Source: a virus. Taken from it: DNA of 64,000 nt. How positions within the stretch are numbered: the stretch's first letter is position 1; every line of letters starts with the position of its first letter. The translations under genes were made by a program, and so were the position numbers. Positions 1-64,000 of the stretch are shown here, one piece after another. The notes under the pieces were generated by a model. The model ran no database searches. It was not told the DNA's origin and saw nothing but the letters and a program-made list of their open reading frames with translations. The DNA lies in the IMG/VR virus record IMGVR_UViG_3300023082_000010, positions 28,421 to 92,420 of that record; one strand, 5' to 3'.

Positions 1-336
1 GCTTGTTTGGAATACATAAAGAAAGAAGATATCACAAGGCACATCTTGCATAAGAATCTACCTAAAGATTTAGACTGGATTTATTGTGGAACTAAAGCAA
101 CTAACATCTGGGCACATAAAACTATAGCTGTACATGCTTACAATAGGTATGTAAATACAGCTATTAAAGCATATTTACAAGATTATGGTACACCACCAAA
201 TGATGATAAATTTGCGTTGTCTGAGATGGTACAGTGGATATATAGAACACAAATCAGGAATGATAAACCAATATCTTTGTGTATTATGAGTGCTAGAATG
301 AAGAAGCTTTTATGTAATTGGTTAGATAGTAAATAG
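1..336 (+). CDS. C-terminal part of a helicase-like ATPase (5' end off window)
   Basis: The reading frame is open from base 1 and ends at a TAG at 334-336, so this is the tail of a longer gene; a TTG at position 7 is probably not its start. The last ~70 residues align with the end of the 435-aa P-loop protein at 52974-54281: both carry an IY..R motif after a QWIYR core (QWIYRTQIRNDKPI here, QWIYRSRVRKDEPI there) followed by a S-R-M-(K/R)-x-L-L-x-W tail. Q-x-x-x-R-x-x-x-R resembles helicase motif VI. It is the last gene of a rightward operon, facing the leftward late genes. The catalytic N-terminus cannot be seen. Confidence 0.8.
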   Translation, partial: ACLEYIKKEDITRHILHKNLPKDLDWIYCGTKATNIWAHKTIAVHAYNRYVNTAIKAYLQDYGTPPNDDKFALSEMVQWIYRTQIRNDKPISLCIMSARMKKLLCNWLDSK

Positions 337-363
337 TTAGTGTTTTAGATTTTCAAACAGTGG

Positions 364-398
364 ACCTCTGTAAGCTACGTATTCCGTGGCCTGTAGGT
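364..398 (+). repeat. hairpin of a recurrent family (copy 1)
   Basis: Bases 374-379 (GCTACG) pair with 385-390 (CGTGGC) over a TATTC loop, and ACCT 364-367 pairs with AGGT 395-398. A similar element follows the paralogous gene (54313-54347), and 13 identical bases (CCGTGGCCTGTAG) recur inverted at 39254-39266. Function unknown; a 3'-end or processing element is possible. Confidence 0.5.
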
Positions 399-440
399 TT
401 ATATCCTATAATGCTAGAAAGCTTAATTTTAGACACAGAA

Positions 441-465
441 AAGCCCCGACCGTAAGGAAGGGGCT
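441..465 (-). terminator. rho-independent terminator of the leftward late operon
   Basis: Read leftward, AGCCCC (465-460) and GGGGCT (447-442) form the stem over a 12-nt loop, followed by TTTTCTGTG. It lies 27 nt past the last leftward gene (492). Confidence 0.8.
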
Positions 466-491
466 AAAGGTCTTGTATCTGTATATTATTC

Positions 492-1046
492 TTATTGTCT
501 TGCTGTAGTGATAGCACCAAAACTATTGTTATTAATATTAGTGTTTATTACTTTTGTTCCATTCTTTTTATCTTGTTGCAACCCTTCAACTCTTTGTTCT
601 AAAACACTAACTCTTGCACTTAATCTGTTGTCAACAATGTCTAACTTCTCATCAAGTTTGTTGGCCTTACTTTCAAAGTAGGATAAATTCTTGTCGATAA
701 CAGAATCATTATGAGGAAGAGCACTTGCTACTATTTGTGCTGGTGTATTAGCATTAACAATAGGTGCAGGATCTTTCTGATATAGCTCATATAATTTGTC
801 AAGTCTTTGAGCATACAACTGAGCACGGGCCTCTCTCAGTTGCTGATACCTATTAAGATTGTCTTCTACTATTTTAATCTTACCTTCGTAGTTCTTTTTC
901 TCAACATCAAATCTATCTTGCACTTGTCTTTGAAAGTCTTCTAGAGCCGTGTTAGCAGATTGTTTAGTTGTGATTGTAATTATTAAAACTAAAGCTAGGA
1001 CTATAATTATTGCATGTGAGAGTCCCTTCAACACTTTCAAAAACAT
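492..1046 (-). CDS. membrane-anchored coiled-coil protein, unknown function
   Basis: 184 aa. One hydrophobic N-terminal segment (about residues 9-27) is followed by a long charged, heptad-like region. The C-terminus is Asn-rich (NTNINNNS). It is the last gene of the leftward lysis cluster. The layout (single N-terminal anchor, long periplasm-length helix) resembles spanins or membrane scaffolds, but no family is recognised. Confidence 0.65.
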   Translation of the reverse strand: MFLKVLKGLSHAIIIVLALVLIITITTKQSANTALEDFQRQVQDRFDVEKKNYEGKIKIVEDNLNRYQQLREARAQLYAQRLDKLYELYQKDPAPIVNANTPAQIVASALPHNDSVIDKNLSYFESKANKLDEKLDIVDNRLSARVSVLEQRVEGLQQDKKNGTKVINTNINNNSFGAITTARQ

Positions 1047-1082
1047 ATCAATCTCCTACTGCTTATTTTATTTTTAAGGAGA

Positions 1083-1364
1083 CTATTTCTTTTCGTTCTG
1101 AGCCTGCACCAATTTCAGGAGCAAATCGAGTCTTGAACTAAGATCGCTAAACCTAACCTCAATCGACCTTGAAATTCTTTCCTCTAATTGGGTTGCAGAC
1201 TGCTGAGTCATCGCAGTAGCCTGCATCGTATATAAACGTTCTTCTAGGCGATTAATACCATTATAGAAGTATCCTGCCAAAAGAAACAGAAGTGCAATCA
1301 AAGCACTTTTAATACTCTCGTAAGATTTTTCTCTTTGTGCTGCATTAGGATCTGATGTAGGCAT
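1083..1364 (-). CDS. small membrane protein with coiled-coil tail
   Basis: 93 aa with one membrane segment near residues 19-36 (ALIALLFLLAGYFYNGI) and an amphipathic, Arg/Glu-rich C-terminal helix. It shares one base with the end of the preceding lipoprotein gene, so translation is probably coupled. Its place in the lysis cluster suggests an accessory lysis or holin-related role; this is only inference. Confidence 0.65.
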   Translation of the reverse strand: MPTSDPNAAQREKSYESIKSALIALLFLLAGYFYNGINRLEERLYTMQATAMTQQSATQLEERISRSIEVRFSDLSSRLDLLLKLVQAQNEKK

Positions 1365-1630
1365 TATTTATCCCCAAACCTTTCTGAGTTGATACGCTTC
1401 CATGTTTGGAGCATTTTTAGTTTCTTCTGACAAGCAGCTAAATTTGTAGTCTGTTGAATCCAAGCTGATGTTAGTGTAAGCTTGTCTTTGGAGTCTTTAC
1501 CAGAAATTTCAGGAGGGGGACTAATGACACAATCTGATATTGCCTCATCAGAAGGTAAAATAACTATTGGTTTTTGATAACCACAAGAAGAGATAGACAT
1601 ACAAACAAGGCAGAGGAGTATATATCTCAT
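1364..1630 (-). CDS. outer-membrane spanin lipoprotein (Rz1/LysC-like), second set
   Basis: 88 aa with a lipoprotein signal ending in a lipobox (S-I-S-S-C, Cys about residue 16). The mature part has the P2 LysC/Rz1-like layout: a D-C-x(n)-P-P-P stretch, a second Cys and a C-terminal L-x-x-W helix. It overlaps the inner-membrane partner gene at 1627-2124 by 4 nt. Together they would bridge the periplasm and fuse inner and outer membranes. It duplicates the function of 2127-2411. Confidence 0.7.
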   Translation of the reverse strand: MRYILLCLVCMSISSCGYQKPIVILPSDEAISDCVISPPPEISGKDSKDKLTLTSAWIQQTTNLAACQKKLKMLQTWKRINSERFGDK

Positions 1631-2124
1631 TTCTTCACCTTCGGACAGATTTTATCTTCAGGAAAACTTGTGCAAAAACTTGTCTTCATCATAGCCTTAA
1701 GTTCAGCATCAACTGGAACTAATTTTTCAATAGTTTGTGTCTGAGTTTTAGTTATTACTTTTGTCTCAACAACAGGAGTGTTGATTAGAGTGTTTTGTAC
1801 TTTCTCAATCTTATCATTCAAGCGATTACTAATCTTTTCAACTGTAACAGACACGGGAGGTTGTGCAACAGGCAGGTTAGATGAGGGTACTTTATTCAAC
1901 TCTGCTTGAGATTGAAGAATGGAGATTGCACGATCTTTCTCAATACCCGTCATCATAAGCTGTGTGTTAGCTTGCCTCAGGTCCTTATTCTTTTCTGTTT
2001 CCGTGTAAAGCATAACTCCCAGTACGGATACAACCACAATGGTTAGAACACCAAAATAGATGTGTAAGTCATTCTCTATAAACCATGCTTCTGATTTAGC
2101 CAAGAAAGGTTTTATACGGTGCAT
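1627..2124 (-). CDS. inner-membrane spanin (Rz-like), second set
   Basis: 165 aa. One membrane span (about residues 20-42, IYFGVLTIVVVSVLGVML) is followed by a periplasmic coiled-coil with a Pro-rich hinge (VAQPPVS). The C-terminus has two cysteines (SFC...KICP) that match in pattern the C-terminus of the other inner spanin (SYC...GLCIDP). It pairs with the lipoprotein gene at 1364-1630. Confidence 0.65.
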   Translation of the reverse strand: MHRIKPFLAKSEAWFIENDLHIYFGVLTIVVVSVLGVMLYTETEKNKDLRQANTQLMMTGIEKDRAISILQSQAELNKVPSSNLPVAQPPVSVTVEKISNRLNDKIEKVQNTLINTPVVETKVITKTQTQTIEKLVPVDAELKAMMKTSFCTSFPEDKICPKVKK

Positions 2125-2126
2125 GG

Positions 2127-2411
2127 TTATTCCTTCTTTGGTTTGTAAATTCTTTGCTGATCAGCGTCCCATTCAGCTAATTTCTTTAGCCTAATACTAA
2201 ACTCACCAATACACCCTGTATTACTCACATACCCTTGTGCCAAACTAGACAGTGTGTCACCAGCCTCCACAGGCTTACACGGATCACTTAAGAGGTTGAT
2301 TGGGATCGATACATAGACCGGGGATTGATTGACAATAGCTTTCTGAGAGCACGCTACGCAACTCATCACTAAGATAAATATCATCAGAGCTTGCATTATT
2401 TGTTTTAACAT
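2127..2411 (-). CDS. outer-membrane spanin lipoprotein (Rz1/LysC-like), first set
   Basis: 94 aa with a signal peptide and lipobox (S-C-V-A-C, Cys about 21). The mature region has the LysC-like pattern: L-L-S-D-P-C, T-L-x-x-L-A-x-x-Y-V, a second Cys and a L-x-x-W helix. Its first 128 nt lie inside the 3' end of the Rz-like gene in another frame, the classic Rz/Rz1 overlap. Confidence 0.8.
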   Translation of the reverse strand: MLKQIMQALMIFILVMSCVACSQKAIVNQSPVYVSIPINLLSDPCKPVEAGDTLSSLAQGYVSNTGCIGEFSIRLKKLAEWDADQQRIYKPKKE

Positions 2412-2727
2412 CTGATGCCTCTTTGTCTTTAGTCAGTCGTGCGAGAGTGTTAATCTTCTTATTCAGTACACTTACTTTGCCTTGCAATACTTCACGCTCT
2501 TTTGAGTCTTCTAAACTCTTAAGAGTGGTTGAAGCTAAGGTAGCACTCAGGTTCTCTTTATCCTTGTTTGCGCTGATTAATTGTGCAGATAAAGCGTCAT
2601 TCTGAGCGGATAAAGCGCCTGTCTCAGCAATAGAATTCTTTAGAAGATATCCTGAAGCAAAAAGAGCAATAACAAGTGCTACAATGAGGTAGTAGGTCCA
2701 AGAGATGCCTGATAGGAAAGACATCAT
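2284..2727 (-). CDS. inner-membrane spanin (Rz-like), first set
   Basis: 147 aa. An N-terminal membrane segment (about residues 9-28) is followed by coiled-coil heptads (ALSAQNDALSAQL) and a Cys-containing C-terminus. It sits directly downstream of the holin candidate (4-nt overlap) and overlaps the lipoprotein gene. Spanins act in the last lysis step, disrupting the outer membrane once peptidoglycan is cut. Confidence 0.8.
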   Translation of the reverse strand: MMSFLSGISWTYYLIVALVIALFASGYLLKNSIAETGALSAQNDALSAQLISANKDKENLSATLASTTLKSLEDSKEREVLQGKVSVLNKKINTLARLTKDKEASDVKTNNASSDDIYLSDELRSVLSESYCQSIPGLCIDPNQPLK

Positions 2728-3041
2728 TCTTTAGGCTCTTCTGTTACTGTATACTGCCAAAGCGACTTTTGTTTTATGAAACGTGCAAAAAGTCCCAATG
2801 CGTTAAAAGAAAACATCAAGATTGCGTAGGTTTGTGTGGTCATCGTAGGTTCAAGCAACCCAAGAAACGGCAACAATTGGTCGATGAACGTAAGTATTAC
2901 AGATGAGAGGTGGAGCCAAAATGACCAAGTAAGAAAGATTTGCCTCCAGTTACTGACGACGGAAACCTTTGAAACTTTTTCCTTTACAATCTCTGCGCTT
3001 TGGGGTATAGTCAATTCTGAGGTAGGAGTTTCTTCTGCCAT
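2724..3041 (-). CDS. putative holin (two membrane spans)
   Basis: 105 aa with two hydrophobic stretches (about residues 33-60 and 72-90), a short loop and a charged C-terminus, the topology of class II/III holins. It is the first gene of the cluster that continues with the spanins, and the endolysin lies just upstream beyond an inserted endonuclease gene. No residue-level family signature was recognised; the call rests on topology and context. Confidence 0.6.
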   Translation of the reverse strand: MAEETPTSELTIPQSAEIVKEKVSKVSVVSNWRQIFLTWSFWLHLSSVILTFIDQLLPFLGLLEPTMTTQTYAILMFSFNALGLFARFIKQKSLWQYTVTEEPKE

Positions 3042-3072
3042 AATTTAATATTCTTGATAAAGGTGATATATA

Positions 3073-3609
3073 ATGAAGTTAGTTTATGGTGTGGGTATAA
3101 ATGATGCTGATTACACCCTCAGTAAATATGAAAAATTTGTCAGCGCGGAGGGCTTATTGAAGGTTCGTCAGGTATGGGTTTGTCCTTTTTATTCGAGATG
3201 GCAATCCATGATTACTCGCTGTTACAGTAAGAATTTTCTTATAGAGAATCCATCCTACAAAGATTGTACCGTCTGTGAGGAATGGTTAACTTTTAGTAAA
3301 TTTAAATCTTGGATGGAGACGCAGAATTGGAGTGGTAAGACCCTTGATAAAGATATATTGTGTAAAGGCAATAAAATTTACTCTCCCGAATTTTGTGTTT
3401 TTGTTCATGCCAAAGTAAATCTTTTTATCATTGAACGTGAGAGTAAACGTGGTGAATGGCCTATTGGTGTTCACTTTGAAGAGAGCTACCAAAAGTATAA
3501 ATCCACAATAACTTCTAACAATAAGACTGTAAACTTAGGTAGGTATGATACAGCTGAGCAAGCCCATCAAGCTTGGTTGGACTTTAAGCTTGATGGGCTT
3601 ATATACTAG
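3073..3609 (+). CDS. HNH/AP2-type homing endonuclease, C-terminally frameshifted
   Basis: 178 aa. It is a free-standing plus-strand gene inserted between leftward holin and endolysin genes. It belongs to the same family as the proteins at 27877, 45168 and 58908: W-x-x-M-x-x-R-C-Y-S, C-x-V-C-E-E-W, F-x-x-W, L-D-K-D-I-L, G-N-x-x-Y-S-P-x-x-C-x-F-V, then an AP2-like DNA-binding module (GVHFEES...LGRYDTAEQA). The frame stops at TAG 3607-3609, but the next frame continues to TAA 3680 with a stretch (EDDRVAKALVERYKN) that matches the C-terminus of the relatives. So a 1-2 nt indel has truncated it. The start is an ATG with AAAGGTG 6 nt upstream. Confidence 0.8.
   Translation: MKLVYGVGINDADYTLSKYEKFVSAEGLLKVRQVWVCPFYSRWQSMITRCYSKNFLIENPSYKDCTVCEEWLTFSKFKSWMETQNWSGKTLDKDILCKGNKIYSPEFCVFVHAKVNLFIIERESKRGEWPIGVHFEESYQKYKSTITSNNKTVNLGRYDTAEQAHQAWLDFKLDGLIY
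3560..3600. repeat. perfect 15-bp inverted repeat at the frameshift
   Basis: AAGCCCATCAAGCTT (3560-3574) and AAGCTTGATGGGCTT (3586-3600) are exact reverse complements around an 11-nt loop. The repeat is inside the 3' end of the endonuclease gene and its right arm spans the point where the family reading frame is lost. Confidence 0.9.
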
Positions 3610-3688
3610 CTTCAGAGCAAGAAGACGATAGGGTAGCTAAAGCTCTCGTAGAAAGGTACAAAAATTATTCTCGCACATAAGGCTTTGT

Positions 3689-3722
3689 AAAGCTGTTACA
3701 ACAACATAACAGCTTTATTTTA
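3689..3722. terminator. bidirectional terminator-like hairpin
   Basis: AAAGCTGTTA (3689-3698) pairs perfectly with TAACAGCTTT (3707-3716) over CAACAACA. It is followed on the plus strand by ATTTTAAA, and on the minus strand by ACAAAG. It lies between the converging endonuclease (+) and endolysin (-) genes. Confidence 0.65.
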
Positions 3723-3733
3723 AATCACCAAAA

Positions 3734-4162
3734 TTAAGAGAGAAACAATTCCTTCTCAGCCAACCTGCGTTTAGTCAATCCTGCCAGAACTTTACCACCA
3801 GCTTTATCCCACCTTGGAAACTCAGATGCTGCACCAGTATAATCCAGAGAGTTTAGCTTACGAAGCAAAGTAGAGGATTTGAGATTACCCAGTCCTAAGT
3901 TAAAAGAGAAACTAATCAAAGCAGCATGTTGGTTTTCATTCAAAGGAACTTTAACCAACTCAGCAACACCTTTTTCAAACTTTGCAAGGTCAGATTTTAA
4001 AAGAGTTTCCGCTTGGGATTCAGTAATAACTTGTCCCATATAGACATCAGAGCCAGTGTGTCCATATCCAATAGTCACTACACCAACAGAGTCCTTGTAA
4101 GCTTTTAGCTCAAGTCCCTCAAACTCTTTAATCAGATCAATCCCTTTTTGAGATGTCTTCAT
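3734..4162 (-). CDS. endolysin, T4-type lysozyme (GH24)
   Basis: 142 aa, a complete GH24 muramidase without a signal peptide or SAR domain, so it needs a holin. The catalytic triad has the family spacing E15-x8-D24-x5-T30 (EFEG...YKDSVGVVTIGYGHT). The C-terminal substrate-binding half (NQHAALISFSFNLG, GLTKRRLAEKELF) is intact. It cleaves N-acetylmuramic acid/N-acetylglucosamine bonds in peptidoglycan. The spanins and holin lie just downstream, beyond the inserted plus-strand endonuclease gene. Confidence 0.95.
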   Translation of the reverse strand: MKTSQKGIDLIKEFEGLELKAYKDSVGVVTIGYGHTGSDVYMGQVITESQAETLLKSDLAKFEKGVAELVKVPLNENQHAALISFSFNLGLGNLKSSTLLRKLNSLDYTGAASEFPRWDKAGGKVLAGLTKRRLAEKELFLS

Positions 4163-4177
4163 GTTTTATTTCCTCAA

Positions 4178-4201
4178 AAGACATCTGCCCTTACGGGCAG
4201 A
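4178..4201 (-). terminator. terminator after the Gly-rich fibre gene
   Basis: Leftward, TCTGCCC (4201-4195), GTAA loop, GGGCAGA (4190-4184), then TGTCTTTTG. A short, stable stem with tetraloop and T-rich tail. Confidence 0.7.
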
Positions 4202-4212
4202 ACATCCCCGTA

Positions 4213-5223
4213 TCAATACCACTCAATAATAATCAGACCACCTGATCCATTACCACCTGTGCCACCACGGTTGCTGCCATTCACACGATAGCAACCACCA
4301 CCACCTCCACCGCCTGCACCAAACTGTCCGGCGTTAACACCCGGATCACCATTGGATTTAGTACCACGGCCGCCCGCACCACCACCACCAAACGGGCTAC
4401 TGGCACCATTACCACCAGCACCACCGGAGCCTGCATTATCATCACCAATGGAGCCAGAAGCGTCTGAGCCACCACCACCATTGGGGTAGCCTGTACCACC
4501 TAGAACACCACCACCAGAACCATTGTTTACATTAGGACCTCCAAGCCCACCATTACCACCATCCAGGGTGAGGAAAGTACCAACTTTGGTGTCTCCGCCA
4601 GCTTGCCCGTTTGGGCCTGTGGTAAATGTACCTTGGAAACCTGATCCACCTGCACCGATAACAACTGCTAGAGTGCTGCCGGGAACTACAGTGAAAGGCA
4701 CTTTGATAATAGACTGTCCAGCACCACCACCGCCTGCGTTAGCACCAATGCGCCCTAATGATCCAGAGGCAGCAGAACCACCTCCAGCCCCACCACCACC
4801 ACCACCTGCAACACCGCTGATGTAGATAGTGGTTTTACCAGCAGGAACTACAAAGTAGCCGCTGCTAATAAACCGCATCATACCAGCAGAGGATACACCA
4901 AATGCTGTAGTCCAAGCACCGGTGGTATCTGTTACAGGGTTTACATTAGAGTTGGTTCTTACCGCACGATAGAGAGTACCGTTGCTGCCTTTGGTGTAGC
5001 TAAGGCTTGCCTGATACTCTGTCGCGTTATCCCACACAGGGATGCCATGTTGGTTTACGTGAGCGTTAAATCTGTCTTGTTTATTATCAAGCCAGTTGAA
5101 ATACTCACGAGGTGGGATAATAGCTTCCCAACCATTTGCAACATAAGCTGCATCTGGAGCTGCAATGTCTCCAGTAGCAGCCCAGATATTGTTAATGTCA
5201 TTAGGTTTGTTTATGTTAGGCAC
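4213..5223 (-). CDS. tail-fibre adhesin with glycine-rich C-terminal domain
   Basis: 336 aa. Residues 1-110 are a fibre/adhesin attachment region with a carbohydrate-binding-module-like stretch (VWDNATEYQASLSYTKG...LYRAV). From about residue 135 the protein is dominated by Gly runs (GGGGGGAGGGS and similar), ending in LIIIEWY. Such Gly-rich domains form polyglycine-II bundles in gp38-type receptor adhesins of T-even-like phages; I infer a similar receptor-tip role. It is the gene immediately after the tailspike. The Gly codons make this stretch locally GC-rich. Confidence 0.75.
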   Translation of the reverse strand: MPNINKPNDINNIWAATGDIAAPDAAYVANGWEAIIPPREYFNWLDNKQDRFNAHVNQHGIPVWDNATEYQASLSYTKGSNGTLYRAVRTNSNVNPVTDTTGAWTTAFGVSSAGMMRFISSGYFVVPAGKTTIYISGVAGGGGGGAGGGSAASGSLGRIGANAGGGGAGQSIIKVPFTVVPGSTLAVVIGAGGSGFQGTFTTGPNGQAGGDTKVGTFLTLDGGNGGLGGPNVNNGSGGGVLGGTGYPNGGGGSDASGSIGDDNAGSGGAGGNGASSPFGGGGAGGRGTKSNGDPGVNAGQFGAGGGGGGGCYRVNGSNRGGTGGNGSGGLIIIEWY

Positions 5224-5224
5224 G

Positions 5225-7495
5225 TTACATCCTCTTTATTACATTTCCGGCAGCAGTATCAACCCACAAACTTCCGGCTGGTAAGCCGCTAGAGGATGTT
5301 GGTAGACTAGAAAGATTTAACTGTTCAAAACTAATACGCCCAAAAACTACAGGCTCTCTTGCGTGGTATAGTCTTATACGGCCCACTGCTAGTGTACCTG
5401 TTGCCCCAGACAAATTTATAAGCTGAAATGTTGGAGCTAACGTATTACTACGGAACTTGAAAGGAAATCGAAACCTTGTCCAACCGATCCCCGGCACTGC
5501 TATTCGTTGAAAAGAGTTTGCACCAGAGCTGTGGGCTATTCTGGCAGTTATCAGAGTTAGAGGAGTAGTACCGTTGGCCTTAAGATCAAACTCAATCCAA
5601 CTTACAGCCCCTGCAACAATTGATCCTGTTGGCAGTACACAGTTAACTGCCGAAAAGTTAGGGAATGTTAGAGCATATGCATCACTTTCTCCGGTGGCAT
5701 CTGTTGTAGTTCCCTGAGAAGTTGACCCACCCGCCAAAGGCATTCCAGAAATCCTGCTATTAAATAACTCTACATACCCTGTCTTGTCATTAGCACCAGA
5801 TGTGTGCGGATAGAAAAGAGTACCCCTCCCTGCATTTTCATAAGACGTGTCAACAAAAGTTGCAGTATAGTTTCCATTACTTGGTGATAAAGGAGGTGTA
5901 GCAAGGCCAGCACTAAGATTAATATTATCCGAGAGAAGGTTTAAGGATGCTGTACCTTCGTTGACAGTAGGCGTTGTTCTAAATTCAAGCAAAAATTTAG
6001 GTGTATTGTACTGTAGTTGGTTATCAGATACTACCAATCCTCGAATATAAGGGGTAGTTGTATACACAATTGAAGGGCTTGATAGATCGCTACCACAGAA
6101 AACATTCTCTGAAATTGTAGCTCCATATACATACTCAGCCGTATCCGCCGACAGATCGGGCATTGCTAGGCCATTTGATGCCCCTGATAATTCAGGGGCA
6201 TAAACGACTCTATAGTCAGTTGCTTGAAGATTCTCAAGGCCAAATTTATTACCGCCCGATATCGTACAACCATGCCCCTCATTCGTTGCGCCCGGTACTA
6301 ACCAAATTGAAATTCGGGGTGTTCCATTTCCAGTTTCAAACTGAATGAAGTCATTAGACTCAACAGCAACACATTGTCCTGCGGTGCGCAGCTTTAGGTG
6401 GATTCTATTTGTAAGGAAGGCATTGCCTTTTATCAGCGATACATCTGCCCAGCGGTTTAGCGCGATACCGATAGTGGATACCGAATTTGCGGCACGGAAA
6501 CTATTGAACTGGATTTTCCAGTACGGGCAATCACTCGCGTTTACATCGATTGCGCAGGCCGTATAACCGATGAATACGTTCTTATGGATCAGCTTTTGAT
6601 AGCTTACGTCCACGCCTGCAAACGTGGACCGGAAGGCACCTAGACCGTTAGCGAATTGCAGGCCTTGAATTTCTAAAACTACCTTGGCGGTGGCGGTATC
6701 GATCAGGCGAGAGGTTGCCCCGAGAATTATTACCGTAGCCTCCGCGCCTTCACCCTCGATAAATAGACGCGTTCCTGTAAATGGATGCCCTGTACCCGTG
6801 TAACGATATGTGCCTTTCTTGAACCATAGACATTTGGAGTTAGTGCTACAGTAAGTAAGCGCGGGATCGATTGCGAAAGTATCATCACTAGCCGCATCGT
6901 TACCGTTAGCACCCCACCACTGAGGGAAAACCTTACCATCAAAGCGGCGTTTTATCCTACGCCCTAATCCATCAACAAACGTAACACCCCCGTCATCGGG
7001 AGTAGTAGTATCGCTTGTGTCGATATAGAATTCACCACCAATACCCGGTGTTACAATTTCAAAAGCTGTTGCTGAACCTGTATATGCACGCATCTGCGCA
7101 TAACTAGCAAATTTCTTGGATAAATTTAGTTGTGATGTTAATGGGCCGCTGTCCCAACCAATTAAATTGGCTCCAAGATCTGTACTATCTTGTCTCGCAA
7201 GATCTGCTCTAAGAGCGGCAGCACTGCCCCCACTTGATATTTCACCTTCGATTATATCTACACGACCATCAATATCAGTGGCTTGTGTTTGAAGGGTGCC
7301 AATATCACTCTCAGCAGTTGTGAGCCTTTGATTAAGATTGAATGTACGATTAGCTAATTGCTGTGCTTGAGCATTTGCATGGCCTGCACTTGGAACACCA
7401 CCGTCAATAACTGGAGCGCCACCAAGAACAGGAGTGGACTTCTCTAGTTGAAAAATCCCTTCTTCATAAATAGGACTCTCAGTTAAGTTGGTCAT
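5225..7495 (-). CDS. tailspike/tail fibre with pectate-lyase-like beta-helix
   Basis: 756 aa. The N-terminal 90 residues look like a baseplate-attachment region ending in a coiled-coil (NRTFNLNQRLTTAESDIGTLQTQ). Residues ~190-530 have the right-handed beta-helix signature (FPQWWGANGND...DDTFAIDPAL, repeated short strands, Asn/Gly turns). Residues ~540-730 look like a carbohydrate-binding beta-sandwich. It probably binds or cuts a surface polysaccharide. The middle third (about 6300-7000) is visibly GC-richer than the flanks, consistent with domain swapping. Confidence 0.8.
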   Translation of the reverse strand: MTNLTESPIYEEGIFQLEKSTPVLGGAPVIDGGVPSAGHANAQAQQLANRTFNLNQRLTTAESDIGTLQTQATDIDGRVDIIEGEISSGGSAAALRADLARQDSTDLGANLIGWDSGPLTSQLNLSKKFASYAQMRAYTGSATAFEIVTPGIGGEFYIDTSDTTTPDDGGVTFVDGLGRRIKRRFDGKVFPQWWGANGNDAASDDTFAIDPALTYCSTNSKCLWFKKGTYRYTGTGHPFTGTRLFIEGEGAEATVIILGATSRLIDTATAKVVLEIQGLQFANGLGAFRSTFAGVDVSYQKLIHKNVFIGYTACAIDVNASDCPYWKIQFNSFRAANSVSTIGIALNRWADVSLIKGNAFLTNRIHLKLRTAGQCVAVESNDFIQFETGNGTPRISIWLVPGATNEGHGCTISGGNKFGLENLQATDYRVVYAPELSGASNGLAMPDLSADTAEYVYGATISENVFCGSDLSSPSIVYTTTPYIRGLVVSDNQLQYNTPKFLLEFRTTPTVNEGTASLNLLSDNINLSAGLATPPLSPSNGNYTATFVDTSYENAGRGTLFYPHTSGANDKTGYVELFNSRISGMPLAGGSTSQGTTTDATGESDAYALTFPNFSAVNCVLPTGSIVAGAVSWIEFDLKANGTTPLTLITARIAHSSGANSFQRIAVPGIGWTRFRFPFKFRSNTLAPTFQLINLSGATGTLAVGRIRLYHAREPVVFGRISFEQLNLSSLPTSSSGLPAGSLWVDTAAGNVIKRM

Positions 7496-7504
7496 AAACT
7501 TCCT

Positions 7505-8311
7505 TTAATATAAAATAATTTCAATATCTGATTCATCAAATTTATCAGAATATGTTGGAACTGAATTGTATGTAGCTGGGATGTCATACGGGAATGAGCC
7601 GTTATATGTCACAGACCAGCTAATTGGTGTGTCTGTACGAACATATTCACCGTATCTTACGTTAACACCAATTGTCTTAGGAATAAGGCCTGATGCGTAC
7701 CCTGAAGAGGAATCTGTATAATTCAATAGACCCCTTTCAAAATCAGATAAAGGTCTTCCAAATAACACCGTGACATTACCAGACTGCTCAGCACTCTCAT
7801 CTTCAATGGCAATAACTGAGCTGTCACCAAAGATAAGGTTCATACTCCTGATAAATTCTTCAGAAGTAGAAGATGTAGTATTCTTTAAAATCTTAGCTCT
7901 GATAAACAACCGATAGGTTTCATCATCAAGCTCGACATTCCCACCTAATGGCTCACCAAGAGAGTAGAAAATGCTGCCAATTGTTGGGTCACTCAGAGTA
8001 CCCATAGACCCTGCTTTCAAAGCACCTTGAAAACCGAAGAATGTGTACAAGTCTGAGTTGAGCAACACCCTGTCTTGACCAACGATGCGCCCAAGGATAT
8101 TAAGCTGCTCACCTGTTGCTGTGTCTAGTGAGCGAAGTTGCATAAGGTCTTTAAAGACAGACTGGATTTCGACTTGGGCCGATATCATCAGTCTTAGAAA
8201 TCGGTCCAGCACCTTCGCGCCAGTATCAGTGTTTGGATCATAGCGAAACTGCTCAGTTATTCTTGAGCGTGCAACACCTAGGTAGTCTTCTTCAATAAAT
8301 TCATTCAACAT
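7505..8311 (-). CDS. baseplate protein, DUF2612 type
   Basis: 268 aa, beginning MLNEFIEEDYLGVARSRITE. The LDTATGEQLNILGRIVGQ motif followed by DDETYRLFIRAKILKN is typical of DUF2612 baseplate-wedge/tail proteins, which follow the J protein in many myoviruses. The order J (8326) then DUF2612 then fibre matches a P2/Mu-like baseplate assembly line. It probably links the wedge to the fibres. Confidence 0.8.
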   Translation of the reverse strand: MLNEFIEEDYLGVARSRITEQFRYDPNTDTGAKVLDRFLRLMISAQVEIQSVFKDLMQLRSLDTATGEQLNILGRIVGQDRVLLNSDLYTFFGFQGALKAGSMGTLSDPTIGSIFYSLGEPLGGNVELDDETYRLFIRAKILKNTTSSTSEEFIRSMNLIFGDSSVIAIEDESAEQSGNVTVLFGRPLSDFERGLLNYTDSSSGYASGLIPKTIGVNVRYGEYVRTDTPISWSVTYNGSFPYDIPATYNSVPTYSDKFDESDIEIILY

Positions 8312-8325
8312 TTAGAAGACCTCAT

Positions 8326-9765
8326 TTATGATATAACTATGTTGGACGCAGACAGCGTGGCGATCTGCTGAAAGCTGATAGGAATATTGATGACGCCTGT
8401 TGGACTAGCAGCTGTACCAATCCGGAGACTGTTGACAAAATGACCGGGAATACTATTAATTGGCGTATAAAGACGGCTGTAGATAACATCATCCCCAATA
8501 CCTAAATTATTATTGAAGTATTCTATCAAAGCCGTTTTGATGGCATCATCGCCATTACCGGGATAAGAGCTATCTTTGGTCAAGCTGATTGTGATATAAA
8601 TAGGCACAGGATCTGGGCGCTTAAATGCAATATTATGAGCAAACCCTTGTGTGTCATAAATCACAACAACTGTGTCACCAAAACTTCTGATCCCCATTGG
8701 TTTGTTTTCCCAAATAGCTTGTCCAATCTCTGAGGACAAACCACCAAGAACAATAGGAAGAAAGCTGTGAGATGGGATCCCCATGCTATCTGTTACATCA
8801 CTATCATTTTCATACACAACTACTTGATCAACACCACTAATATCAATCAATGCTGAATAAATACTGTCCACTGTTGAGCTTGCACGTTCAAACTTGGTGT
8901 TCCTAAAACGGATACGAAGCTCTTCATCTGTCTCAATGTTACGTCCCTCAGATGCAGCAAGGGGGTTTGTAACGTTATCCCAGCCAAGTTGAGGGGTTAG
9001 GATGTTGGTTAATGTACCCACTTCAGATGCAACAGGACCAGCTTCATCAGCCACCACTTCACCTATCTTCTGAATCTTGGTAATGCCAAGGTTTGCAGAG
9101 GTGGTGAGATTAACTACAGAGAAGGGGTCAACTCGTGTAAGAGTGAGGCTTGTACCATTAATACTTGCAGAAAAAGAGGGGTGTGAGACGCCTACAACAG
9201 CTGCAAGACCTGCTACAATGGATGCAGCTGTAGCACCAACTGTTGAGGTATAATTGATGGTGTTTGTTGTGGTTATGCTTTGATATGTGATGGTGTAGAG
9301 CGCGCTATCAGCAATCACTAGAGGAGTGAAGCTGCCACCACTTGCACCTGTAGCTGATAGTGTGACAGGAGCTACAAGAGTCCACTGTGTACGGTCTACA
9401 GAGCTACCGATAGAAAGGTTGTTTGCAATAACAGTGTCCGTGTCACCTGTGAGCAACACTTGAGCTGTGGAGAATGTCTGCTCTTGGCGTGTAATACCGC
9501 CCAAAGCTACAAGGTTATCAAGAGCAATGCCCATAGATGTGTTTGGGTCAAAGGCTGCATAGTCTTGTTGAGCTGCTTCCCATAGGTCTGCAAGGGACGG
9601 AGAGATTGTATTAATCAATCGACCTAGAACAGCACTGTCACTGACATCTACCTGATCGCCTACCGCTACTTGATCTTGAAACAACTCAATAGCTTTAGCG
9701 CGTAAATCTGAGACAACCTCAGTTAGCCTCTTAATTGCAAAACCTTGGTCAGAGATACCCGCCAT
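8326..9765 (-). CDS. baseplate J-like wedge protein
   Basis: 479 aa. Start MAGISDQGFAIKRLTEVVSDLRAKA and the features F-x-P-N-T-S-M-G-I-A-L-D-N-L-V-A-L-G-G, G-R-N-I-E-T-D-E-E-L-R-x-R and IYSALIDISGVDQVVVYEN are characteristic of the Mu gp47/P2 J baseplate family. It forms the wedge that joins the central hub to peripheral fibres. It is flanked by gp25-like and DUF2612 genes, as expected. Confidence 0.92.
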   Translation of the reverse strand: MAGISDQGFAIKRLTEVVSDLRAKAIELFQDQVAVGDQVDVSDSAVLGRLINTISPSLADLWEAAQQDYAAFDPNTSMGIALDNLVALGGITRQEQTFSTAQVLLTGDTDTVIANNLSIGSSVDRTQWTLVAPVTLSATGASGGSFTPLVIADSALYTITYQSITTTNTINYTSTVGATAASIVAGLAAVVGVSHPSFSASINGTSLTLTRVDPFSVVNLTTSANLGITKIQKIGEVVADEAGPVASEVGTLTNILTPQLGWDNVTNPLAASEGRNIETDEELRIRFRNTKFERASSTVDSIYSALIDISGVDQVVVYENDSDVTDSMGIPSHSFLPIVLGGLSSEIGQAIWENKPMGIRSFGDTVVVIYDTQGFAHNIAFKRPDPVPIYITISLTKDSSYPGNGDDAIKTALIEYFNNNLGIGDDVIYSRLYTPINSIPGHFVNSLRIGTAASPTGVINIPISFQQIATLSASNIVIS

Positions 9766-9780
9766 TTTATTTCCTTTTAA

Positions 9781-10155
9781 TTAATTTGTTGGGTTAACTG
9801 TAATTGTATCCGTCACAGAGCCGTCTACAACTCTGACACTAAAGGTCAGTGAATAAATTCTGTTTACAAGAGTTGAGTCAAAAGTAACAATCTCTTTGAC
9901 TCCGGGCTCACTTAAAATAGCTTGTTGGAACAATAGGTCTACGCCAGCTTTTGAAGCTTGCTTGCGGCCTAATATCCTGCCCCAGTAATCTATACCGTAT
10001 GCTAGGTTCCAGAAGTACTCTCCCATAAAAGTCAAAAGCAATATTTTAAGCCTTTGAGCCACTGTTTCTGTATAAGGTTGTGTCGTTTCACTTTTACGTA
10101 AAGGACCATTCACCCAAACACAATCATGAGTCACTTCATCTAATTTTAAATCCAC
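9781..10155 (-). CDS. gp25/gpW-like baseplate wedge protein
   Basis: 124 aa. The core Q-R-L-K-I-L-L-L-T-F-x-G-E-Y-F-W-N-L-x-x-G-I-D-Y is the T4 gp25/P2 W lysozyme-like fold signature, here with the N-terminal variation typical of Mu-like phages. It connects sheath and wedge. It lies immediately upstream of the J gene. Confidence 0.88.
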   Translation of the reverse strand: MDLKLDEVTHDCVWVNGPLRKSETTQPYTETVAQRLKILLLTFMGEYFWNLAYGIDYWGRILGRKQASKAGVDLLFQQAILSEPGVKEIVTFDSTLVNRIYSLTFSVRVVDGSVTDTITVNPTN

Positions 10156-10165
10156 CTCTATATCC

Positions 10166-10936
10166 TCAGATCATAGGGCCTGTATTTGACGGCCCGGATT
10201 GCACGCCCGGATGGAAGTGTGTATTGACGTTAACACCATTCAAGGTGTAAATGCCTGTCTGAGTGTACCCACCCAAATGTGTAATATTGCCAATGAATGT
10301 AATATCCGGTACATCCACAGTAATTTGAGGACTGTTAATATTTACACTCTCAGATGCATTAATAGTTGCATTTGAACAATTAATAGTGACAGGTTGGTTG
10401 CTCGTATTAATCTCAATACTGCCATCAGCTTTTAGCCTTACCTCGCACTCTACAGCACCTAAGTTTCCAAAAAGAACTGTGTCTTCTGTGCTGTGGGTCA
10501 GCACATGCTTGGCTGGGTTGTTTACGGCCATTCCCGGAGGTTGAATTCCCGGATAAAATACAGCATCACCAGCAGCCATCTTGGAAGTGTTGTTAGGTGT
10601 TGAGGGCCTACCATTACCAGATTTCCAAGCATCCATATCTCTCATTGAGAATACAGCTAACCCTGTATCACCCACTTTAATGGGGAAGGTCATTCCTGCT
10701 GTACTGGACACTTGGAAGCCGATGGGGACACCAAGAATAGGGGGTCTTTCTTTTATACTACCGTCTTGCAGCTTCTGGTTAATCGTTGGTTGGATATCCA
10801 CCATCTGCCCAGCACCGCTATCCCTTACAGCCAGAACAATGCAAGGAATGGATGTATTAATACTTTCCATTTTATAATCAAAAGCTGAGTTCACCGTATC
10901 TTGGATAGCAGCTACCAAACCTGTATCAACTGGCAT
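10166..10936 (-). CDS. baseplate spike / puncturing protein (Gp138/gpV type)
   Basis: 256 aa. N-terminal OB-fold-like domain (IPCIVLAVRDSG..MVDIQPTINQ, then PILGVPIGFQ...VKVGDTGLAVFSMRDMDAW) matches the Gp138 N-terminal domain. The C-terminal region (~150-230) has repeated short beta-strands with Asn/Ile alternation, as in the triple-stranded beta-helix of spikes, and ends in HFHPGVQSGPSNTG, a possible metal-binding His tip. It overlaps the hub gene by 11 nt. Confidence 0.85.
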   Translation of the reverse strand: MPVDTGLVAAIQDTVNSAFDYKMESINTSIPCIVLAVRDSGAGQMVDIQPTINQKLQDGSIKERPPILGVPIGFQVSSTAGMTFPIKVGDTGLAVFSMRDMDAWKSGNGRPSTPNNTSKMAAGDAVFYPGIQPPGMAVNNPAKHVLTHSTEDTVLFGNLGAVECEVRLKADGSIEINTSNQPVTINCSNATINASESVNINSPQITVDVPDITFIGNITHLGGYTQTGIYTLNGVNVNTHFHPGVQSGPSNTGPMI

Positions 10937-11825
10937 TTTTATCTACCTTCTCAAGATATGAAGCTCTTATTTCTGTTGCCCACTCGCGACTTCTCCAACC
11001 ACCTGTGTGACGAAGACTGTCTACACGAAACCAACCTGTGATGTATGTGTCTTCAAGACGAATAATATCTCCAGCATTGATATCTGGATTTAGCATTATT
11101 TTCATCTGAATACCGGGTTTCTTGGCCTTATCTTTCTTGGATCTTTTACGATCACCAGCAACACGGTAGGCATTTTCAATTAAACCTGTGTATTTAGAAA
11201 TTACATAAGCTTGATTGAAGTTCTCATTGTTAGCTCTGTCATTATTTTTAACGTACAGAACATCATCATCCACTTGCCAATCAAGTGCATACTTGGAAGC
11301 TAGTTCATCAAGCATCTCTTTAGGACTACCCATTAAAGGATACCCATAAAGAATTTGATTATTTAGGTTAGTTCCATTGTAAACACCACGACTAACTCCC
11401 GGAAGAGCCTTACGAAGAGTTTCAGCTACATCTCTTACACTTTTACCGGGAGGGACTATCTCACTCAATACAGAGTGGTTAAGGTCTGTGTATCCACTAC
11501 CGATCTGAAGCTGTGTCACCAAATCCGTTCCTTGCTTCCTTGTAGAGACGTGGTTAACTTGACCACCAAAGATGCGTTTGATGTTACCAGCATCTAAGTA
11601 CCCTACACTAAAACTTGCAGCTGGGTAGTCTGTATCAAGGAGTTTTATCTGATCAGCGTTGAGATTATAAATTTCAATTGCCGCAGAGTTGGTACGCTTT
11701 TTGTTATCTGTAGACTTTGAAATATCAAAAGTAATCTGAAGCTGATTAGAAACTTGAAAGGCTTCGCCAGTCTTACCATCACCTACGATAAGTTCGTAGA
11801 CTCTATTGATTTGCTGGCCTTCCAT
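10926..11825 (-). CDS. baseplate hub protein (gpD / gp44-like)
   Basis: 299 aa. Residues 1-110 form a beta-rich domain (VYELIVGDGKTGEAFQVSN, FDISKSTDNKKRTNSAAIEIYNL) typical of the phage gp43/44 kDa hub proteins; later parts match the gpD-like hub (PKEMLDELASKYALDWQVDDDVLYV). It anchors the spike and the tape measure. The gene order plug, hub, spike is conserved in Pam3/P2-like baseplates. Confidence 0.82.
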   Translation of the reverse strand: MEGQQINRVYELIVGDGKTGEAFQVSNQLQITFDISKSTDNKKRTNSAAIEIYNLNADQIKLLDTDYPAASFSVGYLDAGNIKRIFGGQVNHVSTRKQGTDLVTQLQIGSGYTDLNHSVLSEIVPPGKSVRDVAETLRKALPGVSRGVYNGTNLNNQILYGYPLMGSPKEMLDELASKYALDWQVDDDVLYVKNNDRANNENFNQAYVISKYTGLIENAYRVAGDRKRSKKDKAKKPGIQMKIMLNPDINAGDIIRLEDTYITGWFRVDSLRHTGGWRSREWATEIRASYLEKVDKNAS

Positions 11826-11831
11826 AAGCTA

Positions 11832-12167
11832 TCAGTCCTCGGTAGAATAGAGATAATAAAAATTATAATACTGGTCAATATTTTCAGGGTATACTTTGTA
11901 AGGTTCAGAGATAATGTCTGCCTTCTCTTCTAACCAGAAAAAACCAGTAAGAGGGTACAGGGCATAATCTTTGGTTATCGGATATGTTGGAACCAAACCT
12001 ACACCAAGCACAATAGGCACATTCTCCGCTGTATAGATAGAAAGAAAATATAACTTAACTCTTTCATTATATTTAAAATCAAGAATATATGACTGACCTT
12101 GAAGATTTACAGCATAGCTATAGTCAGCCTCACTATACAAAGGCAAGGAAATAAAATGATCAGCCAT
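11832..12167 (-). CDS. baseplate plug-like protein
   Basis: 111 aa, beta-rich and aromatic (FYYLYSTED end). The pattern F-I-x-L-P-L...Q-x-Y-I-L-D-F-x-Y-N-E-R-x-x-L-Y-x-x-S-I-Y resembles the small plug protein encoded between the Dit-like and hub genes in cyanophage Pam3-type baseplates. The position fits exactly. It overlaps the upstream gene by 8 nt. Confidence 0.65.
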   Translation of the reverse strand: MADHFISLPLYSEADYSYAVNLQGQSYILDFKYNERVKLYFLSIYTAENVPIVLGVGLVPTYPITKDYALYPLTGFFWLEEKADIISEPYKVYPENIDQYYNFYYLYSTED

Positions 12168-12948
12168 TGTTTGCCTGTGCCTCTATTGAAGGATCTACAT
12201 CTGGTGGATTTTTAGGTGCAGTCCCTGCGTCTGGTGTACTGTCAACCTTACCTTTTGTAGAAGGTGCTGCTGCTTTCTTTTTCAAAGAGTTAGTAATATC
12301 TTTCGGGATAGTGGTTTTCTTCAAGAAAGCAAAAGTAACTTGCTCAAGCGTCATATCAAAATACAGAGCATATCCTGTATTGGCATCTTCTTTAAAATTA
12401 AGATTTGTTACAACAAGATTGTTAATTACTTTACGAAGTAATGTTCCATCATACTCGTATATTTGAACAAGTTGGATATTAGGGTCAAACTGTCCAGTTT
12501 TGTCATTAAAGATTACACCGGAAGTAAGCTTCTCAAGAGATTCTCTTACTTGTTCAAGCATATCTTCCCTTGCACCATCCATAACAACATCAGGGCTACT
12601 GTCAGAGAGAAACTGTCCAATGCTATCAGGCAAAAACTTCTTCAAAACACTCTGATCAGTGCTGTTAACACTAACTGGCGTAGGAGGTAACGAGCTATTG
12701 TATGGTGAATTACCTTCATCATCTAAAAGTAAGTAGCTATTGGTGGATATGTCAGCGCCAGATATCACAGCAGACAAGGTTAGTATCTGATTATCCTTAA
12801 GATAATGATCAGTGACGGATGATCCTGTAGAAATAGGGTGCTTAGTTACTTGACCTTTATTATTCCTAGTATATGCAGTGGTACAGTCAAATGTTATAAA
12901 ACCTGCATTTTGAGTATTATCAACACCCCAAGAAATTGCTAATGACAT
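12160..12948 (-). CDS. Dit-like baseplate/tail protein
   Basis: 262 aa. N-terminal MSLAISWGVDNTQNAGFITFDC.. is followed by a long beta-rich region and a low-complexity, Lys/Pro/Thr-rich tail (residues ~225-262). It sits right after the tape measure, the usual place for distal-tail (Dit-like) proteins that start the hub. Confidence 0.7.
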   Translation of the reverse strand: MSLAISWGVDNTQNAGFITFDCTTAYTRNNKGQVTKHPISTGSSVTDHYLKDNQILTLSAVISGADISTNSYLLLDDEGNSPYNSSLPPTPVSVNSTDQSVLKKFLPDSIGQFLSDSSPDVVMDGAREDMLEQVRESLEKLTSGVIFNDKTGQFDPNIQLVQIYEYDGTLLRKVINNLVVTNLNFKEDANTGYALYFDMTLEQVTFAFLKKTTIPKDITNSLKKKAAAPSTKGKVDSTPDAGTAPKNPPDVDPSIEAQANNG

Positions 12949-12960
12949 GTTGATTTATCC

Positions 12961-15237
12961 TTATTCACGGCTTGGGAAGTTAACTTGAGCTTGTTCAAAT
13001 GCACCAGTAAGTTGAGCTGTAAATGCTTCTGCCATAGCTTGTGCTTGAACTTCAATATCCATACCACCAAGGGTGGCTGCATCAACATTGATTGAGATAT
13101 CAAACTGATTGGTTTGTGTATTGTTGTTGGTGATTTGTTGATTAGCCTGAGACATGGCAGCAGATTTATTCATATCTGCCAACTCTTCTGGTGTAGTTGA
13201 GTTATACTGAGAGAGGTCTTGGAATGGCTGTCCTGAAGGAGTAACGTCTGGATTTCCGTAAAGCATAAGAGAAGCTTCTATCGGATTTCTGTTATCAAAT
13301 CCAAACCCTTGGTTCTTATAATTGTCGGAGATAATATCCCTTGTAGACAATGTACTCTTAAGCCTTTCACCAAGAGACTCCGCATCCATTGCTTCTTGTA
13401 CAGCATTCCCTAAAGCAACACCATCAGGATCAGCTTGGATAGCCTTAAAGTTCTGGTAGGCTTGAGCATTACCCTCACGATCTTGGTCAAACTTTGCAGG
13501 ATTCTGATAGAAAGGGGATGTAGGGTCATCATAAATAGCCCGCCCACGAAGTTTAGCCACTCCAAGACCAACACCGATATCTGTGATAGCATCACCAACA
13601 ACAGCAGCAGGACTTGTATAGGTCATACCGAATGCTGTAGCTTTTTCAGTTTCTGAGCGTTTACCTTTTTCAGGTACAGTAGGAAGATCGCCATTTTTCC
13701 AGCGCTCAAGTGCTGCAATTCCATTTAAAATAGCTGCAATTTCTTGAGAAGTAGCTTTAAGTGTCGGCAAGAAATCAAATTTAAGACCAGAAATATCAGT
13801 GAAGATTTGTTTAATTGCTTTCCAATCTTCTTGGAGTTGCTTAGTCTTACCTTCACCAAGCCAATTTGCCACAAGACTATCTTTACCTTCCAAGGCACGT
13901 ATGAAGGATTGTGGAAACAGTAGAAGATCATCAGCCCATTTTGTAGCGTTATTGAAGCCTTCTGCCAAGGTTTTAACTAACCCACCAGACTCACTTAGTC
14001 CAGCGTTAAGGGTGCGGAAAATACGAGCAAAACCCTCTTCTACACCTGAGTTTGAAGCTACTACAGCAAGATCGTTTACACTGTTCTGATATCGGGCTTG
14101 TTCGGCTTGGGATGCTGTAGAGGCTTTACCTAAAGCACCGCCCTCATTAGCCCGTTGCGAAGCTGTTGCACCGGCATATGTAAGAATCTCACTAGAAACA
14201 CTTCCTTTCTTCATATCCGCAAGAAGTTTTTGGATAGCAGCTTGCCCAGTTAATCCACCTCCCTGACCTTTAGCTGCTAGTTGAGCTTGATAAGCTTGGG
14301 CAAAGAGAGCTGTACCACCCGGCAAAGCCTCACTTATTTGGCCGACCAACTCTTCAGATTGCAATTTTCCTTTACCGGCAACTTGTGACAATGCCCTGAA
14401 CAATCTATTTTGAGTAGTCTTATCAAGTTTGTTTACACGGGCAAGCTCTGCAAAACCAGAGAATACTTTCTGACTTTCTTTAATACTAACACCAGAACCT
14501 GTCAATCCGGAAATAAGCTTGTTGTAATCACCGGAAGCGTCTAGGTAGTTAAACCCAATACGTTGACCTTCACCTCTCAAATACTGAAAAGAGTTACTAC
14601 CTTCTTGAGCAGTACCACCAGCTTGTTGTACCACAGCTTGAGATTGTAGCTGAGCACTAACCACTTGCTGGTTACGTTGGTTGAGCTGTGACAGACCATA
14701 GCCGCCGAGGGCCAACCCCAAGGCTGGAGCATAAAGGCGAGACAATCCACCAGCAATACCACCTGCTGCAACAGCAGACCTTCGTGGAATACCCCTTTCT
14801 GCTTCAGCCAATCCTTGTCCTGCAACACGAGGACGCAGCACCGAAGCAGCGGAAGCAACCTTAGTAGCCGCAACCATCGCTGCAATCATTGACGCGTTAA
14901 GATGAGACTGATCAACATTGAACTTTGCAATATGAAATGTTGTTCTTGTAGATGCAATATCTAAAGCTGTACCTAGTGCAATATTCAAGGCTGTCTGATT
15001 TACATCAAACTTGCCTATATTGAATACCGACTTAAGGCTTGCAATTTCTAAAGCTTTGGCAAGTTCAGCTTCAAGCTTTGTCTGGTTGACATTGAATCGA
15101 CCAAGTCGAAAACCACTAGCCCTACCACCTAAACCGTTTAGTCGAGCTTCTAAACCATCAAGAGTTGCATCAACTTTCTTTACAGAAGCTTTATCAATCT
15201 TGATGGAAAACTCTGAAAAGTATTCTGAAATCTTGAT
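12961..15237 (-). CDS. tape measure protein with non-canonical start (AUC/AUU)
   Basis: About 758 aa if started at ATC 15237. The frame is open from TAA 15246-15244. The first TTG is only at 14988, yet the 83 codons before it read as a normal tape-measure N-terminus (ISEYFSEFSIKIDKAS) followed by three related repeats (RFNVNQTKLE, KFDVNQTALN, KFNVDQSHLN). GGGAG (15251-15247) is 9 nt before ATC 15237 and 15 nt before ATT 15231, with no ATG/GTG/TTG in between. A hydrophobic Gly/Ala segment (GGIAGGLSRLYAPALGLALGG) may cross the membrane during DNA entry. It sets tail length. Confidence 0.85.
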   Translation of the reverse strand: MKISEYFSEFSIKIDKASVKKVDATLDGLEARLNGLGGRASGFRLGRFNVNQTKLEAELAKALEIASLKSVFNIGKFDVNQTALNIALGTALDIASTRTTFHIAKFNVDQSHLNASMIAAMVAATKVASAASVLRPRVAGQGLAEAERGIPRRSAVAAGGIAGGLSRLYAPALGLALGGYGLSQLNQRNQQVVSAQLQSQAVVQQAGGTAQEGSNSFQYLRGEGQRIGFNYLDASGDYNKLISGLTGSGVSIKESQKVFSGFAELARVNKLDKTTQNRLFRALSQVAGKGKLQSEELVGQISEALPGGTALFAQAYQAQLAAKGQGGGLTGQAAIQKLLADMKKGSVSSEILTYAGATASQRANEGGALGKASTASQAEQARYQNSVNDLAVVASNSGVEEGFARIFRTLNAGLSESGGLVKTLAEGFNNATKWADDLLLFPQSFIRALEGKDSLVANWLGEGKTKQLQEDWKAIKQIFTDISGLKFDFLPTLKATSQEIAAILNGIAALERWKNGDLPTVPEKGKRSETEKATAFGMTYTSPAAVVGDAITDIGVGLGVAKLRGRAIYDDPTSPFYQNPAKFDQDREGNAQAYQNFKAIQADPDGVALGNAVQEAMDAESLGERLKSTLSTRDIISDNYKNQGFGFDNRNPIEASLMLYGNPDVTPSGQPFQDLSQYNSTTPEELADMNKSAAMSQANQQITNNNTQTNQFDISINVDAATLGGMDIEVQAQAMAEAFTAQLTGAFEQAQVNFPSRE

Positions 15238-15252
15238 AGTATATTACTCCCG

Positions 15253-15519
15253 CTATTTCTTAGTATTCTTAGCTCGAATATCAGCTTGTTCTTTTTGTGC
15301 ATCATACATATCAAGCATTTCAATTGTATTGAACAAAGTTCTTACACTATATCTATCAGATAAAAACTTGGCTGCAAAATCAAATCCACCTTTTGGGTGT
15401 GTTGCTATGCGATAGATATAGAATGAACCTGAAAACTTATCTTGTATTTCTTTATCTACACTTGATACAGCCGCTAAAGATTTTTCTTTTACTCTTCTGT
15501 AGCGGGTGCCTGAAAAAAA
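15253..15519 (-). CDS. tail assembly chaperone, T-part reached by -1 frameshift
   Basis: This frame has no own start codon near its beginning. It is entered by a -1 slip on TTTTTTT (15519-15513) from the upstream chaperone, giving a 97 + 86 = 183-aa fusion. The new part reads SGTRYRRVKEKSLAAV... and ends AKNTKK at TAG 15255-15253. This matches the lambda G/GT arrangement just upstream of the tape measure: the short form and the fusion bind the tape measure during tail assembly. The T frame and tape measure are in the same frame, separated by TAG and TAA. Confidence 0.8.
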   Translation of the reverse strand, partial: FFSGTRYRRVKEKSLAAVSSVDKEIQDKFSGSFYIYRIATHPKGGFDFAAKFLSDRYSVRTLFNTIEMLDMYDAQKEQADIRAKNTKK

Positions 15520-15803
15520 TCAGGGAAGTTCCAAGTAATAACTTTCTGGTACAAGTCAGACAGATGCTTATACTTACGAGAGAACACAGCATCAAAGCGC
15601 TTCTCTGTAATCATCTGATTGTCTTTAGAAACATAGTTACAGATAACTTGTTTACGCATTGCAAGGTTATCTTTACCACTGTCCAACTCTTCTTGAAATT
15701 GCTCAAGAAATTGTAAACCTTTGGTAGTTGGCATAGCACTTACGAGGTACTGAACGCCATCAACTTCAATTTCAGTCTGTTCTAGGATTTCTAGAGTAGC
15801 CAT
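15489..15803 (-). CDS. tail assembly chaperone, G-like short form
   Basis: 104 aa (MATLEILEQTEIEVDG...), ending QAPATEE. It has the size, acidic helical character and position (between tube and tape measure) of lambda gpG-like chaperones. A T7 run at codons 95-97 permits production of a longer fusion. Confidence 0.78.
   Translation of the reverse strand: MATLEILEQTEIEVDGVQYLVSAMPTTKGLQFLEQFQEELDSGKDNLAMRKQVICNYVSKDNQMITEKRFDAVFSRKYKHLSDLYQKVITWNFPDFFQAPATEE
15513..15519 (-). promoter_or_regulatory. T7 slippery heptamer for -1 ribosomal frameshifting
   Basis: Frame zero reads GAT TTT TTT CAG. Seven consecutive T allow both P- and A-site tRNAs to re-pair after a -1 slip. The -1 frame is open from here to 15253. 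Confidence 0.75.
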
Positions 15804-15816
15804 GTTAATCCTTTAG

Positions 15817-16314
15817 TTAAAATAGGTCGTTTATAAAGCTTGAAGCTTCATCCAACAAACCATCAAGTAGGTTAGTAGAAGCTCTTGCATTACCAGCCAA
15901 GGTATAGCTTCCTGTCTTTTGCAGGAACAATTCCCATGTGCGAAACTCAAACTGTCCCGAGAATGTTGTAACTGGATAGCTAGTGAGATATGCTTCATCT
16001 GATGAGAACACACTCTTACCAGACTTATCTTTGAGAATCACCGAGATTCTACCTGTACTATATTCCAAATCCTGTTCGTGAATAGAGGACAACACCTCAT
16101 TACTTTGAGATGTTTGCAGAACTGGGAATGTAATAGTGGCAGAAGTATCTGTATTTTTAACTCGTGTGTTTTTACCACGAATTCCACGAATAGATGTGAA
16201 TCCTTTCACTGAGCGAGCAATACTAATCCTCTCCCATCCCGTGATTGTATATCCTGCTATCACAAGTTGGATATCCTTTGGACTATAGCTGTTTACTGTA
16301 AATCCATTAGCCAT
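15817..16314 (-). CDS. tail tube-like protein, paralog 3
   Basis: 165 aa. The order of elements (N-terminal SYSPKDIQLVIAGYTITGWERISI, TSATITFPVLQTSQSNEVLSSI, then a TFS...E-x-R-T-W near residue 130) is shared with 16307 and 16865. It is a divergent third copy of the DUF3277-type tube fold, next to the chaperone genes. It may be a tube terminator/initiator or cap rather than the main tube. Confidence 0.65.
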   Translation of the reverse strand: MANGFTVNSYSPKDIQLVIAGYTITGWERISIARSVKGFTSIRGIRGKNTRVKNTDTSATITFPVLQTSQSNEVLSSIHEQDLEYSTGRISVILKDKSGKSVFSSDEAYLTSYPVTTFSGQFEFRTWELFLQKTGSYTLAGNARASTNLLDGLLDEASSFINDLF

Positions 16315-16816
16315 TTAAGACATCCTCAACAATAGGAAGGGCTGAAGATGCAAGGTTAACCAAATCATTTAAGATGGAAGATGCATCACCATTACCACCA
16401 ATATTGATAACTGCCTGAGATGATCTAATCACCCATGTACGAGCTTCAAAACTATCACTCTTGACAATAGGTGGAACAGATTCAATCCAACTTGTGGTTG
16501 AGAAGAATAAGTCAGAGCCACTACCATCTTTGATGAAGGTTGGAAACTTACCTCTCTGAGTGACCTCGTCCAACAACCAAAGCTTGGTTAGCACATCGTT
16601 GGAGTCGCTACCACTATAAAGAGTTAAGGCAATTGTGTAAGTTTGGTCACTATTGTAAAGTCTTGCTACAGTTCCATCTGGAGTCTTGACGGTTGTAAAA
16701 GGATTAATATCTTTAGTTATAGATATGAAAGTTCCTTTAGCAAAACCGTCAAGAGGGATACCAAATACTAGAAATGTACAGTCTTCAGGAATGTAAGTTG
16801 CAAGATTGTTAGCCAT
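16307..16816 (-). CDS. tail tube-like protein, paralog 2
   Basis: 169 aa from MANNLATYIPEDCTFLVFG; AAGGA lies 6 nt before this ATG. It shares YTIALTLYSGSDSNDVLTKL and FEARTWVI with the other two copies (ITLTLFQHSASNAVLQAL and ETRDWVIQA in 16865). It overlaps the next gene by 8 nt. Confidence 0.7.
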   Translation of the reverse strand: MANNLATYIPEDCTFLVFGIPLDGFAKGTFISITKDINPFTTVKTPDGTVARLYNSDQTYTIALTLYSGSDSNDVLTKLWLLDEVTQRGKFPTFIKDGSGSDLFFSTTSWIESVPPIVKSDSFEARTWVIRSSQAVINIGGNGDASSILNDLVNLASSALPIVEDVLNG

Positions 16817-16831
16817 AATCATTCCTTGTTA

Positions 16832-16852
16832 AAGGGCAGAAATTCTGCCCTT
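16832..16852 (-). terminator. weak terminator or attenuator after the first tube gene
   Basis: AAGGGCAGA and TCTGCCCTT (16832-16840, 16844-16852) form a 9-bp stem with a 3-nt loop; downstream leftward is TTAACAAGG, not a strong U-tract. It may lower expression of the downstream paralogs relative to the main tube. Confidence 0.5.
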
Positions 16853-16864
16853 ATTGTACATTTC

Positions 16865-17395
16865 TTAAGTCAACTGCCAACGAGTATCAACCTCAGCACC
16901 CAATGCATTCATAGCTTGAACTTCGGAAGCAGAGAATAGAGTGTTAGAGCCAATATTAGCACTCAAGCTAACAGCTTGGATTACCCAGTCACGAGTCTCA
17001 GTAGTTGTACTGAAAGTGGTATCTGGGTTAGTAGCAATAAATGCTTGGTTAGAAGACCAAACACCAGTGCCTGACAAGTCGCGGATGGTGATTGCAAAAA
17101 CGAATTTGTTGCCAGTATCATCTTCTTCATCAGCACGTTGTAGAGCTTGCAACACAGCATTCGATGCACTATGTTGAAACAAAGTTAGTGTAATGGTAGA
17201 AGCTTTATTACGACGCTTGGTACGACCTGTACTCAAATCTGCCGCAACATACAGCTCTGAAGCTGGCGTAATACGGGAGATGGATAAAAATGTACCATCG
17301 GCCATTCCTGTAAGGGTATGTACGAAATCACCCTTACTAATAACAATGACCATACTTTCTGGGCTGTAACTGCCCAGCAGAGAATCCGAAGCCAT
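16865..17395 (-). CDS. major tail tube protein (DUF3277-like)
   Basis: 176 aa, immediately downstream of the sheath gene, where the main tube gene normally lies. It contains YSPESMVIVISKGDFVHTLTGMADGTFLSISR and an acidic middle loop (RADEEDDTGN). A hairpin follows it. It builds the inner tube through which DNA passes. Confidence 0.8.
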   Translation of the reverse strand: MASDSLLGSYSPESMVIVISKGDFVHTLTGMADGTFLSISRITPASELYVAADLSTGRTKRRNKASTITLTLFQHSASNAVLQALQRADEEDDTGNKFVFAITIRDLSGTGVWSSNQAFIATNPDTTFSTTTETRDWVIQAVSLSANIGSNTLFSASEVQAMNALGAEVDTRWQLT

Positions 17396-17412
17396 ATTAA
17401 TAACCTCCTAGG

Positions 17413-18696
17413 TTATACAGAAAGGAAGCCATTTACGATGACTTTGCGAATGGACCCGGCCAGACGTGCCCGGAATACGAAAACACCAGCTGTACGAGCA
17501 GCACGAAGTGTTACTGGGATGTCCAATACATCAGGTGTAGTTACAGTCCAACCACGAGCAATCAAGCCATTAGCTTCTGCTTGAGAGAGTACGGAACGAA
17601 TTTCATTTTCAATGATAACCAAACCTTGGTTTGTCATTGGGATTTTCAAAGTGTTGATCAGGCGGAAGTAGATTTGCTCTTGCAGACGAGCATAAAGCCA
17701 GTCCACTCCAATCGTTTCGTCAATCGGTGTACCATCAAACATGTTACCATCTTGCATCACGTTGACACCACCAACAGCGGTGTACATGTTCATGTTCTTG
17801 GCACGAAGATTTGCACGAGCAGTGTCGCTAATGTTGCTGACAGTTACGCCAGATACACGTTTGAAATCCCAGTCGTTGCTGCCCGGAGTATAGGCAAGTT
17901 GAGCCCCCATCCAAGCTGCTTCAGGGTACTCAGTGTCGGCAGTAGGCAGATAGACGCCATAGGTGCGAGACGCGCTAGCAGCACTCAAAACAGCGGCAAT
18001 ATCGGTTGTTCCTGTGGTGATTACAGCAGGGTCTTGACTAGATGTACCGAAGATTTTACGGCGACTTGCAACAGCATTACTAAGAGCTACCACCTCAGCT
18101 TGAACATGGGTATCAGCAACTACTGCATACCAAGTGTTGTTAACTTGAGCAACGGCGTCCAAAGCATCAGCCATAGCTTCAGTTGACGCAACGTTGGTCT
18201 GAGTAAGGTTTGAGCTGCCAGTTACGCTCCAGTTGGAACCGGGAGTGGTTGGTGCCACAGTGAGGCTAGTTGTACCAGAAAGAGTAATGCCTGCTGGTGT
18301 ACCAATTGCAGCTTTCAAGCCAGTAACGATGCTAGTGGCAGTAGCACCAGTCCCAGAAGTGAAGGTGTACGGAACACCATTGACTGTGACAGTGTAGACA
18401 GTTGCATCTGCTACAGTTGGCACCAGTGTAGCACTATCAATCTGGCGACGACCAATTACGATACTTGGTGGGACAGCGCCAACAGCGCTTTGACCAAATT
18501 CTTTCTGAGCGATGATGTAAGCTTTGTCGGTAGCATTAAAGTCTTCTGCAACAGCATCCATGTCACCATAGACACGGGCACGTTCAGGGAAATTAGTGAA
18601 GGATGCCAGAATCAGGGGGATATTGAAACTAGCTGTGCTAACAGCGGTACTCTCCCGGCTAATCGTAATTTGTACTACGTTATCAATCTCACTCAT
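17413..18696 (-). CDS. contractile tail sheath protein (DUF3383-like)
   Basis: 427 aa. N-terminal VVQITISRESTAVSTASFNIPLI and later FPERARVYGDMDAVAEDF match DUF3383 sheath proteins. The C-terminal part (DWLYARLQEQIYFRLINTLKIPMTNQGL) is the conserved handshake domain. An inserted loop domain (~100-170) is Thr/Val-rich. The start ATG (18696-18694) overlaps the stop of a GIY-YIG endonuclease gene (ATGA). Confidence 0.92.
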   Translation of the reverse strand: MSEIDNVVQITISRESTAVSTASFNIPLILASFTNFPERARVYGDMDAVAEDFNATDKAYIIAQKEFGQSAVGAVPPSIVIGRRQIDSATLVPTVADATVYTVTVNGVPYTFTSGTGATATSIVTGLKAAIGTPAGITLSGTTSLTVAPTTPGSNWSVTGSSNLTQTNVASTEAMADALDAVAQVNNTWYAVVADTHVQAEVVALSNAVASRRKIFGTSSQDPAVITTGTTDIAAVLSAASASRTYGVYLPTADTEYPEAAWMGAQLAYTPGSNDWDFKRVSGVTVSNISDTARANLRAKNMNMYTAVGGVNVMQDGNMFDGTPIDETIGVDWLYARLQEQIYFRLINTLKIPMTNQGLVIIENEIRSVLSQAEANGLIARGWTVTTPDVLDIPVTLRAARTAGVFVFRARLAGSIRKVIVNGFLSV

Positions 18697-19478
18697 TGGT
18701 AAGGCCTCTTGCTGATTTCATAAGAATATTCATAGGTAAATCCTTCTTTGTTTTCATTTAAATTGTTAGAGATTTTACTTCTAGAAATACCTGTCTGTTT
18801 TGAGGCGCTTAGTATGGAGTCATAAACAATATTATCTATTTTAAACTTCCACTTACCAACTCTAGAATTCTTATTTTTAATGCTTATATCTTCTTCTACC
18901 AAACCTAGTGATATATGGAGATATAAAAGCTCGGGATCTTCATTTAAAGCTTCTGCTGCTTCTCGTAAAGTATTAAACCAAATACCTCTTACATACTGAG
19001 GAGCATCATATACAGACCCTTTTCTTGGATTAGATACTTCACCTAATATCCCTTGCCTTTTTCTGTTATGGAAGGTTACAGCAGCCATGCCAAGAGAAGC
19101 TAAGGCCACTCTTCTATTAGGAAACCAGAAACCTGATACAAATACTGGTTCATCATCAGACCTAGATGCAACTTTATGGCCTGTTCCACCAGCACCACCC
19201 GGCTTGATGTTGTAACCATTTTCCACTGTATTAAAAGCTGAAATGGCTTTTACTTCTAGATCATAAATATATTCTTTTGAGCCAACACATAACACATCAA
19301 AACTGAAATTCTCCGGGCCGTATTTATTTACAGCCTTTTTAATGATTGAATTTTTATTTTGATTAGGGTTGTAGAAGTGTTGTTTCTTTCGTGCGCTTAA
19401 GTTCTTAGTAACACCAATGTATAGCTTTCCATTTACCAAATTCGTAATCTTATAAAGATAGTGAACAATTTCTTTCAT
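18693..19478 (-). CDS. GIY-YIG homing endonuclease
   Basis: 261 aa. Motifs: YLYKITNLVNGKLYIGVTKN (GIY-YIG equivalents), a catalytic Arg in LSARKKQHF, the conserved Glu in LEVKAISAFNT, and NGYNIKPGGAGG. The C-terminal part has NUMOD-like DNA-binding repeats (GIWFNTLREAAEALN, SILSASKQTGISRSKISNNLN). It lies between the neck and sheath genes, same strand, with an ATGA overlap to the sheath gene. No intron signature was seen in the sheath gene, so it appears to be free-standing. Confidence 0.92.
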   Translation of the reverse strand: MKEIVHYLYKITNLVNGKLYIGVTKNLSARKKQHFYNPNQNKNSIIKKAVNKYGPENFSFDVLCVGSKEYIYDLEVKAISAFNTVENGYNIKPGGAGGTGHKVASRSDDEPVFVSGFWFPNRRVALASLGMAAVTFHNRKRQGILGEVSNPRKGSVYDAPQYVRGIWFNTLREAAEALNEDPELLYLHISLGLVEEDISIKNKNSRVGKWKFKIDNIVYDSILSASKQTGISRSKISNNLNENKEGFTYEYSYEISKRPYQ

Positions 19479-19493
19479 TTACTACCTCTATGT

Positions 19494-20036
19494 TTATATT
19501 ACGGGGATTGGGCCTTCCGGCACTCTGAAAATTGTATCTGCTGTTACATCTTCAACTACTACGGCTTCTATCAAATCAACTACATCTTGCGTCAGTGCAA
19601 TATAAGAGAAGGTGACATCCATGTTATGATATTCAACCCACTTAGTATCTCTTTTCTGTGGAGCACGTCTCACATTACTTTTTCGCATAATACCAAGTTT
19701 GTTTCTTTTTAAATCTTCAAATACAAGATAGTTATTATTAATTCTTTGATTGAGGCTGTGTGACATGTCGCCACTTTGACTACCAATAAAACTTAGTTGT
19801 ACCAATACCTCATAAGCTACTTGAGTTGCTTGTCTGTTTTGGATGTCAAGCTTACTGGATGTTACGTGATGACCTTGTTGTGTAATACTTAAGATGTTTA
19901 CAACAACATAGGATTCAGCAGGTTCAGATCCATTTGAGTTTGAGTGGATTACTGGTACTGTTGGATATTCTGATAAAGCTGTGATTACCACTTTGCGAAT
20001 GTTTGTTCTAAGCTGAGTGAATAAATTACTTGCCAT
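19494..20036 (-). CDS. tail/neck terminator protein (gp12-like)
   Basis: 180 aa, N-terminal LFTQLRTNIRKVVITAL, then YVVVNILSITQQGHH and a beta-rich core with late FSYIALTQDVVDLIEAVVVEDV. This matches phage neck terminator proteins, which cap the tail before joining to the head. It shares a base with the upstream gene. Confidence 0.75.
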   Translation of the reverse strand: MASNLFTQLRTNIRKVVITALSEYPTVPVIHSNSNGSEPAESYVVVNILSITQQGHHVTSSKLDIQNRQATQVAYEVLVQLSFIGSQSGDMSHSLNQRINNNYLVFEDLKRNKLGIMRKSNVRRAPQKRDTKWVEYHNMDVTFSYIALTQDVVDLIEAVVVEDVTADTIFRVPEGPIPVI

Positions 20037-20524
20037 TAAACACTCCCAACCCTTGAGCTAACATTTGCAATCAACTCACTGGTTTCAACCAAAGGATCAT
20101 CAAACCCTTTGAGTTCAATTGTAAGGGGTGCGTTTCGTGGAGTATCCCAATCCAGCATCACTTTACGAAGAGTTCGTTCAAAGTTTTGACCAGCCTTGTT
20201 CAGTACAGTCATAACCTCTTTCCCGGAAGCTACAGCTTTAATCATATCCTTGAAATCATCTTTATTAGCACCGGCTTTCAATGCACCCATAAGACCAGAA
20301 GTCATGAACGGTCTGGGTGGTGTAACAGAACCCGGAACTAGGGAGTTTTGACCGTTGATATGGCCTTCATTTGCCCATTGAGCTACCTGAGCGTAGGGAA
20401 GGTTATCATTGTCTGAACCATAGTTTTGACCAGCGAACCAACCAACATTTACAGGAGGGATGTTCTTTAGAAGGTCAGCTTTAAGTTTATCCCACACAGC
20501 TGTGTTTTTCTTTATAGTGGCCAT
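20036..20524 (-). CDS. neck/minor structural protein (HK97 gp10-like)
   Basis: 162 aa. VNVGWFAGQNY, LPYAQVAQWANEGH and PPRPFM are typical of the gp10-like neck family in myo- and siphoviruses. It lies between the head-tail joining and tail terminator genes, as expected. Confidence 0.75.
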   Translation of the reverse strand: MATIKKNTAVWDKLKADLLKNIPPVNVGWFAGQNYGSDNDNLPYAQVAQWANEGHINGQNSLVPGSVTPPRPFMTSGLMGALKAGANKDDFKDMIKAVASGKEVMTVLNKAGQNFERTLRKVMLDWDTPRNAPLTIELKGFDDPLVETSELIANVSSRVGSV

Positions 20525-20533
20525 GGGGAATCC

Positions 20534-20902
20534 TTAGTTTGGGGTGAGTTCTATGCGGACTAGCTTTGCCTCAAAATGGTCTTGCACACCCATTTTAAAA
20601 TTCTGAACCGCACGAACCTCGTACAAATCACCATCCCACGTTACACGGTCGGCGTCATTTCCATTAGCGCCTTCTTTCTTTTGTCTGACCAAACTTGCGG
20701 TAAACAACCACATCCAACTTTTAGTTCTGTCACTCTCAGGGAGCATCATTACTTGATAGTCTGAGAAAGGGTGTACGTTGGCTTGAATAACTACCTGTTG
20801 TTCAGCACCTTCCACCCAATCTCCATCAACGAAAGCGCCTTGGGAGTGACGTAGAATTGTGACTGGTGTTTTTCTTACTAGGGAGAATTGTGCAATACTC
20901 AT
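20534..20902 (-). CDS. head-tail joining (stopper-like) protein
   Basis: 122 aa from MSIAQFSLVRKTPV; this ATG overlaps the preceding stop (ATGA), making it preferable to the GTG 6 nt earlier. A compact beta-rich protein ending VQDHFEAKLVRIELTPN, in the stopper position of the connector cluster. Confidence 0.65.
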   Translation of the reverse strand: MSIAQFSLVRKTPVTILRHSQGAFVDGDWVEGAEQQVVIQANVHPFSDYQVMMLPESDRTKSWMWLFTASLVRQKKEGANGNDADRVTWDGDLYEVRAVQNFKMGVQDHFEAKLVRIELTPN

Positions 20903-21369
20903 AACCACTGACCGTTGGTATAATCATTGTAAAAATCATATGAAGTATTATTCCAAAATAAGTGGTTATATGGACAACCAGAAATCCTTGGTAAGCAAAG
21001 TCTCACAACATCCGGGTTAAGATTATTACGGAGCATATCCTGCCTAGAAATACCACCAGCATAAGGCATAGCTACAAAAAGGGAAGACTCACCACCACTA
21101 ATCAAGTCACCCAAAGCGGCTGTATAAAGTGCTGCAAAATCATTCCAAACTTCATACTTACCCGCAGTTTCACGAGTAGGAGCTTTTGCAATTTGAAACC
21201 TTATTACTTTGGCAGCGGCGATTCCCGCTGACATCTCATCGTTAGGGTATTTATCTGCAAAATACTGATATGTGGCATCGTCAAGTATTTCAAAATCCTC
21301 AAAAACATCGCCTGTTATTAGTCTTAGGCGATCTATTACTGAGGTTGCGGGGTGTCCTGTATAAGCCAA
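20899..21369 (-). CDS. head-tail adaptor (DUF4054-like)
   Basis: 156 aa, TTG start with GGAG 6 nt upstream. The helical core (FEILDDATYQYFADKY...AAAKVIRFQIAKAP...VWNDFAALYTAALGDLISG) matches DUF4054 adaptor proteins that sit below the portal. Confidence 0.78.
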   Translation of the reverse strand: MAYTGHPATSVIDRLRLITGDVFEDFEILDDATYQYFADKYPNDEMSAGIAAAKVIRFQIAKAPTRETAGKYEVWNDFAALYTAALGDLISGGESSLFVAMPYAGGISRQDMLRNNLNPDVVRLCLPRISGCPYNHLFWNNTSYDFYNDYTNGQWL

Positions 21370-21408
21370 TGCTATCTCCTTATTCTACATAAGGCAGCAA
21401 TGCCTTCA

Positions 21409-21606
21409 TTATTCTTGAAGAGCTTTAACAAGCTTGTTATAAGCTTCAGCTACATCTTTAATTGTAAGCTTGGATTCAAGATCCAATTCTTCAATCTTAC
21501 TAAAATCTCTAGCTTCACCACCCAAAGTATTTACATGGGCAACAAGCTTATCCATCATTTGACGATTACCAGAGCGCAAATCATCTTGTGTAAATTCAAA
21601 ACTCAT
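21409..21606 (-). CDS. small helical protein between capsid and adaptor genes
   Basis: 65 aa from MSFEFTQDDLRSGN; AAGGA is 7 nt upstream of this ATG. Mostly acidic helices. Its place between major capsid and adaptor suggests a minor head protein. No family recognised. Confidence 0.6.
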   Translation of the reverse strand: MSFEFTQDDLRSGNRQMMDKLVAHVNTLGGEARDFSKIEELDLESKLTIKDVAEAYNKLVKALQE

Positions 21607-21629
21607 ATTCATATCCTTTATTAAATGTA

Positions 21630-21651
21630 AGAGGGGCTTTTACACCCCTCT
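21630..21651 (-). terminator. terminator after the major capsid gene
   Basis: AGAGGGG (21636-21630 complement) and CCCCTCT (21645-21651) form a 7-bp stem, followed leftward by TACATTTAA. Partial termination after an abundant transcript is likely. Confidence 0.7.
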
Positions 21652-21663
21652 TTAATCCAAGTC

Positions 21664-22767
21664 TTATGGAGTATAAGGTTGAACTGGAACAGTACCACCC
21701 GGCAGGTAGGCAACAACAATTTCCTGTGGACGACTTACGAAGTTCAAGAGGTTAGTCTCAGTTTCAACTTCAATGATTTCGTCTTTAGGGTCACGGAATT
21801 CCCAAGCGTAGGAAGCTTGAGCAACCGAGTTGACGGTGCTGAACTTGTTAGGAGTGGCATAGTAGGTGGTGAACAGATCATCTACGCCCAACGGCAGGAA
21901 GTAGGCTTGACCTTCTGGAATGAAGGTGGTGCCAGCTTGAGGACGTACTTCGTAGAAAGTAACACCTTGGTATTCAAAGCTGCGATACAGAACACCTTCT
22001 GCGCCACCAACCAAACCACCAACTTGACGATTCAACAGGAGGTTGGACGTACCACCAGCCAGTTGAGCTTTCAGGATATCAGTGATGTAAGCGTTGTTGA
22101 TCAGCGCTTGGAAGTAGGTAGGCGAGCACAGAGCGATGAAACGGTTTACAATTTCACCCGATTGCAGGTTATCTTGCAGACCAGCAACTACGTTGTTAAT
22201 AGTTGCATCTGGGGTGGTGGAGGTAGCCAGATCAGTAGAAATCTGAGTACGCTGTACTTGGAACTCTTGGTAGAAGTTCTGGGTAACAGTGCCACGAGGG
22301 GCGTAAACACTACCAGTGGTGATCAGGTTGAAACGTGAGACTTCACGAACCCATGCGTGTGCTTTACGGGCTTTAGCCAGCTTGCGAGCACGAACGGCAT
22401 CGATGGTTTCCAGATCATTACCTTGATACACTTGTGCCCAAGCAGCGATACCTTCCACGTCCTGTGGAGTGATAGCGTAAGATGCTGGGAAGTGAGGAAC
22501 GTCAATGCGCATGTAGCGCTTGCCATCTGGAGACAGAGTTTGGGATTTCTCACCCCAGTTGTAGTCTTGCAGAGCACCAGCCAAAACTTCGTTGTAAACT
22601 GGAACCAGAGCGTGTTTCTGGGTCAAGAATACATCTTCAAACAGACCAAGTTGGTCCATCAAGAAATAGCGGTTAGGGACAATGTTGATTGCAGGGGTGA
22701 TTTCAATACGGCGATTTGCGTTAGCCGGATCGAAAGCGAGTGCTTTACTCAGGAATTGCTCAGACAT
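21664..22767 (-). CDS. major capsid protein (lambda gpE-like family)
   Basis: 367 aa. The arrangement ITPAINIVPNRYFLMDQLGLF, then KRYMRIDVPHFPASYAITPQDVEG, a helical spine (DAVRARKLAKARKAHAWV) and the terminal PQEIVVAYLPGG is typical of Phage_cap_E proteins with HK97 fold. The decoration and scaffold genes lie upstream. Confidence 0.9.
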   Translation of the reverse strand: MSEQFLSKALAFDPANANRRIEITPAINIVPNRYFLMDQLGLFEDVFLTQKHALVPVYNEVLAGALQDYNWGEKSQTLSPDGKRYMRIDVPHFPASYAITPQDVEGIAAWAQVYQGNDLETIDAVRARKLAKARKAHAWVREVSRFNLITTGSVYAPRGTVTQNFYQEFQVQRTQISTDLATSTTPDATINNVVAGLQDNLQSGEIVNRFIALCSPTYFQALINNAYITDILKAQLAGGTSNLLLNRQVGGLVGGAEGVLYRSFEYQGVTFYEVRPQAGTTFIPEGQAYFLPLGVDDLFTTYYATPNKFSTVNSVAQASYAWEFRDPKDEIIEVETETNLLNFVSRPQEIVVAYLPGGTVPVQPYTP

Positions 22768-22793
22768 TTAATATATTTCCTTTAGATTAATTT

Positions 22794-23195
22794 TTAGACA
22801 GCGACCAACACGTCAATACCTTGGGCATTGAGTTGGGCGGTGACAGCAACCATCTGAGCAGTATTAATACCGTTTACAGATTTCAGCAGGTAGTCACTAA
22901 CTTGAGCCGGACCACGATACATAACCAATGCAGGAGCGTTGGCAGTCAGGGTGAAAGTGTCACGAACGTCGTAGTGATCACCCAACACCATTGCCAGAAT
23001 AGAACCGGCAGGAATAGCAGCACCAGCAACATACTTAGCAAAGGTAGCGCTCAAAGCAGTACCGACAACCAAAGTACCCAGCGGGTAGGTGCCAGCAGGC
23101 AAGGTGACTTCATCACGGCAGTAGCCATCAGCAGGCGAGAATTCACGTACAACGAGGTCGCCGAGGGTGCGAATATTAAAGTTTACCAGAGGCAT
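22794..23195 (-). CDS. head decoration protein (lambda gpD-like)
   Basis: 133 aa. VVREFSPADGYCRDEVTLPAG..YPLGTLV, then VAGAAIPAGSILAMVLGDHYDVRDTFTLTANAP matches the gpD decoration fold that cements expanded capsids. Directly upstream of the capsid gene; its ATG overlaps the stop of the scaffold gene. Confidence 0.85.
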   Translation of the reverse strand: MPLVNFNIRTLGDLVVREFSPADGYCRDEVTLPAGTYPLGTLVVGTALSATFAKYVAGAAIPAGSILAMVLGDHYDVRDTFTLTANAPALVMYRGPAQVSDYLLKSVNGINTAQMVAVTAQLNAQGIDVLVAV

Positions 23196-23632
23196 TATTT
23201 AGCTTCCTTTTGAAATTTTTCTTGATAGGATTTGGTAAGAGCAGCAACACCGTCAAGTTCAACAGTATCGGCAGCTTCACCCGAAACGCCTTGTTCTTTG
23301 AACAGGTCACTTTCTTCAACAGCTTTTTTGTCCTTAGCCATTGCTTTAGCAACTACTTCAAAGGCTTCAGCGGACAACGCCTCGGTGGATTTGTAGAGAA
23401 TTTCTACTTCGTCTTCGGCTACACCTGCTTCTTTCAGGACTGCTTTACGGCCCTTCTCAACAGATTCTTTTTCTTTAGCTTGCAAGCCTTTGACAACTTC
23501 AAGAGCTGCATCCAGTTCGACTTGTTTAGCTACGATTTCTTCTTGTTTTTCTTGAACAGCTTTAGCTACAGCTTCTTCAACAGCTTTGCTAATCTGTTCT
23601 TCGTGAACTGCTTTAGTTACGAACTCAGACAT
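23195..23632 (-). CDS. nested scaffold protein (internal in-frame start)
   Basis: 145 aa. ATG 23632-23630 (MSEFVTKAVHEEQISKAVEE) has AAGG 7 nt upstream and starts exactly at the beginning of the coiled-coil part. This is the arrangement of lambda Nu3 inside C. It would give a free scaffold besides the full-length protein. Confidence 0.6.
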   Translation of the reverse strand: MSEFVTKAVHEEQISKAVEEAVAKAVQEKQEEIVAKQVELDAALEVVKGLQAKEKESVEKGRKAVLKEAGVAEDEVEILYKSTEALSAEAFEVVAKAMAKDKKAVEESDLFKEQGVSGEAADTVELDGVAALTKSYQEKFQKEAK

Positions 23633-24169
23633 TTCATTACCTTTATTGATGGACTTTTCCACAGAGGGAGAGGTTGTACCTTGCAGTACGTTCACGCCCT
23701 CTTGCGAGGACAATGCTTGCTCAAACTTCTTTTGTGTCTCAAGAAGCAAAAGCAATTCTTCTGGTTTAAGGGAAGCAATAGCTTTGTTAATCTCAGCCTC
23801 GCTTTTATCCATAACCAAGGATTTCATAAGAGTTACAGCAGATACTTTTTCATTAATCCACTGCTCATACCAATCTACAGTTTCTTCTTGCTCTTCGGGC
23901 TCAGTATCCAGTCCCATAATCTTTGCAAGAACAATTGCGTCATCCCACCAAAGGCCAAAGAATGTGGTTAGGAAGTCAACAATGTTCATTTCAACTTGAA
24001 CCATTGTTGCTTTATCTACTTGCTCGTCGGTAATCTTGTCAGTAGCTTTTGTGAGCAAAGTAGTGACGCCATTTGCTGGACCACCCTGATGCTTTCCAAC
24101 AAGGGCTACGTGCGAGCCTTCACCTTCAAAGTTAAAGTTAGATAGCCGCTTACGTGCTTGATCTGTCAT
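23195..24169 (-). CDS. capsid scaffold/assembly protein with nested scaffold frame
   Basis: 324 aa. Residues 1-110 are a globular head-assembly region (SHVALVGKHQGGPANGVTTLLTKAT). From about residue 180 it is a long Ala/Glu/Lys coiled coil (VEEAVAKAVQEKQEEIVAKQ), typical of scaffolds. A second start with its own ribosome site lies in frame at 23632. It follows the XkdF-like gene, mirroring the lambda C/Nu3 plan. Confidence 0.78.
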   Translation of the reverse strand: MTDQARKRLSNFNFEGEGSHVALVGKHQGGPANGVTTLLTKATDKITDEQVDKATMVQVEMNIVDFLTTFFGLWWDDAIVLAKIMGLDTEPEEQEETVDWYEQWINEKVSAVTLMKSLVMDKSEAEINKAIASLKPEELLLLLETQKKFEQALSSQEGVNVLQGTTSPSVEKSINKGNEMSEFVTKAVHEEQISKAVEEAVAKAVQEKQEEIVAKQVELDAALEVVKGLQAKEKESVEKGRKAVLKEAGVAEDEVEILYKSTEALSAEAFEVVAKAMAKDKKAVEESDLFKEQGVSGEAADTVELDGVAALTKSYQEKFQKEAK

Positions 24170-24622
24170 TTACAATTCTTCCACAGTAGCGCGGCAACCA
24201 ATGCTGACTCCGCAAATATCACCAGATTTAACTTGCTTCCACAGTTTATCGGAATCACTGTTTCCTTCTGGAAAGTAAAACCACTGTAGCCAAGTACCTT
24301 TTTTAATCATTCGTCCATCATCAAGCATAAAGTCTGAGGGAGAGATAAATGATTGTTCAATCTTTGCAGTTTCAATTTGAACTTGATGAAACAAGTTTGC
24401 TTTATTACAATGAGTGTTAAAGTTAATGCAAGCTTTCTCTACTTCATCAGCAGAATAGATATCACCATGCAAGTCAACAGTGTCAGGCTCAAGAACCACA
24501 AACAAAGCTCTTCGCTGTTCAAGGTCAATAGTTTTGGTCACCTCTACAACAGGTTCTTGTTCCTTTGAACCACCAAAGAATTTCTCAAGCAGTTCGTAAA
24601 GCTTTTCTGATTTATTAGGCAT
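24170..24622 (-). CDS. XkdF-like head maturation protein
   Basis: 150 aa starting MPNKSEKLYELLEKFFGG (ATG 24622, overlapping the portal stop by 8 nt). The stretch EPDTVDLHGDIYSADEVEKACINF...IKKGTWLQWFYF and ICGVSIGCRA is typical of XkdF/prohead protease-like proteins encoded between portal and scaffold. Confidence 0.8.
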   Translation of the reverse strand: MPNKSEKLYELLEKFFGGSKEQEPVVEVTKTIDLEQRRALFVVLEPDTVDLHGDIYSADEVEKACINFNTHCNKANLFHQVQIETAKIEQSFISPSDFMLDDGRMIKKGTWLQWFYFPEGNSDSDKLWKQVKSGDICGVSIGCRATVEEL

Positions 24623-26117
24623 TTTCTGTATTCCCTGTTGAACTATCACCACTGCCGCCTGTGTTATCACCCGTACCACCGGGAAGCCCTGAACTAAATG
24701 AATCGCCACTTGAGCTTGTCTTTTCAGGCAAGTATTCTTCCATAGGTTCTTTATCCATGTCGTGTGGCTTAGCACCAATAGACTGCCGAGTGATGTTCAA
24801 TACTTCACGGTCAAGTTCAATAGAGCCGGTAGCAGCATAACGTTGAACAGCCTTGGACAAGATATCAAGATCACTTTGTTGAACTTCTTCATATTCCCAG
24901 TAAGGCAATTCGCCTTCTAGGTTCCAGCCATTCATCTTGAATAGAAGATCACGAAGCTCTTTAAGAGTCTCTTGCATACCCATGAGCTTGTCTTCAACAG
25001 CCATTATTACCAAGGAATTCTTGGTATCGGACAGGCTGTAGGAGCCAACCGAACTCTGACCCATCTGAAGGATATCGGCCCAAAGAGCTTGTAAAATAGC
25101 AGAGTTATACCGACCAATGATGTCGTTTGTATTGAATCGATTAGACCCACCAGAGCTTACAAGGTCGAACTCAAATAACAAGTTACCATTATCATCCCGA
25201 TCAGATGGGGTTGTAAGAGATGCCTGTTCATTAGCTTGAATATTACGCCCAATATTCATGTAAGCTTCATAAGCAGCTTTCTTATCATCACTAGCATTCT
25301 CTGCCATGTAATCAGACGGAATCCTAAAATGGGGAATACCATTCAAATCACGAGACAGGCTTATAGCTTCATGCTCTTCAATCTTGGTGCGATACTTCCA
25401 AGCGTAGTAGCACTTTAGCAAAGGGCTTGTACCCATTGGGTTGCCACGGCTGCTGTCACAAGTAAAGTTCAGAAGCTTACTCTTACGAATAAACACTTCA
25501 TCCATACTTGTAGCTTTACCACCGTTAAAACCACCATAGAAATCTAGAATACCTTTGGGATTCTGCCAGAAGCCCAGAAATGTACGACCGTCTTCTGAAA
25601 ACTCAGCACGACTAATGGTGTCTTGTGAACGAATGGGCAATTTTCTAATTGCTACCAAACCATCATCATACTTAGAACCAGCAGACTTCAAACGTTTACG
25701 CAGTACGATTTCATGAGGGGCAAATCCGTAAGTATAAAAACTTACAGCTTCCTTAATAAATGAATACCACGAATGCTCCATGTCATCTTGTACTTGAGCC
25801 AAGAACTTAGCGTGTTTCTTAGTCTCTTCACTAGCATCCACAGGGACATGAACATTCCATTTAACCCTACTCATCATCATCTGAAAGAGGTTAAGACCAG
25901 ATGCAATAGTTGCATCATTGCTCATTGTCTTGTAAGTTTTAGCTGCTTGAGGATATTGAAGTTCTCTGCGCGATTCCTCAAGGATTTGACCATTAATTTG
26001 CTTCAGACCAATTGCACCAGTTTCACTGTAAGGGATACGTGGCACACTTTCAGATCCAGTGGAGAGGTCTAGGCTATCAGCAGCAGCTTTTTTAACGCGT
26101 GCCATAGGCATCACCAT
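24615..26117 (-). CDS. portal protein
   Basis: 500 aa. RRELQYPQAAKTYKTMSNDATIASGLNLFQMMMSRVKWNV, then SFYTYGFAPHEIVLRKR and GNPMGTSPLLKCYYAWKYRTKIEEHEAISLSRDLNGIPHFRIP are portal hallmarks of the DUF935-like group. The C-terminus is Ser/Gly-rich. Three starts are possible (26117, 26111, 26105); GGAGG lies 16 nt before the first. Confidence 0.85.
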   Translation of the reverse strand: MVMPMARVKKAAADSLDLSTGSESVPRIPYSETGAIGLKQINGQILEESRRELQYPQAAKTYKTMSNDATIASGLNLFQMMMSRVKWNVHVPVDASEETKKHAKFLAQVQDDMEHSWYSFIKEAVSFYTYGFAPHEIVLRKRLKSAGSKYDDGLVAIRKLPIRSQDTISRAEFSEDGRTFLGFWQNPKGILDFYGGFNGGKATSMDEVFIRKSKLLNFTCDSSRGNPMGTSPLLKCYYAWKYRTKIEEHEAISLSRDLNGIPHFRIPSDYMAENASDDKKAAYEAYMNIGRNIQANEQASLTTPSDRDDNGNLLFEFDLVSSGGSNRFNTNDIIGRYNSAILQALWADILQMGQSSVGSYSLSDTKNSLVIMAVEDKLMGMQETLKELRDLLFKMNGWNLEGELPYWEYEEVQQSDLDILSKAVQRYAATGSIELDREVLNITRQSIGAKPHDMDKEPMEEYLPEKTSSSGDSFSSGLPGGTGDNTGGSGDSSTGNTENA

Positions 26118-26156
26118 TAGGCATCCGTGTGTGCCTCCTTATAGTAGTTTGGCTAA

Positions 26157-27880
26157 TCAAAGCCTGAATTCGTTTGTCTTGGTGTAGATGGGAACTGCGA
26201 AGGATGGTACGCTTTTGTTTTGTGCCAAAGTGAGGTAGGCCAAAGAAGCACAGTCTGCCATATCATCGTGGCCCATTTCTCCACTACGTCTCTGTCCATC
26301 AAAAGCTTCAAGTTCCTTGTGAAAGAAATCATTATCCGCTACAATTTTATTCCAAAGATCATTGCAGCAACCTTTCACAATAGAAACAACACCTAGTTCG
26401 GCAGATGCAGCAAAAGGTCTGAAGGAGTCCAGCTTACCTAGTGATGCTCTTTTTGTTTTAACCACATATCCATGTTCAATAATAGAACGAGCTATTAGCA
26501 TAGTAGATGCCTTAGCTGCTGGGTTAGGGTCTTCTCCGAGAATAATTTCTACTTCGGGACCATCCCTTTGAGCACTGTCTAGGATTTGTTTTTCCCAATC
26601 ACCAAATGTTATTCGTGTTCTATAGACATCAAGGATCACATAATTACCATTTCTCAGCTTACCAAGCTTCAATGAGGCGAAGTAATCGGGCGATCTGTTT
26701 CCGTCGTGTGGCAAAGTGCCAGCGAAGTCAAAAACCCGAACTACCTTTGAAAACTCTGAATGGTGGGGTGCTTGAGTCAACACTGGAACAGTATTCCTAT
26801 CGTAATAGGTGCTGTTCTCCGGCTTTGCAAACCAATTCCCATAGAGCAATCGCTCGCGGTCAAGTTTTGGAAGAGATTCCAAATTTGAGCGATATAGTGG
26901 GTTACTTTTCTTCAGTGGGGGGTTATCATCAATAGTGCCAAATAACCCTTGAAAGCTAATTGGCTTTACTTGATCGTCATGTTCGGCTTCTAATTTAGGA
27001 TTTCCGTACTTGTCAATAAGCTCTTGCGCACTTTCACCCCAAACAATATCACCAGCCACTCGGAGCAGATAACGAACTGTGCCATTCTTTTCTGGGTCTG
27101 GGCGGCCAGCTAGTGCATGGCCCTCTGGATATAAATACCATTGTGCGTACTTTAGAAGCCAGCTTGAATTGTCAGGATTGCATGACATGACAATTCCGTG
27201 GACATTCTTCGCCTCAGACCTAAGCCGCGACCAAAGCCACCAAATATCTTCTTCCTCCGCGTGAGTTGCCTCATCATAAAAGATATTTGAAATTTGAATA
27301 CCTTGATATTTCTTAGCTGCGTTAGCATTCTCATAGTGCGAGAAGCTAATCTCTGCACCACTAGAAAATACTAATTTTTGATCTTTCAATCGAATTTTAA
27401 GACTAGGATCATACTGACTATATAGTTTAACTGCTTCCTGAAACAGACCACCAGAAGCCATAATCGCACTGGAGTTCTTACGAATACAATAAGCCTTATA
27501 GTTTGGATCTTCTACGAAACGAAGATGCCGCATTAACCCAACATAACTTTTGGAACTACCCAATAAATTCTAAGGTTCGTTAAACCTTCTCACATTTCTA
27601 TGAGGATCGGACTATATCACCTGTTATTTCTAACAGCCCCCCGTTTCGATTGCACTTGCAACCTACTCTGCTACACTCATCACAGATAGTCTCTGAACGT
27701 TACTTATTTCTAAGTCTTCGCTGCTGATTACCTTTAACTTAATAGTAAGGGTTCCAGCAATTAGAGGGGTTTAAAGCGGCCCGTAGTTCAAGCCGCCCCT
27801 CCAACTAGGAGGATTTGAGCATCTGAGAGCAGGTATTGCGATTGGAACCTGCTCTGAGCTGAGATAACAGTTTCTGTCAT
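26157..27880 (-). CDS. terL: large terminase subunit, gene split by a group I intron
   Basis: Exon 1 is 27880-27791 (30 codons, starting MTETVISAQSRFQ and ending LLVGGAA); exon 2 is 27560-26157 (GSSKSYVGLMRHLRF...). Splicing out 27790-27561 restores the Walker A motif G-G-A-A-G-S-S-K-S (residues 27-35) and gives a 497-aa protein. Walker B/catalytic Glu are in IFYDEATHAEEED (~124-134). The C-terminal RNase H-like nuclease begins at VRVFDFAGTLPHD and includes DDMADC. Without splicing the first exon runs into TGA at 27790. It cuts concatemers and pumps DNA through the portal. Confidence 0.93.
27561..27790 (-). ncRNA. group I intron in terL
   Basis: 230 nt without ORF. Conserved elements in order (leftward): P AATTGCTGGAACCC (27762-27749), Q GGTAATCAGCAGC (27732-27720), R GTTCAGAGACTA (27698-27687), S GATATAGTCC (27618-27609). 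P7 forms from GACTAT and ATAGTC. P1: exon GCGGCU (27796-27791) pairs with GGCCGC (27781-27776), giving U.G at the 5' splice site. P10: GAACTAC (27789-27783) pairs with GTAGTTC at the start of exon 2. The intron ends in G (27561). CTGTTA-GAAA-TAACAG forms a tetraloop stem before S. Confidence 0.95.
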
Positions 27881-28614
27881 ACTTGCACCAGTTTAATCCT
27901 TTTAGTTCTTGGAGTTTTTGAGGCTGCTGATTTGTTTTCAAACTCAGTAGCGAAAATACAAGCTTCTCTAGAATAAACTTTATTACCTTCAAATTTAAGA
28001 TCTTTGTCTAAATTATAAGGGCTTGTACCGAGCTGTTTAGCTTCCAACCAAGAATCAAAATTATCTAAACTGGAGATGTCTGAAAGAAAGTTAGCAAAAC
28101 AATGCCACCTCGTATCTACGAAACATTTGCCAAAATACCCATGAGCATCTTTAGGATTATAACAACGCTTCATCATATTTGACCAAAGCTGCTTAGCTTG
28201 TTTCCAATAAGGCAGAAGCTCATACTCTCCTAAATAACCAATCCCAAGAAAGGTTTTGCTATAAGGATCGGATATTTTACCCATCCGTACATTATCAATG
28301 TGTACTTCTGCTGTGTAGCCTGTATCATAGAATTGAACTACGCACTTCTTGGACTTCTTACTAATAATTTTTCCACTGTATCCAGCATTATTAGTAAACT
28401 CTTCGTCCCAAGGTTGCCAGTCGTGAGCTGTACATTTTGGTACGCTAAAGTCTCTAACCTTACCAGCAAGTACATTGCCAGCGTCAGCTGTTGTTTCATA
28501 ACCTGTAGTAACAAATCTTAAATGTAGTTTTCGGCCATCTCGACCAATAACTTCCATAATTCCGTAGCCATTCGACTCGTAAAACTGATCATAAATTTTT
28601 CTTACATTAGCCAT
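27877..28614 (-). CDS. homing endonuclease beside terL, AP2 part missing
   Basis: 245 aa. Two tandem N-terminal modules of ~55 residues (each with K/R-x-x-V-x-F-x-x-T-G-Y and N-V-x-x-G-K-(V/I)-x-D) are followed by the family core (NMMKRCYNPKD, W-H-C-F-A-N-F, LDKDLKFEGNKVYSREACIF). Unlike its relatives it ends ~20 residues later, so the AP2-like C-terminus is absent. Its TGA overlaps the ATG of terL exon 1 (ATGA). It lies outside the intron, upstream of exon 1, with its own GGGAG site. It may home into intron-less terL and carry the intron along. Confidence 0.85.
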   Translation of the reverse strand: MANVRKIYDQFYESNGYGIMEVIGRDGRKLHLRFVTTGYETTADAGNVLAGKVRDFSVPKCTAHDWQPWDEEFTNNAGYSGKIISKKSKKCVVQFYDTGYTAEVHIDNVRMGKISDPYSKTFLGIGYLGEYELLPYWKQAKQLWSNMMKRCYNPKDAHGYFGKCFVDTRWHCFANFLSDISSLDNFDSWLEAKQLGTSPYNLDKDLKFEGNKVYSREACIFATEFENKSAASKTPRTKRIKLVQV

Positions 28615-28653
28615 GTGAATTCTCCCATGCTAGTTAGTTAGATTTTAAACTTC

Positions 28654-28998
28654 TTATTTCTTCTCAAAACTTTCTTCATACTGTCGAATAAGCTGTGCTC
28701 TGTCGCGACCACTAATGCCACGTTCTTTACAGACAGCTTTCAACTTATCCCATTCAAATTCTTCAAGCTGCTCTTTACTATACTGCAACTCAACAGGATA
28801 CACCCGAACACCATTCACCATGTCATCTTCAAGAAACTCTTCAGTTTCAACGTTCAGCATGACTTTATTCGGAAAGGTATTTTTGGTTGGATAACTGCTG
28901 TCAATCGTAGCACCGAGGTTAGCGAACCGTACCACATTCTCAAGAAATTTAATCCCTGAGCTATCTGTTGCTTTAAGCTCTACTTTATAAGTATTCAC
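28654..28998 (-). CDS. small protein with SAP-like C-terminal helix pair
   Basis: 114 aa. The C-terminal LKAVCKERGISGRDRAQLIRQYEE resembles SAP or Rho-N-like DNA-binding motifs. The N-terminal half is beta-rich. It is the first gene of the terL-portal-capsid operon, immediately after a near-consensus promoter. Confidence 0.65.
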   Translation of the reverse strand: MNTYKVELKATDSSGIKFLENVVRFANLGATIDSSYPTKNTFPNKVMLNVETEEFLEDDMVNGVRVYPVELQYSKEQLEEFEWDKLKAVCKERGISGRDRAQLIRQYEESFEKK

Positions 28999-29031
28999 TG
29001 TTCGTTTCGCCTTTCTAATGTCTATATGAGT

Positions 29032-29060
29032 ATATTACTGAGAAAGGTCAATTCTGTCAA
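29032..29060 (-). promoter_or_regulatory. sigma70-type promoter for the head gene operon
   Basis: Leftward TTGACA (29060-29055), 17-nt spacer, TAATAT (29037-29032), 34 nt before the 28998 gene. Confidence 0.75.
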
Positions 29061-29097
29061 TAGATATTTTCAATTAAGTTAAAGTATTTTAATAAGA

Positions 29098-29117
29098 ACC
29101 TCTATATTGCAAGAGGC
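29098..29117 (-). terminator. terminator after the 710-aa fibre gene
   Basis: Leftward GCCTCT-TGCAATAT-AGAGGT followed by TCTTATTAAAA. One G.U pair in the stem. Confidence 0.55.
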
Positions 29118-29140
29118 TCCTATAAATCACCTTATTTTAA

Positions 29141-31273
29141 TTACAACAGCACTTCCTGTGCTGATTGAAACGCATACGTTGGTGTTCCGGTTACGTTTGC
29201 CGTTCTCAACCTTACAAACTTACCTGCGGGAATAATACCTGCAAGGTTTGCTGTGCCAAGATTTGTAATACTCAGAACACCGCCTGTAGAATTACCAGAA
29301 GATGCTACTACCGTAACCCCTGTAGTAAAGCCAACCTCGTTAGCATATTCAAGATAAACCCTACCACTTGTGCCACCAATCAAAATAGCTTGAACAGTGA
29401 TATCCACGGAATACACCACTTGACTATCTCGTGTACTGCTCACTTGAAATGCTGTGTTTAATGTTCTTGTAGGGTTTGTAAATACACGAGCTTGAGGAAG
29501 GCTTGTTAATGGTGCCTTAGCATCCAATGCAGACTGCAACGCTGTCACGTCTGCAATAACATGTGTATGAGCAGACGGTGGGAAGCTTGTAGGCTTGCCA
29601 GTTAGACTTGCATACGTTCCATCAAACAATACTGGCTTATTTGTAAGGTCAGTGTAACTTCCACTAAATAATGTTGGCTTCCCTGTCAGATCCGAATATA
29701 CACCACTGAACAATACAGGCTTATTGATCAAGTCTGTATAAGACCCTGAAAACAGTGACGGCTTATTCAGTATCTGTGCAGCACCTGATGTCGCATTCCA
29801 ATCACTCTGAACCTGTGCAGCAGGGATAATCGGAAAAGTTACTACAGATCCATCGCCCCGAAGATATTCAGTTGTAAATCCTGTTGGTGAATTAAACTTA
29901 CCGGCTAATAGGTTATTCAAGGATTGTGTAGTGGTGTAGTTACCTAGTGTCGAAGTAACACTTGCTGTTGTAGCATATCCACTCAAAGCCGCTGTAGATA
30001 CTTTGCTATCAAGAGTGTTTTGAAGATTGGTAACATCACTAATGGCATGTGTGTGACTTGTGGGAGCTGCACCAACATCTATGTTCGTTAGAACAACAGT
30101 TCCAGTCTTACCATTAACAGACACAACAGGGAAAGTTACGTTTGTAAGATATCCACTATCATTAGTGAGTTGTGATGTCTTGGTGACAGCTGAAGGAATA
30201 ATTGGTTGGTTGGTCAAATCAGTGTAGCTACCTGAAAACAGAACAGGTTTTCCACTTAGATCAGAATAAGCGCCAGAGAACAGATTAGGTTTATTTGTCA
30301 GATCATTATAGCTGCCTGAAGTAGCAACTGTTGCCAGCCCACCTAGTCCACTATTTGCAGCTTGAATACCGCTTGTTAGTGCTGATAATTGATCAGTTAA
30401 ACCGTTTACTTCGGATATGCTGTGAGTGTGTTGACTTGGAACAAAGGACGCTGGAACACCCGTTAAATCTGCATACTTTCCAGAGAATGGTGTAGCCATT
30501 GTACTAATTTGTGTTTGAAGATTTGCCACATCATTGGCATCAGCAACACCAACAAAATAACCTTCTTGCAGCCAAGCTGATATCGCGGGAACTCCATTGG
30601 TTCCTGACAAAGCAATATTATCCCCCTGAATATCATAGGCCAATACTGTGCCAGCTTGGAAGATTAATGCAGTATCTTGAAAATCAATTAAATTATCACC
30701 AACCTCAAAGGTTGTACCACCCTCTCCAGTCAACCATGCAGACTTACTAGGGAAATACTTTACAACAATGCCACTCACCTTATCCATGATACGCAGACGA
30801 ACATTATTCATCTGTTGTGTTGCATTAAAGCTTAGTGTATTAGTACGAGCCGTAAGACGTGTCGTGTATTCAAAATGTAAAGGGTTTGTTGTGATGACTG
30901 TATTGCCTGCCGAAGCTTGAAATTTCTTCTGAGCTTCGATCAGTTTAAAATAATATGGCTTAGATGATGCGGATGTTCTTGGAACTGCATAATCTACAAG
31001 TTGGTATTTGATACCATCAACCATGTTTTCAAATGCAAGGAAACCCGCTGATTCTGATAGTCGTAAAACATCACCAAAATCAATACTGCCTGATTCTACA
31101 GAAAACCCCACAGGAGCCAAAAGGCTTCCTGATGTCAGCATTCTCAGGCCAGAGCTTTGTAGTGTCCCATCTGGAGCTTTATAGGGTACTTCAAAAGTTT
31201 CTAAGTTATCCAGATTTACACCACTGTCACCAGTGATAACCGTAACAGCATTCTTGCTAGGTATGATAGCCAT
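29141..31273 (-). CDS. long tail fibre with tandem repeats
   Basis: 710 aa. N-terminal 220 residues are a beta-rich attachment domain. The middle (about 260-600) carries at least eight copies of a L-F-S-G-x-Y-x-D-L-T-x-K-P motif, interspersed with H-T-H-x-I-x-D-V-x-x-L-Q coiled-coil units, the usual trimeric fibre repeats. The C-terminal ~110 residues are beta-rich and probably bind the receptor or seat a tip protein. Its ATG overlaps the stop of the preceding gene (TAATG). Confidence 0.8.
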   Translation of the reverse strand: MAIIPSKNAVTVITGDSGVNLDNLETFEVPYKAPDGTLQSSGLRMLTSGSLLAPVGFSVESGSIDFGDVLRLSESAGFLAFENMVDGIKYQLVDYAVPRTSASSKPYYFKLIEAQKKFQASAGNTVITTNPLHFEYTTRLTARTNTLSFNATQQMNNVRLRIMDKVSGIVVKYFPSKSAWLTGEGGTTFEVGDNLIDFQDTALIFQAGTVLAYDIQGDNIALSGTNGVPAISAWLQEGYFVGVADANDVANLQTQISTMATPFSGKYADLTGVPASFVPSQHTHSISEVNGLTDQLSALTSGIQAANSGLGGLATVATSGSYNDLTNKPNLFSGAYSDLSGKPVLFSGSYTDLTNQPIIPSAVTKTSQLTNDSGYLTNVTFPVVSVNGKTGTVVLTNIDVGAAPTSHTHAISDVTNLQNTLDSKVSTAALSGYATTASVTSTLGNYTTTQSLNNLLAGKFNSPTGFTTEYLRGDGSVVTFPIIPAAQVQSDWNATSGAAQILNKPSLFSGSYTDLINKPVLFSGVYSDLTGKPTLFSGSYTDLTNKPVLFDGTYASLTGKPTSFPPSAHTHVIADVTALQSALDAKAPLTSLPQARVFTNPTRTLNTAFQVSSTRDSQVVYSVDITVQAILIGGTSGRVYLEYANEVGFTTGVTVVASSGNSTGGVLSITNLGTANLAGIIPAGKFVRLRTANVTGTPTYAFQSAQEVLL

Positions 31274-31560
31274 TAGTCAAAAACCTGAATAAACATTTTA
31301 CCATTTCCTTTAGCCCAAACTCTGGAGCCAACAGGAACCTTATTAATAGTTGTCCATTCACCACCTGCTGCCGTACCTATACCATTCAACTGCCATCCAT
31401 CAATCGATGCAGCCGTGGGCGTACTTGCTCTAATCTGAATATAAATTGCATTACTACTTTTATTTTTTACTACAAGATCACTCTGTGGAGCAATACCTGA
31501 TGCAGCATAGACATCTAACCAAACACCACTTATAAGTGTGAGATCTGGGATTGTATCCAT
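31273..31560 (-). CDS. small beta-rich structural protein of the fibre block
   Basis: 95 aa from MDTIPDLTLISGVWLDVYAASG, with AAGGTG 8 nt before the ATG. A single beta-sandwich-like domain (LVVKNKSSNAIYIQIRASTPT). An open frame continues upstream (to 31620) and begins MAIIPRKK, similar to the MAIIPSKN start of the next gene; this may be a leftover of a duplication. Confidence 0.65.
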   Translation of the reverse strand: MDTIPDLTLISGVWLDVYAASGIAPQSDLVVKNKSSNAIYIQIRASTPTAASIDGWQLNGIGTAAGGEWTTINKVPVGSRVWAKGNGKMFIQVFD

Positions 31561-31710
31561 TTGTAAACACCTTTTTGTTATTTTATTTTTAGGTGTCTTT
31601 TTTCGAGGTATTATAGCCACAGACAGACAAACAGTGGCTTCTATATTTAACAGCCTCGCCTGTTCTAAATCTGTTTAGAATGTATGGGCTTCCCTGCCCC
31701 TTAATGCTCT

Positions 31711-34281
31711 TCAGCTATTCAACGCAGCCGAGGTGATAGGCATATCCTCGGCAGCCAATTCAATATGGCCTTGTGTCTGAGGGTGTAGCCCATCATTGGT
31801 GTAAACACGAGGTGTGCTGGACGATACTTTCCATTTGTGTACATCTGTGCCACGAACAGCATTGCCGGGAAGGATATAATCAAACCCCGCATTATCAATC
31901 AGTGTGTTGTACTGATCAGCTTGTTGTCCCGTATTCCAGCCATATACAGTTGTCTGATCAGCTTCTGTCTGATAATTACCTGTACCATCTTGTGTGCAAA
32001 GCAGAAGATGTCTTACACCAATTGGAGACAGACTCTGTGCTTTAAAATCAGATACACGAAGCTTGAGCTGTTCAAACACTTGTTGTGCTGTAACACCATT
32101 ATCAGAGCCACGAGGAAGATCATTTGTGCCCAATGTACCAGCTTCAGCAAATGTTGACATACGTGCGTATTGCAATACACGCTCATCGTTCATGCCAGCA
32201 ACTGTCTTACCGCCCGGTACACAGAAGTTAAATCCTGCTGCTGGAACTGGAAGACTTGCAAGTTTACGCTGTGTAAAGCCAATACCAGAGACTGAGCCAG
32301 CACCACTATCACCAATACCTGCCGGGATAGAATCACCAATGAAGAATGCTACAGAAGGTGTTGAGCCTGTCACATACTTACCAAGAATATAAGGTGTGTA
32401 GCCTGCTGCAATAGAATCTGGGGCTGGACCTGATGTGACAGTGAATGCACCAGAGACATCTACACTTGAAAGTGTTGTGACAGATGGATCGTACACATAT
32501 ACTTTATCACGAGGGAATGCTGTAAGAAGACCACGAACACCAAATGGACACTGACCACCGTTAGGAAAGGCAAGCCTTACTTTAACATGAACCTGTGTGC
32601 CTGCTGGCAAACTATCTACACCAAATGCTGTAGGGATGGAAATAGGATTCATCATTACACCACCATGTCCGTCAGGTAGTGTAAAGGATCTTGTATTACC
32701 CGAAAAGAAGCATGGAACTGTAACACCTAATGCCTCAAAGGATACGTCCAATACAGGACGATCAGCACCTACGTTAGTCCCCATACCTGTGCTTTCACTT
32801 GTTACAATAAAGTTTGGAAGGCATAAGGTGATTTCATTAACTGGGGCACCGCCTGCAATAATACTTGTAAAGTCTGTTGCTACAACACGATTAGAGGATA
32901 CACCAAAGAGACTTGTGTAGACAGCATTCCAATATGTGACGCCCATTGTACGATTAGCTTGTGGGACATCTGCAAGGTCTTCTGCCCACGCTGTAACCCC
33001 ATCAATCTCAGCATCTGTAAGATCACGGTTAACAATTAATAGCCCTGCCACTGTGCTGTTGACACTATAGGATGTACCAATTGTCTGGTTGGAAAGAATC
33101 TGTGCCCCAACCCCTGCAATACTTTTAACAACTGTGACATTGCTCCCAAGAGCCGTCCCAAAGTTTACAGGAAGAGCATCATCAACACCATCTGCATAGA
33201 CATGGGCTGGAACGCTTCGATAACTTAAGCGATTGCCGCCTGTTTGCCTAGCATGGTTTCCTGCCACAGCTTGAATCGTGACATTAGCCCAAGATGATCC
33301 ACCGTTGCCATTACCAGCACTACCAATTGTCAGACGGGCTGTCTTGGTAGTTGGAACAGTGAAATAAACATTGCCTGTGTATGTACCACCATAAAGTGAT
33401 GGACGAATAACATCTTGCTCATCAAATCGGATAGCTAAATCTGTATCTCCGTAACCACCAAAGGTGCCCGATGCTTTGTAGAGCTGACCTGCAACACCTG
33501 CAAACGAGCCATTAAGCTGCGATTGGCTAAAGTTGTTATCAGCATTGCCTGTAGCATTTTCCAATACAGCGTTAGCACCAAGAGTGAGGCCTTTGGACTT
33601 ATCTAGCCACAAACCTACACCATCTCCCATTGCTGTGACAGGGCGTGCCCCATCAAAGTATTGGAAGAGAGTGGATGTATCAGATGCATCAAGCCACAAC
33701 CCACGTTCACCATCTGCAAACAACCCTTCCATTGTAAATGGGCCGGGATCAGTTGCTACAACAGCATTTGTGCTATAAAGCTTCCAGTGCTGTGCATCGG
33801 AGCTATAAGCTGGAACACCGCCCATGTCGCTGATAAAGACTGTCGTGTTTGGATGATCTGCTGCAAGGTAGGTGCTTTTAAGCTCAACAAGGGTTTTACT
33901 TAAAGGTGAGCTTGGGGCGATAGAATTGATAGCTTGTTGTACAGCTGTGCTGATAGGCTTGTTTAGATCTGATGTGTTGTCAACTTGAGATAAACCAATA
34001 TCAGATTTATCAAGGACAACTACTCCCGTCTCACCATTTACACTCTGAACACCTGATGTACCACTACCAACATCTCCCTTCTGAGCCAAAACACCCCAAT
34101 AACTAGTGTTGGTTGGAACGTGATTGATACCAGCAGAGATAGCAAGATAGCTAGACCCGTTATAACTTACAGCATCATCGATAGCGTAAGTTTGTGTAGG
34201 GTTGTAGACACCTTTCCAGATAATCCCCTTGTCACCTTTATCACCTTTGAAATATTGCCCTACAAATTCCACATCAATCAT
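31711..34281 (-). CDS. receptor-binding fibre with SGNH-hydrolase domain
   Basis: 856 aa. The N-terminus has a collagen-like GDKGDKG and the repeat Y-x-x-D-D-A-V-S-Y-N-G-S-S-Y, then VQSVNGETGVVVLDKSDIGLSQVDNTSD. A lectin-like part covers ~180-450. The C-terminal ~210 residues are an SGNH/GDSL esterase: nucleophile in GDS (Ser651), G-T-N-D (Asn720) and D-G-L-H-P (Asp830, His833). It probably removes acyl groups from capsule or O-antigen. The active-site residues are intact. Confidence 0.82.
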   Translation of the reverse strand: MIDVEFVGQYFKGDKGDKGIIWKGVYNPTQTYAIDDAVSYNGSSYLAISAGINHVPTNTSYWGVLAQKGDVGSGTSGVQSVNGETGVVVLDKSDIGLSQVDNTSDLNKPISTAVQQAINSIAPSSPLSKTLVELKSTYLAADHPNTTVFISDMGGVPAYSSDAQHWKLYSTNAVVATDPGPFTMEGLFADGERGLWLDASDTSTLFQYFDGARPVTAMGDGVGLWLDKSKGLTLGANAVLENATGNADNNFSQSQLNGSFAGVAGQLYKASGTFGGYGDTDLAIRFDEQDVIRPSLYGGTYTGNVYFTVPTTKTARLTIGSAGNGNGGSSWANVTIQAVAGNHARQTGGNRLSYRSVPAHVYADGVDDALPVNFGTALGSNVTVVKSIAGVGAQILSNQTIGTSYSVNSTVAGLLIVNRDLTDAEIDGVTAWAEDLADVPQANRTMGVTYWNAVYTSLFGVSSNRVVATDFTSIIAGGAPVNEITLCLPNFIVTSESTGMGTNVGADRPVLDVSFEALGVTVPCFFSGNTRSFTLPDGHGGVMMNPISIPTAFGVDSLPAGTQVHVKVRLAFPNGGQCPFGVRGLLTAFPRDKVYVYDPSVTTLSSVDVSGAFTVTSGPAPDSIAAGYTPYILGKYVTGSTPSVAFFIGDSIPAGIGDSGAGSVSGIGFTQRKLASLPVPAAGFNFCVPGGKTVAGMNDERVLQYARMSTFAEAGTLGTNDLPRGSDNGVTAQQVFEQLKLRVSDFKAQSLSPIGVRHLLLCTQDGTGNYQTEADQTTVYGWNTGQQADQYNTLIDNAGFDYILPGNAVRGTDVHKWKVSSSTPRVYTNDGLHPQTQGHIELAAEDMPITSAALNS

Positions 34282-34620
34282 TTATGCCACCACAGAATTA
34301 GTAAGGAAAGTAATATCTTGGATGATATTGACAGAGATTGTAGAGGTGCTAATGACAACACCAAGAGGGCTTGTCAGTTGAATGTCAATTGAGGCATCCC
34401 CTACAGGCCATGCCGTTGTATCAAGGTGAGAGATACGAACAGTGCGTGTAGTAGCGGGATCAAGCCATTCAGGGGAAAGGTCAGCAATAAACGTCAAGTA
34501 GCGGGATGTACGGATTTGGGAGGATAGAGTCCATGATGCAAAGTATCCGTCACCAAATGTGGCGGGGAGGTTGATTAGCTCCGAGAGTGAATCCCCTCTT
34601 TTTATTGAGATTGAAGCCAA
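34282..34620 (-). CDS. small fibre-block structural protein
   Basis: 112 aa, TTG start with AAGGGG 8 nt upstream. Beta-rich (SIKRGDSLSELINLPATFGDGYFASWTLSSQIRTS), resembling BppU/upper-baseplate-like N-terminal domains; ends one base before the ATG of the SGNH fibre. Possibly an adaptor for it. Confidence 0.55.
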   Translation of the reverse strand: MASISIKRGDSLSELINLPATFGDGYFASWTLSSQIRTSRYLTFIADLSPEWLDPATTRTVRISHLDTTAWPVGDASIDIQLTSPLGVVISTSTISVNIIQDITFLTNSVVA

Positions 34621-34884
34621 TTGAAATTCCCCTTATTATAATAGTTGTGCCAGCGTCCACAATCTTAACCTGACCTGACAACTCTCCCTCTGCAAGATTC
34701 AAAGGGTTTCTCCGCAATCAACCGTCTTTCCGGTTTGTCATTTATTTTAGCTAACCGCCAGATTAGCTTATGAAGGTCTAGGCAAGATCTTCAATACCAA
34801 GCATCACTACTTGATTCTTTATAGGTCATTATAGACCAATTATAGAGTGATTATAGACTAAGAACTCAGATATGAATAATAAGA
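34621..34884. other. 264-bp intergenic region between terS and the fibre block
   Basis: No protein gene seen. It holds four phased TTATAG repeats (34819-34856), a hairpin AGCTAA/TTAGCT near 34750-34770 and a smaller AACCG/CGGTT hairpin near 34724-34738. Confidence 0.6.
34819..34857. repeat. four helically phased TTATAG repeats next to terS
   Basis: TTATAG begins at 34819, 34829, 34840 and 34851; the last three extend to ATTATAGA at exactly 11-bp spacing. GGTC-ATTATA-GACC (34824-34837) is palindromic around one of them. They lie 28 nt past the terS stop. Confidence 0.85.
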
Positions 34885-35289
34885 TTACTCGTCTTCGTCA
34901 GGGTCTACATACACCAACGAAAGTCGGGGTTTGAGTTCAGATTTGATTTCTTCAGGAGTCTGTTCTTCAGGATCACGCTTACCTTCAAGACGTGCCTTGA
35001 AGTTAGAGATTTCATCGGCATTTGCGGCTTTTTCTACCGATACAAGTGATTGAATCACCCACTTGGCGCTCGCTACGCTGTCAGCGTTTACAGTCTCACT
35101 TTTCAGGCTCTTATCAATCAACTCCAATGCAATGTCTTCTCGCTGGCGTAGCTTATCCGCAAGATCACGCAATTTAGATTGTTTAATACGAACTTTCGAA
35201 TTACCTTTGGTATTTCTATTACTTTTTTCACCATCAAAACGGGTTGCCTTTTGGGCAGCCGTTTGTTTATCTTTTGTTGGACCAGCCAT
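34885..35289 (-). CDS. terS: small terminase subunit
   Basis: 134 aa from MAGPTKDKQTAAQKATRFDG; AAGG is 8 nt before this ATG, better than the upstream start at 35328. A basic N-terminus is followed by a helical oligomerisation core (LRDLADKLRQREDIALELIDKSL..) and an acidic tail (DPDEDE). This is the usual TerS plan. It is separated from terL by about 7 kb, with four fibre-block genes, the SAP-like gene and a homing endonuclease gene between them. Confidence 0.75.
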   Translation of the reverse strand: MAGPTKDKQTAAQKATRFDGEKSNRNTKGNSKVRIKQSKLRDLADKLRQREDIALELIDKSLKSETVNADSVASAKWVIQSLVSVEKAANADEISNFKARLEGKRDPEEQTPEEIKSELKPRLSLVYVDPDEDE

Positions 35290-35382
35290 TATTAAATACC
35301 TTTGTGTTATACACTTGTTTAAAGCCATTCGGTTACAGAATAGATACTGTGGTGACTAAGTGATGGAATGGACTTAAAGAAA

Positions 35383-35556
35383 TGTCTTCCAGAGCGGGAG
35401 AGGGCACTTTGGAAGACACAATACCAATAATAGGAGGAGAGAAACCACTATTGGCGAGGAGCACATACCATATGTTATCGGAGGATTATAATTGTGGTAT
35501 GTGTAGGGAATTAGCCGGGGAGGTAGGATAATACATTTTCAGTCCTAGCCTCCCCG
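35383..35556. other. cluster of four long hairpins
   Basis: Perfect stems: TGTCTTCC/GGAAGACA (35383-35390, 35411-35418); CCAATA/TATTGG (about 35424-35454); CACATACCA/TGGTATGTG (35462-35470, 35495-35503); CGGGGAGG + TAGGA / TCCTA + CCTCCCCG (35516-35528, 35543-35556). On the plus strand GGGA or GGAGGA falls in the first three loops; on the minus strand, the tRNA's strand, these read CCTCC. Function unknown. Confidence 0.75.
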
Positions 35557-35802
35557 TAGCTTATCTGAAGTTCACTTTAAGGTGGCAGTTAGTGGAGTTC
35601 GATATCCACATCTCTCAAGCCCATCTGACTGTAACTTGAGTGTCTTCGTTAGACGACCTTCGCCATAAATAAATGCAGCGTGAAACTCATAAAGTCTTGG
35701 GAACGATATGAATCTCCTTGAAAGGCATCCTGTGCCAACTCCGCTTCAGCCCCAACAGCTTAAGCTCATTATTTTGACAAGTGCTACAAATCTTTTAAAA
35801 CT

Positions 35803-35879
35803 TGGTGGGTCCATCCAGACTTGAACTGGAAATCAACGAATTATGAGTTCGCTGCATTAACCAATTATGCTACAGACCC
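35803..35879 (-). tRNA. tRNA with CAT anticodon (Met or Ile2)
   Basis: Full cloverleaf with encoded CCA: acceptor GGGTCTG/TGGACCC, D-arm GCAT...ATGC, anticodon stem GCGAA/TTCGT with loop CTCATAA (anticodon at 35845-35843), T-arm TCCAG-TTCAAGT-CTGGA. It could be elongator tRNA-Met or tRNA-Ile with modified C34; sequence alone does not decide. Confidence 0.93.
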
Positions 35880-35889
35880 TGAATTAGTT

Positions 35890-35905
35890 CCTAGCGTCTG
35901 CTAGG
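35890..35905. repeat. small perfect hairpin upstream of the tRNA
   Basis: CCTAGC-GTCT-GCTAGG, 11 nt before the tRNA 5' end. May be a processing signal for the tRNA transcript. Confidence 0.5.
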
Positions 35906-36243
35906 CTACGATGCAGTTACGTTTGAGTGGTATTTTCTCAAATAGAAAGGACGCACACACATCTTGTCTTGCACCATCACAAATCATATCAAAGATTTTA
36001 GTAGGAGAGAGCTTTGACTGTTTCTTGTAAAGACGACTTTATCAGAACTCGACTGCTCTACTTGATAATGGAGAACCAGACATTATCTTTCAGGCTGAAC
36101 ATCCTCGCGGGTAGTTCGCATTCTGACTTTTTAAACCTCTTGTTCTCACACTACACCGACAAACATATGGAAATCGATGGTGTTGCTCCATACAGCCAAG
36201 AGGAATTCTTTTCAGCCCAAAAGCCAAGGGCTTTGCGTCTCCT

Positions 36244-36271
36244 ATTATACGGCATTTCTATCAGTTGTCAA
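36244..36271 (-). promoter_or_regulatory. near-consensus sigma70 promoter for the tRNA/RNA region
   Basis: Leftward TTGACA (36271-36266), 16-nt spacer, TATAAT (36249-36244). Both hexamers are perfect. Confidence 0.85.
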
Positions 36272-36303
36272 TACCTAATAGCGATATTGTATACATTTAT
36301 TTT

Positions 36304-36477
36304 CTATTCATCACGATCAGCATAGTTTTTCTTAAATTTAGTTCCATAATAACTACACCCTTCATGTTGGTACTCCCATCGGAACTTACCTTCAATTACT
36401 TCATCTTCAAAAACATCTTCACAATTACAGTCTTGGTATTCATTGCCACAGGATTGGCAATAATGCAATTCGCCCAT
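36304..36477 (-). CDS. small acidic zinc-ribbon-like protein
   Basis: 57 aa starting MGELHYCQSCGNEYQDCNCED. C-x2-C and C-x-C suggest a zinc site. AAGGAG lies 8 nt before the ATG. Promoter at 36511-36539. Confidence 0.7.
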   Translation of the reverse strand: MGELHYCQSCGNEYQDCNCEDVFEDEVIEGKFRWEYQHEGCSYYGTKFKKNYADRDE

Positions 36478-36510
36478 TCTGTGGACTCCTTTAATTAATC
36501 TTGTTTATGG

Positions 36511-36539
36511 ATTATCCATTCTTGATAGCTATTTGTCAA
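36511..36539 (-). promoter_or_regulatory. sigma70-type promoter for the zinc-ribbon gene
   Basis: Leftward TTGACA (36539-36534), 17-nt spacer, GATAAT (36516-36511). Confidence 0.75.
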
Positions 36540-36551
36540 CAACTAATTTAA

Positions 36552-36818
36552 CTAATTATCAAATCCCCAATAACTTTCCCAATCATCTTCAGCAAAGCAT
36601 AAGTAAAACCATTGATCCAGATAGCCAGCATACTTACCCTTATAGAACATTACAGGCACATAGCCAAACGTAAGATCATCAATTTTAATCTTATTAACAT
36701 CCCAACCAGCATTCTTACAAACCCAGTTAATCTCTTTTGTATACTGCCTGTTGTCGGCCCATTCTGTAGTGGTATCAGTAATGGGAAGATTTTCTTCATG
36801 GAATTTGTATTTCACCAC
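36552..36818 (-). CDS. hypothetical protein, Trp/Tyr-rich
   Basis: 88 aa, GTG start (two GTG codons in a row). Contains an aromatic C-terminal half (LDQWFYLCFAEDDWESYWGFDN). Overlaps the next gene upstream by 7 nt. No family recognised. Confidence 0.6.
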   Translation of the reverse strand: MVKYKFHEENLPITDTTTEWADNRQYTKEINWVCKNAGWDVNKIKIDDLTFGYVPVMFYKGKYAGYLDQWFYLCFAEDDWESYWGFDN

Positions 36819-37048
36819 TTTTCCTCACAATATCCTTTTGGGTTAGTTTTACACCAAGCATTGTATTTAAGAGACATACTTTCATGATCAAAATTAGGTA
36901 GCTCTACAAAAGCTAAGGTCTGGGTACTAAAAGTCCAAAGATTGCATCCTGTACATTCAATATGCCACGATAGGATATCCAAATCCCTTGTAGATGAAAA
37001 TTCAACATCTTCACATAAACATCTGGGACAACGGCTTAATTTAATCAT
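36812..37048 (-). CDS. Lar-like zinc ribbon protein
   Basis: 78 aa. CPRCLCEDVEF near the start, then H-x-E-C-T-G-C and a C-terminal YNAWCKTNPKG. This is the layout of Lar/restriction-alleviation-like small zinc proteins. In phages such proteins may counter type I restriction; here that is inference. Confidence 0.6.
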   Translation of the reverse strand: MIKLSRCPRCLCEDVEFSSTRDLDILSWHIECTGCNLWTFSTQTLAFVELPNFDHESMSLKYNAWCKTNPKGYCEEKW

Positions 37049-37105
37049 ACACTCGAATTCTCCTAAATTACTTTTATTTATTGATTAACACCATTTGATA
37101 TGTAT

Positions 37106-37336
37106 TTACCAAGACTTATTTAAAATAATATCTTTATTCTCATTAAGATATCGGATGTAGTCAAGAACTCCTGTCTTACGTTCTTTATCTTTCAGGGGAA
37201 TACCAACCATGCAGCTTCCCTTCTCAAAGTAAATATAATTGCTTATGAAATCATTAAAATCAGGCACAAAACCTTCATAAAATAGCTGCTCAGCTTCCTT
37301 GAAACCATACCACCATGTGTTTGTATCGGTTTTCAT
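37106..37336 (-). CDS. hypothetical protein
   Basis: 76 aa (MKTDTNTWWYGFKEAEQLFYEG). Acidic/aromatic, ends DIILNKSW. 4-nt overlap with the upstream gene. No recognised domain. Confidence 0.6.
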   Translation of the reverse strand: MKTDTNTWWYGFKEAEQLFYEGFVPDFNDFISNYIYFEKGSCMVGIPLKDKERKTGVLDYIRYLNENKDIILNKSW

Positions 37337-37530
37337 TTATAAATCTCCGGGATACAAAAATTAACAAAATCAGTATTACTCAACCCTGTGAATCTCCATT
37401 CTTCTAAAGTATCATCAGAAATAGTAATTTTCTCTCCGTCTAGATACCACTCAATATCTTTGATGTCCAGACTATTGATCTGATTACGTTTTGATTGTGC
37501 ATCTAGGATGTCTTCAATATTAAGTTTCAT
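37333..37530 (-). CDS. hypothetical acidic protein
   Basis: 65 aa from MKLNIEDILDAQSKRNQ; GGAG is 6 nt before this ATG, which overlaps the preceding stop (ATGA). No recognised domain. Confidence 0.6.
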   Translation of the reverse strand: MKLNIEDILDAQSKRNQINSLDIKDIEWYLDGEKITISDDTLEEWRFTGLSNTDFVNFCIPEIYK

Positions 37531-37808
37531 TTTAAACTCCACTCTAAAGCTTTAAGTAGTACATCACCGTGACATGCTTGTGGTTTACAGAAACAACCTA
37601 AAACAGCGCCATTCAGTTCATGTAAAGATTCTTTAGTAACTTCCCCAGATTTGATTTGTTCCCAAAGATGGAGTCTATACTTCTCAATAACTTCTTCTCG
37701 AGTGCCATCTTTACCAATGCTGAAAGGGTTGCCCCATTTAGAACCACGACCAATATAGATGTCATAGTCCTCTTTGTATTTGTTAACTACTCTTGTATTA
37801 GGATTCAC
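37527..37808 (-). CDS. DUF4326 protein
   Basis: 93 aa, GTG start. IYIGRGSKWGNPFSIG and GAVLGCFCKPQACHGDVL are the two conserved DUF4326 motifs (Cys/His may bind metal). Function unknown; common in phages. GTG overlaps the preceding stop (GTGA). Confidence 0.88.
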   Translation of the reverse strand: MNPNTRVVNKYKEDYDIYIGRGSKWGNPFSIGKDGTREEVIEKYRLHLWEQIKSGEVTKESLHELNGAVLGCFCKPQACHGDVLLKALEWSLK

Positions 37809-39163
37809 TTCTTATCCACCTTGCAAAATGTGGTATCTCCTAATACTGTTTTCCATGCTGTGAACATGGCCTCTCTCAAATCATCTTCTGCTGATTCCTT
37901 AACCAGCACACTATCATGATAAGACAATACGGCATGACCTTTCTCACCCATTGCACCAACAATGTTCATCATAATCTTACTGTCAATATTTTGAAGCATG
38001 ATACCACCATCGTTAAAGAACATGTCGCGAATAAAGTCATTATGACTCCTTACAGCTTCTAGCACCTTACCATAATCTGTCTTACCAACTAGGGCATAAA
38101 ATTCTTGATCTTCAACCTCCTTCTCTCGATCAAGCTTCACCTTGTTACCAAGTGTCCAAGCTGCACTATTCATATCATCAGAGTTCATACCAATGAGAAT
38201 TCCAAGCTTTGCTAGTGAACGCCTTGGGTTATGCTTTTTACCTGTCAAGTTTTCCCATTGTTCTTTTAGCTTCTCATCCACTTTAACAAATGATAAGTCA
38301 GCATCATAAGGGGAGAACTCACTCCCCATTACATCATAAATACTAAAGCCATCATTGTTATACATCTGTTGGTAGCAGATACTTGGGTGAATAGCTGAGT
38401 AGTCTAGCTCCACTACAGCTTCACCATCAATTCGCAAGGACGAAGCCCTGATGTGTTGTGGAAGAAGCTGAACTCCACCACCAAGCGTGTAAAGTCTGCC
38501 GCCTTTATCCAAATCACCACTGAAGATACGACGATATGCAACATCTGCAATTGGCTTGCCATCAAATGTGATATCTGCACCTTCCAAACTGTTATTCATG
38601 TTCCTCACCTCAGATTTGATATCTTTAAAGCCCTTGTGACCACGGGTGGACATTAATTGTTTTGTCTCACGATTGCGTATAATAGCAAGATCACTTTCTT
38701 CAAGATCCCGCCATAGATTGTAAGACACATCCACCCCTTCCCACATATCTAGTGTTCGCTTACGAAAGATTAGGCATGAGGGGACAACAACATCAGGTTT
38801 TGGTTTACCTTTGATTGTCTTCCAAGATTTAACATACCCTTTGTAAAGATCAATATAACCTTTCTGCTCAAGGAAATCAACTAATGATTTAACCTTCCTG
38901 TATCCAATACCCTGAACAGAGGCAGTATAGCTATTCTTATCCAAGCTAAATACAAATCCATTAGCTTTATGTTTGATAGCACGAGCACTATTGCTGATCC
39001 ACCACCTGACTGCTTCTTCCCATCTTTCTTCTGTATGGTCTAGTACCTGATCTACTATCTTCTTATAGTATTTAGATTCATGATAATAAATATAACTTCG
39101 TACACATCTTAGATTAATAGAATACACTTCTGATTCTTTCATCTTACTTAATTCATAAATCAA
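37805..39163 (-). CDS. compact family-A polymerase-like protein
   Basis: 452 aa, TTG start with GGAGGAG 5 nt upstream. Motif A-like VVELDYSAIHPSI (Asp254), motif B-like RRSLAKLGILIGMN (residues 314-327, Arg/Lys/Gly pattern as in PolA R-x4-K-x6-Y-G) and motif C-like SYHDSVLV (His416-Asp417). No exonuclease motifs are seen. The N-terminal 220 residues are helical and basic, with a winged-helix-like part (VKSLVDFLEQKGYI). A known but poorly studied phage/prophage family has the same core. Whether it makes DNA, RNA or neither is unknown. Confidence 0.6.
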   Translation of the reverse strand: MIYELSKMKESEVYSINLRCVRSYIYYHESKYYKKIVDQVLDHTEERWEEAVRWWISNSARAIKHKANGFVFSLDKNSYTASVQGIGYRKVKSLVDFLEQKGYIDLYKGYVKSWKTIKGKPKPDVVVPSCLIFRKRTLDMWEGVDVSYNLWRDLEESDLAIIRNRETKQLMSTRGHKGFKDIKSEVRNMNNSLEGADITFDGKPIADVAYRRIFSGDLDKGGRLYTLGGGVQLLPQHIRASSLRIDGEAVVELDYSAIHPSICYQQMYNNDGFSIYDVMGSEFSPYDADLSFVKVDEKLKEQWENLTGKKHNPRRSLAKLGILIGMNSDDMNSAAWTLGNKVKLDREKEVEDQEFYALVGKTDYGKVLEAVRSHNDFIRDMFFNDGGIMLQNIDSKIMMNIVGAMGEKGHAVLSYHDSVLVKESAEDDLREAMFTAWKTVLGDTTFCKVDKK

Positions 39164-39242
39164 TTACTCTCCTCCTTCTTGGTGTATGTGTGTGTAGTAG
39201 TAATAGAATGATAGATAAGTACTAGATACATGTATTCCAGTA

Positions 39243-39280
39243 CACAAACTAAGCTACAGGCCACGGTTTATATAGGTTTG
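39243..39280 (-). repeat. hairpin of the recurrent family (copy 3)
   Basis: Read leftward, CCGTGGCCTGTAG (39266-39254) equals 384-396. It is bracketed by an ACAAAC/GTTTGT inverted repeat (39244-39281). Confidence 0.5.
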
Positions 39281-39343
39281 TACCCCTTGCTACTCGGTAC
39301 TTTCTCTAAAGTAGACATTACTACCCTCCCAAAGATAAGACAC

Positions 39344-39371
39344 AGAATACCACGCTTTCTCCCCACGTCAA
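39344..39371 (-). promoter_or_regulatory. leftward promoter for the polymerase-like gene
   Basis: TTGACG (39371-39366), 16-nt spacer, TATTCT (39349-39344). Confidence 0.65.
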
Positions 39372-39427
39372 CCCCTTTCTTCACAAATCATCTCCCCTAC
39401 CTTCCTAAAAATATTCTCAAATCCCCC

Positions 39428-39456
39428 TTGCACATTCCACATGCATACCTTACAAT
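39428..39456 (+). promoter_or_regulatory. rightward promoter for the early operon
   Basis: TTGCAC (39428-39433), 17-nt spacer, TACAAT (39451-39456), 45 nt before the first gene. Confidence 0.65.
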
Positions 39457-39501
39457 GACTAGACACAAACAGATATGCACATATGTGTGCGGGAGAGAAT
39501 G

Positions 39502-39906
39502 ATGATTAAAGGACAAAGGAATCAGCTAGCTAACGTTGGAAATCAATTCCAGACTAAAGTGAAAAAGGTGTTATGTGTCTGCTCTGCTGGGATGCTCAGA
39601 AGTCCAACTCTGGCAAACGTACTTCATAAAGAGTATGGGTTCAATACTAGGGCTGTTGGTGCAGACAAAGAATTTGCACTGATCCTCATTTCACAAGCAT
39701 TGATCTGGTGGGCGGATGAAATTGTATTTGTAAATGGCTCAGCTTACTACAGTCTTGATCAAGAAGAGAAGGACGAAATTGATGATGTTGGTGTTGTCAC
39801 AACTCTTTTAGATATTCAGGATGATTTTGACTGGAATGAAAATGGTTTGAAAAGTCTTCTACTTCATGAGTACAATCGTGTCTGGAATATTAAGGAGGAA
39901 GAATGA
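39502..39906 (+). CDS. low-molecular-weight tyrosine-phosphatase-like protein
   Basis: 134 aa starting MIKGQRNQLAN (GGAG 6 nt before this second of two ATGs). VLCVCSAGMLRSPTLANVL holds the P-loop C27-x5-R33-S/T; a distal Asp (IQDDFDW) could be the acid. The fold is typical of LMW-PTP relatives in phages and archaea. First gene of the rightward operon, so probably acts early on a host phosphoprotein or phospho-substrate; the target is unknown. Confidence 0.75.
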   Translation: MIKGQRNQLANVGNQFQTKVKKVLCVCSAGMLRSPTLANVLHKEYGFNTRAVGADKEFALILISQALIWWADEIVFVNGSAYYSLDQEEKDEIDDVGVVTTLLDIQDDFDWNENGLKSLLLHEYNRVWNIKEEE

Positions 39907-40109
39907 TGGCTAAATTTATTCCTGTCGTAGAAGGCTACCTTGCTGGCCGTAATTCATCCAGTCTTGAGCTACCAGAATGTCATCTTGACAAGCCAGCAGC
40001 TTTCAAACATGGTTGGTTAAATGGACGAGATGATAGAATCAAATGTCCACGAGACAAGGCTAGCGTATTGCGGGCAAGATATGAATTGATTGAGAGGAAC
40101 ACTAAATGA
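39906..40109 (+). CDS. ribosome-modulation-factor-like small protein
   Basis: 67 aa. GYLAGRNSSS...CHLDKPAAFKHGWLNGRDDR resembles RMF (G-x-x-A-G-x...C-x...W-L-x-G-W/R). GGAGG is 7 nt before this ATG. Similarity is short, so this may instead be an unrelated small basic protein. Confidence 0.5.
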   Translation: MAKFIPVVEGYLAGRNSSSLELPECHLDKPAAFKHGWLNGRDDRIKCPRDKASVLRARYELIERNTK

Positions 40110-40291
40110 AAGACCTATTCCTTGCATCAAGCAGCGTCACCAGAAACAGTAAGAACGAAGAAATTCTTAAACAAGAATGCCTATTAGCTTCCAAAGAAGG
40201 AAGATCATTTGAGATTCATGAAACCTATGACTCTACATTAGGTGCTTGGGTAAGTAATTACAAGATTTGGTATTTTGAGGTGAAGAAATGA
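40106..40291 (+). CDS. hypothetical protein
   Basis: 61 aa, 4-nt overlaps on both sides. The C-terminal half has aromatic strands (WVSNYKIWYFEVKK). No family recognised. Confidence 0.6.
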   Translation: MKDLFLASSSVTRNSKNEEILKQECLLASKEGRSFEIHETYDSTLGAWVSNYKIWYFEVKK

Positions 40292-40512
40292 AACAATTCT
40301 GGATCACATCCCGAACAATCCTAATCGTACTGAGCATACCTCTGTTACTGACAGGGTTGTCTGCTTGGGCTGTACCAATCTTGTGGGTGCAAGGATCTTC
40401 AGCAGCATTTGAGTTTGCAGGGTTTCTTGTTATATTGTGCATAGTTCTTTGGGGTGGTGTATGGTGGCTGTTGAATGGTTGGTATCAGGAAAGTAAGGGG
40501 ACTAAGAAATGA
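40288..40512 (+). CDS. small membrane protein, two spans
   Basis: 74 aa with hydrophobic segments at about residues 9-31 and 42-63. Followed by another membrane protein gene; may act on the host inner membrane. Confidence 0.65.
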   Translation: MKQFWITSRTILIVLSIPLLLTGLSAWAVPILWVQGSSAAFEFAGFLVILCIVLWGGVWWLLNGWYQESKGTKK

Positions 40513-40904
40513 GAACCCTGAAAATTATGTCTGTTATTGTTCTATTCTCACTAGGTTGTTGGGTATGGAATTGGGCAGGAATACGTAATCATGAAGAAAT
40601 GCGTGATGCAGTAATGATTGACACACGATCAGATATGTCTTCGCACAAAGGAACAAAACACTTTAACACTGTAGGAATCTTTCGTGATAAGCTGACGGGT
40701 AAGGTGTTCGGAGATAGTATTAACGATTCACTGTACAGACAGTTTGAGCGTGATGGCAAACCAATTGAATGCCGTTGGCCTTACAGTATTGACAAAGTAG
40801 AACAGACATCTATTGGATTCTTTGCACTGCTGCTGGCATTCTTTCTATGGATAGGTACAGGCTGGTTGTTAGTGTACACTTGTTTTGATTGGAATGAGAA
40901 ATGA
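40509..40904 (+). CDS. membrane protein with periplasmic loop
   Basis: 131 aa. N-terminal segment (residues 4-24), a soluble region of ~75 residues, then a second span (102-125). Unknown role. Confidence 0.65.
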   Translation: MRTLKIMSVIVLFSLGCWVWNWAGIRNHEEMRDAVMIDTRSDMSSHKGTKHFNTVGIFRDKLTGKVFGDSINDSLYRQFERDGKPIECRWPYSIDKVEQTSIGFFALLLAFFLWIGTGWLLVYTCFDWNEK

Positions 40905-41065
40905 AAACCACACCCCTCATCTCCAACGGATGGTTAGCCTTTGTCCAAGCTGTCAAAGATCTGTATCCTGTCAAAGAGCTAGTCAACAAAGACTACAGCA
41001 AAATGATGGACTGGTATGTCGCTGGAAAATCTGCTGAGAATTATGTAAAGGAGAATGTGAAATGA
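40901..41065 (+). CDS. hypothetical small protein
   Basis: 54 aa (MKTTPLISNGWLAFVQAVKDLYP). ATGA overlaps on both ends. Helical, no recognised domain. Confidence 0.6.
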   Translation: MKTTPLISNGWLAFVQAVKDLYPVKELVNKDYSKMMDWYVAGKSAENYVKENVK

Positions 41066-41250
41066 CAACGGCGGAAAGTTTTAAATATAGACTACCTAAG
41101 TGTGGAAGGTGTGGTACACAGATTAAAGGCCCAACTGAATCTATATGTGACGTATGCCAAGAAAGTTTGTGGGTTACAGGGGTAGGAGTTTTTGGAGGAG
41201 GTGCTGGAGGCGGATCAGGTGACAAACCTATAGGTGAGGATAAGCAATGA
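41062..41250 (+). CDS. zinc-ribbon protein with Gly-rich tail
   Basis: 62 aa. C-G-R-C ... C-D-V-C forms a four-Cys zinc ribbon (residues 14-32). The tail is GGGAGGGSGD. Nucleic-acid or protein binding is likely. Confidence 0.65.
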   Translation: MTTAESFKYRLPKCGRCGTQIKGPTESICDVCQESLWVTGVGVFGGGAGGGSGDKPIGEDKQ

Positions 41251-41579
41251 ACGTACAACGATTTTCAAAAGAGATTATTAAGATTGGTGACACATTGGTC
41301 GCTTTATCTACAATCTATGCCATTACTCCTGTGTTTCTGTTGGGCGAGCGTGGCTATGGAGATATGTGCTACCAATTCTGTATTAGTACGTGCCTAGGAC
41401 AAGGTGGGAAGGTGAATATTTTGGGATCGACTATACCTTACTGGCAAGCAGACAGCAAAGAATTCACTTGGGGTAAGGAAGATGAGCATCCAATTTACGC
41501 AGATAAGAAAATTGAGCTGCTTGTAGTAAGAGATGAGGTGGTTGAAATTTGGGATAAATATTTGGAGGAGAATAAATGA
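41247..41579 (+). CDS. hypothetical protein
   Basis: 110 aa. Three Cys in the middle (MCYQFCISTC), C-terminal helix. Overlaps neighbours by 4 nt. No family recognised. Confidence 0.6.
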   Translation: MNVQRFSKEIIKIGDTLVALSTIYAITPVFLLGERGYGDMCYQFCISTCLGQGGKVNILGSTIPYWQADSKEFTWGKEDEHPIYADKKIELLVVRDEVVEIWDKYLEENK

Positions 41580-41785
41580 AGTGGACACAAGAACTTCCAA
41601 AGATATCCGGCTACTATTGGTTTGCTATGAAAAGTGGAGGACAGACTAGCTGTGTGTTTGTTGATCTCAGTTATGTTTTATATGGTGTAGAAATTTGTAT
41701 TGACCTCTCTAAGCGAATATACTGTGTAGAAGAAGATGGTTATTTCTTCTCATCAGGGTCTGTTCAGCCGTTGGAGTGGACATGA
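41576..41785 (+). CDS. hypothetical protein
   Basis: 69 aa, starts MKWTQELPKISGYYWFAMK; short beta-rich protein resembling DUF551-like beginnings (W...LP...G.YW). Unknown role. Confidence 0.55.
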   Translation: MKWTQELPKISGYYWFAMKSGGQTSCVFVDLSYVLYGVEICIDLSKRIYCVEEDGYFFSSGSVQPLEWT

Positions 41786-42084
41786 AAATCTGTTGTGACA
41801 CAGGAAAAGAAATCAAGACAGATATGGATAGGCTTGGGTGTGGGCATGATAGGTGTACCGGAGCTAAAGAAATGATTGAAGAACCTATTGGTGTTTTATG
41901 TGGTAAGATTCCTGTTGTAGAGAAGCACATCCCTTACTACCTTCAAGACTCATCTCATTCCCACAAATATCATTGGGAAGCATTTGAAGATAGAAATGGG
42001 AATAAGGCTGATTTGAAAGTGGTGGGGTGGGTGACGAAGAAAGGGAAGGATAGGGAGGCTGTTATTGTGGTTAAGTGGAGGTGA
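41782..42084 (+). CDS. Cys/His-rich protein
   Basis: 100 aa from MKICCDTGKEIKTD; ATG overlaps the preceding stop. CGHDRC and several other Cys and His suggest a metal site. The C-terminus is basic beta-rich. Confidence 0.6.
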   Translation: MKICCDTGKEIKTDMDRLGCGHDRCTGAKEMIEEPIGVLCGKIPVVEKHIPYYLQDSSHSHKYHWEAFEDRNGNKADLKVVGWVTKKGKDREAVIVVKWR

Positions 42085-42253
42085 TTTACCCAGCCTTAAA
42101 TACCCACCCTCGGATACCCGCATTTTGCCGATCAAAAGTCTTGTATTGTGGGGGAATACCAGTGTAGAATCAACGAACGCAAAGGGGTCTGTATACCCAT
42201 AGCCACTTTTTGGACTAGGGTTAAAATTACGTAGATATAGTCAGGAGAAAATG

Positions 42254-42400
42254 ATGGGAACTGATAAAATTGAAATTGAAGCAAAACTTTTAGTAAAGAT
42301 TCTTTCTGCACTAAATTGGCATCTTGAACCTGACTCACCAGACTGGACTGAAGAAGCCTTTTTGGAAGGTGAGAAAGTACTTGAAGGTACAGACGAATGA
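42254..42400 (+). CDS. small acidic protein
   Basis: 48 aa (MGTDKIEIEAKLLVKILSALNWHLEP). AGGAG lies 6 nt before this second ATG (the first, 42251, is also possible). It starts a new run of genes after a ~165-bp gap. Confidence 0.6.
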   Translation: MGTDKIEIEAKLLVKILSALNWHLEPDSPDWTEEAFLEGEKVLEGTDE

Positions 42401-42747
42401 GCCTACCTAATTTCACCCCGGAAGAACGCCTTATTGCTCAGCAGAAAGCACAGGAGTCAAGAGAAGCTAAGAGGTTGTTTGCTGAGGCTAACTTGAGCCT
42501 TTCATATTCGGACGAACCCTACTGGCGTGAAACCGCTAGTTTGTTGAAGGTGCGTTTGCCACAGAGATATGATGTTGGTCCTAAAGGTATTAAGAAAGTG
42601 GCTAAGGCATTGAAAGTGGATATTAAAGACTACGTTGTAAGCACAGGGTTTGCATCTTTGAAGGATTTGTGCGAAGCTAATCCTAAATGGACATCATTAG
42701 CCCTGTCGGGATTGCTAATCGAGTGGTATGTGGGAGAGAAGAAATGA
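42397..42747 (+). CDS. hypothetical helical protein
   Basis: 116 aa. Basic helical N-terminus (AQQKAQESREAKRLFAEA), then a KGIKKVAKALKVD segment that resembles a helix-turn-helix. Unknown. Confidence 0.6.
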   Translation: MSLPNFTPEERLIAQQKAQESREAKRLFAEANLSLSYSDEPYWRETASLLKVRLPQRYDVGPKGIKKVAKALKVDIKDYVVSTGFASLKDLCEANPKWTSLALSGLLIEWYVGEKK

Positions 42748-43229
42748 AACAAATGACACCCTTGGTAGAAACAAAGCACTACGCTGTTTGTCCTTGTTGT
42801 GACAAACGCACAAGTAGTATTGACCACTTACTGAATACTGAAATTTCTACTTCTTGGTATTGTGATAGCTGTGGTGAGCGTTATGATATCACTTTCAATA
42901 GTAAGGGTGAGGTGTTCACACAAGCAACCGGAGAACGTGTAAACAAAAACATTGTTTTACTTAAAAATGGTAATGTTGGTCTAATTGTTGAGGGTCTGTA
43001 TTTTTCTGATGCAGAAAGCAACCAAGAATATTATTACAATGAACATACCTGCCCAACAAATTATATGAAAAAGGTATTGGCTGTTATTGATTTGGAGTAT
43101 AATGATTCAGACCCTCATGGAATCTTTGAGTATGTGGCGGCGCTAGATTGGGACAAAGATATTGAAGACTGTAATTATGACTATTCTAATATCATGACTT
43201 TGTTTGAGGAGAAGCAAAATGCTTTCTAA
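42744..43229 (+). CDS. zinc-ribbon protein, acidic C-terminus
   Basis: 161 aa from MKQMTPLVETKHYAVC (ATG overlapping the preceding stop). C-P-C-C-D ... C-D-S-C (residues 16-44) is a zinc ribbon. The rest is acidic and aromatic. Unknown role. Confidence 0.6.
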   Translation: MKQMTPLVETKHYAVCPCCDKRTSSIDHLLNTEISTSWYCDSCGERYDITFNSKGEVFTQATGERVNKNIVLLKNGNVGLIVEGLYFSDAESNQEYYYNEHTCPTNYMKKVLAVIDLEYNDSDPHGIFEYVAALDWDKDIEDCNYDYSNIMTLFEEKQNAF

Positions 43230-43386
43230 AGTAGAAATGACTAAGATTATATTGCTTCTTGATTCTCTAGGAACAAAAGAGTCCAGTAATGGGTATGGAT
43301 TGCCAACATGGGATGAAAAATGGATGGCTTTGGCACGTGAAGAGATTTATGAATTATTGAATGACGGTGAGGAGCAGAAGAAATGA
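43219..43386 (+). CDS. small helical protein, family shared with 63496
   Basis: 55 aa from MLSKVEMTKIILLLDSLG. The YGLPTWDEKWMALAREEIYELL part resembles YGLPVYDGHYDQMAQIIIRELA in the 78-aa protein at 63496-63732. Confidence 0.6.
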   Translation: MLSKVEMTKIILLLDSLGTKESSNGYGLPTWDEKWMALAREEIYELLNDGEEQKK

Positions 43387-43658
43387 AATACCAGTTTGAA
43401 GACTTTTATGGTAGCGGTAGGCTAGTTGCTGAAGATAAATCTTACATCACAATCCCAACTAATGGAATTCTGGTCAAGGTTGGTAATATGACAGGTAAAC
43501 TTTACTCCCTTGTAGATGCTTCCACTCACAACGGTGGGCACGGGATGGGGCAAATGTCATCTTGTCAAGGAGTGATTAGTCCTGCTGATATGAGTTTAGG
43601 GGTGTTGAAACCTTCTTGGGTTGGTCCATTTGATATTGAGGTGCTTGATAATGAGTAA
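43383..43658 (+). CDS. hypothetical protein
   Basis: 91 aa, beta-rich with a His/Gly/Met loop (THNGGHGMGQMSS). No family recognised. Confidence 0.6.
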   Translation: MKYQFEDFYGSGRLVAEDKSYITIPTNGILVKVGNMTGKLYSLVDASTHNGGHGMGQMSSCQGVISPADMSLGVLKPSWVGPFDIEVLDNE

Positions 43659-43944
43659 CCTACTACGCAATTCACTACTAGACATGTACAAAAATGATTT
43701 CTATGTCCTAGAACTCCTTGCACAGTGCAATCTGGACACCCTTGAGAACAACTATCTTCGTGAGCTTTATGCAAGGATGCCTAAAGAAGATGTGCTGAAG
43801 GCTCAAGAGATTATTAATAGTGATATTGTAAAGCAATATGATGTAGCAGCAACTGGAGCAGTGCTTGCTTTGACGATGGAGATTAGTAAAGTGCTGGACT
43901 TGGTGCTTTGTATTAACGAAAATGGTTATAAGGGGATTAATTAA
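43651..43944 (+). CDS. hypothetical helical protein
   Basis: 97 aa from MSNLLRNSLLDMYK; 8-nt overlap with the preceding gene. All-helical, no recognised domain. Confidence 0.6.
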   Translation: MSNLLRNSLLDMYKNDFYVLELLAQCNLDTLENNYLRELYARMPKEDVLKAQEIINSDIVKQYDVAATGAVLALTMEISKVLDLVLCINENGYKGIN

Positions 43945-44276
43945 TGTATATTGAATGGCACTTCGGTGAAGACTTTGGTTTAGAGATTAATGAACACATG
44001 CAATTTAGTTTGTATGATAAGGATGGCAAAGCTACACACTATCAAGCAACTAATGTGCAGACAAATAATAGTGGTATGATCGGTGGTGGTGGTGGGATTA
44101 GTCCCAGCTATACTGGCGGTGTAACTCTTGCTAAAAAGAGTGTTCAGGCACAGAGGATTCAACAACTTAAAGTAGAAACACCAGAAGAGAAAGTTGCTAA
44201 AGAAGCTGTCGAGAAAGCTGAAGAAAGTCTTAAAGCGGCTAAGGACACTTTGAAGGCTGTAAAGGGGATTAATTAA
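43944..44276 (+). CDS. hypothetical protein with Ala/Lys/Glu helix
   Basis: 110 aa. N-terminal beta part, Gly-rich linker (MIGGGGGISPS), then a repeat-like helix (KVAKEAVEKAEESLKAAKDTLKAVK). Confidence 0.6.
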   Translation: MYIEWHFGEDFGLEINEHMQFSLYDKDGKATHYQATNVQTNNSGMIGGGGGISPSYTGGVTLAKKSVQAQRIQQLKVETPEEKVAKEAVEKAEESLKAAKDTLKAVKGIN

Positions 44277-44279
44277 ACA

Positions 44280-44308
44280 TTGACAGTGGTGAGAAGTTTT
44301 GGTAGTAT
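44280..44308 (+). promoter_or_regulatory. promoter for phoH
   Basis: TTGACA (44280-44285), 17-nt spacer, TAGTAT (44303-44308), 45 nt before the TTG start. Confidence 0.75.
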
Positions 44309-44352
44309 GATTGATGTTGGGCTAATTTATTAATTGAGAAAGAGGTGGTATC

Positions 44353-45159
44353 TTGGGAGCGCGCGAAAGGTCTTTCATCGTAAATGTTGATGGTCAGGAT
44401 ATTCCTGTAAATCGTAAATCCACACGGAAAACACGTAATGGTGGCCTTCCGCAAGAGCAAAAGGAGAAATTTGTACAAGAAGCTGCTGCAAAGATTGAAT
44501 ATATTAAGAAATTTAAACCAACACCTTCACAAGAACAGGCTATTGAGATTGCACGAACTCACACATTGAGCTGGATTGTGGGTGTAAGCGGTAGTGGTAA
44601 GAGTACATGCGTACTTTGGGACTATTGCCAAGAATATCTTCGGGATAACACCAAAAAGATTTATGTTATCAAGGGTGCTACTGAAGTAAGTATGGACAAG
44701 ATTGGATTTCTTCCTAATGGTCTAGATGAGAAGATGTCTGCACATATGGTGGCTAACCGTAAGATTCTTGAAGATTTCTTGGGTGCTGAAAAGGTAGCAG
44801 CGGACTTGAACAAGCGAATCTTCTTGTTGCCGCCAAATTATTTGCTCGGCCAAACGCTAGAGGGACTCATCCTCATTGAGGAGTCACAGCAACTACAGCC
44901 TAATGTTCTGAAATTGATTCTTGAACGAACAGGCTCCAAAGGAAGTCGTGTCTGTGTGGTCGGTGATGCTAGCCAACTCTATACAGATGCAAAAGAATCT
45001 AAGTTGCGTAATGGGCTGACAGATGGTCTTAAACGTTTCTTTAAAGAAGATATGACGTCTAAGTTTTCAGATGTTGGTTATTTTGAATTTAATATTGAAG
45101 ATGTTCAAAGGTCAGAAATTGTGAAGACTATTTTGCGGGCATACTCTGATTATCAATAG
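44353..45159 (+). CDS. phoH: PhoH-like P-loop ATPase
   Basis: 268 aa, TTG start preceded by GAGGTGG. Walker A GVSGSGKST (residues 77-85), Walker B LEGLILIEESQ, and GDASQLYTDAKESKLRNGL typical of PhoH. Frequent in large phages; role not settled (RNA or stress metabolism). A homing endonuclease gene follows after 8 nt. Confidence 0.9.
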   Translation: MGARERSFIVNVDGQDIPVNRKSTRKTRNGGLPQEQKEKFVQEAAAKIEYIKKFKPTPSQEQAIEIARTHTLSWIVGVSGSGKSTCVLWDYCQEYLRDNTKKIYVIKGATEVSMDKIGFLPNGLDEKMSAHMVANRKILEDFLGAEKVAADLNKRIFLLPPNYLLGQTLEGLILIEESQQLQPNVLKLILERTGSKGSRVCVVGDASQLYTDAKESKLRNGLTDGLKRFFKEDMTSKFSDVGYFEFNIEDVQRSEIVKTILRAYSDYQ

Positions 45160-45167
45160 GAGAGAAT

Positions 45168-45743
45168 ATGGCAGGTTTAGTTCATGGTTGGGGTGTAAAT
45201 GACCTTATAGGAAAGTATGACTGTAATTTTAGCTTGTGTCCTATATACAAAACTTGGAAAAAGATGGTTGGTCGTTGTTATGACCCTAAATACCATGAAA
45301 CACGGCCAACTTATATATTGTGCACAGTTACAGAGGAATGGAAACATTTTTCAAATTTTAAAGCTTGGATGGAAACGAAGAACTATACTGGCATGAGCCT
45401 AGATAAGGACATTTTGTCAGCAGGTAACAAAGAGTATAATTCTTCAACTTGCACTTTTGTACCTAAAGCAATTAACTCTTTCTTTACGTTTGTTAAAACT
45501 AAAGATGGTAATCTTCCTTACGGAGTTAGCTGGTGCGTATCTGAAAACTGTTATAAAGCTTATTGTGCCAAGCTAGACGGTAGAAATAAAACTTTGGGAC
45601 GGTTTAAATCACCAGAAATGGCGGGAGAGGTTTACCGGAAATTTAAAAACTCTCTAGCAGCAAAATTAGCTAAAGAGTATGAAGGTGTTATCGAAGATAA
45701 AGTTGTAAAGGCTTTAGTCAATTTTGATGTATCAAATTACTAA
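45168..45743 (+). CDS. HNH/AP2-type homing endonuclease
   Basis: 191 aa, intact member of the family at 3073/27877/58908. WKKMVGRCYDPKY, CTVTEEWKHFSNFKAWMETKN, LDKDILSAGNKEYNSSTCTFVP, then an AP2-like module (GVSWCVSENCYKAY...LGRFKSPEMAG). Free-standing between phoH and the ClpP-like gene. Confidence 0.82.
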   Translation: MAGLVHGWGVNDLIGKYDCNFSLCPIYKTWKKMVGRCYDPKYHETRPTYILCTVTEEWKHFSNFKAWMETKNYTGMSLDKDILSAGNKEYNSSTCTFVPKAINSFFTFVKTKDGNLPYGVSWCVSENCYKAYCAKLDGRNKTLGRFKSPEMAGEVYRKFKNSLAAKLAKEYEGVIEDKVVKALVNFDVSNY

Positions 45744-45755
45744 GAGGAATATACT

Positions 45756-46511
45756 ATGAAGCACGAAGAATTGATGCTGTTGCCACAAAAGTCGCGTATT
45801 TCCTCTAGTCATAATGGTGGTATGACTCACGTTATTCGGATTCACGAGGATATTTCTGAACCAAGTAATTGGAGCGATGAGCTGGACCTAATCAACGGAG
45901 CCTCAGAATCTGATACCATCGTATTGGACGTTTGCTCGCCGGGTGGATATCTTGATACGGCAATGTTGTTTCACCGGAGCTTGAATAACTGTGCTGCACA
46001 TACAATCGCAATCATTGGGCCTGAGTGTGCAAGTGCTGCTTCGATCATCAGTCTTTCGGCTCGGGAGTGGATATTGGATGACACTTCTAGCTTAATGATT
46101 CACACAAGTTCCTATAGTTTGGGAGGAAAAGACACAGATATCCTAGAACATGCAAACTTCTCTCGTGGGCAGCTGAAACGCTTGTACGAGAAGGTGTATT
46201 CGGGTTTTCTCAGTTCTGACGACCTCAGCGATGTAATTAAAGGGACTCCGTTTTACTTTAGTGCTGAACAGATTGCAGATCGATTGGATGCTTTGACTGA
46301 GTATCGTAATAACCAACCTTGCACAAATCCTGATTGTCAAGAGTGTGGTATTGTTGAAGACTTCGAAGACGAAGAACCTCACTTGACAATTGACGAAATC
46401 GTAGAACAAGCCGTGGCACGAGCACTAATCGCCCACGATAAGCGATTAGAAGCTGCTAAACGTAAATCAGCCAGTGCTGAGAAAAAGAAACTTGTAAAAG
46501 ATTCAGAATAA
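45756..46511 (+). CDS. ClpP-like serine protease
   Basis: 251 aa. DVCSPGGYLDTAMLFHRSL (oxyanion region), ECASAAS with likely nucleophile Ser96, and LMIHTSS with His116. A Cys cluster follows (CTNPDCQEC) and a long Lys/Ala tail. It is located in the early region, not near the head genes, so it may act on host or early proteins rather than in capsid maturation. Confidence 0.8.
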   Translation: MKHEELMLLPQKSRISSSHNGGMTHVIRIHEDISEPSNWSDELDLINGASESDTIVLDVCSPGGYLDTAMLFHRSLNNCAAHTIAIIGPECASAASIISLSAREWILDDTSSLMIHTSSYSLGGKDTDILEHANFSRGQLKRLYEKVYSGFLSSDDLSDVIKGTPFYFSAEQIADRLDALTEYRNNQPCTNPDCQECGIVEDFEDEEPHLTIDEIVEQAVARALIAHDKRLEAAKRKSASAEKKKLVKDSE

Positions 46512-46553
46512 TATTACACTGCCACGGACGGCATTTGCTTTAGGAGAGAATAT

Positions 46554-46739
46554 ATGAAATACCTAGCTATGGTCGCAGTAGGTTTAGTTATTGCAGGTTG
46601 TGTTGAAGCTGATTCGCCAGTGAAGTTTAAAACAGAAGATATTGGGTATCCTTTCTACAGTCTCAAACGAACAGTTGATGAAGATTACAAGGTGGTTTGT
46701 TATACACACACTAACATGGTTTCTTGTGTAAAACTCTGA
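46554..46739 (+). CDS. small lipoprotein
   Basis: 61 aa. Signal peptide ending in a lipobox (V-I-A-G-C, Cys16); mature part of 46 residues with two more Cys (VVCYTHTNMVSCVKL). Small early lipoproteins of this size can block receptors (superinfection exclusion); that is inference. Confidence 0.75.
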   Translation: MKYLAMVAVGLVIAGCVEADSPVKFKTEDIGYPFYSLKRTVDEDYKVVCYTHTNMVSCVKL

Positions 46740-46747
46740 GGTGTAAT

Positions 46748-47041
46748 ATGGCAGCTAAAGAAAAAGAGTTGAGAGTAACAACAGTTTCTTACGAAGATTT
46801 CACAGCCTACGACTACATTTGCCAAGCTGCATTTTACTTCAAAGATGCCCTAGGTCAAATTCATATGTTACATAGCAGTAAACGTGATGAGTGTCAAGCT
46901 TGGGTTGATGAGAACTACCCACCGAAGGGTAAATATAAAGTTATTGCAAGTCGGGAACAAAAAACTAAAAGTAAGCTTGAAAGTGGAGGACTCTCTTGTT
47001 ATGGTACGGCCACGAGAAAGGGACAGCGTTCCCCGAACTAA
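46748..47041 (+). CDS. hypothetical basic protein
   Basis: 97 aa from MAAKEKELRVTTVSYED (GAGG before ATG). The C-terminus is basic (SCYGTATRKGQRSPN). No family recognised. Confidence 0.6.
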   Translation: MAAKEKELRVTTVSYEDFTAYDYICQAAFYFKDALGQIHMLHSSKRDECQAWVDENYPPKGKYKVIASREQKTKSKLESGGLSCYGTATRKGQRSPN

Positions 47042-47064
47042 ATTAAACAAATAGGAGAGAACAA

Positions 47065-47208
47065 ATGTTAGTATGGGAATTTTCAGATATGCTCGATATT
47101 TCAACAGAAGATTCATATCAGATTCAGGAGATGTTGACAGCACAAACTTGCCGTGATGATTATGATCAAGATTATTCTGATTACTTTAGTGTAGGTATGG
47201 AAGAATGA
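47065..47208 (+). CDS. tiny acidic protein
   Basis: 47 aa (MLVWEFSDMLDISTEDSYQ), strongly acidic, AGGAG 7 nt before ATG, ATGA overlap with the next gene. Might be an inhibitor-type peptide; nothing specific seen. Confidence 0.6.
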   Translation: MLVWEFSDMLDISTEDSYQIQEMLTAQTCRDDYDQDYSDYFSVGMEE

Positions 47209-47684
47209 AGGAGAAAGAGCTTCACTTCTACATGCAAACAGCAGAGAACGCTGCACAGATGAGCCATGCTGTACGTAAGAAGGTGGGTGCATGTGTAATC
47301 ACTAAGAATCGTGGTATTTATATTGGATACAATGGACGATTGGAGGGGCAGGATAATACTTGTGAAGAAACGGTCTGCACCACCATCCACGGAACGATGC
47401 ATCAAGGTAGGGTACAAATAGAAAAAGGGCTTGATTGTAAGTCAGTCACAAGAAAAGATGTGGTTCATGGGGAGATGAACGCATTGGCTAAGATGCTTAA
47501 AGAGGGCGTATCAGCAGAAGGTGCTTCACTGGTCGTTACCTTAGCACCGTGTTCTAGCTGCGCTATTATGATTGCTTCAAGTGGAATCAAGGAGGTTGTG
47601 TACAAAGAGAAGTATCGAGATGAGGATGGATTGAAAATATTAATCGACTCAGGTGTTATAGTTAAACAATACAATCAACAATGA
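47205..47684 (+). CDS. dCMP deaminase
   Basis: 159 aa. Zinc-binding and catalytic motifs HGE (H88, E90) and P-C-S-S-C (C116, C119). An extra Cys-rich insertion (TCEETVCTTIHGTMHQG) is typical of dCMP deaminases. It converts dCMP to dUMP to feed dTMP synthesis. Confidence 0.93.
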   Translation: MKEKELHFYMQTAENAAQMSHAVRKKVGACVITKNRGIYIGYNGRLEGQDNTCEETVCTTIHGTMHQGRVQIEKGLDCKSVTRKDVVHGEMNALAKMLKEGVSAEGASLVVTLAPCSSCAIMIASSGIKEVVYKEKYRDEDGLKILIDSGVIVKQYNQQ

Positions 47685-47693
47685 TCTATACAA

Positions 47694-47742
47694 CGGCTGC
47701 TTAGTGACTTATAATTTAGGTCACAAGGCGGCCTTTTTTTTT
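47694..47742 (+). terminator. rho-independent terminator after the deaminase gene
   Basis: GGCTGC..TTAGTGAC pairs with GTCAC..GGCGGCC (imperfect), followed by nine T (47734-47742). Confidence 0.8.
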
Positions 47743-47767
47743 AAGCTAAAATTGGGAGAAATAAAAA

Positions 47768-48010
47768 GTGGATAAGATTATAGGAGATGTAGCTGTTTTA
47801 GATAATGGGACTGCTTGGAGATTGCCTAGGACTAAAGACGAACTTTCTTGGCGTTGTACTTGGTCTCCAGATTCAATTACACATCAAGATTTACTTCGGA
47901 TTGCTAGCACACTACAATCTTATCAGTACATGGTTGAGTGTATGACTCAAAAAGAACGTAATGATGTTTGTGAAAGACTTAAAAACTTGATGAAAGGAGA
48001 GACAAAATGA
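47768..48010 (+). CDS. hypothetical protein
   Basis: 80 aa, GTG start (GGGAG 12 nt before). Begins MDKIIGDVAVLDNGTAWRLP. No family recognised. Confidence 0.55.
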   Translation: MDKIIGDVAVLDNGTAWRLPRTKDELSWRCTWSPDSITHQDLLRIASTLQSYQYMVECMTQKERNDVCERLKNLMKGETK

Positions 48011-48201
48011 CTTACCTAATTATCTGGCTTGTATCTGGAATCATTGGCAGCATTATGCTAGCCCTCGGCGGATCTGTAGACGGAGAAAAGATTGACTCTG
48101 TAGATGTTCTCTTCCTAGGCTTCCTTTCTCTTGGTGGAATTGGAACATTCCTCCTAGGAATCCCAATGCTGTCTGTATGGGTGAGAAGTAAATTCAAATG
48201 A
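48007..48201 (+). CDS. small membrane protein, two spans
   Basis: 64 aa, hydrophobic segments near residues 2-22 and 33-57 with a short acidic loop. Unknown role. Confidence 0.65.
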   Translation: MTYLIIWLVSGIIGSIMLALGGSVDGEKIDSVDVLFLGFLSLGGIGTFLLGIPMLSVWVRSKFK

Positions 48202-48362
48202 CTCGTGATCAATTGAACAAACAATTAGTACTTTTACAGAAAGATGCACTGAAAGTAGAAAAGCGGATGTCTTCTATTGCAAAGAAGCTTGATATCCCTG
48301 ATAATGAAGATATCAAGAAGATTGTTAATGAAATACAGCTGCTATTGCAGCACATTGATTAG
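48198..48362 (+). CDS. small coiled-coil protein
   Basis: 54 aa (MTRDQLNKQLVLLQKDALKVE), helical. ATGA overlap with the preceding gene. Confidence 0.6.
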   Translation: MTRDQLNKQLVLLQKDALKVEKRMSSIAKKLDIPDNEDIKKIVNEIQLLLQHID

Positions 48363-48374
48363 GTGGGAATAGCC

Positions 48375-48629
48375 ATGCAAACTGAATATTCTGCTGATTT
48401 TCAACTGACATCCCTTAAAGACATTCTTTTTCAATTGCAAATCAGCGCATCAAAAGTGTCAGATGAGGAATTTAAACGTGTAGGCTGCACAGGGTTGATG
48501 AATTCAATTCAGAACTGTAAAAAGCTAATAAAACTAGCTGAACAGCTTACGATTTATGAACAGATTAGTATGTACAGTGACCAAGTGTGTGGATACTCGG
48601 ATTCACTTGGCATTCACAACGAGGTGTAA
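48375..48629 (+). CDS. hypothetical helical protein
   Basis: 84 aa from MQTEYSADFQLTSLKDIL; GGTGGG 7 nt upstream supports this ATG. Confidence 0.6.
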   Translation: MQTEYSADFQLTSLKDILFQLQISASKVSDEEFKRVGCTGLMNSIQNCKKLIKLAEQLTIYEQISMYSDQVCGYSDSLGIHNEV

Positions 48630-48630
48630 G

Positions 48631-48825
48631 ATGGTTAAAGATAAAACACTACCTCTTCTCAATTCAGAAAAGAAAGAGCTTCTTGAGAGGATCAAGGCTG
48701 AGAAGAATCGAGCTGACCAAGTATTTGGCTGCGTAATGAGGAAAGTGAATGGTGTTGTGATTCGTGCTGACTACCTCACAACTGAACAGAAAGAAAAACT
48801 GATAGCACAACTCTTGGAGAATTAG
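48631..48825 (+). CDS. hypothetical helical protein
   Basis: 64 aa from MVKDKTLPLLNSEKKELLERI. One base gap after the preceding stop, GAGGTG before ATG. Confidence 0.6.
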   Translation: MVKDKTLPLLNSEKKELLERIKAEKNRADQVFGCVMRKVNGVVIRADYLTTEQKEKLIAQLLEN

Positions 48826-48827
48826 AA

Positions 48828-49004
48828 ATGTTCTTTTTATTTATAATCTGTATGACCGTGTTTACAATGTATGTTGATGCAATCTGTTGCATGTCAGTGA
48901 AACACAGGTATAACTGGAAAACTTCAATGTTGTCTGCTTTGTTCTGGCCTGTAACATTGATTATTGTCATCATTGCAGTAGTCAAAGAAACAAAGGAGTA
49001 TTGA
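48828..49004 (+). CDS. small membrane protein
   Basis: 58 aa with two hydrophobic helices (residues 2-21 and 34-51). GGAG before ATG. Unknown role. Confidence 0.6.
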   Translation: MFFLFIICMTVFTMYVDAICCMSVKHRYNWKTSMLSALFWPVTLIIVIIAVVKETKEY

Positions 49005-49005
49005 A

Positions 49006-49176
49006 ATGACCATAGTATTTCTCCTATACGAAGTAGCCACTGTTGGCAGAGTGGAGCACACATTGATTGATATCTTCTCTGACTGGAAAGAAGCTGAAGA
49101 CGCTCGTGTTGGAATGAACAGTCAGCGTGAACATGGTTTTATTGAATATGTTCTACAAGAGTGGTATGTAAGATGA
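49006..49176 (+). CDS. hypothetical protein
   Basis: 56 aa (MTIVFLLYEVATVGRVEHTL), alpha/beta. AAGGAG 8 nt before ATG. Overlaps the next gene by 4 nt. Confidence 0.6.
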   Translation: MTIVFLLYEVATVGRVEHTLIDIFSDWKEAEDARVGMNSQREHGFIEYVLQEWYVR

Positions 49177-49502
49177 CCACAAACAATGAATTAACTGTGA
49201 TCTCCTACCCAATTGAGGACGATGAAGCAGCTATTAGAGTATTATCCAAGCGTCTGAATATGTTCCTTAAACGCCCCTTAATGTACACAAATGAAGAGAA
49301 TGTAGCAGCTATTGTGGAAGGGTTTGAGTATGTGTTACAATCAGTCCTGAAACTACCAATGGATCGGGATTACCATAAATATTGGTGTGCCGTAAACGGC
49401 TGTAGATGTCCAAAGCTGGATAATCAAGACAGGTGGGGTACACCTTACAGGGTGATCAGTGCTGATTGTCCTTATCATAATATTAAAGGAGAAAGTAAAT
49501 GA
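49173..49502 (+). CDS. hypothetical protein with Cys/His motif
   Basis: 109 aa from MTTNNELTVISYPIEDDE. The C-terminal CAVNGCRCPKLDN...CPYH may bind zinc. Confidence 0.6.
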   Translation: MTTNNELTVISYPIEDDEAAIRVLSKRLNMFLKRPLMYTNEENVAAIVEGFEYVLQSVLKLPMDRDYHKYWCAVNGCRCPKLDNQDRWGTPYRVISADCPYHNIKGESK

Positions 49503-49714
49503 CTTACACAATTCAGTATGATGGCAGTACAGACACATATAAAATGAATGACTGTACAGAGAATTGGATTGGATGCCATTTGATGCAGATTGCTAAAGAG
49601 AATGATATTGACCCAAACTCTTTTATCAGTGAGAGCCACGGTCTGCATATACTTCGTGGTCAAGAGCTTGACATTGATATTCTAGATGAAGATGGCTCAC
49701 CCCTTATTTGGTAA
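49499..49714 (+). CDS. hypothetical acidic protein
   Basis: 71 aa, beta-rich and acidic. Followed by a GTAGCC-CCTGAA-GGCTAC hairpin (about 49755-49773). Confidence 0.6.
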   Translation: MTYTIQYDGSTDTYKMNDCTENWIGCHLMQIAKENDIDPNSFISESHGLHILRGQELDIDILDEDGSPLIW

Positions 49715-49799
49715 AAGTAGCCTGTAGATGGTACTTTTGGTAAAGTAGCCCCTGAAGGCTACAGTGTACTAGAAAGTCAGATTATAGGAGAAAGTATAA

Positions 49800-50030
49800 A
49801 TGAATTACGAATTAGAATTTGAGAAAGCGGTGTATAATCTGCTCAATGTTTGGCAGCAATACAACTCTTGGGGAAGTGATAAAGAACACTTCTCGCATGC
49901 GTGCATGCGTGCTGGAGAGAACGCTTCGGAATTCTTGGAAAGACATGGCTATGGTACGGACACAGGATGGGGATTTGAGCCCAATAATAAAGCCATTGAA
50001 CTAATGAAGCGAGAGGAGCTAGATGAATGA
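49800..50030 (+). CDS. hypothetical protein
   Basis: 76 aa (MNYELEFEKAVYNLLNVWQQY), helical; AGGAG precedes. No family recognised. Confidence 0.6.
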   Translation: MNYELEFEKAVYNLLNVWQQYNSWGSDKEHFSHACMRAGENASEFLERHGYGTDTGWGFEPNNKAIELMKREELDE

Positions 50031-50206
50031 GTACAGAACCTAAATACACGCCTCCCACATTTGAGGAAACAATCATTCGTGACTTCCTCTCTTTTGTAGC
50101 TAAAGAACATTGTGCAGTGTTGGTGAATATTCAGACAGAGGGGAAATATAAGTTTCTTAATATGGATGGGATCGTTAAAGAATATGTGCAAGGGGGAGAG
50201 AAATGA
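50027..50206 (+). CDS. hypothetical protein
   Basis: 59 aa (MSTEPKYTPPTFEETIIRDF). 4-nt overlaps on both sides. Confidence 0.6.
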   Translation: MSTEPKYTPPTFEETIIRDFLSFVAKEHCAVLVNIQTEGKYKFLNMDGIVKEYVQGGEK

Positions 50207-50370
50207 GTGACAATAAAGATATAAACTTATGGGTAATTCTTAATGACCTCTATGCAGCTAATCAACAATTAGAAAAAGTTGAGGGTATGCTAAGGACTAA
50301 ACAAAATCTTAGGTATTTGATTGATGATCTTGAACAAGAACTTAAATCAATTAAGGAGAAAGAATTGTGA
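50203..50370 (+). CDS. small coiled-coil protein
   Basis: 55 aa (MSDNKDINLWVILNDLYAAN), heptad-like C-terminal half. 4-nt overlaps on both sides. Confidence 0.6.
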   Translation: MSDNKDINLWVILNDLYAANQQLEKVEGMLRTKQNLRYLIDDLEQELKSIKEKEL

Positions 50371-50846
50371 TTATTGACTGGAGTAAATCTAAAGATGCAT
50401 CTCAATACTACATTGAGCACATCACCAATGATTTGGCGTATAATAGTGATCGTGATGGATTTTATAAATTGACAGACTACGCTTTTTATAGTGAAAAGGG
50501 AAGTTGGATAAAAGGTAAAGATCATGTGTTTAATAATCTAGGTGTTTTATATAATATATATTCCAAACCTAAAGAAACAAAGCCTCTAGATTATCACACA
50601 AGGATGTGTCCGTACTCAAATATCGAAACTAAAAAAGATAATCTAGTTTCGATGGGAATGCGAACAGAAAAATTAGAACTTACCCCTCTCGCCCGATTTT
50701 TAGAAGTACATTTGTCTGGGGATATCTACGAGATAGATAAAAGATACGTTGAAAAAGGTTTCTATTTTAAACTTGATGGTGAAGTGTTTGAGTATTCAGC
50801 TGTAGATCTTCGTAATATCTTTCGTAAACATGAGGAAAACAAATAA
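50367..50846 (+). CDS. hypothetical protein
   Basis: 159 aa, GTG start with AAGGAG upstream. Aromatic, charged, mixed alpha/beta; no recognised domain. Confidence 0.6.
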   Translation: MIIDWSKSKDASQYYIEHITNDLAYNSDRDGFYKLTDYAFYSEKGSWIKGKDHVFNNLGVLYNIYSKPKETKPLDYHTRMCPYSNIETKKDNLVSMGMRTEKLELTPLARFLEVHLSGDIYEIDKRYVEKGFYFKLDGEVFEYSAVDLRNIFRKHEENK

Positions 50847-51037
50847 TGGAACTGCGTACAGAAGTTAAATGCTTCACTGTAAAAATGATGTGTGATGAAT
50901 GTTTCTCAGGCGAGATGCTTTCCACAGGTTTGGTGCTGACAAGCTATCCTGCCTTGTACAAACATAAGTGTACATTGTGTAGTCATAAAGGTAACTATTA
51001 TAGTGTTTATCCTAAAGTGGAGTATTCAGAATGTTGA
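50846..51037 (+). CDS. zinc-ribbon protein
   Basis: 63 aa. C-D-E-C...C-T-L-C (residues 16-43) is a four-Cys zinc ribbon. Shares one base with the previous stop. Confidence 0.65.
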   Translation: MELRTEVKCFTVKMMCDECFSGEMLSTGLVLTSYPALYKHKCTLCSHKGNYYSVYPKVEYSEC

Positions 51038-51264
51038 AAACACGTCGTATCAAAGGAGAGCTTGCTTTTTACGAATCAACTACTGGGGTCACTCTGAACA
51101 GCATTAAGAGTGTTGCATTTACCGGATACCCCGAAATCATTGTTACTGTTGTGTATAAAGATGGAGTGCCACACGTATTTCTGCCCTTCAGAGATGGCAA
51201 TCCCCTAGTTTCATTGCAGACAGCTATTGAACGAATGGATTTGATTATTACGAAGGTGGCTTGA
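51031..51264 (+). CDS. hypothetical beta-rich protein
   Basis: 77 aa (MLKTRRIKGELAFYESTTGV). Overlaps the preceding gene by 7 nt. Confidence 0.6.
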   Translation: MLKTRRIKGELAFYESTTGVTLNSIKSVAFTGYPEIIVTVVYKDGVPHVFLPFRDGNPLVSLQTAIERMDLIITKVA

Positions 51265-51265
51265 T

Positions 51266-51490
51266 ATGTGGGAGCTAATTCACATCGCAGGATGTGGTGG
51301 AGTGTGCTACAGACGAAGTAGTCAGCCAGAGCTGCATACAAAGCTTGATGAGAAAGATAGTTTTAATCTTGATGGAACTCCTGTAGAGAGAAATCAAGCT
51401 GTTATATGTCAGTCTTGTGGTGAGGTTCTTAAAGTTTATAATCCTTACAATGAGGTTCATCCTAGTAAATGGAGACATGTTGATGACTAG
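51266..51490 (+). CDS. zinc-ribbon-like protein
   Basis: 74 aa. C-G-G-V-C near the start and C-Q-S-C later suggest one zinc site. Confidence 0.6.
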   Translation: MWELIHIAGCGGVCYRRSSQPELHTKLDEKDSFNLDGTPVERNQAVICQSCGEVLKVYNPYNEVHPSKWRHVDD

Positions 51491-51704
51491 AGAACAGTTC
51501 ATTAAAAAGTTCTTTAATGTAGAGGGATTTAATGAATCCTCAGAAATGTGGAAAGGAATCTCTAGAGCTTCTTCTATTTTCGGTATTGAATATGCTTTAA
51601 TAGGGGCTGTGTATGACCTTCAACAGCAGATTACACAGAAAGATGAGTTCATTGATTATCTAGATCAGAGATTGATTAATCTGGAACAGGAGGTTTATAA
51701 ATGA
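51483..51704 (+). CDS. hypothetical helical protein
   Basis: 73 aa from MTREQFIKKFFNVEG (GGAG 8 nt upstream). C-terminal coiled-coil. Confidence 0.6.
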   Translation: MTREQFIKKFFNVEGFNESSEMWKGISRASSIFGIEYALIGAVYDLQQQITQKDEFIDYLDQRLINLEQEVYK

Positions 51705-51982
51705 TTTATCCTAAACACATCTATCGTGATTTTGAGATTATAGAAAAAGAGATTTGTGGAGAGAGGCACTTTGCTATTGTGGAGACCAAAACCTTTCTGT
51801 TCTTTTGGGAACGTAAGTGCCATGTCTATTTAGGTAGTTTTTCCTTCAACGGGTGGGCTGGTTATGAATCCTCAAAAGGTTGGGGTGATATCTGGCACAA
51901 ATATAGCTACACATGTGAGTCTGCTATCAAAGCAATGAACGAGCAAAGCGAATATAGATTTAAAAGGAAAGTGTTAAATTGA
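51701..51982 (+). CDS. hypothetical aromatic-rich protein
   Basis: 93 aa (MIYPKHIYRDFEIIEKEICG). Beta-rich, many Trp/Phe/Tyr. No family recognised. Confidence 0.6.
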   Translation: MIYPKHIYRDFEIIEKEICGERHFAIVETKTFLFFWERKCHVYLGSFSFNGWAGYESSKGWGDIWHKYSYTCESAIKAMNEQSEYRFKRKVLN

Positions 51983-52197
51983 GCACACGAGTTTGTGAAT
52001 TCTGCAAAGACTGGACACCAGAATACCTAGAAGAATTCTACACAAAAGACTTAATTACTGGAGGCATCTTTGATGCCGCATTTCCAGTGTGTGGGGCGTG
52101 TGAGGGGACTAGGGAATTGGATAGTAGGGCTTGTTTCTGTCACGCTTGGGATGAGACAGAATGTGGGTGTAATGCTGATTGGAGTGATGAGGGATGA
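51979..52197 (+). CDS. Cys-rich zinc protein
   Basis: 72 aa, TTG start. Eight Cys and one His (CEFC...CGAC...CFCHAW...CGC) suggest two zinc sites, DnaJ-like cysteine pattern. Confidence 0.65.
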   Translation: MSTRVCEFCKDWTPEYLEEFYTKDLITGGIFDAAFPVCGACEGTRELDSRACFCHAWDETECGCNADWSDEG

Positions 52198-52784
52198 ATA
52201 ATCTAAGTGTAAATGAACACAAGAGTGAAAGTTATGCACCAAGGACATATCACAACGCTTCCCAAGGTTGTACATTAGCTGTAGCTGTGGACTTCAACAC
52301 AGCAGGAGAACGTCTTACACATAAAGCTGCCAAGGATAAGATTGTGCAGATTGCTTGGGGAACAGACGTTATTACAACAGCACGTAAACTATATTCATTG
52401 CTTAAGAAATATGATTGTCATGTTGTGAATGTTGCAGGTAATGGAATCTATACACTAGTGAAGAAAGGGGTAGACCAGAAGACAGCTAATAAATTTGTTT
52501 ATGATGTACTAAAGCTTGTGAATACACATTGGCCTATTACAAAGGTTGTCAGTGGAGGTCAGACAGGGATGGATATGGCAGGATTGGTTACTGGACTTGC
52601 TTTAGGAATTGAAACAGAAGCTATGTATCCCAAAGGATTTCTGATGCGATTAGTTGATGGGAAAGATACTTACATGTGGAAGCTAGATATGCAACAAGCT
52701 GAGATGGAAATTTGTTCTAAATGGGCCTACCGTATTTATAGGAGTGTTCAGAAGGTGCTTGATAGAGGAGATGAATTGGTGTGA
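52194..52784 (+). CDS. SLOG-fold protein (YpsA/LOG-like)
   Basis: 196 aa. VVSGGQTGMDMAGLVTGLALGIETEAMYPKGF is the nucleotide-binding signature of SLOG/YpsA-like proteins (residues ~115-146). The N-terminal ~110 residues are a separate alpha/beta domain (ALAVDFNTAGERLTHKAA). SLOG proteins bind nucleotide-derived ligands; some act in defence or counter-defence, here unknown. Confidence 0.7.
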   Translation: MNNLSVNEHKSESYAPRTYHNASQGCTLAVAVDFNTAGERLTHKAAKDKIVQIAWGTDVITTARKLYSLLKKYDCHVVNVAGNGIYTLVKKGVDQKTANKFVYDVLKLVNTHWPITKVVSGGQTGMDMAGLVTGLALGIETEAMYPKGFLMRLVDGKDTYMWKLDMQQAEMEICSKWAYRIYRSVQKVLDRGDELV

Positions 52785-52981
52785 CAGATATTAAAGAGCA
52801 GGCTGAAAGCCTTAGAAAACAAGGACTGACACCACAAGAACAAATTCTACAAAACTGGGCGAATGAGTTTGTAGATATTTATGGTAAAGAGCCTTCTCAA
52901 GATACAATAAATTATTGGAAGCTTCAGATAAATGCACTACACTGGACAGACTATGACACTGAAGAGGATTTAGATGACTAA
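52781..52981 (+). CDS. small acidic helical protein
   Basis: 66 aa, GTG start (MTDIKEQAESLRKQGLTPQE). Overlaps the helicase-like gene by 8 nt. Confidence 0.6.
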   Translation: MTDIKEQAESLRKQGLTPQEQILQNWANEFVDIYGKEPSQDTINYWKLQINALHWTDYDTEEDLDD

Positions 52982-54281
52982 AGTAATCGTGTACGATGAA
53001 CTTCCCGGAACGGGTAAGTCATGGAGAATGATTGACAAGATTAATAACTCTGACAAAGATCGGAGATTTATTGTTGTTACTCCTTTTCTAGCAGAGTGTC
53101 ACAGGTACGCTGGCACAGTACTTGACAAAGATAGTGGAGATAAACAACTCCCTAGTAAAGATGACCATGGGAATATAATCTATGATGGTACTGGCTGTAG
53201 TGCGTCTGGTCGTAGATTTGAACACCCTATCTCTGGATACAAAACAAAGGTAGAGCATATTGCAAAGCTTGTCCATGAGGGGAAGGATATAGTAACAACC
53301 CATGCCGCGCTTAAGCTCTTTACACCCGAGACAGTTAAGGATGTAAAGGATGCGGGTTACACTCTTGTAATTGATGAGGAGCTTGAATGTATCAGACCAC
53401 ATCCTTGCAAGATGCACAGAAGGAAGATGCTACTAGGCTCTAATGTTATTTATGAGGATGAGTTAGGACTTCTACGTTGGAACGAAGACTACCCAATTGA
53501 TGACATCAAAGACCTAGATAGCTCGGGCTTTAGCTGGGACATGCAGATCAAAGCTTTGTGTGATAATGGTAGTCTTGTACTGATTGCAGATGAGAAAGGT
53601 AATCGTGATTTATTCATGTGGGAATATCCTATTGAGTTTATCAAAGCATTTGACAAGGTTGAAGTGCTAACCTACTTGTTTAAAGGATCTATGTTTGAGA
53701 AATATCTAGACTTCTACGGTATTCCGCATGAAACAAAGTTAGGCATCCAAATGCAATCTAACATCTTTGATTTGATTAACATCATTGACAATCCAAAGAT
53801 GAATCGTATTGGTGATCGAGAAACTGCCTTCTCAGTAAGTGACCAGAAGAGGTATGCAAAAGACAGTGCTACTGCTGTTACAGTGAAAGCCAATCTCGGT
53901 AACTACTTTAGGAACAGTACGTATGGTAAGTCAAACACAGAGGACAGGTTGTGGACTTGTTTAGGAGAAGCCTTTAGCACATTCAAAGGTGCTGGATATA
54001 CTAAGTGTCACATTGCCCATAATACTAAAGCTGTGAATGATTATATGGAAACAAGTCAGCTAGCCTATATCTACAACTCTTACATCCATCCCGAACCTTA
54101 CAAATATCTGCTAGATAGAGGTACAGAGTTTGCACCAGATCAGAATAGATATCCACTGAGCGAGCTTTTACAATGGATCTATAGAAGTAGAGTTAGGAAA
54201 GACGAACCTATAAACCTGTATATTCCCAGCAGTCGTATGAGAGGGTTACTCCAAGACTGGATGAGTGGAAATATGACTTAG
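52974..54281 (+). CDS. helicase-like P-loop ATPase
   Basis: 435 aa. Walker A PGTGKS (11-16), motif Ia-like FIVVTPFLAE, TTHAAL, Walker B TLVIDEELE (DEE), and C-terminal QWIYRSRVR resembling SF2 motif VI. Shorter than full SF2 helicases. The C-terminus matches the partial protein at 1-336. Last gene of the rightward operon. Confidence 0.7.
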   Translation: MTKVIVYDELPGTGKSWRMIDKINNSDKDRRFIVVTPFLAECHRYAGTVLDKDSGDKQLPSKDDHGNIIYDGTGCSASGRRFEHPISGYKTKVEHIAKLVHEGKDIVTTHAALKLFTPETVKDVKDAGYTLVIDEELECIRPHPCKMHRRKMLLGSNVIYEDELGLLRWNEDYPIDDIKDLDSSGFSWDMQIKALCDNGSLVLIADEKGNRDLFMWEYPIEFIKAFDKVEVLTYLFKGSMFEKYLDFYGIPHETKLGIQMQSNIFDLINIIDNPKMNRIGDRETAFSVSDQKRYAKDSATAVTVKANLGNYFRNSTYGKSNTEDRLWTCLGEAFSTFKGAGYTKCHIAHNTKAVNDYMETSQLAYIYNSYIHPEPYKYLLDRGTEFAPDQNRYPLSELLQWIYRSRVRKDEPINLYIPSSRMRGLLQDWMSGNMT

Positions 54282-54312
54282 TATTTATTTCTGTTTAAAA
54301 GTACTAAAATTA

Positions 54313-54347
54313 GACCTCAGCCCTTGTAATACGTGGCTTACAGAGGT
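54313..54347 (+). repeat. hairpin of the recurrent family (copy 2)
   Basis: ACCTC (54314-54318) pairs with GAGGT (54343-54347), AGCC with GGCT inside. GACCTC...CGTGGC...AGAGGT matches the element after the paralogous gene at 363-398. Confidence 0.55.
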
Positions 54348-54383
54348 GTTGCCCTAAAGGAAGTAGGTATAGAAATATGTTTT

Positions 54384-54425
54384 AAGTAAGAGCAAAAGCA
54401 TTATTTTCTTATTTATCTCTTACTT
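54384..54425. repeat. 9-bp perfect inverted repeat
   Basis: AAGTAAGAG (54384-54392) and CTCTTACTT (54417-54425) around a 24-nt AT-rich loop. Confidence 0.6.
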
Positions 54426-54483
54426 CTATCCTTACTTTTAAGGGTGTTTCTAGGTGTAAAATATCAACCATTTTATATTTTGG

Positions 54484-54516
54484 GAGTCAGCTTGTATCAG
54501 TGACTCTTTACTTTTC
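54484..54516 (+). terminator. terminator of the rightward early operon
   Basis: GAGTCA (54484-54489) / TGACTC (54501-54506) followed by TTTACTTTTC. Confidence 0.7.
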
Positions 54517-55104
54517 TGTGTCCAAATATCCTTGAAAGCCTTATGTATTAAGGTGTCTATTCAATTCCCCTATAAACCAGATCTCTAGTAGACCGTCTTA
54601 ACGCACCAACACAGTGCACAAATATACCCTTATGCGATTATAAAATATTTGAAGAGAATAATCCAATTGATTGTCACTATAGCTTTGACCAGATCAATAG
54701 ATACTATTCAATACACCCTCACATACCTTGGCCTAAGACTTGCCTTGCTTATACTGTGCCAAGTAGTGTAAAGATAGTAATAAGTAATACTGATCCGTAG
54801 CATAACGTAACAGTGGTCGTAAGGTGGCATATGTTAAATGTTACCCGATAGGTATTACTCATTGACCTATCTGACAGACAGCCTTGACAACACCCTACAG
54901 TCTATGCTCTATAGCCACTGTGTATACTATTAGACGTACGTTAGTACACACCTATCAATACTGCATATGTAATGAATAAAAGCTATATGATAAGGGAATT
55001 GTTGACAAGGAATGGTTAGTATGGAGTGGAATGAGGGTGGTACAGGGAGGGATTCGTGCCTGTGCTTAATCTTTCGATTAATCCCAACCACCCACACAGA
55101 CGCC

Positions 55105-55195
55105 TATAAAGTGACTAATAGTCCTCTTTCAGTCACATTGTAGACTAAGTGGGACAAAGCTTTGAGAGAATTTACAGGTGTTTATAAAGTGACTA
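55105..55195. repeat. degenerate tandem repeat, 78-bp period
   Basis: TATAAAGTGACTA occurs at 55105-55117 and 55183-55195; each is followed by a related block (AGTCACATTGTAGAC and AGTCATATTGGAGAC). Confidence 0.7.
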
Positions 55196-55229
55196 GAATT
55201 GTGTTTGTAGTCATATTGGAGACGAAAGA

Positions 55230-55251
55230 AAAGGGACTATCTAGTCCCTTT
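55230..55251 (-). terminator. terminator of the right-hand leftward operon
   Basis: AAAGGGACTA / TAGTCCCTTT, a 10-bp stem with 2-nt loop, followed leftward by TCTTTCG. Confidence 0.8.
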
Positions 55252-55274
55252 GAAGTTACCCTGCTACAAGACTA

Positions 55275-55589
55275 TTAGAAGCCTTCTTTAAGTTCACTCT
55301 TCATGATCATAGCCACACCATCTACAATCATCACTACACCCACCTTCTGGGCTGCATACCAGCTAGTATTGAAGGTTTGGTAGCCTTCCACTTTACCTTT
55401 GAAGTAGATACGAGCACCTTCTTGTTTAGTGGTGAAGGTATCACAAACAACCCATTCCACTTTGGTACGTTTCTGTGCAGGAGCTACTTTTTTGATGCAA
55501 GTGTAGCCATAAGGTTTACCTTGGAAGAATTGAGGCATCGTTACATCACTACCGCAGCAAGTGCACTGAACGAGTTTAGGAGTAGCCAT
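55275..55589 (-). CDS. zinc-binding phage protein
   Basis: 104 aa. Starts MATPKLVQCTCCGSDVTMPQ with a C-x-C-C and a later C (YTCIKK), a partial zinc ribbon. The rest is basic then beta-rich. Driven by two promoters, so probably highly expressed. Confidence 0.65.
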   Translation of the reverse strand: MATPKLVQCTCCGSDVTMPQFFQGKPYGYTCIKKVAPAQKRTKVEWVVCDTFTTKQEGARIYFKGKVEGYQTFNTSWYAAQKVGVVMIVDGVAMIMKSELKEGF

Positions 55590-55647
55590 GGTATTTCTCC
55601 CGAAGAGGGTAGGATCTGGATGACCCTGTTTCCCTTTCTGTATGTTC

Positions 55648-55675
55648 AGTATAGCAAGGCTGTAGATAGGTGCAA
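55648..55675 (-). promoter_or_regulatory. promoter P1 for the 104-aa gene
   Basis: TTGCAC (55675-55670), 16-nt spacer, TATACT (55653-55648). Confidence 0.65.
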
Positions 55676-55753
55676 GGAGAATTTGAAAGAAAATAAAGAT
55701 ATTTTTATTACGGGCAGGTGGGGTGATTACCTCTAAGCCTCCTTAGTAACCCA

Positions 55754-55782
55754 AGCATAAGCCAGGATTAGGAGACTGTCAA
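55754..55782 (-). promoter_or_regulatory. promoter P2 for the 104-aa gene
   Basis: TTGACA (55782-55777), 17-nt spacer, TATGCT (55759-55754). Confidence 0.7.
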
Positions 55783-55786
55783 TAGT

Positions 55787-55987
55787 TTATTTAGGCATTT
55801 CAGGGATGTAGCACCAATGAGTGATTGACCTATTACACGTATCACCGTCAGGCCACTCCCAGGGGTTTAGCTCTCTGTTCTTCCTAACAGCGAAGAAAGG
55901 TTGATAGGATGTCTTTCCTACTCGACAAACTAGAACCCTCACATTAGGCTTAGGAAGAGATTCTTCTACTTTAATCCAATCTGACAT
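55787..55987 (-). CDS. DUF551-like protein
   Basis: 66 aa. W-I-K-V-E-E-S-L-P-K-P...V-L-V and H-W-C-Y-I-P-E-M-P are the two ends of the DUF551 pattern. Function unknown. Confidence 0.8.
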   Translation of the reverse strand: MSDWIKVEESLPKPNVRVLVCRVGKTSYQPFFAVRKNRELNPWEWPDGDTCNRSITHWCYIPEMPK

Positions 55988-56015
55988 ATTATTTACCTAT
56001 TGTATTGATTAGGGA

Positions 56016-56318
56016 TTACTTGCAAAGCTTCTGAGCTGCTGTATTGAACTTGATAGCCATTTCCATTACATGTTCATCAGTGGTATTGAATTCGCAGATA
56101 AACCCAAGGTTGAAACGCTTTTCACCATGAACCAGATAAAAGAAAGTGTTGTTAACAATCTCTAGGCTCCACAGTGTGTCTGCATCAGGTTGAAAGAACA
56201 CTTGAGGATTGACATAGGCAACTTCACCTTGTTTGGTATATGTGATAGTAGTCCAGTCAAAGGAAACAGCAAGGAGAGCTTTCTTAACCATCTGATATTT
56301 AGCTTCTTGTGCGTTCAT
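56016..56318 (-). CDS. hypothetical protein
   Basis: 100 aa (MNAQEAKYQMVKKALLAVSF). Mixed alpha/beta. Own promoter at 56362-56390. Confidence 0.6.
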   Translation of the reverse strand: MNAQEAKYQMVKKALLAVSFDWTTITYTKQGEVAYVNPQVFFQPDADTLWSLEIVNNTFFYLVHGEKRFNLGFICEFNTTDEHVMEMAIKFNTAAQKLCK

Positions 56319-56361
56319 GTTCTTTATTCCTTTGACTGGTTTGTATGTTTGAATTGTAGGG

Positions 56362-56390
56362 TATTTAATGCTTCTAGCTCTTTACGTCAA
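56362..56390 (-). promoter_or_regulatory. promoter for the 100-aa gene
   Basis: TTGACG (56390-56385), 17-nt spacer, TAAATA (56367-56362). Confidence 0.6.
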
Positions 56391-56409
56391 GCTTTTTCTT
56401 AAAACAACC

Positions 56410-56571
56410 TCAAAAGAACTTCACCACCTCTCTGATGTCAATATCTCTCCCTTGCCAATCCTTCCCAACAAGCTCAATAGCCTTCCATACAGCTTCTGAT
56501 TCTGACATAGCACACACTACCACCCACAGGATATTCTTTGTAATAGAGGTGTTATACGATACAGTAAACAT
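56410..56571 (-). CDS. small hypothetical protein
   Basis: 53 aa (MFTVSYNTSITKNILWVVVC...). AAGGA 7 nt before ATG. A hydrophobic N-terminal part and an acidic helix. Confidence 0.6.
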   Translation of the reverse strand: MFTVSYNTSITKNILWVVVCAMSESEAVWKAIELVGKDWQGRDIDIREVVKFF

Positions 56572-56712
56572 AAGGAATTCCTTTTAAGAAGAGTTTGTTT
56601 CGTTAAAAGAATTATACAAGAAAGGGTTATGAATGTACAAGGAGTTGTTTAGGATTAGTGTAACTAATAGATAAAAGAAAGCCCTCCGAAGAGGGCATAT
56701 TTCTAGCTGACC

Positions 56713-56943
56713 TTAGGCTTTCCAGAAGTTACCTTTGTTAGCTTGTAGAGCACACACCTGAGCAGCCTTAGCGACAAGCTTTGCCACCTGATTGACAACA
56801 TTAGGCACTTCCAGTTTGAACGCTTCACAAGCCAATTCATAAGTCTGACCATTGGTCTTAGCTACCAATTTTAAAGCATCTTCCAAAGCAATCTGTACGA
56901 AAGCTGGGGAGTTCATGAAAGACATTGCTGTGTATGTGGTCAT
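56713..56943 (-). CDS. hypothetical helical protein
   Basis: 76 aa (MTTYTAMSFMNSPAFVQIAL), Ala-rich helices. Promoter at 56990-57018. Confidence 0.6.
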   Translation of the reverse strand: MTTYTAMSFMNSPAFVQIALEDALKLVAKTNGQTYELACEAFKLEVPNVVNQVAKLVAKAAQVCALQANKGNFWKA

Positions 56944-56989
56944 GGCTTCTATCTCTTTGGTGACTAGCTGTTTGCTTGTCTATGAGTCC

Positions 56990-57018
56990 ATTCTAGAGAC
57001 ATTCAGAAGGCAAGTCAA
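56990..57018 (-). promoter_or_regulatory. promoter for the 76-aa gene
   Basis: TTGACT (57018-57013), 17-nt spacer, TAGAAT (56995-56990), inside the end of the preceding gene. Confidence 0.65.
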
Positions 57019-57175
57019 CAGGTGTTTGCAGAAACTCGATAAATTCTTTCTCTGGTGTTTCTGTGCAGTCAGCCCAATCAGCGTAGAAGTGAGGGATTTC
57101 TACAGGATGGCACCAACGAGCACGAACCTTATCAGGACTGATCATAAACCTATACCCTTGGCCTTTGAGCGTCAT
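56993..57175 (-). CDS. hypothetical protein
   Basis: 60 aa from MTLKGQGYRFMISPDKVRARW; ATG overlaps the preceding stop (ATGA), preferred over the GTG at 57190. Confidence 0.6.
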   Translation of the reverse strand: MTLKGQGYRFMISPDKVRARWCHPVEIPHFYADWADCTETPEKEFIEFLQTPVDLPSECL

Positions 57176-57333
57176 AGCCCATCTCTCCACAAATCTCTCT
57201 TATCAACACGCTTAGTCGCCAATGTCTTGTCTTTACGTGAGGTCGATTCTTCAGAATCTCTTCGTTCATAACGCTTAGCTTTTGTAAAACGTTCGAATGT
57301 GTTTGTCTGGGTTGCAGCATTGCTTGTGTTCAT
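57172..57333 (-). CDS. small basic protein
   Basis: 53 aa (MNTSNAATQTNTFERFTKAK), strongly charged, probably unstructured or nucleic-acid binding. Confidence 0.6.
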   Translation of the reverse strand: MNTSNAATQTNTFERFTKAKRYERRDSEESTSRKDKTLATKRVDKRDLWRDGL

Positions 57334-57659
57334 TTGTTTCTCCATACAGCAGGGACTGGGTAGTCTTTGAATTCTGTGATAGCTGTCAGACGAATAAAAC
57401 TAGACATCACTCCCACACAGCGTTGATAGTGGGTGGAATCTTCAGGAATACCATACATCCAGCCATTAGATGGATTCAAACCATCAATCCAATCTTTAGT
57501 CTGCATAAGATCATACTCTTTAACGATCTTTGACAGCACTTGCGTAATGTGGTAGTCACTAAAATGATGGTAATAGACTTTAGAATAGAGACGCCTTACA
57601 CGAAACTCAGGAGATTTACTTTTAAGGGCTCGTACAAACAAAGCGTCATACTTATTCAT
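57330..57659 (-). CDS. hypothetical protein
   Basis: 109 aa (MNKYDALFVRALKSKSPEFR). Aromatic and basic; no recognised domain. ATGA-type overlaps on both sides. Confidence 0.6.
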   Translation of the reverse strand: MNKYDALFVRALKSKSPEFRVRRLYSKVYYHHFSDYHITQVLSKIVKEYDLMQTKDWIDGLNPSNGWMYGIPEDSTHYQRCVGVMSSFIRLTAITEFKDYPVPAVWRNK

Positions 57660-57817
57660 TTCATATCCCCAAACAGTTCATTCCACTTGTTAACACCTTG
57701 TGTGTTAGCCTCCACACATCTCACATGCCACACTCCATCAGATGTGCGATACAGCTTGCAAGCTATCTTGTGTGAAGCTAATAGTTCTGCGATGGAAAAT
57801 GCTTTTATCTGACTCAT
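57656..57817 (-). CDS. small hypothetical protein
   Basis: 53 aa (MSQIKAFSIAELLASHKIAC). 4-nt overlaps with both neighbours. Confidence 0.6.
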   Translation of the reverse strand: MSQIKAFSIAELLASHKIACKLYRTSDGVWHVRCVEANTQGVNKWNELFGDMK

Positions 57818-57996
57818 TTAGATTCAACCTCGTCAAGGAAATAGACTGTGAATCCCTGTTTCTCTAGCATCTCTTTAGAATGTTCCAATCCCCTGTTGAA
57901 CATCCGACCCCCATAAAGCTCGTTACCAAACTCACCCCAAGCTTCTTCTCGGCGTGGCAAGATTAGGGTGGGTTTTGTTTCTTCTGAAGAATTCAT
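57814..57996 (-). CDS. hypothetical protein
   Basis: 60 aa (MNSSEETKPTLILPRREEAW). No recognised domain. Confidence 0.6.
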   Translation of the reverse strand: MNSSEETKPTLILPRREEAWGEFGNELYGGRMFNRGLEHSKEMLEKQGFTVYFLDEVESK

Positions 57997-58080
57997 CTCA
58001 CACCTCGCTCAAAGTTTTAATGTAGTGTTTCGTTTTGATAGCCCATCTTACCAATGTCTTGTATGTGTGGCAAGCTTTAA

Positions 58081-58275
58081 TTAGTTACCACCATTCAGTT
58101 TTTCATTAAGAACTTCGATGATATCTTTTGCTGAGCAGTCTGCATCAAGACCAAGCATGTTCCTGACAGACTGGATAATGTGTGCCGCTTCTTTGGCAGC
58201 CTCTTGTGACTGAGCGTTCAGCACACTGCAATCACCGAGTTTAGCCAACTGCCAATCAATATTTTTGATGTTCAT
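58081..58275 (-). CDS. small helical protein
   Basis: 64 aa (MNIKNIDWQLAKLGDCSVLN). No recognised domain. Confidence 0.6.
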   Translation of the reverse strand: MNIKNIDWQLAKLGDCSVLNAQSQEAAKEAAHIIQSVRNMLGLDADCSAKDIIEVLNEKLNGGN

Positions 58276-58276
58276 T

Positions 58277-58888
58277 TCAAAGTGCCTTCAAAGTAGAGTA
58301 GTAATGTGCTGCTTTATGGGATAATTCTACAGCTTTCTTCCAAGCTCTGCAACCCTTCACAATGACTTTTTTCACACTATTTTGATCGCTAACTGTCTTG
58401 AGCCACTCTGGCGCAGATTCATCACCCACGCCATTCTGTGCAGTGTTTTCTCCGCCATATTCAGCGTATTGTTCGTCATAATCATAGCTGTCTTCATCGT
58501 CTGAAGGGGTTGGCTCAGGTTTCTTGACAGAGACAGCTTTCTTCAGTAGCTCCTGGGCACGTGAACGCTTGGAACACAAAACATCTCTCAGGAGGCTATA
58601 TTCGGAGATTTCCATCTTGCCTGATTTATATTCGGCCTCAAGCTCAATCAGTTGGTCGGTGAGTGTGTTCACACGTTTCATCTGAGGTAGGATGCGATCA
58701 ACCAAAGGAATAGAGGTCTTACGCTTCTCTGGTGCAGTGTTGTCACCGTACTTCGAAACGTTGGCCGAACCATCCTTGTTGAAATGAGATGCATCACGAG
58801 AAGCCCCAAGACGATTACCCATAAGCTGCTCACCCGAGTAATCATACTCATCAGCGTTAGCCCATGAACCGATCAGATATTGTCTCAT
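58277..58888 (-). CDS. acidic/basic patterned protein
   Basis: 203 aa from MRQYLIGSWANADEYDYSG; GAGGTG 4 nt upstream. A coiled-coil middle (LTDQLIELEAEYKSGKMEIS), an acidic Tyr/Asp patch (DDEDSYDYDEQYAEYGG) and a basic end. Unknown; might be a single-strand binding or scaffold-like protein. Confidence 0.55.
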   Translation of the reverse strand: MRQYLIGSWANADEYDYSGEQLMGNRLGASRDASHFNKDGSANVSKYGDNTAPEKRKTSIPLVDRILPQMKRVNTLTDQLIELEAEYKSGKMEISEYSLLRDVLCSKRSRAQELLKKAVSVKKPEPTPSDDEDSYDYDEQYAEYGGENTAQNGVGDESAPEWLKTVSDQNSVKKVIVKGCRAWKKAVELSHKAAHYYSTLKAL

Positions 58889-58907
58889 GCTACACCTCAA
58901 AGCTTTA

Positions 58908-59795
58908 TCAGTTGACTTGCCATGAGTATAGAGCCTCATAGACACGGCTGTCAAGAACATTTTTATATTCATCTGCAACAGCTTTTACAGCAAGCTCTTT
59001 TAGCACCTTATACCACTGTTGCCCAGACTCACGAGTTTTGAAACTCTTACTTAATTTAACCCCTGAATAATCTCTAGTTGTGAAGTAAAAAGTTCCAAAC
59101 TTGTCAGGTCCACGTCCTTTCACGTCAGAGCGAATTATTAAGCTGTTGATACGAGCTGGCACGAAGCAACATGCACTTGGGGAGTATTCACGATTACCAC
59201 TCACCAGAATGTCTTTATCCAGCTGCCAACCTTTCAAACCATACCCAACTTGATCTACAGCCCAACCAGCAAAGTTTTGAAAGCACAACCACTCTTTTGT
59301 AACACTAACATCAAAGTAGTTCCTATGCTCATAAGCTGTGCTGTGACAACGTTTTATCATGTGAACCCAATGAGCATAAGCAACTGGATGCGTCTTTGGT
59401 GAAAAATCTCCGTAGCCTATATACCCAACACTTGATGCTATAGGGGCCATGTAGTCCATGATCTTGCCTCTTAGGATATTGCCCGCAGGGTGCCATGCAA
59501 CCGTTCCCGTATTGTTGAATACCACCTTAACATTAAAAGAATCTTTCCATTCAAGAACAGTAACATCCCCATACATAGTTGTAGGTAAAATTTCACCAAT
59601 CCTTTCTCTCAAACAATTGGACCAATCCTTAACTTGTCCGCTACGAATGGCTCCAACTTCTGCCTTCGTAATGTACCCAGTTGCGATAAATTTAACAGTG
59701 GCACTCTTAGGTCCGTCAATCGAGATTACCTGAAGCTTACCGAAGTTATTCGTTTCATAAACACCACCGACCTCAACAGCTTTATAACTTGTCAT
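58908..59795 (-). CDS. HNH/AP2-type homing endonuclease, full length
   Basis: 295 aa, the fullest member of the family. Two N-terminal modules (residues ~10-57 and ~70-115), core HMIKRCHS, VTKEWLCFQNFAGW, LDKDILVSGNREYSPSACCFVPARIN, then AP2-like (FGTFYFTTRDYSG...LSKSFKTRESGQQWYKVL). It lies among small leftward genes with a 19-nt gap to the next. Confidence 0.85.
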   Translation of the reverse strand: MTSYKAVEVGGVYETNNFGKLQVISIDGPKSATVKFIATGYITKAEVGAIRSGQVKDWSNCLRERIGEILPTTMYGDVTVLEWKDSFNVKVVFNNTGTVAWHPAGNILRGKIMDYMAPIASSVGYIGYGDFSPKTHPVAYAHWVHMIKRCHSTAYEHRNYFDVSVTKEWLCFQNFAGWAVDQVGYGLKGWQLDKDILVSGNREYSPSACCFVPARINSLIIRSDVKGRGPDKFGTFYFTTRDYSGVKLSKSFKTRESGQQWYKVLKELAVKAVADEYKNVLDSRVYEALYSWQVN

Positions 59796-59819
59796 ACATT
59801 AAATCTCCTAAATAAGTTT

Positions 59820-59846
59820 AGCCCCAATTAAGGGGCTTTTTTGTTT
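59820..59846 (+). terminator. plus-strand rho-independent terminator inside a leftward region
   Basis: AGCCCC-AATTAA-GGGGCT then TTTTTGTTTT on the plus strand. Read leftward there is no T-tract. No rightward gene is known upstream here, so it may end an antisense RNA or insulate. Confidence 0.65.
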
Positions 59847-59854
59847 TACATCAA

Positions 59855-60280
59855 TTATTTCTTAGGTGTTTCTTCAGCAAGCTCACGCTTAGCTTTAGCA
59901 AGAATCCCTTTCAGCACATCAAAAGCATCATTACCAATCTGCTGTGCTTGTGGTGTCTCTGCAATCTTCTCTCCGGCATACACAGCAGCCATTGTATACA
60001 TCGTCTTTTCGGAAGGTATTAAACTGGCAATGAAGCCCAAAGACAAAGTGAGCACAAACACTTTAAGAATGCGTTTACCCCACAAACCACACACCTTGTT
60101 TTGTTTATCAATCTGCTCTTTATCCTCCCAGCTGTATGTGGCTGTCCTGAAGTTTGAAACTGCCAATAGGATTAAACTAGCGCTTAATGAAACAAAACTA
60201 CCAATAAAACTAATAACTCCAAGGCTTGTAGCTAAAGCTGGTAAGATTCCCATCAGATATACAATAAATACTAAGCTCAT
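59855..60280 (-). CDS. membrane protein, three spans
   Basis: 141 aa with hydrophobic segments at about residues 2-22, 24-45 and 72-90, then a C-terminal Lys/Ala/Glu helix. Unknown role. Confidence 0.65.
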   Translation of the reverse strand: MSLVFIVYLMGILPALATSLGVISFIGSFVSLSASLILLAVSNFRTATYSWEDKEQIDKQNKVCGLWGKRILKVFVLTLSLGFIASLIPSEKTMYTMAAVYAGEKIAETPQAQQIGNDAFDVLKGILAKAKRELAEETPKK

Positions 60281-60295
60281 ACCATTTCTCCTTAT

Positions 60296-60490
60296 TTAAT
60301 CGCGGTAATTTTTGTAGATATTCTGTTGCTTAAGTTCTCTGAGCAATTGATTCTGCTCTTTAAGCAAAGCATTTGTAGTCCTCTGTGCAGGTTTGCCGCT
60401 ACTACATGCTGCACAAATTATCCAGACTATCGCCCAAGGAAACCAGAACAATGTGATAATTGCATGTACTACATGTGATCCCGGTCCCAT
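60296..60490 (-). CDS. small membrane protein
   Basis: 64 aa from MGPGSHVVHAIITLFWFPW (GAGGTGG 6 nt upstream). One hydrophobic helix then a basic, Gln-rich tail. Confidence 0.6.
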   Translation of the reverse strand: MGPGSHVVHAIITLFWFPWAIVWIICAACSSGKPAQRTTNALLKEQNQLLRELKQQNIYKNYRD

Positions 60491-60491
60491 T

Positions 60492-60641
60492 TTAAACCAC
60501 CTCACTAACAACAAAGTCATAAAGAGCCAACATCATCCCAACAACAACACACAAGACAGCATTAACTGTGCTATATGGAACTGTCATGATTGCTGCATAA
60601 ATGAGGGCTGTGTACAGAATGTATGTCAAGAACTGTTTCAT
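60492..60641 (-). CDS. small membrane protein
   Basis: 49 aa (MKQFLTYILYTALIYAAIM), two hydrophobic helices. Confidence 0.6.
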   Translation of the reverse strand: MKQFLTYILYTALIYAAIMTVPYSTVNAVLCVVVGMMLALYDFVVSEVV

Positions 60642-60832
60642 TATAAAGCACCGTTGTATTTAAAGTATTCAGGCCAACGAGAGGCCGAAAAGCTATGAAA
60701 TTTAGCTAAACTTGTATTTTTATAGTGGATATCACCGTACTTGTCCATGGTAAATTGGTAACTCTTACCTTCATAAAAGGCGATATCTCTGTTGTCCATT
60801 ACAACATTTTTTACACACAAGAAAAGTAGCAT
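60641..60832 (-). CDS. hypothetical protein
   Basis: 63 aa from MLLFLCVKNVVMDNRDIAF; AAGGGG 8 nt upstream. C-terminal aromatic. Confidence 0.6.
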   Translation of the reverse strand: MLLFLCVKNVVMDNRDIAFYEGKSYQFTMDKYGDIHYKNTSLAKFHSFSASRWPEYFKYNGAL

Positions 60833-60833
60833 C

Positions 60834-60968
60834 TCAATTCCCCTTGCTAACCACATAGCGACCATTCAGGCCATCGTTCAATTTAGCTGCCCACTTGTCG
60901 GCAGAAGCTTTCGTACCCCTTTGTGCAACGACTTCTTTGGTCAGTGTGTCGATGATGGAGAATTTCAT
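60834..60968 (-). CDS. small hypothetical protein
   Basis: 44 aa (MKFSIIDTLTKEVVAQRGTK), alpha/beta with basic residues. Consensus-like promoter at 61017-61045. Confidence 0.6.
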   Translation of the reverse strand: MKFSIIDTLTKEVVAQRGTKASADKWAAKLNDGLNGRYVVSKGN

Positions 60969-61016
60969 GCCTGTGTCCTTTGGTGTGTGAGAAGCTTTGT
61001 GCTTCCTATGTGTTAG

Positions 61017-61045
61017 ATTCTAATCCCTCACCACACCCCTGTCAA
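61017..61045 (-). promoter_or_regulatory. strong sigma70-type promoter
   Basis: TTGACA (61045-61040), 17-nt spacer, TAGAAT (61022-61017). Confidence 0.8.
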
Positions 61046-61069
61046 CAAGAGAATTGAGAAATTTGTGGA

Positions 61070-61183
61070 TTATTTTAGGCTCATTTCAAAAATGATGTAC
61101 AGATTCCAGAAGATGTCTAGTGTGCAGACCATTACACCCACAAAAATCACTGTCCAACCAATTATTTCAAAGAACGTATTCAT
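61070..61183 (-). CDS. tiny membrane protein
   Basis: 37 aa (MNTFFEIIGWTVIFVGVMVC), a single hydrophobic segment. AGGA 7 nt before ATG; ATG overlaps the end of the next gene upstream. Confidence 0.5.
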   Translation of the reverse strand: MNTFFEIIGWTVIFVGVMVCTLDIFWNLYIIFEMSLK

Positions 61184-61469
61184 TCCCAATTCCTCTTAAT
61201 TGTCCTAGGCTTTTGTCACAGTTCAAGCGCTCGATTTCGTCTCCGAAGGCTGCCCAGCCCCTGCGAAATTCATCTGTGTGCCGTAAGTCCGGTGAAAATT
61301 TTGGCATTATAATCTCAGGCTTTTTTACATCAAGGTTTGGTTTGTTTCTTACGTTCTGCTCCAGTATTCGACGCAATACATCAATAAATTCCACCGGACA
61401 GTCTTCGTGCTGGTGTAGGTGCTCCAGCAGCTCACGCGGCACGCTCACCACTTGTGTGTTGTTGTTCAT
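61167..61469 (-). CDS. hypothetical protein, GC-richer island
   Basis: 100 aa (MNNNTQVVSVPRELLEHLHQ). Helical. The DNA from here to ~61900 is visibly richer in G+C than its surroundings, suggesting recent acquisition. Confidence 0.6.
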   Translation of the reverse strand: MNNNTQVVSVPRELLEHLHQHEDCPVEFIDVLRRILEQNVRNKPNLDVKKPEIIMPKFSPDLRHTDEFRRGWAAFGDEIERLNCDKSLGQLRGIGNEYVL

Positions 61470-61636
61470 CAGTCGTTATCCTTGTTCCGGTAGAAGCTTG
61501 GCTCCTTCAGGTGAAGATCGACTGTCTCGCGCGAACCCTTCGCTGCTGGCGCGTTTTGCCAGCAGCTCTCGTCGACGTTGCAGGCGATGAAGTTCGCGGA
61601 TGGTAAGGATTGGTGGGTTTCTAGGTAGGCTTTCAT
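61469..61636 (-). CDS. small hypothetical protein, GC-richer island
   Basis: 55 aa (MKAYLETHQSLPSANFIACN). Overlaps the next gene by one base. Confidence 0.55.
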   Translation of the reverse strand: MKAYLETHQSLPSANFIACNVDESCWQNAPAAKGSRETVDLHLKEPSFYRNKDND

Positions 61637-61936
61637 TTAAAAACCAACTGCAACAGTTTTAGCAATCGATGTCGGATACTTCTCATCCCAAAGGAGCACG
61701 TCGTGGGCTTTCCTGATCAACTCCCGCGCCTTGGTCAGTTCGTATTGGGCCGAATCGCGCTGTTCTAGTAATAGAACCGAATCTTTAAAGAACTTCTCGC
61801 GCTCACTCCACAATTGCCTCACCTCTGCCTGTAGCAAAGCCACAACACGATCATGGTCATCTTCTGCCACATACAACCCCATAGGTTCTGTAGCTTGCCC
61901 TCTATAGCGAGGTACGTGTAGTTCACGACTATTCAT
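61637..61936 (-). CDS. coiled-coil protein, GC-richer island
   Basis: 99 aa from MNSRELHVPRYRGQATEP (GAGGGG 9 nt upstream). The middle is a helix (VVALLQAEVRQLWSEREKFF). TGATG overlap with the preceding gene. Confidence 0.6.
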   Translation of the reverse strand: MNSRELHVPRYRGQATEPMGLYVAEDDHDRVVALLQAEVRQLWSEREKFFKDSVLLLEQRDSAQYELTKARELIRKAHDVLLWDEKYPTSIAKTVAVGF

Positions 61937-62106
61937 CAAAATTCCCCTCGTTTCATCTTACGTTCAAGTTTACGATTATCCTGTCGAATACGTTTAGATT
62001 CTTTCCTATCTCGTTTGGAAGAGGATGTGCCAGCACCTTCATCGCTATCAACCCATTCATCCGCACTGTATGTCTGTTCAATATTGCTTTCGTATTGCGC
62101 TTGCAT
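61936..62106 (-). CDS. small highly charged protein
   Basis: 56 aa (MQAQYESNIEQTYSADEW), acidic N-terminus and strongly basic C-terminus (KRDRKESKRIRQDNRKLERK). Confidence 0.6.
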   Translation of the reverse strand: MQAQYESNIEQTYSADEWVDSDEGAGTSSSKRDRKESKRIRQDNRKLERKMKRGEF

Positions 62107-62116
62107 TTGTTAGTCC

Positions 62117-62293
62117 TTAGTTATAAATCAGTTTTGCTGACAGCTTACAATCATTAGCCCACTCATACATCTCTCCTAGACCCAACCCGTAAGCAATACG
62201 AGCATCTGTCCAGTTAGATGAGTCTTTATACCAAGCAATGGTGTCTTTGAGGATATTTTTATAAGACTGTTTGAAGCGTTTTGACTTTTTCAT
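62117..62293 (-). CDS. small hypothetical protein
   Basis: 58 aa from MKKSKRFKQSYKNILKDTIA, overlapping the preceding gene by 35 nt. AAGGG upstream. Confidence 0.5.
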   Translation of the reverse strand: MKKSKRFKQSYKNILKDTIAWYKDSSNWTDARIAYGLGLGEMYEWANDCKLSAKLIYN

Positions 62294-62570
62294 TTTCAGG
62301 CCCTTCCATGAATGATTTAATTGCTTTAACACGACCAAGATAACCCACTTCTTGATCATTTTCAAGTGGTAATTCATCAGTCCACAAAGAAAGATGTGTG
62401 CGAGTACAATGCTCACCCAAGCTCATAGCATATGTCAAATCTTTTGCCAGCTCCTCCCAACCAATCCAGTATGAGCGTGTTGGACGACTTGGCAGCTTAT
62501 GAGCCACGTCTACACATTCCTGTTGCTCTGTGCGGGCGATTGCTTTTTGTAGCTTAAGTAGGTAGCTCAT
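62259..62570 (-). CDS. hypothetical protein
   Basis: 103 aa (MSYLLKLQKAIARTEQQECV). Helical. 4-nt overlap with the preceding gene. Confidence 0.6.
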   Translation of the reverse strand: MSYLLKLQKAIARTEQQECVDVAHKLPSRPTRSYWIGWEELAKDLTYAMSLGEHCTRTHLSLWTDELPLENDQEVGYLGRVKAIKSFMEGPENEKVKTLQTVL

Positions 62571-62839
62571 TTTGTGTAATCACCCCAATTGTCAGATTCT
62601 GTAACAAGGATATGATCAATTACTTTGTAAGGCAAGCCTTTTTCTTTCATAAAGTTCAACGCACCAATACAAGGTTTAGTATTATCAGAGTGGCAAGCCC
62701 ATATTTTATTGTGAATCTGCCGCATTGCTACGATATCGTAAGGTTCGGGTAGGCATCCATAGTTTTGTACTTTGTCAGAAGCTTCTGTCCAAGCAAAAGG
62801 ACAAGTACACTCAGTAGAATCGTGGTCACATACACTCAC
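62567..62839 (-). CDS. Cys-containing hypothetical protein
   Basis: 90 aa, GTG start overlapping the preceding stop (GTGA). CDHDSTECTCPF near the start could bind metal. GGAGG site. Confidence 0.6.
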   Translation of the reverse strand: MSVCDHDSTECTCPFAWTEASDKVQNYGCLPEPYDIVAMRQIHNKIWACHSDNTKPCIGALNFMKEKGLPYKVIDHILVTESDNWGDYTK

Positions 62840-62988
62840 AAAACACCTCCAATCTCAGCATTCATTTTCCAGATAACGTCTGATAAAACCTTGCCTGAAA
62901 CATCTCTCCACTCCCCTCGGCTTTTACTGTATATCTGAGGCATCATAAGTCCACAGTATGTTATAAAGATGCGTCTTTTTGGAATCAT
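62836..62988 (-). CDS. small hypothetical protein
   Basis: 50 aa (MIPKRRIFITYCGLMMPQIY) ending GGVL; its last 17 nt recur at 63311. Confidence 0.55.
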   Translation of the reverse strand: MIPKRRIFITYCGLMMPQIYSKSRGEWRDVSGKVLSDVIWKMNAEIGGVL

Positions 62989-63314
62989 ACATACTCCAAA
63001 TCTTGAAGGTTTCTAGCATTCATAATATCTTGAATACGGGCTATCTTTAGGCTATCAAGATTTTGTTGTGCCAACCTTTTATCCACTTGACTGTCTATAT
63101 GGTCATTAACGCGCTTAAACACATCCTCAAGGTTAGAAAACTCAAACCCATTGATGTGGACAGAGAATTCAATATTCTTAGAACTCCACTCAGGGGCCTT
63201 AACCATTTGGTTAAACTTACTCTCCGGGTTGCTGTGAGTGTCGGGGTCACTAGATGCACAAGTGATCAGAAACCAATATGCAAAGCTTTCTCGGTCTTCC
63301 ATACTCAGTTTCAC
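62985..63314 (-). CDS. hypothetical protein
   Basis: 109 aa, GTG start with GGAGG 6 nt upstream. Acidic, mixed fold. Confidence 0.6.
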   Translation of the reverse strand: MKLSMEDRESFAYWFLITCASSDPDTHSNPESKFNQMVKAPEWSSKNIEFSVHINGFEFSNLEDVFKRVNDHIDSQVDKRLAQQNLDSLKIARIQDIMNARNLQDLEYV

Positions 63315-63496
63315 AAAACACCTCCAAGATCTTTCTCAACACGACGTACCAATTCACCTCTAAAGTGGTTTGATGCCACTGGAATGTCATCTTGATCAAC
63401 ACAATACCAGACATTTTTCTCATACTGCTTGTCATGTGATTTACGAAACCGATAACCAAGGCTGATAAGTGTAGCTTCCACTTGTGCTGTGTTCAT
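63311..63496 (-). CDS. small hypothetical protein
   Basis: 61 aa (MNTAQVEATLISLGYRFRKS), ends GGVL like the 50-aa protein. Overlaps both neighbours (4 nt and 1 nt). Confidence 0.6.
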   Translation of the reverse strand: MNTAQVEATLISLGYRFRKSHDKQYEKNVWYCVDQDDIPVASNHFRGELVRRVEKDLGGVL

Positions 63497-63732
63497 TAGA
63501 GCTTACCACTTTCAATAAGATCAATTGCAACCTTACGGGAGCAGCCTGTGTATTCCATGACAGTGGCTATACGTGGGTCTTGCTCAACATCAAGAGCAAG
63601 TTCTCGAATAATAATCTGAGCCATCTGGTCATAGTGACCGTCATAAACAGGCAAGCCATATTCATATGGGTCGGTGTCTCTTGCATATTGATCTAATACG
63701 CCAATCATTTTTAAAATCTTTTCGTAGTTCAT
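63496..63732 (-). CDS. small helical protein, family shared with 43219
   Basis: 78 aa (MNYEKILKMIGVLDQYARDT). YGLPVYDGHYDQMAQIIIRELAL resembles part of the 43219 protein; the C-terminal VMEYTGCSRKVAIDLIESG looks like a UBA-like helical motif. Confidence 0.6.
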   Translation of the reverse strand: MNYEKILKMIGVLDQYARDTDPYEYGLPVYDGHYDQMAQIIIRELALDVEQDPRIATVMEYTGCSRKVAIDLIESGKL

Positions 63733-63765
63733 CTCATTTCCCCTTCAATTGTCGTAGCTGATGCT

Positions 63766-64000
63766 TTAGATTGTAGATTGTGCAGCCTTACTTGACTTGA
63801 AGTGCCCTTTCACATTCTTAATGTACTGTGTATCAACAATGAGCTTTTGTTCCCAAGCCTCTTCTGAGCAGACAGGTTTTGTATAAAGATAGCCAGTCTT
63901 GATTTCCTCTTCCACGCCTTGGACAATCACTTTACAACGCTTGTCACCATCATAGTAGAGAATCTTAACCTCACGAATAGGTGCCTCTTCTCCTGAGATA
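63766..64000 (-). CDS. hypothetical protein, 5' part beyond window
   Basis: 77 codons visible, open to the right edge (..ISGEEAPIREVKILYYDGDK), ending at TAA 63768-63766. Basic C-terminus. No family recognised. Confidence 0.65.
   Translation of the reverse strand, partial: ISGEEAPIREVKILYYDGDKRCKVIVQGVEEEIKTGYLYTKPVCSEEAWEQKLIVDTQYIKNVKGHFKSSKAAQSTI

Follow-up and report, generated by a model that had tools for sequence, protein, structure and literature searches.

A strongly supported AUC start in a phage tape measure gene and the recurrence of AUU, AUC and AUA starts in two tail genes of its relatives

The DNA analysed here, hereafter the window, is a stretch of 64,000 nt from the IMG/VR virus record IMGVR_UViG_3300023082_000010 (record positions 28,421 to 92,420). 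Its minus strand carries a tail operon in the order sheath, tubes, tail assembly chaperone G, chaperone extension T, tape measure protein (TMP), Dit-like protein, plug, hub, spike, wedge and baseplate J. The features on which the argument turns are given below, with the start codons AUU, AUC and AUA collectively termed AUH and the Shine-Dalgarno sequence abbreviated SD.

15489..15803, minus strand: tail assembly chaperone G (TAC_15; PF21822, E 2e-4; phrog_1613, E 1e-6)
15513..15519, minus strand: run of seven T, likely the -1 slippery site, as judged from the sequence
15253..15519, minus strand: chaperone extension T in the -1 frame, an open frame without a start, as in its homologues; probably expressed as a GT frameshift product
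15247..15251, minus strand: SD GGGAG, duplex energy -6.9 kcal/mol
15235..15237, minus strand: proposed TMP start codon ATC, aligned with the TTG, GTG or ATG of relatives
12961..15237, minus strand: TMP gene (TMP_3), 758 codons from the ATC, with homologues in IMG/VR
14860..15111, minus strand: three TMP N-terminal repeats of about 25 residues, read from the translation
14986..14988, minus strand: TTG, the first canonical start in the TMP frame, rejected as the start
9781..10155, minus strand: baseplate wedge subunit (phrog_120)

The TMP assignment rests on matches to PF20155 (E 9e-11) and to nine named PHROG tape-measure families, and on gene position, with TAC_15 upstream and Dit_like as the next gene. 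The TMP frame (12961..15243) is open over 760 codons and, after a TAA at 15246-15244, begins TAT ACT ATC AAG ATT. The first-pass annotation had reported that the first 83 codons contain no ATG, GTG or TTG, that GGGAG precedes ATC 15237 by 9 nt, and that the N-terminus holds three repeats; each of these observations was reproduced. The first canonical start is TTG 14988, at codon +83 from ATC 15237; GGGAG occupies 15251-15247, separated by a 9-nt spacer from the ATC at 15237-15235; and the repeats, of the form F..G/AKF(N/D)V(N/D)Q..LN.., recur at intervals of 29 residues over codons 43-126, with repeats 2 and 3 aligning in relatives. Taken by itself, however, a start-less gap of 83 codons is weak evidence, its chance being 0.02 under the codon usage found elsewhere in the gene and 0.03 when the amino acids are given, and the case for an AUC start therefore depends on comparison with relatives.

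An ORF at 18693-19478 (minus strand), between tail genes of the window, has by eye the look of a GIY-YIG homing endonuclease. For the terminase large-subunit frame (26157-27563, minus strand), the match to its PHROG starts only at position 176 of the profile, and a separate ORF of unknown type (27877-28614, minus strand) lies upstream; an intron or an inserted gene may thus divide the terminase gene. In three relatives (L012, L029 and L116), the TMP frame ends near the same place, at about codon 272-274, and in L012 the remainder follows in another frame; a shared frameshift, an intron or the insertion of a homing gene could each produce such a break.

Three scans of IMG/VR yielded TMP homologues with 72 distinct N-termini, in which the start column was located by counting back from an invariant isoleucine of the TMP (for L085 the start was set by hand from 'CAA' to ATG). 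This column holds TTG in 35, ATG in 18, GTG in 13, ATT in four and ATC in two sequences. The six AUH members are the window and L015, with ATC, and L003, L088, L109 (identical to L057) and L059, with ATT. Five of the six share the arrangement GGAG-TAA-YAT-ANN-ATH, L015 having GGGG in place of GGAG; in the near relatives that start at TTG or GTG, the SD is likewise 9 nt away (GGAGTAATAAACATTG), and GGAG lies 9 nt ahead of the start in most near relatives as well as in five of the six AUH genes. On a quick LG+G4 tree of 70 rows, to be read with the caution that TMPs recombine, the AUH label changes five times, all forced by starred branches, and start class as a whole changes at least 24 times. 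The AUH members fall into two clades, one of them containing the window, L015, L088 and L003 intermixed with TTG, GTG and ATG members, and the other L109 and L059. From this alignment, the start at AUC 15237-15235 proposed in the first-pass annotation is strongly supported. The AUH start in TMP is both old and recurrent, and it is retained between pairs of genes with dS >1.

The TMP gene avoids AUG more generally. ATG is the start in 18 of 72 TMPs vs 478 of 508 starts in eight neighbouring structural gene sets (Fisher 1e-38, kinship ignored), the latter taken from an SD-based caller after five rows without a call were dropped and including two paralogous tube models, by which some ORFs may have been counted twice; the starts of L019 and of the L012 fragment were taken from the alignment rather than from the caller.

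A second gene of the same operon, encoding the baseplate wedge subunit, has the same property. Among 74 distinct relatives, retained from 81 rows after seven with a shifted N-terminus were dropped, the wedge gene starts with ATG in 29, TTG in 15, GTG in 12, ATA in seven, ATT in six and ATC in five, such that 18 of the 74 are AUH genes; the window itself has GTG. AUH in the wedge gene changes seven times (six forced) on a careful 51-row tree and 15 times (eight forced) on a quick 74-row tree, and wedge start codons of all classes undergo 34 changes. What sets the AUH wedge genes apart is their SD: the extended sequence GGAGGTG precedes 15 of the 18 AUH genes vs none of the 56 canonical ones (p 4e-13), and the SD energy is -14.7 vs -8.2 kcal/mol. 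The weaker codon is, therefore, offset by a stronger SD, and the wedge gene has the extended SD of an infC-type initiation region. The AUH TMPs differ on this point, as their SD energy (-6.55 kcal/mol) is close to that of canonical TMPs (-6.75 kcal/mol) and the extended SD of the infC type is lacking. Between them, the TMP and wedge genes use all six of the bacterial start codons named in the accessible part of a review (PMC4611024).

AUH starts in TMP and in wedge were not found together in one phage, L015 having no wedge row. The trait is wider than the single gene for which the first-pass annotation proposed it, extending to six TMPs and 18 wedge genes, and narrower than a host-wide change of code. 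The latter was considered and rejected, since AUH usage is gene-specific and phages with an AUH TMP start their wedge genes with GTG, TTG or ATG (L015 again excepted). The position of the start, its reading frame, its conservation, its recurrence and the parallel wedge case can all be read directly from the sequences.

The junction between the chaperone and TMP genes suggests how such a start might be used. The T frame ends at a TAG (15255-15253) that lies 15 nt ahead of ATC 15237, with the SD between the two and, in the window, no intervening gene, an arrangement of start and nearby upstream stop of the kind expected for translational coupling. The GT stop lies 14-15 nt before the start in five of the six AUH TMPs and 6 nt before it in L015, and a gap of 14 nt is found in 27 of the 72 TMPs. 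Coupling further predicts a hairpin that hides the SD. Some relatives may have one: their SD, CGGAGUA, can pair with TMP codons 6-8 (UACUUCG), the Tyr codon there is TAC in 23 of 29 members with GGAGTA vs 12 of 35 without (p 4e-4, kinship ignored), and the hairpin z averages -0.80 in 30 GGAGTA members. In the window, z is +0.82 and such a hairpin is absent, so that the hairpin stays a hint. Separately, the TMP leader AAGGAGCTTCCTG-TTG of four relatives (L098, L095, L113 and L081) can hide its own SD, with z about -3.7 to -3.9 relative to synonymous variants.

We propose, with a probability of about 0.75, that the TMP of the window is made from an inherently weak AUC start and that its output is tied to GT termination, so that few copies are produced. 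From the sequence we infer initiation with fMet, low efficiency, coupling to GT and an effect on dosage. The initiator fMet-tRNA of the host would read AUC despite a third-position mismatch, guided by the GGGAG upstream; an AUH codon forms two base pairs with the CAU anticodon and is discriminated against by initiation factor IF3. UUG, GUG, AUU and AUC would form a set of weak starts used by TMP across this myovirus-like phage family, with AUC a stable member whose role may be to limit the initiation that TMP achieves by itself. Free initiation on an AUH TMP would indeed be expected to be poor, given that no extended SD compensates for the codon, and expression might then be too low for use unless it is coupled; poor free initiation together with a GT stop close upstream favours reinitiation, in which ribosomes just finishing frameshifted GT would go on to TMP. 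The outcome would be the few TMP copies that tails need, made along with the chaperone. That the AUH start keeps TMP low, as the first-pass annotation suggested, is plausible, in view of the ordinary SD at TMP and of AUU and AUA starts in Staphylococcus aureus, which even with an extended SD gave about 10% of the AUG reporter output in poor medium, according to the available part of PMC13009471.

A broader and more tentative reading, to which we give somewhat less than even odds, is that this phage family sets the dosage of its low-copy tail parts by AUH starts in a general and evolvable way, through two designs. In the wedge gene, AUH would be combined with a full-length SD whose strength compensates for the codon. 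In TMP, AUH would be combined with an ordinary SD just after GT, such that initiation would need the ribosomes that have translated GT, keeping TMP and chaperone in step.

Of the alternatives, the one that survives best, though we consider it improbable, makes AUH starts a sensor of IF3, whereby the level of host IF3 during infection would set TMP and wedge synthesis. IF3 represses AUU, AUC and AUA starts as well as too-extended SDs (PMC4611024, in the part available), the very pairing found in the wedge gene, and in sigR such repression can fix a stoichiometry (PMC5472188, likewise seen in part). Against it, the AUH TMPs are without an extended SD, and starts flip among UUG, GUG, AUG and AUH (the 24 or more changes in TMP and 34 in wedge counted above), unlike conserved regulation. 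None of 12 phage records contained an IF3_C domain. With no phage IF3 in these records and a TMP_3 domain in the TMP product, infC-type autoregulation is inapplicable here, and the tie to IF3 that the first-pass annotation raised would have to involve the IF3 of the host.

A phage-encoded initiator tRNA was likewise considered and rejected. Initiator tRNAs are recognized by the type of their acceptor end and by a GGG/CCC anticodon stem. The window has a lone tRNA with a CAU anticodon (35803-35879, minus strand), which by eye has a G1:C72-type acceptor end and no GGG/CCC anticodon stem and is not an initiator. It is elongator-like and could be a tRNA-Met or a lysidine-type Ile2 tRNA. No other CAU tRNA was found in 22 stretches scanned (the remainder of G000 plus four further records).

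Considerably less probable than the IF3 sensor is the reading that TMP lacks a start of its own and that ribosomes pass into it from GT by stop readthrough or bypassing, an option proposed for phage Corndog, whose TMP has no canonical start and in which the mechanism is not settled in the available text (PMC4351075). GT and TMP are in frame, 15 nt apart, in the window, and in frame also in L015. Readthrough would, however, have to cross two stops (TAG and TAA) between the GT and TMP frames of the window, GT is in a different frame in the four ATT members, and in relatives the very codon occupied by AUH is an ordinary TTG, GTG or ATG, equally far from its SD. Use of the adjacent TAT, ACT or ATT 15231 in place of the ATC is very unlikely and ranks just below readthrough: all of these codons lie near the SD, and ATT 15231 is itself AUH, yet canonical starts of relatives align with the ATC column alone, and 15231 encodes the invariant isoleucine of the protein.

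Initiation at TTG 14988, with the frame ahead of it left untranslated, merits hardly any weight, even if this first canonical in-frame codon is the likely choice of a gene finder. The TTG has no SD upstream, and the 83 codons that precede it are conserved as protein. Over the first 81-82 codons, comparison of the window with six relatives gives pN/pS of 0.18-0.44 at pS of 0.60-0.82; synonymous sites downstream of the ATC are near saturation, the window and L015 differ at 12, 7 and 36 sites in codon positions 1, 2 and 3, and 12 columns of the aligned N-terminus are invariant. The N-terminal 83 codons are, on this comparative evidence, translated. An assembly or sequencing error in a true ATG, TTG or GTG is equally remote: the window is one metagenome contig, but ATC or ATT stands at the same codon in five other contigs, 18 of 74 wedge genes are AUH, and the shared position, the third-position bias and low pN/pS after the ATC, and the AUH pairs at dS >1 exclude both such an error and a fresh mutation.

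A scan for start-less N-termini covered 859 homologue-bearing ORFs from nine phage records, overlapping ORFs having been removed. The only recognisable families shared by several genomes and having a long, conserved N-terminus without a start were TMP, wedge and the T half of the frameshifted chaperone; the 119 ORFs flagged were mostly short leaders before an SD and ATG, with a few short frames having one or two homologues and being unconvincing. Near matches to the TMP pattern were found in 19 IMG/VR stretches, four of them TMP and 15 not credible (three with an overlapping ATG), and two additional scans returned no further contigs with an AUH TMP. The wedge pattern matched 14 stretches, namely 11 wedge genes, two short frames and one other ORF; in L181, an ATG is also present six codons upstream. 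The pattern GGAGGTGTRYHATH occurred in eight of 36 phage records, once in each, and its reversed control gave none. The one other ORF encodes an unrelated 209-aa product on the reverse strand of L185 (IMGVR 3300014656_001388, near 1992-2010), follows GGAGGTGTATC-ATT and has no canonical start for 49 codons, making it a further AUH candidate. In tBLASTn searches of isolates, the middle of the TMP alone matched, among the matches listed; queries with the TMP N-terminus and a DNA search gave no matches, and a search of genome contigs for relatives found none.

These observations bear on annotation and on tail biology alike. Gene finders restricted to ATG, GTG and TTG cut AUH genes short, and the TMP of the window would lose 83 codons. 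An AUH start in the gene of the ruler protein, and in a second tail gene of many relatives, suggests an unusual limit on low-copy parts; dependence of TMP initiation on GT termination, if true, would explain a scarce ruler protein matched to its chaperone. Two tail genes in which AUG, GUG, UUG and AUH replace one another, with matching SD changes in one of them, constitute a natural experiment on the trade-off between codon and SD.

Among cultured phages, the syntenic chaperone, TMP and wedge operon is found in Pseudomonas phages M1, NoPa, PaP1, PAK_P3, Pyxpy02 and Boevelstad, in Rheinheimera phage Barba21A and in Acinetobacter phage TaPaz. These eight isolates differ from the window in that none of their 16 TMP and wedge starts is AUH, all being ATG except for the GTG of the M1 wedge gene. 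The closest parallel is Corndog, described here from the accessible portion of PMC4351075: its TMP also follows a frameshifted chaperone, its N-terminal part likewise has no ATG, GTG or TTG and is shown by peptides to be translated, and its odd codon aligns with the ATG of relatives. Corndog differs in that the codon is ACG, with an ACG start or bypass both entertained, and in that an HNH gene is inserted ahead of TMP, where the window has none; that portion of the text mentions neither an AUH codon nor recurrence in two lineages. Barba21A (L275) also has an HNH gene between chaperone and TMP (2152-2790), as in Corndog.

AUU, AUC and AUA starts have so far been documented in bacteria gene by gene. 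In the portions of the sources available, AUU starts are described for Escherichia coli infC and pcnB and S. aureus cvfC1, and AUA starts for S. aureus infC, ccpN and citZ (PMC13009471, PMC5472188, PMC4611024). In these genes, AUH lowers initiation and the SD is extended, as in the AUH wedge genes; they differ in being cellular, and the phage TMP is without the extended SD. Streptomyces sigR is similar in that a weak start sets the ratio of two proteins in one pathway, whereas its codon is GTC, it is a host regulator and its repression by IF3 is experimental (available part of PMC5472188). For a tailed phage, an AUU start was predicted, and resequenced, in orf28 of TP-J34; according to the accessible part of PMC3952083, the primers indicate the terminase region, and the case concerns one gene with no comparative set or SD analysis. 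Among the listings and passages of the open-access literature searched, none reported AUH starts in TMP or wedge genes, and none described such starts as recurrent in two tail genes of phages together with a compensating SD. AUH starts are already known, then, from infC, pcnB, the S. aureus genes and TP-J34 orf28; their recurrence in two tail genes varies this known theme.

What the first reader, a model, noticed from the sequence alone, without database searches (positions are those of the whole stretch)
27561..27790. Group I intron splits the terminase gene inside Walker A
All core elements (P, Q, R, S), P1 with a U.G pair at the splice site and P10 can be read by eye, and splicing restores G-G-A-A|G-S-S-K-S exactly. 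Exon 1 is only 30 codons and would be missed by ordinary annotation, leaving an apparent truncated terminase with a false TTG start. Packaging motor activity therefore depends on RNA splicing, which could time packaging.
Basis: partly seen in the sequence, partly recalled or inferred. Interest (0 to 1): 0.9.

Follow-up and report, generated by a model that had tools for sequence, protein, structure and literature searches.

The report
Self-splicing intron splits phage packaging motor
The gene for this phage's DNA-packaging motor is cut, inside its ATP-binding loop, by a short self-splicing RNA that probably spreads together with a DNA-cutting gene sitting just in front of it; the arrangement is known from a cholera phage, but here it turns up at or near the same few codons in many unrelated phages with exchangeable cutters.

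Summary
A 230-nt group I intron (27790-27561, - strand; Rfam RF00028, 76.6 bits, E 1e-17) lies between exon 1 (27880-27791, 30 codons) and exon 2 of the large terminase. Joining them gives VGGAA|GSSKS, an intact Walker A loop; the intron opens with an in-frame TGA. Twenty-one introns at the same codon boundary show strong compensatory changes, including splice-site helices P1 and P10. Against L130/L132, endonuclease (74% aa) and intron (83% nt) are alike although terminase (32%), portal (39%) and upstream gene (29-33%) are not, so the two probably move together ('collaborative homing'). ICP1 has the same layout with proven terL splicing (PMC10448857), one codon away by my reading. Walker A introns recur in dozens of environmental phage contigs, with at least five endonuclease families upstream. 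Nothing supports splicing as a packaging timer: the close relative L149 lacks intron and endonuclease. A new member of a known kind; the recurrent hot spot with swappable nucleases is the most interesting part.

The parts
27791..27880 (-). terL exon 1 (30 codons, MTETVISAQSRFQSQYLLSDAQILLVGGAA)
   Evidence: read; same exon 1 type in relatives
27561..27790 (-). ORF-less group I intron, 230 nt
   Evidence: RF00028, 76.6 bits; covariation
26157..27560 (-). terL exon 2 (467 codons from GSSKS, plus stop)
   Evidence: phrog_979 E 5e-140, Pfam Terminase_6N
27791..27796 (-). P1, exon side GCGGCU
27776..27781 (-). P1, internal guide sequence GGCCGC
27783..27789 (-). P10, intron side GAACUAC
27553..27559 (-). 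P10, exon 2 side GUAGUUC
   Evidence: compensatory changes in relatives
27788..27790 (-). in-frame TGA, first codon of the intron
27764..27769 (-). P3, 5' arm
27637..27642 (-). P3, 3' arm
27687..27691 (-). P7, 5' arm GACUA
27610..27614 (-). P7, 3' arm UAGUC
27877..28614 (-). free-standing endonuclease-type gene, 245 aa, stop overlapping exon 1 ATG
   Evidence: phrog_2081, 953, 374 'HNH endonuclease'; travels with the intron
28654..28998 (-). 114-aa gene, counterpart of the gene that abuts terL in the empty-site relatives L149/L150 (similar kind of protein by eye)

Best explanation
A self-splicing group I intron sits between two codons of the Walker A loop of the terminase large subunit. In the transcript exon 1's GCGGCU pairs with the intron's guide sequence (P1), guanosine attacks after that U, P10 aligns exon 2, and ligation restores GGAAGSSKS; unspliced RNA stops at the first intron codon. 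The intron has no ORF of its own. It most likely spreads by collaborative homing: the nuclease encoded immediately upstream cuts intron-free terL at or near the P-loop, and repair copies endonuclease gene, exon 1 and intron together into the recipient. Shown by computation: intron fold, boundaries, restored frame, adjacency and family of the upstream gene, lateral spread of gene plus intron between distant terminases. Inferred: splicing itself in this phage (about 0.95 likely), nuclease activity and its cut site (about 0.7).
For: Rfam match over the whole model. Covariation in 21 same-site introns, including P1 and P10. The base before the intron is T in 7 of 7 intron-bearing and 10 of 44 intron-free terminases of this clade, p 1.7e-4. 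Identity island against L130/L132: endonuclease 74% aa, intron 83% nt, but upstream gene 29-33%, TerL exon 2 32%, portal 39%. Endonuclease under purifying selection: within the family dN 0.06-0.08 with dS 0.9-1.1. Free-standing endonuclease genes directly 5' of exon 1 at most Walker A introns recovered. ICP1 has the same layout, splicing shown by RNA-seq and RT-PCR, described as collaborative homing (PMC10448857). Empty-site relatives L149/L150 lack both.
Against: No RNA data for this phage. The 245-aa protein has no obvious canonical HNH histidine pair (by eye), no Pfam nuclease match, and Foldseek weakly matches only its N-terminal Tudor/SH3-like barrels. Its closest relative, in L129 (75% aa), stands before a terL without Walker A intron but with one about 290 nt further on, and 41-49% relatives sit downstream of terL, so the cut site may not be the P-loop. 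The intron-endonuclease association within this terminase clade is modest: 9 of 10 against 22 of 44, p 0.03 (0.06 without L203), and not significant after phylogenetic pairing.
Confidence: 0.75

Rival explanations
1. Real intron, but the upstream gene is an independent neighbour: free-standing endonuclease genes collect around terL anyway, and the intron arrived by another route (an intron-borne nuclease since lost, or reverse splicing).
For: Half of the intron-free terminases of this clade (22 of 44) also have an endonuclease gene directly upstream; endonuclease relatives sit on either side of terL; L129 has the gene without the Walker A intron; L101 and L126 carry a nuclease gene inside a longer intron near this site; Barth et al. 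raise this turnover alternative themselves (PMC10448857).
Against: Endonuclease and intron form one identity island between phages with 32% identical terminases; 18 of about 22 distinct ORF-less Walker A introns have an endonuclease gene at exon 1.
Confidence: 0.22
2. The intron is kept because splicing regulates packaging, for example delaying TerL until translation or growth state permits.
For: Only general literature: splicing of T4 introns depends on translation and growth state (Sandegren and Sjoberg 2007, cited in PMC3984707). The early in-frame stop is common to this intron set.
Against: Presence is sporadic among close relatives, and the empty-site relative has the same gene without it; an early stop is equally expected simply to protect the fold from ribosomes.
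Confidence: 0.04
3. The intron is degenerate and terL is a pseudogene.
For: None beyond the lack of RNA data.
Against: All core helices intact; exon 2 is full length without internal stops and 70-83% identical to intact relatives.
Confidence: 0.02

Closest known systems
Vibrio phage ICP1 terL intron with adjacent T5orf172 endonuclease (PMC10448857)
   Same: ORF-less group I intron after a very short exon 1, free-standing endonuclease gene overlapping exon 1's start, intron inside the P-loop. Splicing proven there by RNA-seq and RT-PCR.
   Different: By my P1/P10 reading ICP1 splices at YGGA|AGGGKS, one codon upstream of the window's GGAA|GSSKS; its nuclease is of the T5orf172 family, not phrog_2081.
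Vibrio phages 11895-B1, vB_VpaM_R16F and 1.063.O terL introns
   Same: Introns at exactly the window's codon boundary (IGGAA|GSGKS, YGGSA|GSGKS), 238-247 nt, endonuclease gene just upstream.
   Different: GIY-YIG/T5orf172-like or NUMOD4-HNH nucleases; R16F has three further introns in the same gene.
Collaborative homing systems: cyanophage psbA intron with F-CphI, and T3/T7-like phages (PMC3984707, PMC6083498)
   Same: ORF-less group I intron beside a free-standing endonuclease gene.
   Different: [quoted passage not shown] here that is untested.
TerL1-a/b inteins in the mycobacteriophage terminase P-loop (PMC5050341)
   Same: Mobile element inserted in the Walker A motif of TerL.
   Different: Protein splicing, not RNA splicing; positions differ by a few residues.
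Bastillevirinae terL group I introns (PMC11878797)
   Same: Group I introns in terL.
   Different: Introns of that set average about 800 nt and most carry the nuclease gene inside.

Membership tests
Group I self-splicing intron (RF00028) | Covariance-model match to the conserved core | tested here: met
   76.6 bits, E 1.1e-17, model 1-253 complete
Group I self-splicing intron (RF00028) | P1 with U.G at the 5' splice site, terminal G, P10 | tested here: met
   GCGGCU/GGCCGC, intron ends in G, P10 of 7 bp; P1 and P10 covary across relatives
Group I self-splicing intron (RF00028) | P7 guanosine-binding helix | tested here: met
   GACUA/UAGUC, 100% of cells paired in 21 sequences, nearly invariant
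Group I self-splicing intron (RF00028) | GTP-dependent splicing in vitro or spliced RNA in vivo | not testable with these tools
   No RNA data; shown for the ICP1 counterpart (PMC10448857)
Collaborative homing pair | ORF-less intron with a free-standing endonuclease gene next to it | tested here: met
Collaborative homing pair | Intron and endonuclease gene transferred together | tested here: met
   Identity island against L130/L132; comparison of a few genomes, not an observed transfer
Collaborative homing pair | Endonuclease cleaves the intron insertion site of intron-free alleles | not testable with these tools
   Needs purified protein; L129 raises doubt
HNH homing endonuclease | Similarity to annotated HNH homing endonuclease families | tested here: met
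   phrog_2081 E 1e-48, phrog_953 3e-21, phrog_374 9e-16
HNH homing endonuclease | Recognisable HNH catalytic motif or fold | tested here: inconclusive
   No Pfam match; conserved C-terminal block but no clear histidine pair; Foldseek finds only the N-terminal barrels

The most novel reading that the evidence does not exclude
The terminase Walker A loop is a general homing hot spot in tailed phages: ORF-less group I introns occupy one of at least four positions within about 12 nt of it and are driven by interchangeable free-standing endonucleases of at least five families placed directly upstream, so that intron and nuclease repeatedly change partners while keeping the same address.
Probability: 0.5. 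Interest if true: 0.65.

Novelty: new member of a known kind. Interest (0 to 1): 0.5.

Why it matters
It explains why terL is mis-annotated as a truncated gene in such phages, and it gives many natural replicates of an arrangement previously described for a handful of phages. With the same insertion codon, several unrelated nucleases and matching empty sites, the open question of how group I introns and endonucleases become partners becomes directly testable by cutting the same DNA with each nuclease.

Tried and rejected
Other RNA elements at this place: the low-threshold Rfam scan gave only sub-threshold extras elsewhere. A first pattern failed because the gap was set too short. The structure search for the endonuclease gave no nuclease match, and a profile search of PDB sequences gave nothing. 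Regulation or timing of packaging: no evidence found. L203-L205 first looked unresolved; they carry an intron at a fourth P-loop position, GGAAGS|AKS. L195/L196 look like an intein, not an intron, not pursued. Exon 1 of some pattern hits (L029, L114, L099, L123, L012) could not be placed.

Full report
Observation. The minus strand around 27.5-27.9 kb was read directly. cmscan reports a group I intron, RF00028, at 27800-27588 (-), 76.6 bits with gathering score 50 and E 1.1e-17, over the complete model; the permissive scan finds no second one in the window, and the whole 92,420-base virus record holds just this one. Exon 1 runs 27880-27791 (MTETVISAQSRFQSQYLLSDAQILLVGGAA), the intron 27790-27561, and exon 2 starts at 27560 (GSSKSYVGLMRHLRF..). 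The mechanical ORF list gives a 468-aa ORF starting TTG at 27563, so ordinary annotation would indeed lose exon 1. Exon 2 is a terminase large subunit (phrog_979 E 5e-140; Terminase_6N).

Splice sites. P1 is exon GCGGCU with guide GGCCGC, with the U.G pair; P10 is intron GAACUAC with exon 2 GUAGUUC, 7 bp. In-frame translation stops at the first intron codon (TGA); about half of the other same-site introns listed also stop at codon 1, and the rest within 11 codons. An alignment of 21 introns at this codon boundary gives 93.6% paired cells (shuffled 72.7%), a covariation score of 0.586 (shuffled 0.196; slid versions 0.07-0.14) and 33 of 48 pairs with double changes. Two of the three P10 pairs that could be aligned show double changes, so the 3' splice site has comparative support. 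The pairs were partly taken from the alignment's own RNAalifold fold, which biases the paired percentage upward; the Rfam match is independent of that.

Upstream gene. ORF 27877-28614 (-), 245 aa, overlaps the start of exon 1 (ATGA). It matches PHROG families annotated HNH endonuclease (E 1e-48, 3e-21, 9e-16) but no Pfam model. AlphaFold2 on 12 relatives gives mean pLDDT 82.6, with two tandem small beta barrels in the N-terminal half; Foldseek matches these weakly to Tudor/SH3-like repeats and nothing convincing to the C-terminal domain. The conserved C-terminal block lacks an obvious HNH histidine pair. Its nuclease activity is therefore inferred. dN is far below dS in the comparisons where dS could be computed.

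Relatives. Vibrio phages R16F, 1.063.O and 11895-B1 have introns at exactly the same boundary. In ICP1 the intron is in the same loop; P1 (GGUGCU/GGUACC) and P10 indicate YGGA|AGGGKS, one codon upstream. ICP1 terL splicing was shown by RNA-seq, RT-PCR and Sanger sequencing, and its neighbouring T5orf172 gene was described as a collaborative-homing arrangement (PMC10448857); the text of that paper as I read it does not state the position in TerL. A pattern scan of IMG/VR, taken with the loci already in hand, gave 43 terminase reading frames that start exactly at the P-loop glycine after an intron 3' end, including the window's own locus. The scan was truncated and the pattern itself demands a P-loop, so this is not an unbiased count. 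About 22 distinct ones have a resolved ORF-less intron of 213-260 nt; 18 of these have a free-standing nuclease gene ending at or just before exon 1 (my count). The nucleases fall in phrog_2081 (window type), phrog_374 (AP2-like), phrog_59 (NUMOD4-like), phrog_655 (NUMOD3-like) and phrog_681 (GIY-YIG/T5orf172-like), by direct scan of representatives or by similarity to them; the names in brackets are my reading, PHROGs calls them endonuclease, HNH endonuclease or homing endonuclease. L101 and L126 instead appear to carry the nuclease gene inside a longer intron.

Co-transfer. Against L130 and L132: upstream gene 29-33%, endonuclease 74%, intron 83% (nt), TerL exon 2 32%, portal 39% (L130). Same-site introns in general resemble the window's more than introns at other sites do, though the margin over one intron beside a DNA polymerase gene (L006) is small. 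Intron similarity does not follow terminase similarity: 82% to L113 (TerL 81%) but 83-85% to L023/L089 (TerL 32%).

Control sample. 79 loci were chosen on exon 2 peptides only. P-loop introns occur in L090, L151, L152, L157, L164, L165, L167, L184, L188 and L203-205. After removing near copies and adding the window: with intron, 9 preceded by a nuclease gene and 1 not; without intron, 22 and 22 (Fisher two-sided p 0.03; 0.06 before L203 was added). On the terL tree the intron needs at least 6 changes, and the phylogenetic pair test is not significant. So the association is suggestive, not proven, in this clade. L149/L150 are clean empty sites: 82% identical terminase, no intron, no nuclease gene, and a 116-aa gene abutting terL. 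The base before the site is T in 7/7 intron-bearing and 10/44 intron-free genes, as expected if exon flanks are constrained by P1 or co-converted.

Cautions. L129, the nearest endonuclease relative, lacks the Walker A intron and has another intron about 290 nt downstream; more distant relatives lie between terL and portal. The cut site of the window's protein could therefore be elsewhere in terL. The packaging-timer idea has no support here. Sites seen in the P-loop so far: VGG|AAGSSKS (L165, L184, L188), GGA|AGGGKS (ICP1, probably L017), GGAA|GSSKS (window and most others), GGAAGS|AKS (L203-205). Inteins in the TerL P-loop are known in mycobacteriophages (PMC5050341), so the motif attracts more than one kind of mobile element.

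Noticed in passing
L004 (Vibrio phage R16F) 2929-4957: The terL gene carries four group I introns; its public annotation lists five separate terminase fragments.
   Followed up: partly
L195 around 414 and L196 around 2093: An in-frame insertion ending ..GNIFVTGN directly before SSKS of the terminase P-loop, probably an intein at the same hot spot.
   Followed up: no
L203-L205, intron match 2683-2949 in L203: A fourth intron position in the P-loop, GGAAGS|AKS, with an HNH/NUMOD3-type gene upstream that is 38% identical to the one in front of the intron-free terL of Pseudomonas phage M1 (L003).
   Followed up: partly
L129 4848-5065: A group I intron near the Walker B region of a terminase whose upstream gene is the closest relative of the window's endonuclease.
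   Followed up: partly
L228 (Pseudomonas phage KIL1) 2361-5245: Three group I introns surround a phrog_2081-type endonuclease gene between terL and portal, both annotated as joined genes.
   Followed up: no
L163 2258-2893: A 212-aa gene directly upstream of terL with partial similarity to terminase itself (phrog_979).
   Followed up: no
window 35803-35879 (-): A single tRNA-Met (CAT) gene.
   Followed up: no

Follow-up and report, generated by a model that had tools for sequence, protein, structure and literature searches.

Genes at the locus

The window, the whole stretch of 64,000 nucleotides that was analyzed, comprises positions 28421-92420 of a 92,420-base IMG/VR virus contig. It contains a gene for a divPolA2/TV-Pol-like family-A polymerase of 452 amino acids (37805..39163, stop codon included), which is encoded on the minus strand, a detail absent from the initial annotation. 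Translation starts at a TTG codon, as in four close relatives, and a Shine-Dalgarno sequence AGGAGG (39171..39176, minus strand) is located 7 nt upstream of this start. Comparison with four close relatives resulted in dN/dS values of 0.027-0.090, which shows that the reading frame is a real gene under strong purifying selection. The initial annotation had placed the gene under its own promoter. This was rejected, as the 11 promoter-like sites found correspond to chance level (12.3 expected in shuffled sequences); upstream of the gene, the highest-scoring site reaches 9/12.

The downstream neighbor is a DUF4326 gene (37527..37808, minus strand; PF14216, E 5.1e-29) that overlaps the polymerase gene by 4 bp. 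Its proximity, as described before, is thus correct, but DUF4326 is not conserved beside the relatives and was rejected as an operon partner. Among the relatives no conserved neighbor of the phage copies, including DUF4326 and repair genes, was seen. Likewise, no integrase, resolvase or transposase was seen around the phage copies, and no D5-like helicase was found among the polymerase neighbors scanned with Pfam.

Several other genes of the phage were recorded. The gene at 39475-39906 contains VLCVCSAGMLRSPTLANVL, which by eye resembles low-molecular-weight phosphotyrosine phosphatases, and gave no Pfam or PHROG match. A GIY-YIG-like gene (LYKITNLVNGKLYIGVT, by eye) is present among the tail genes at 18693-19478 and is possibly a homing endonuclease. 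A single tRNA-Met gene is found at 35803-35879 on the minus strand. Two proteins of phrog_2467, a family of unknown function, with a P-loop-like start, and a third N-terminal look-alike are encoded in the same phage (window 52974-54281; locus L132 4141-5379, which is G000:C1 4141-5379; locus L133 9518-10756).

The phage encodes its own replication set, located outside the window on the same record (L132). It includes a 742-aa DNA polymerase (phrog_1252, 6e-177; 45% identical to Barba gp022), a 619-aa primase/helicase (phrog_239; 53% identical to Barba gp023), a gp2.5-like SSB and an exonuclease. Therefore, the small enzyme is an extra polymerase. A search for family-B polymerases with PF00136 in 12 phages gave no match, which reflects a limit of that model, since PHROG does detect the 742-aa polymerase; a PF00476 search of the window phage also gave no match.

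The window protein belongs to the divPolA2 group

PHROG_4756, annotated as unknown function, matched the window polymerase over its full length (E 1.5e-82). No Pfam family, including PF00476 and the nuclease domains, matched at E <= 10, and no matches were obtained in NCBIfam, in PDB sequence searches or in a search of plasmids for relatives. The sole match of an early family profile, TRF2 (E 0.1), was taken as chance. Alignment of the family with one phage PolA by hhalign gave no signal; with seven phage PolAs, a weak signal (P 0.016) was obtained around motif A only.

By tblastn, 242 phage records matched the window polymerase, and 230 of these matches cover at least 80% of the protein. The hosts are mainly Rheinheimera (115) and Vibrio (100), and also include Aeromonas, Pseudoalteromonas, Shewanella and others. 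The copy of Pseudomonas phage vB_PsaM_M1 carries the annotation DNA polymerase. Barba1A gp034 was matched by the family HMM (6.6e-51) and by tblastn (7e-17, spanning residues 56-438), and several phage relatives contain a second, diverged copy.

The window protein is thus a member of divPolA2, a group already named in 2024 as an extra PolA-like protein of 110 barbaviruses and relatives, with up to three paralogues, a variable neighborhood, a palm that looks active and an N-terminal domain without detected similarity (Yutin et al., 2024, PMC11348598). Two roles were suggested for it in that study, repair polymerase or RNA polymerase, and TV-Pol was mentioned once, as background on small viruses. 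In the literature searched, the name divPolA2 occurs in this paper and its preprint and nowhere else; the transcriptome study of barbaviruses gives, in its main text, no expression timing for gp034. The window protein is similar to barbavirus divPolA2 in length, fold, motifs and its status as an extra polymerase, and shares the variable neighborhood and, in some phages, the paralogues. It differs from Barba1A at residue 259 of motif A, where His is present instead of Trp, and its N-terminal domain looks winged-helix-like, in contrast to the lack of similarity reported.

Predicted fold and domains

The initial annotation had described a miniature family-A polymerase-like protein and named structure prediction as the way to refute this. 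The AlphaFold2 model, based on an alignment of 82 sequences, was predicted with high confidence (mean pLDDT 94.5, pTM 0.89) and contains a palm and fingers of the PolA/T7-RNAP type, so the miniature-polymerase reading withstood this check. All fifty matches listed by Foldseek against the PDB are family-A DNA polymerases. With VIA, the apicoplast polymerase apPol (9qsc, Z 13.9, 244 residues, 4.2 A) and the yeast mitochondrial RNA polymerase (8q63, Z 13.8, 254 residues, 4.2 A) aligned almost equally well, followed by T7 DNA polymerase (Z 13.0) and T7 RNA polymerase (Z 12.7), so that DNA and RNA polymerases are tied structurally. In these alignments to PolA and single-subunit RNA polymerases the palm and fingers core extends over approximately residues 200-452 (37808..38566, minus strand). 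The alignment to PolA begins at residue 61 or ~153, and this, together with the lack of a Pfam match at E <= 10, confirmed that exonuclease domains are absent.

The N-terminal domain (approximately residues 45-150; 38714..39031, minus strand) was folded alone with a pLDDT of 90. Individual Foldseek matches were weak (best E 0.09) and were accepted only because most of them share the winged-helix fold (CodY, MarR, PerR/Fur, GntR, TcpK and eS10); VIA alignments gave Z of 5-5.7. The winged-helix-like N-terminus noted earlier was therefore borne out weakly but consistently, and the domain is likely a winged helix. In an alignment that takes in the bacterial relatives, DxLExxGxI is a majority pattern of this domain.

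Catalytic motifs and conserved residues

DYSAIHPSI, RRSLAKLGILIGMN and SYHDSVLV, which had been recognized as PolA motifs A, B and C, are all present and follow each other in this order. G222-R223 (38495..38500) contains the hairpin arginine typical of PolA-superfamily enzymes; motif A, ELDYSAIHP, with the catalytic D254 and the steric-gate residue H259 is found at residues 252-260 (38384..38410), motif B on the O-helix with R315xxxK319 and N327 at residues 315-327 (38183..38221), and motif C, HDS, with the catalytic D417 at residues 416-418 (37910..37918), all on the minus strand. In the predicted secondary structure, D254 closes the palm strand 248-255, R315 and K319 lie within helix 313-327, the O-helix equivalent, and H416-D417 occupy the turn that joins palm strands 413-415 and 418-422 into a hairpin. 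This layout, as taken from the secondary structure of the model, matches that of Pol I.

G222, R223, R239, D254, K319 and D417 are invariant in 99 aligned relatives, and H416 (93/99), R315 (90/99) and N327 (88/99) are strongly conserved. Many of the relatives were collected with the motif A pattern E[LVM]D[YF][SK]x[IML]HP, so the conservation of motif A is partly built in; in paralogues obtained without the pattern, D254 and H259 are kept and P260 is variable. Motif A of Barba1A gp034 reads DYSQLWP, with D254 kept and Trp at 259. Residue 259 is His in all 99 aligned rows and Trp in Barba1A, in contrast to the Gly of T7 RNAP; H259 is therefore not invariant throughout the family.

The steric-gate position, fifth in line after the Asp of motif A, is Glu (E710) in Pol I and Gly (G542) in T7 RNA polymerase; residue 259 was equated with it by ungapped motif alignment and by reference to these residues. 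The bulky His or Trp at this position suggests selection of dNTPs. At position 327 the family mostly has Asn, whereas Pol I and T7 RNAP both have Tyr there. GRxY and HDS resemble the motifs of T7-like RNA polymerases, and the GRxY hairpin is as RNA-polymerase-like as it is DNA-polymerase-like.

Bacterial relatives in tRNA islands

A genome scan identified 63 loci with relatives, which were confirmed by tblastn. An integrase-type gene was found in 42 of 62 bacterial loci, a resolvase in 17 and either of them in 44. Since only 42 of the 48 integrase-type proteins match PF00589 (tyrosine integrase), the true number of integrase loci may be slightly lower. For 14 of 22 tRNA-integrase pairs, a direct repeat of the tRNA sequence was observed with the polymerase inside; the repeats are 14 to 60 bases long, the shortest being weak, and in L108 the repeat is a second tRNA-Gly. 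The repeat-bounded islands range from ~6.4 kb (L092) to 15 kb (L127). In the compact island L092 (4844-11291), direct repeats enclose an integrase and the TV-Pol-like polymerase; other such islands are L082, L087, L097, L102, L105, L107, L108, L124, L126, L127 and L129. The few island neighbors that were scanned included no further recognizable replication gene.

In an unrooted tree obtained by a quick search, 37 phage copies group with one contig of a metagenome-assembled genome (L069) in a clade supported by an SH-aLRT of 99, near which island copies of Alteromonas, Psychrosphaera, Marinobacter, Reinekea and Aestuariispira are placed (fork 87). The phage clade therefore appears to sit among bacterial TV-Pol-like proteins. 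The L069 copy (7893-9350) is 49% identical to the window protein and lies inside the phage clade; its contig is assigned to a Bacteroidota MAG but probably derives from a phage and was binned together with the MAG.

Some further neighborhoods were recorded. Flavobacterial copies adjoin AAA_24 and DUF3871 genes, surroundings that may represent a phage-like module. In two different bacteria, the island polymerase gene is directly followed by an RNase HI gene (PF00075; L082 8993-9454 and L124 8780-9259). Polymerase genes of the Desulfovibrio group adjoin CRISPR genes, encoding Cas9 domains (L097 9170-12343) or a Cas3-type helicase (L071 9883-12219), and neighbor families are common to L101 and L097.

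Relation to TV-Pol and CcPol-MP

TV-Pols are proteins of 400-600 aa with a hairpin Arg, two Asp, RxxxK and no nuclease domain, which are encoded with an integrase, gamma-delta resolvase or transposase and in one subset are linked to a D5-like helicase (Iyer, Abhiman and Aravind, 2008, PMC2579912). The window protein shares the features of the protein itself (452 aa, R223, D254, R315xxxK319, D417, no Pfam nuclease), and its bacterial relatives occur with integrases and resolvases like the TV-Pols of mobile elements. Unlike the TV-Pols of small elements, the window copy belongs to a large phage that encodes a replication set of its own. We infer that divPolA2 is part of the broader TV-Pol radiation of polymerases from mobile elements, a placement based on shared features and gene context. 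Judged by its name, the Reinekea blandensis MED297 protein (L119) is probably one of the TV-Pols of that study.

The polymerase CcPol of SCCmec was counted in TV-Pol by Iyer et al., as stated by Rice (2023, PMC10061031). CcPol alone only extends primers, and together with its partner MP it primes DNA de novo, using dNTPs only (Bebel et al., 2020, PMC7581432). MP is an ssDNA-binding OB fold, and the last thumb helix is shortened by one turn compared with Pol I, a trait linked there to de novo initiation (Rice, 2023, PMC10061031). Like CcPol-MP and PolA-SSB pairs (PMC10061031), the window protein has a PolA-type catalytic core, and CcPol likewise belongs to a mobile element. However, CcPol keeps a partial exonuclease domain and has a separate OB-fold protein, whereas in the window protein a winged-helix-like domain is fused to the core, and no conserved neighbor was present among the relatives. 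Pipolin piPolB, cited in PMC10061031, serves as an analogy only, in that an integrative element encodes both a polymerase and an integrase; the polymerase is of family B and of an unrelated fold lineage.

Possible functions

The reading we prefer, with a probability of about 0.45, is that the window protein is an accessory, non-proofreading, DNA-making family-A polymerase that helps to start or restart DNA synthesis. The bulky His (Trp in Barba1A) at the steric gate would let it make DNA rather than RNA, and the winged-helix-like domain would bind DNA as a template-binding part comparable to that of CcPol-MP and would help the enzyme to start or restart synthesis with little or no primer. In the phage the enzyme would act as an auxiliary primase-polymerase, the main replicase being encoded elsewhere. 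Support is drawn from the catalytic core that appears intact, with its key residues fixed in 99 relatives, from purifying selection, the winged-helix-like N-terminal domain, the lack of an exonuclease in the model, the kinship with island polymerases suggested by sequence and the co-occurring replication set. By analogy with CcPol-MP priming, and with the His/Trp residue, a DNA-making, possibly self-starting accessory polymerase would be favored over an RNA polymerase. The phage primase and replicative polymerase would make priming redundant and count against an essential priming role, and the need of CcPol for an OB-fold partner, together with the lack of conserved phage neighbors, counts against priming by the window enzyme. 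The structural tie between DNA and RNA polymerases, the ambiguous GRxY hairpin and the Asn at position 327 also speak against the preferred reading.

A primer-dependent repair, gap-filling or translesion polymerase, with an identical core but limited to primer extension and used by the phage to tolerate damage or repair gaps, is a possible alternative that we consider somewhat unlikely. It fits an extra polymerase without proofreading domain beside a complete replication set, the variable neighborhood of the phage copies, also reported by Yutin et al. (PMC11348598), who list repair among their two roles, and the finding that CcPol without MP only extends primers (PMC7581432). Yet the bacterial relatives are located in integrase islands and not in repair operons, and no repair gene was seen to recur beside the polymerase. 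An RNA polymerase was the other role raised by Yutin et al. (PMC11348598), and a small single-subunit enzyme that transcribes some phage genes, with the winged helix recognizing promoters, would agree with VIA scores on par with those of DNA polymerases (mitochondrial 13.8, T7 RNAP 12.7). The T7-like GRxY and HDS would also fit. Nevertheless, it seems improbable given that the steric gate is His or Trp instead of Gly and that position 327, where RNAPs have Tyr, is mostly Asn. Moreover, the islands with relatives would be too small to need an RNA polymerase of their own, and CcPol, the only characterized TV-Pol, primes with dNTPs only (PMC7581432). Redundancy beside the phage polymerase and primase, and the atypical residues at the steric gate and at the position of Y766, could also indicate a catalytically idle or repurposed palm, for example one that binds DNA as a regulator or that inhibits another polymerase. 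This is highly improbable, because 99 relatives all keep the hairpin Arg, the O-helix Lys and the two Asp that bind metal, and dN/dS is 0.03-0.09.

The reading as an accessory DNA-making polymerase may be extended, although this is doubtful, to divPolA2 and the tRNA-island polymerases as one class, widespread and made up of single-chain, self-starting family-A primase-polymerases, in which a fused winged helix would replace the OB-fold partner of CcPol-MP and which some phages would have captured from islands.

Implications

The link to TV-Pol, the winged-helix reading and the island boundaries are added here, all by computation. For divPolA2, the group of this aquatic phage and its relatives whose function was left unsettled when it was described, the TV-Pol link offers a role in the initiation of DNA synthesis that can be tested. 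In the literature compared, CcPol-MP is the only PolA-type DNA polymerase shown to start chains de novo. Initiation by one polypeptide in the phage and island enzymes, if true, would illustrate how PolA-type enzymes acquire or retain this ability, would have implications for where T7-like RNA polymerases come from and would hint at the way in which very small tRNA islands replicate.
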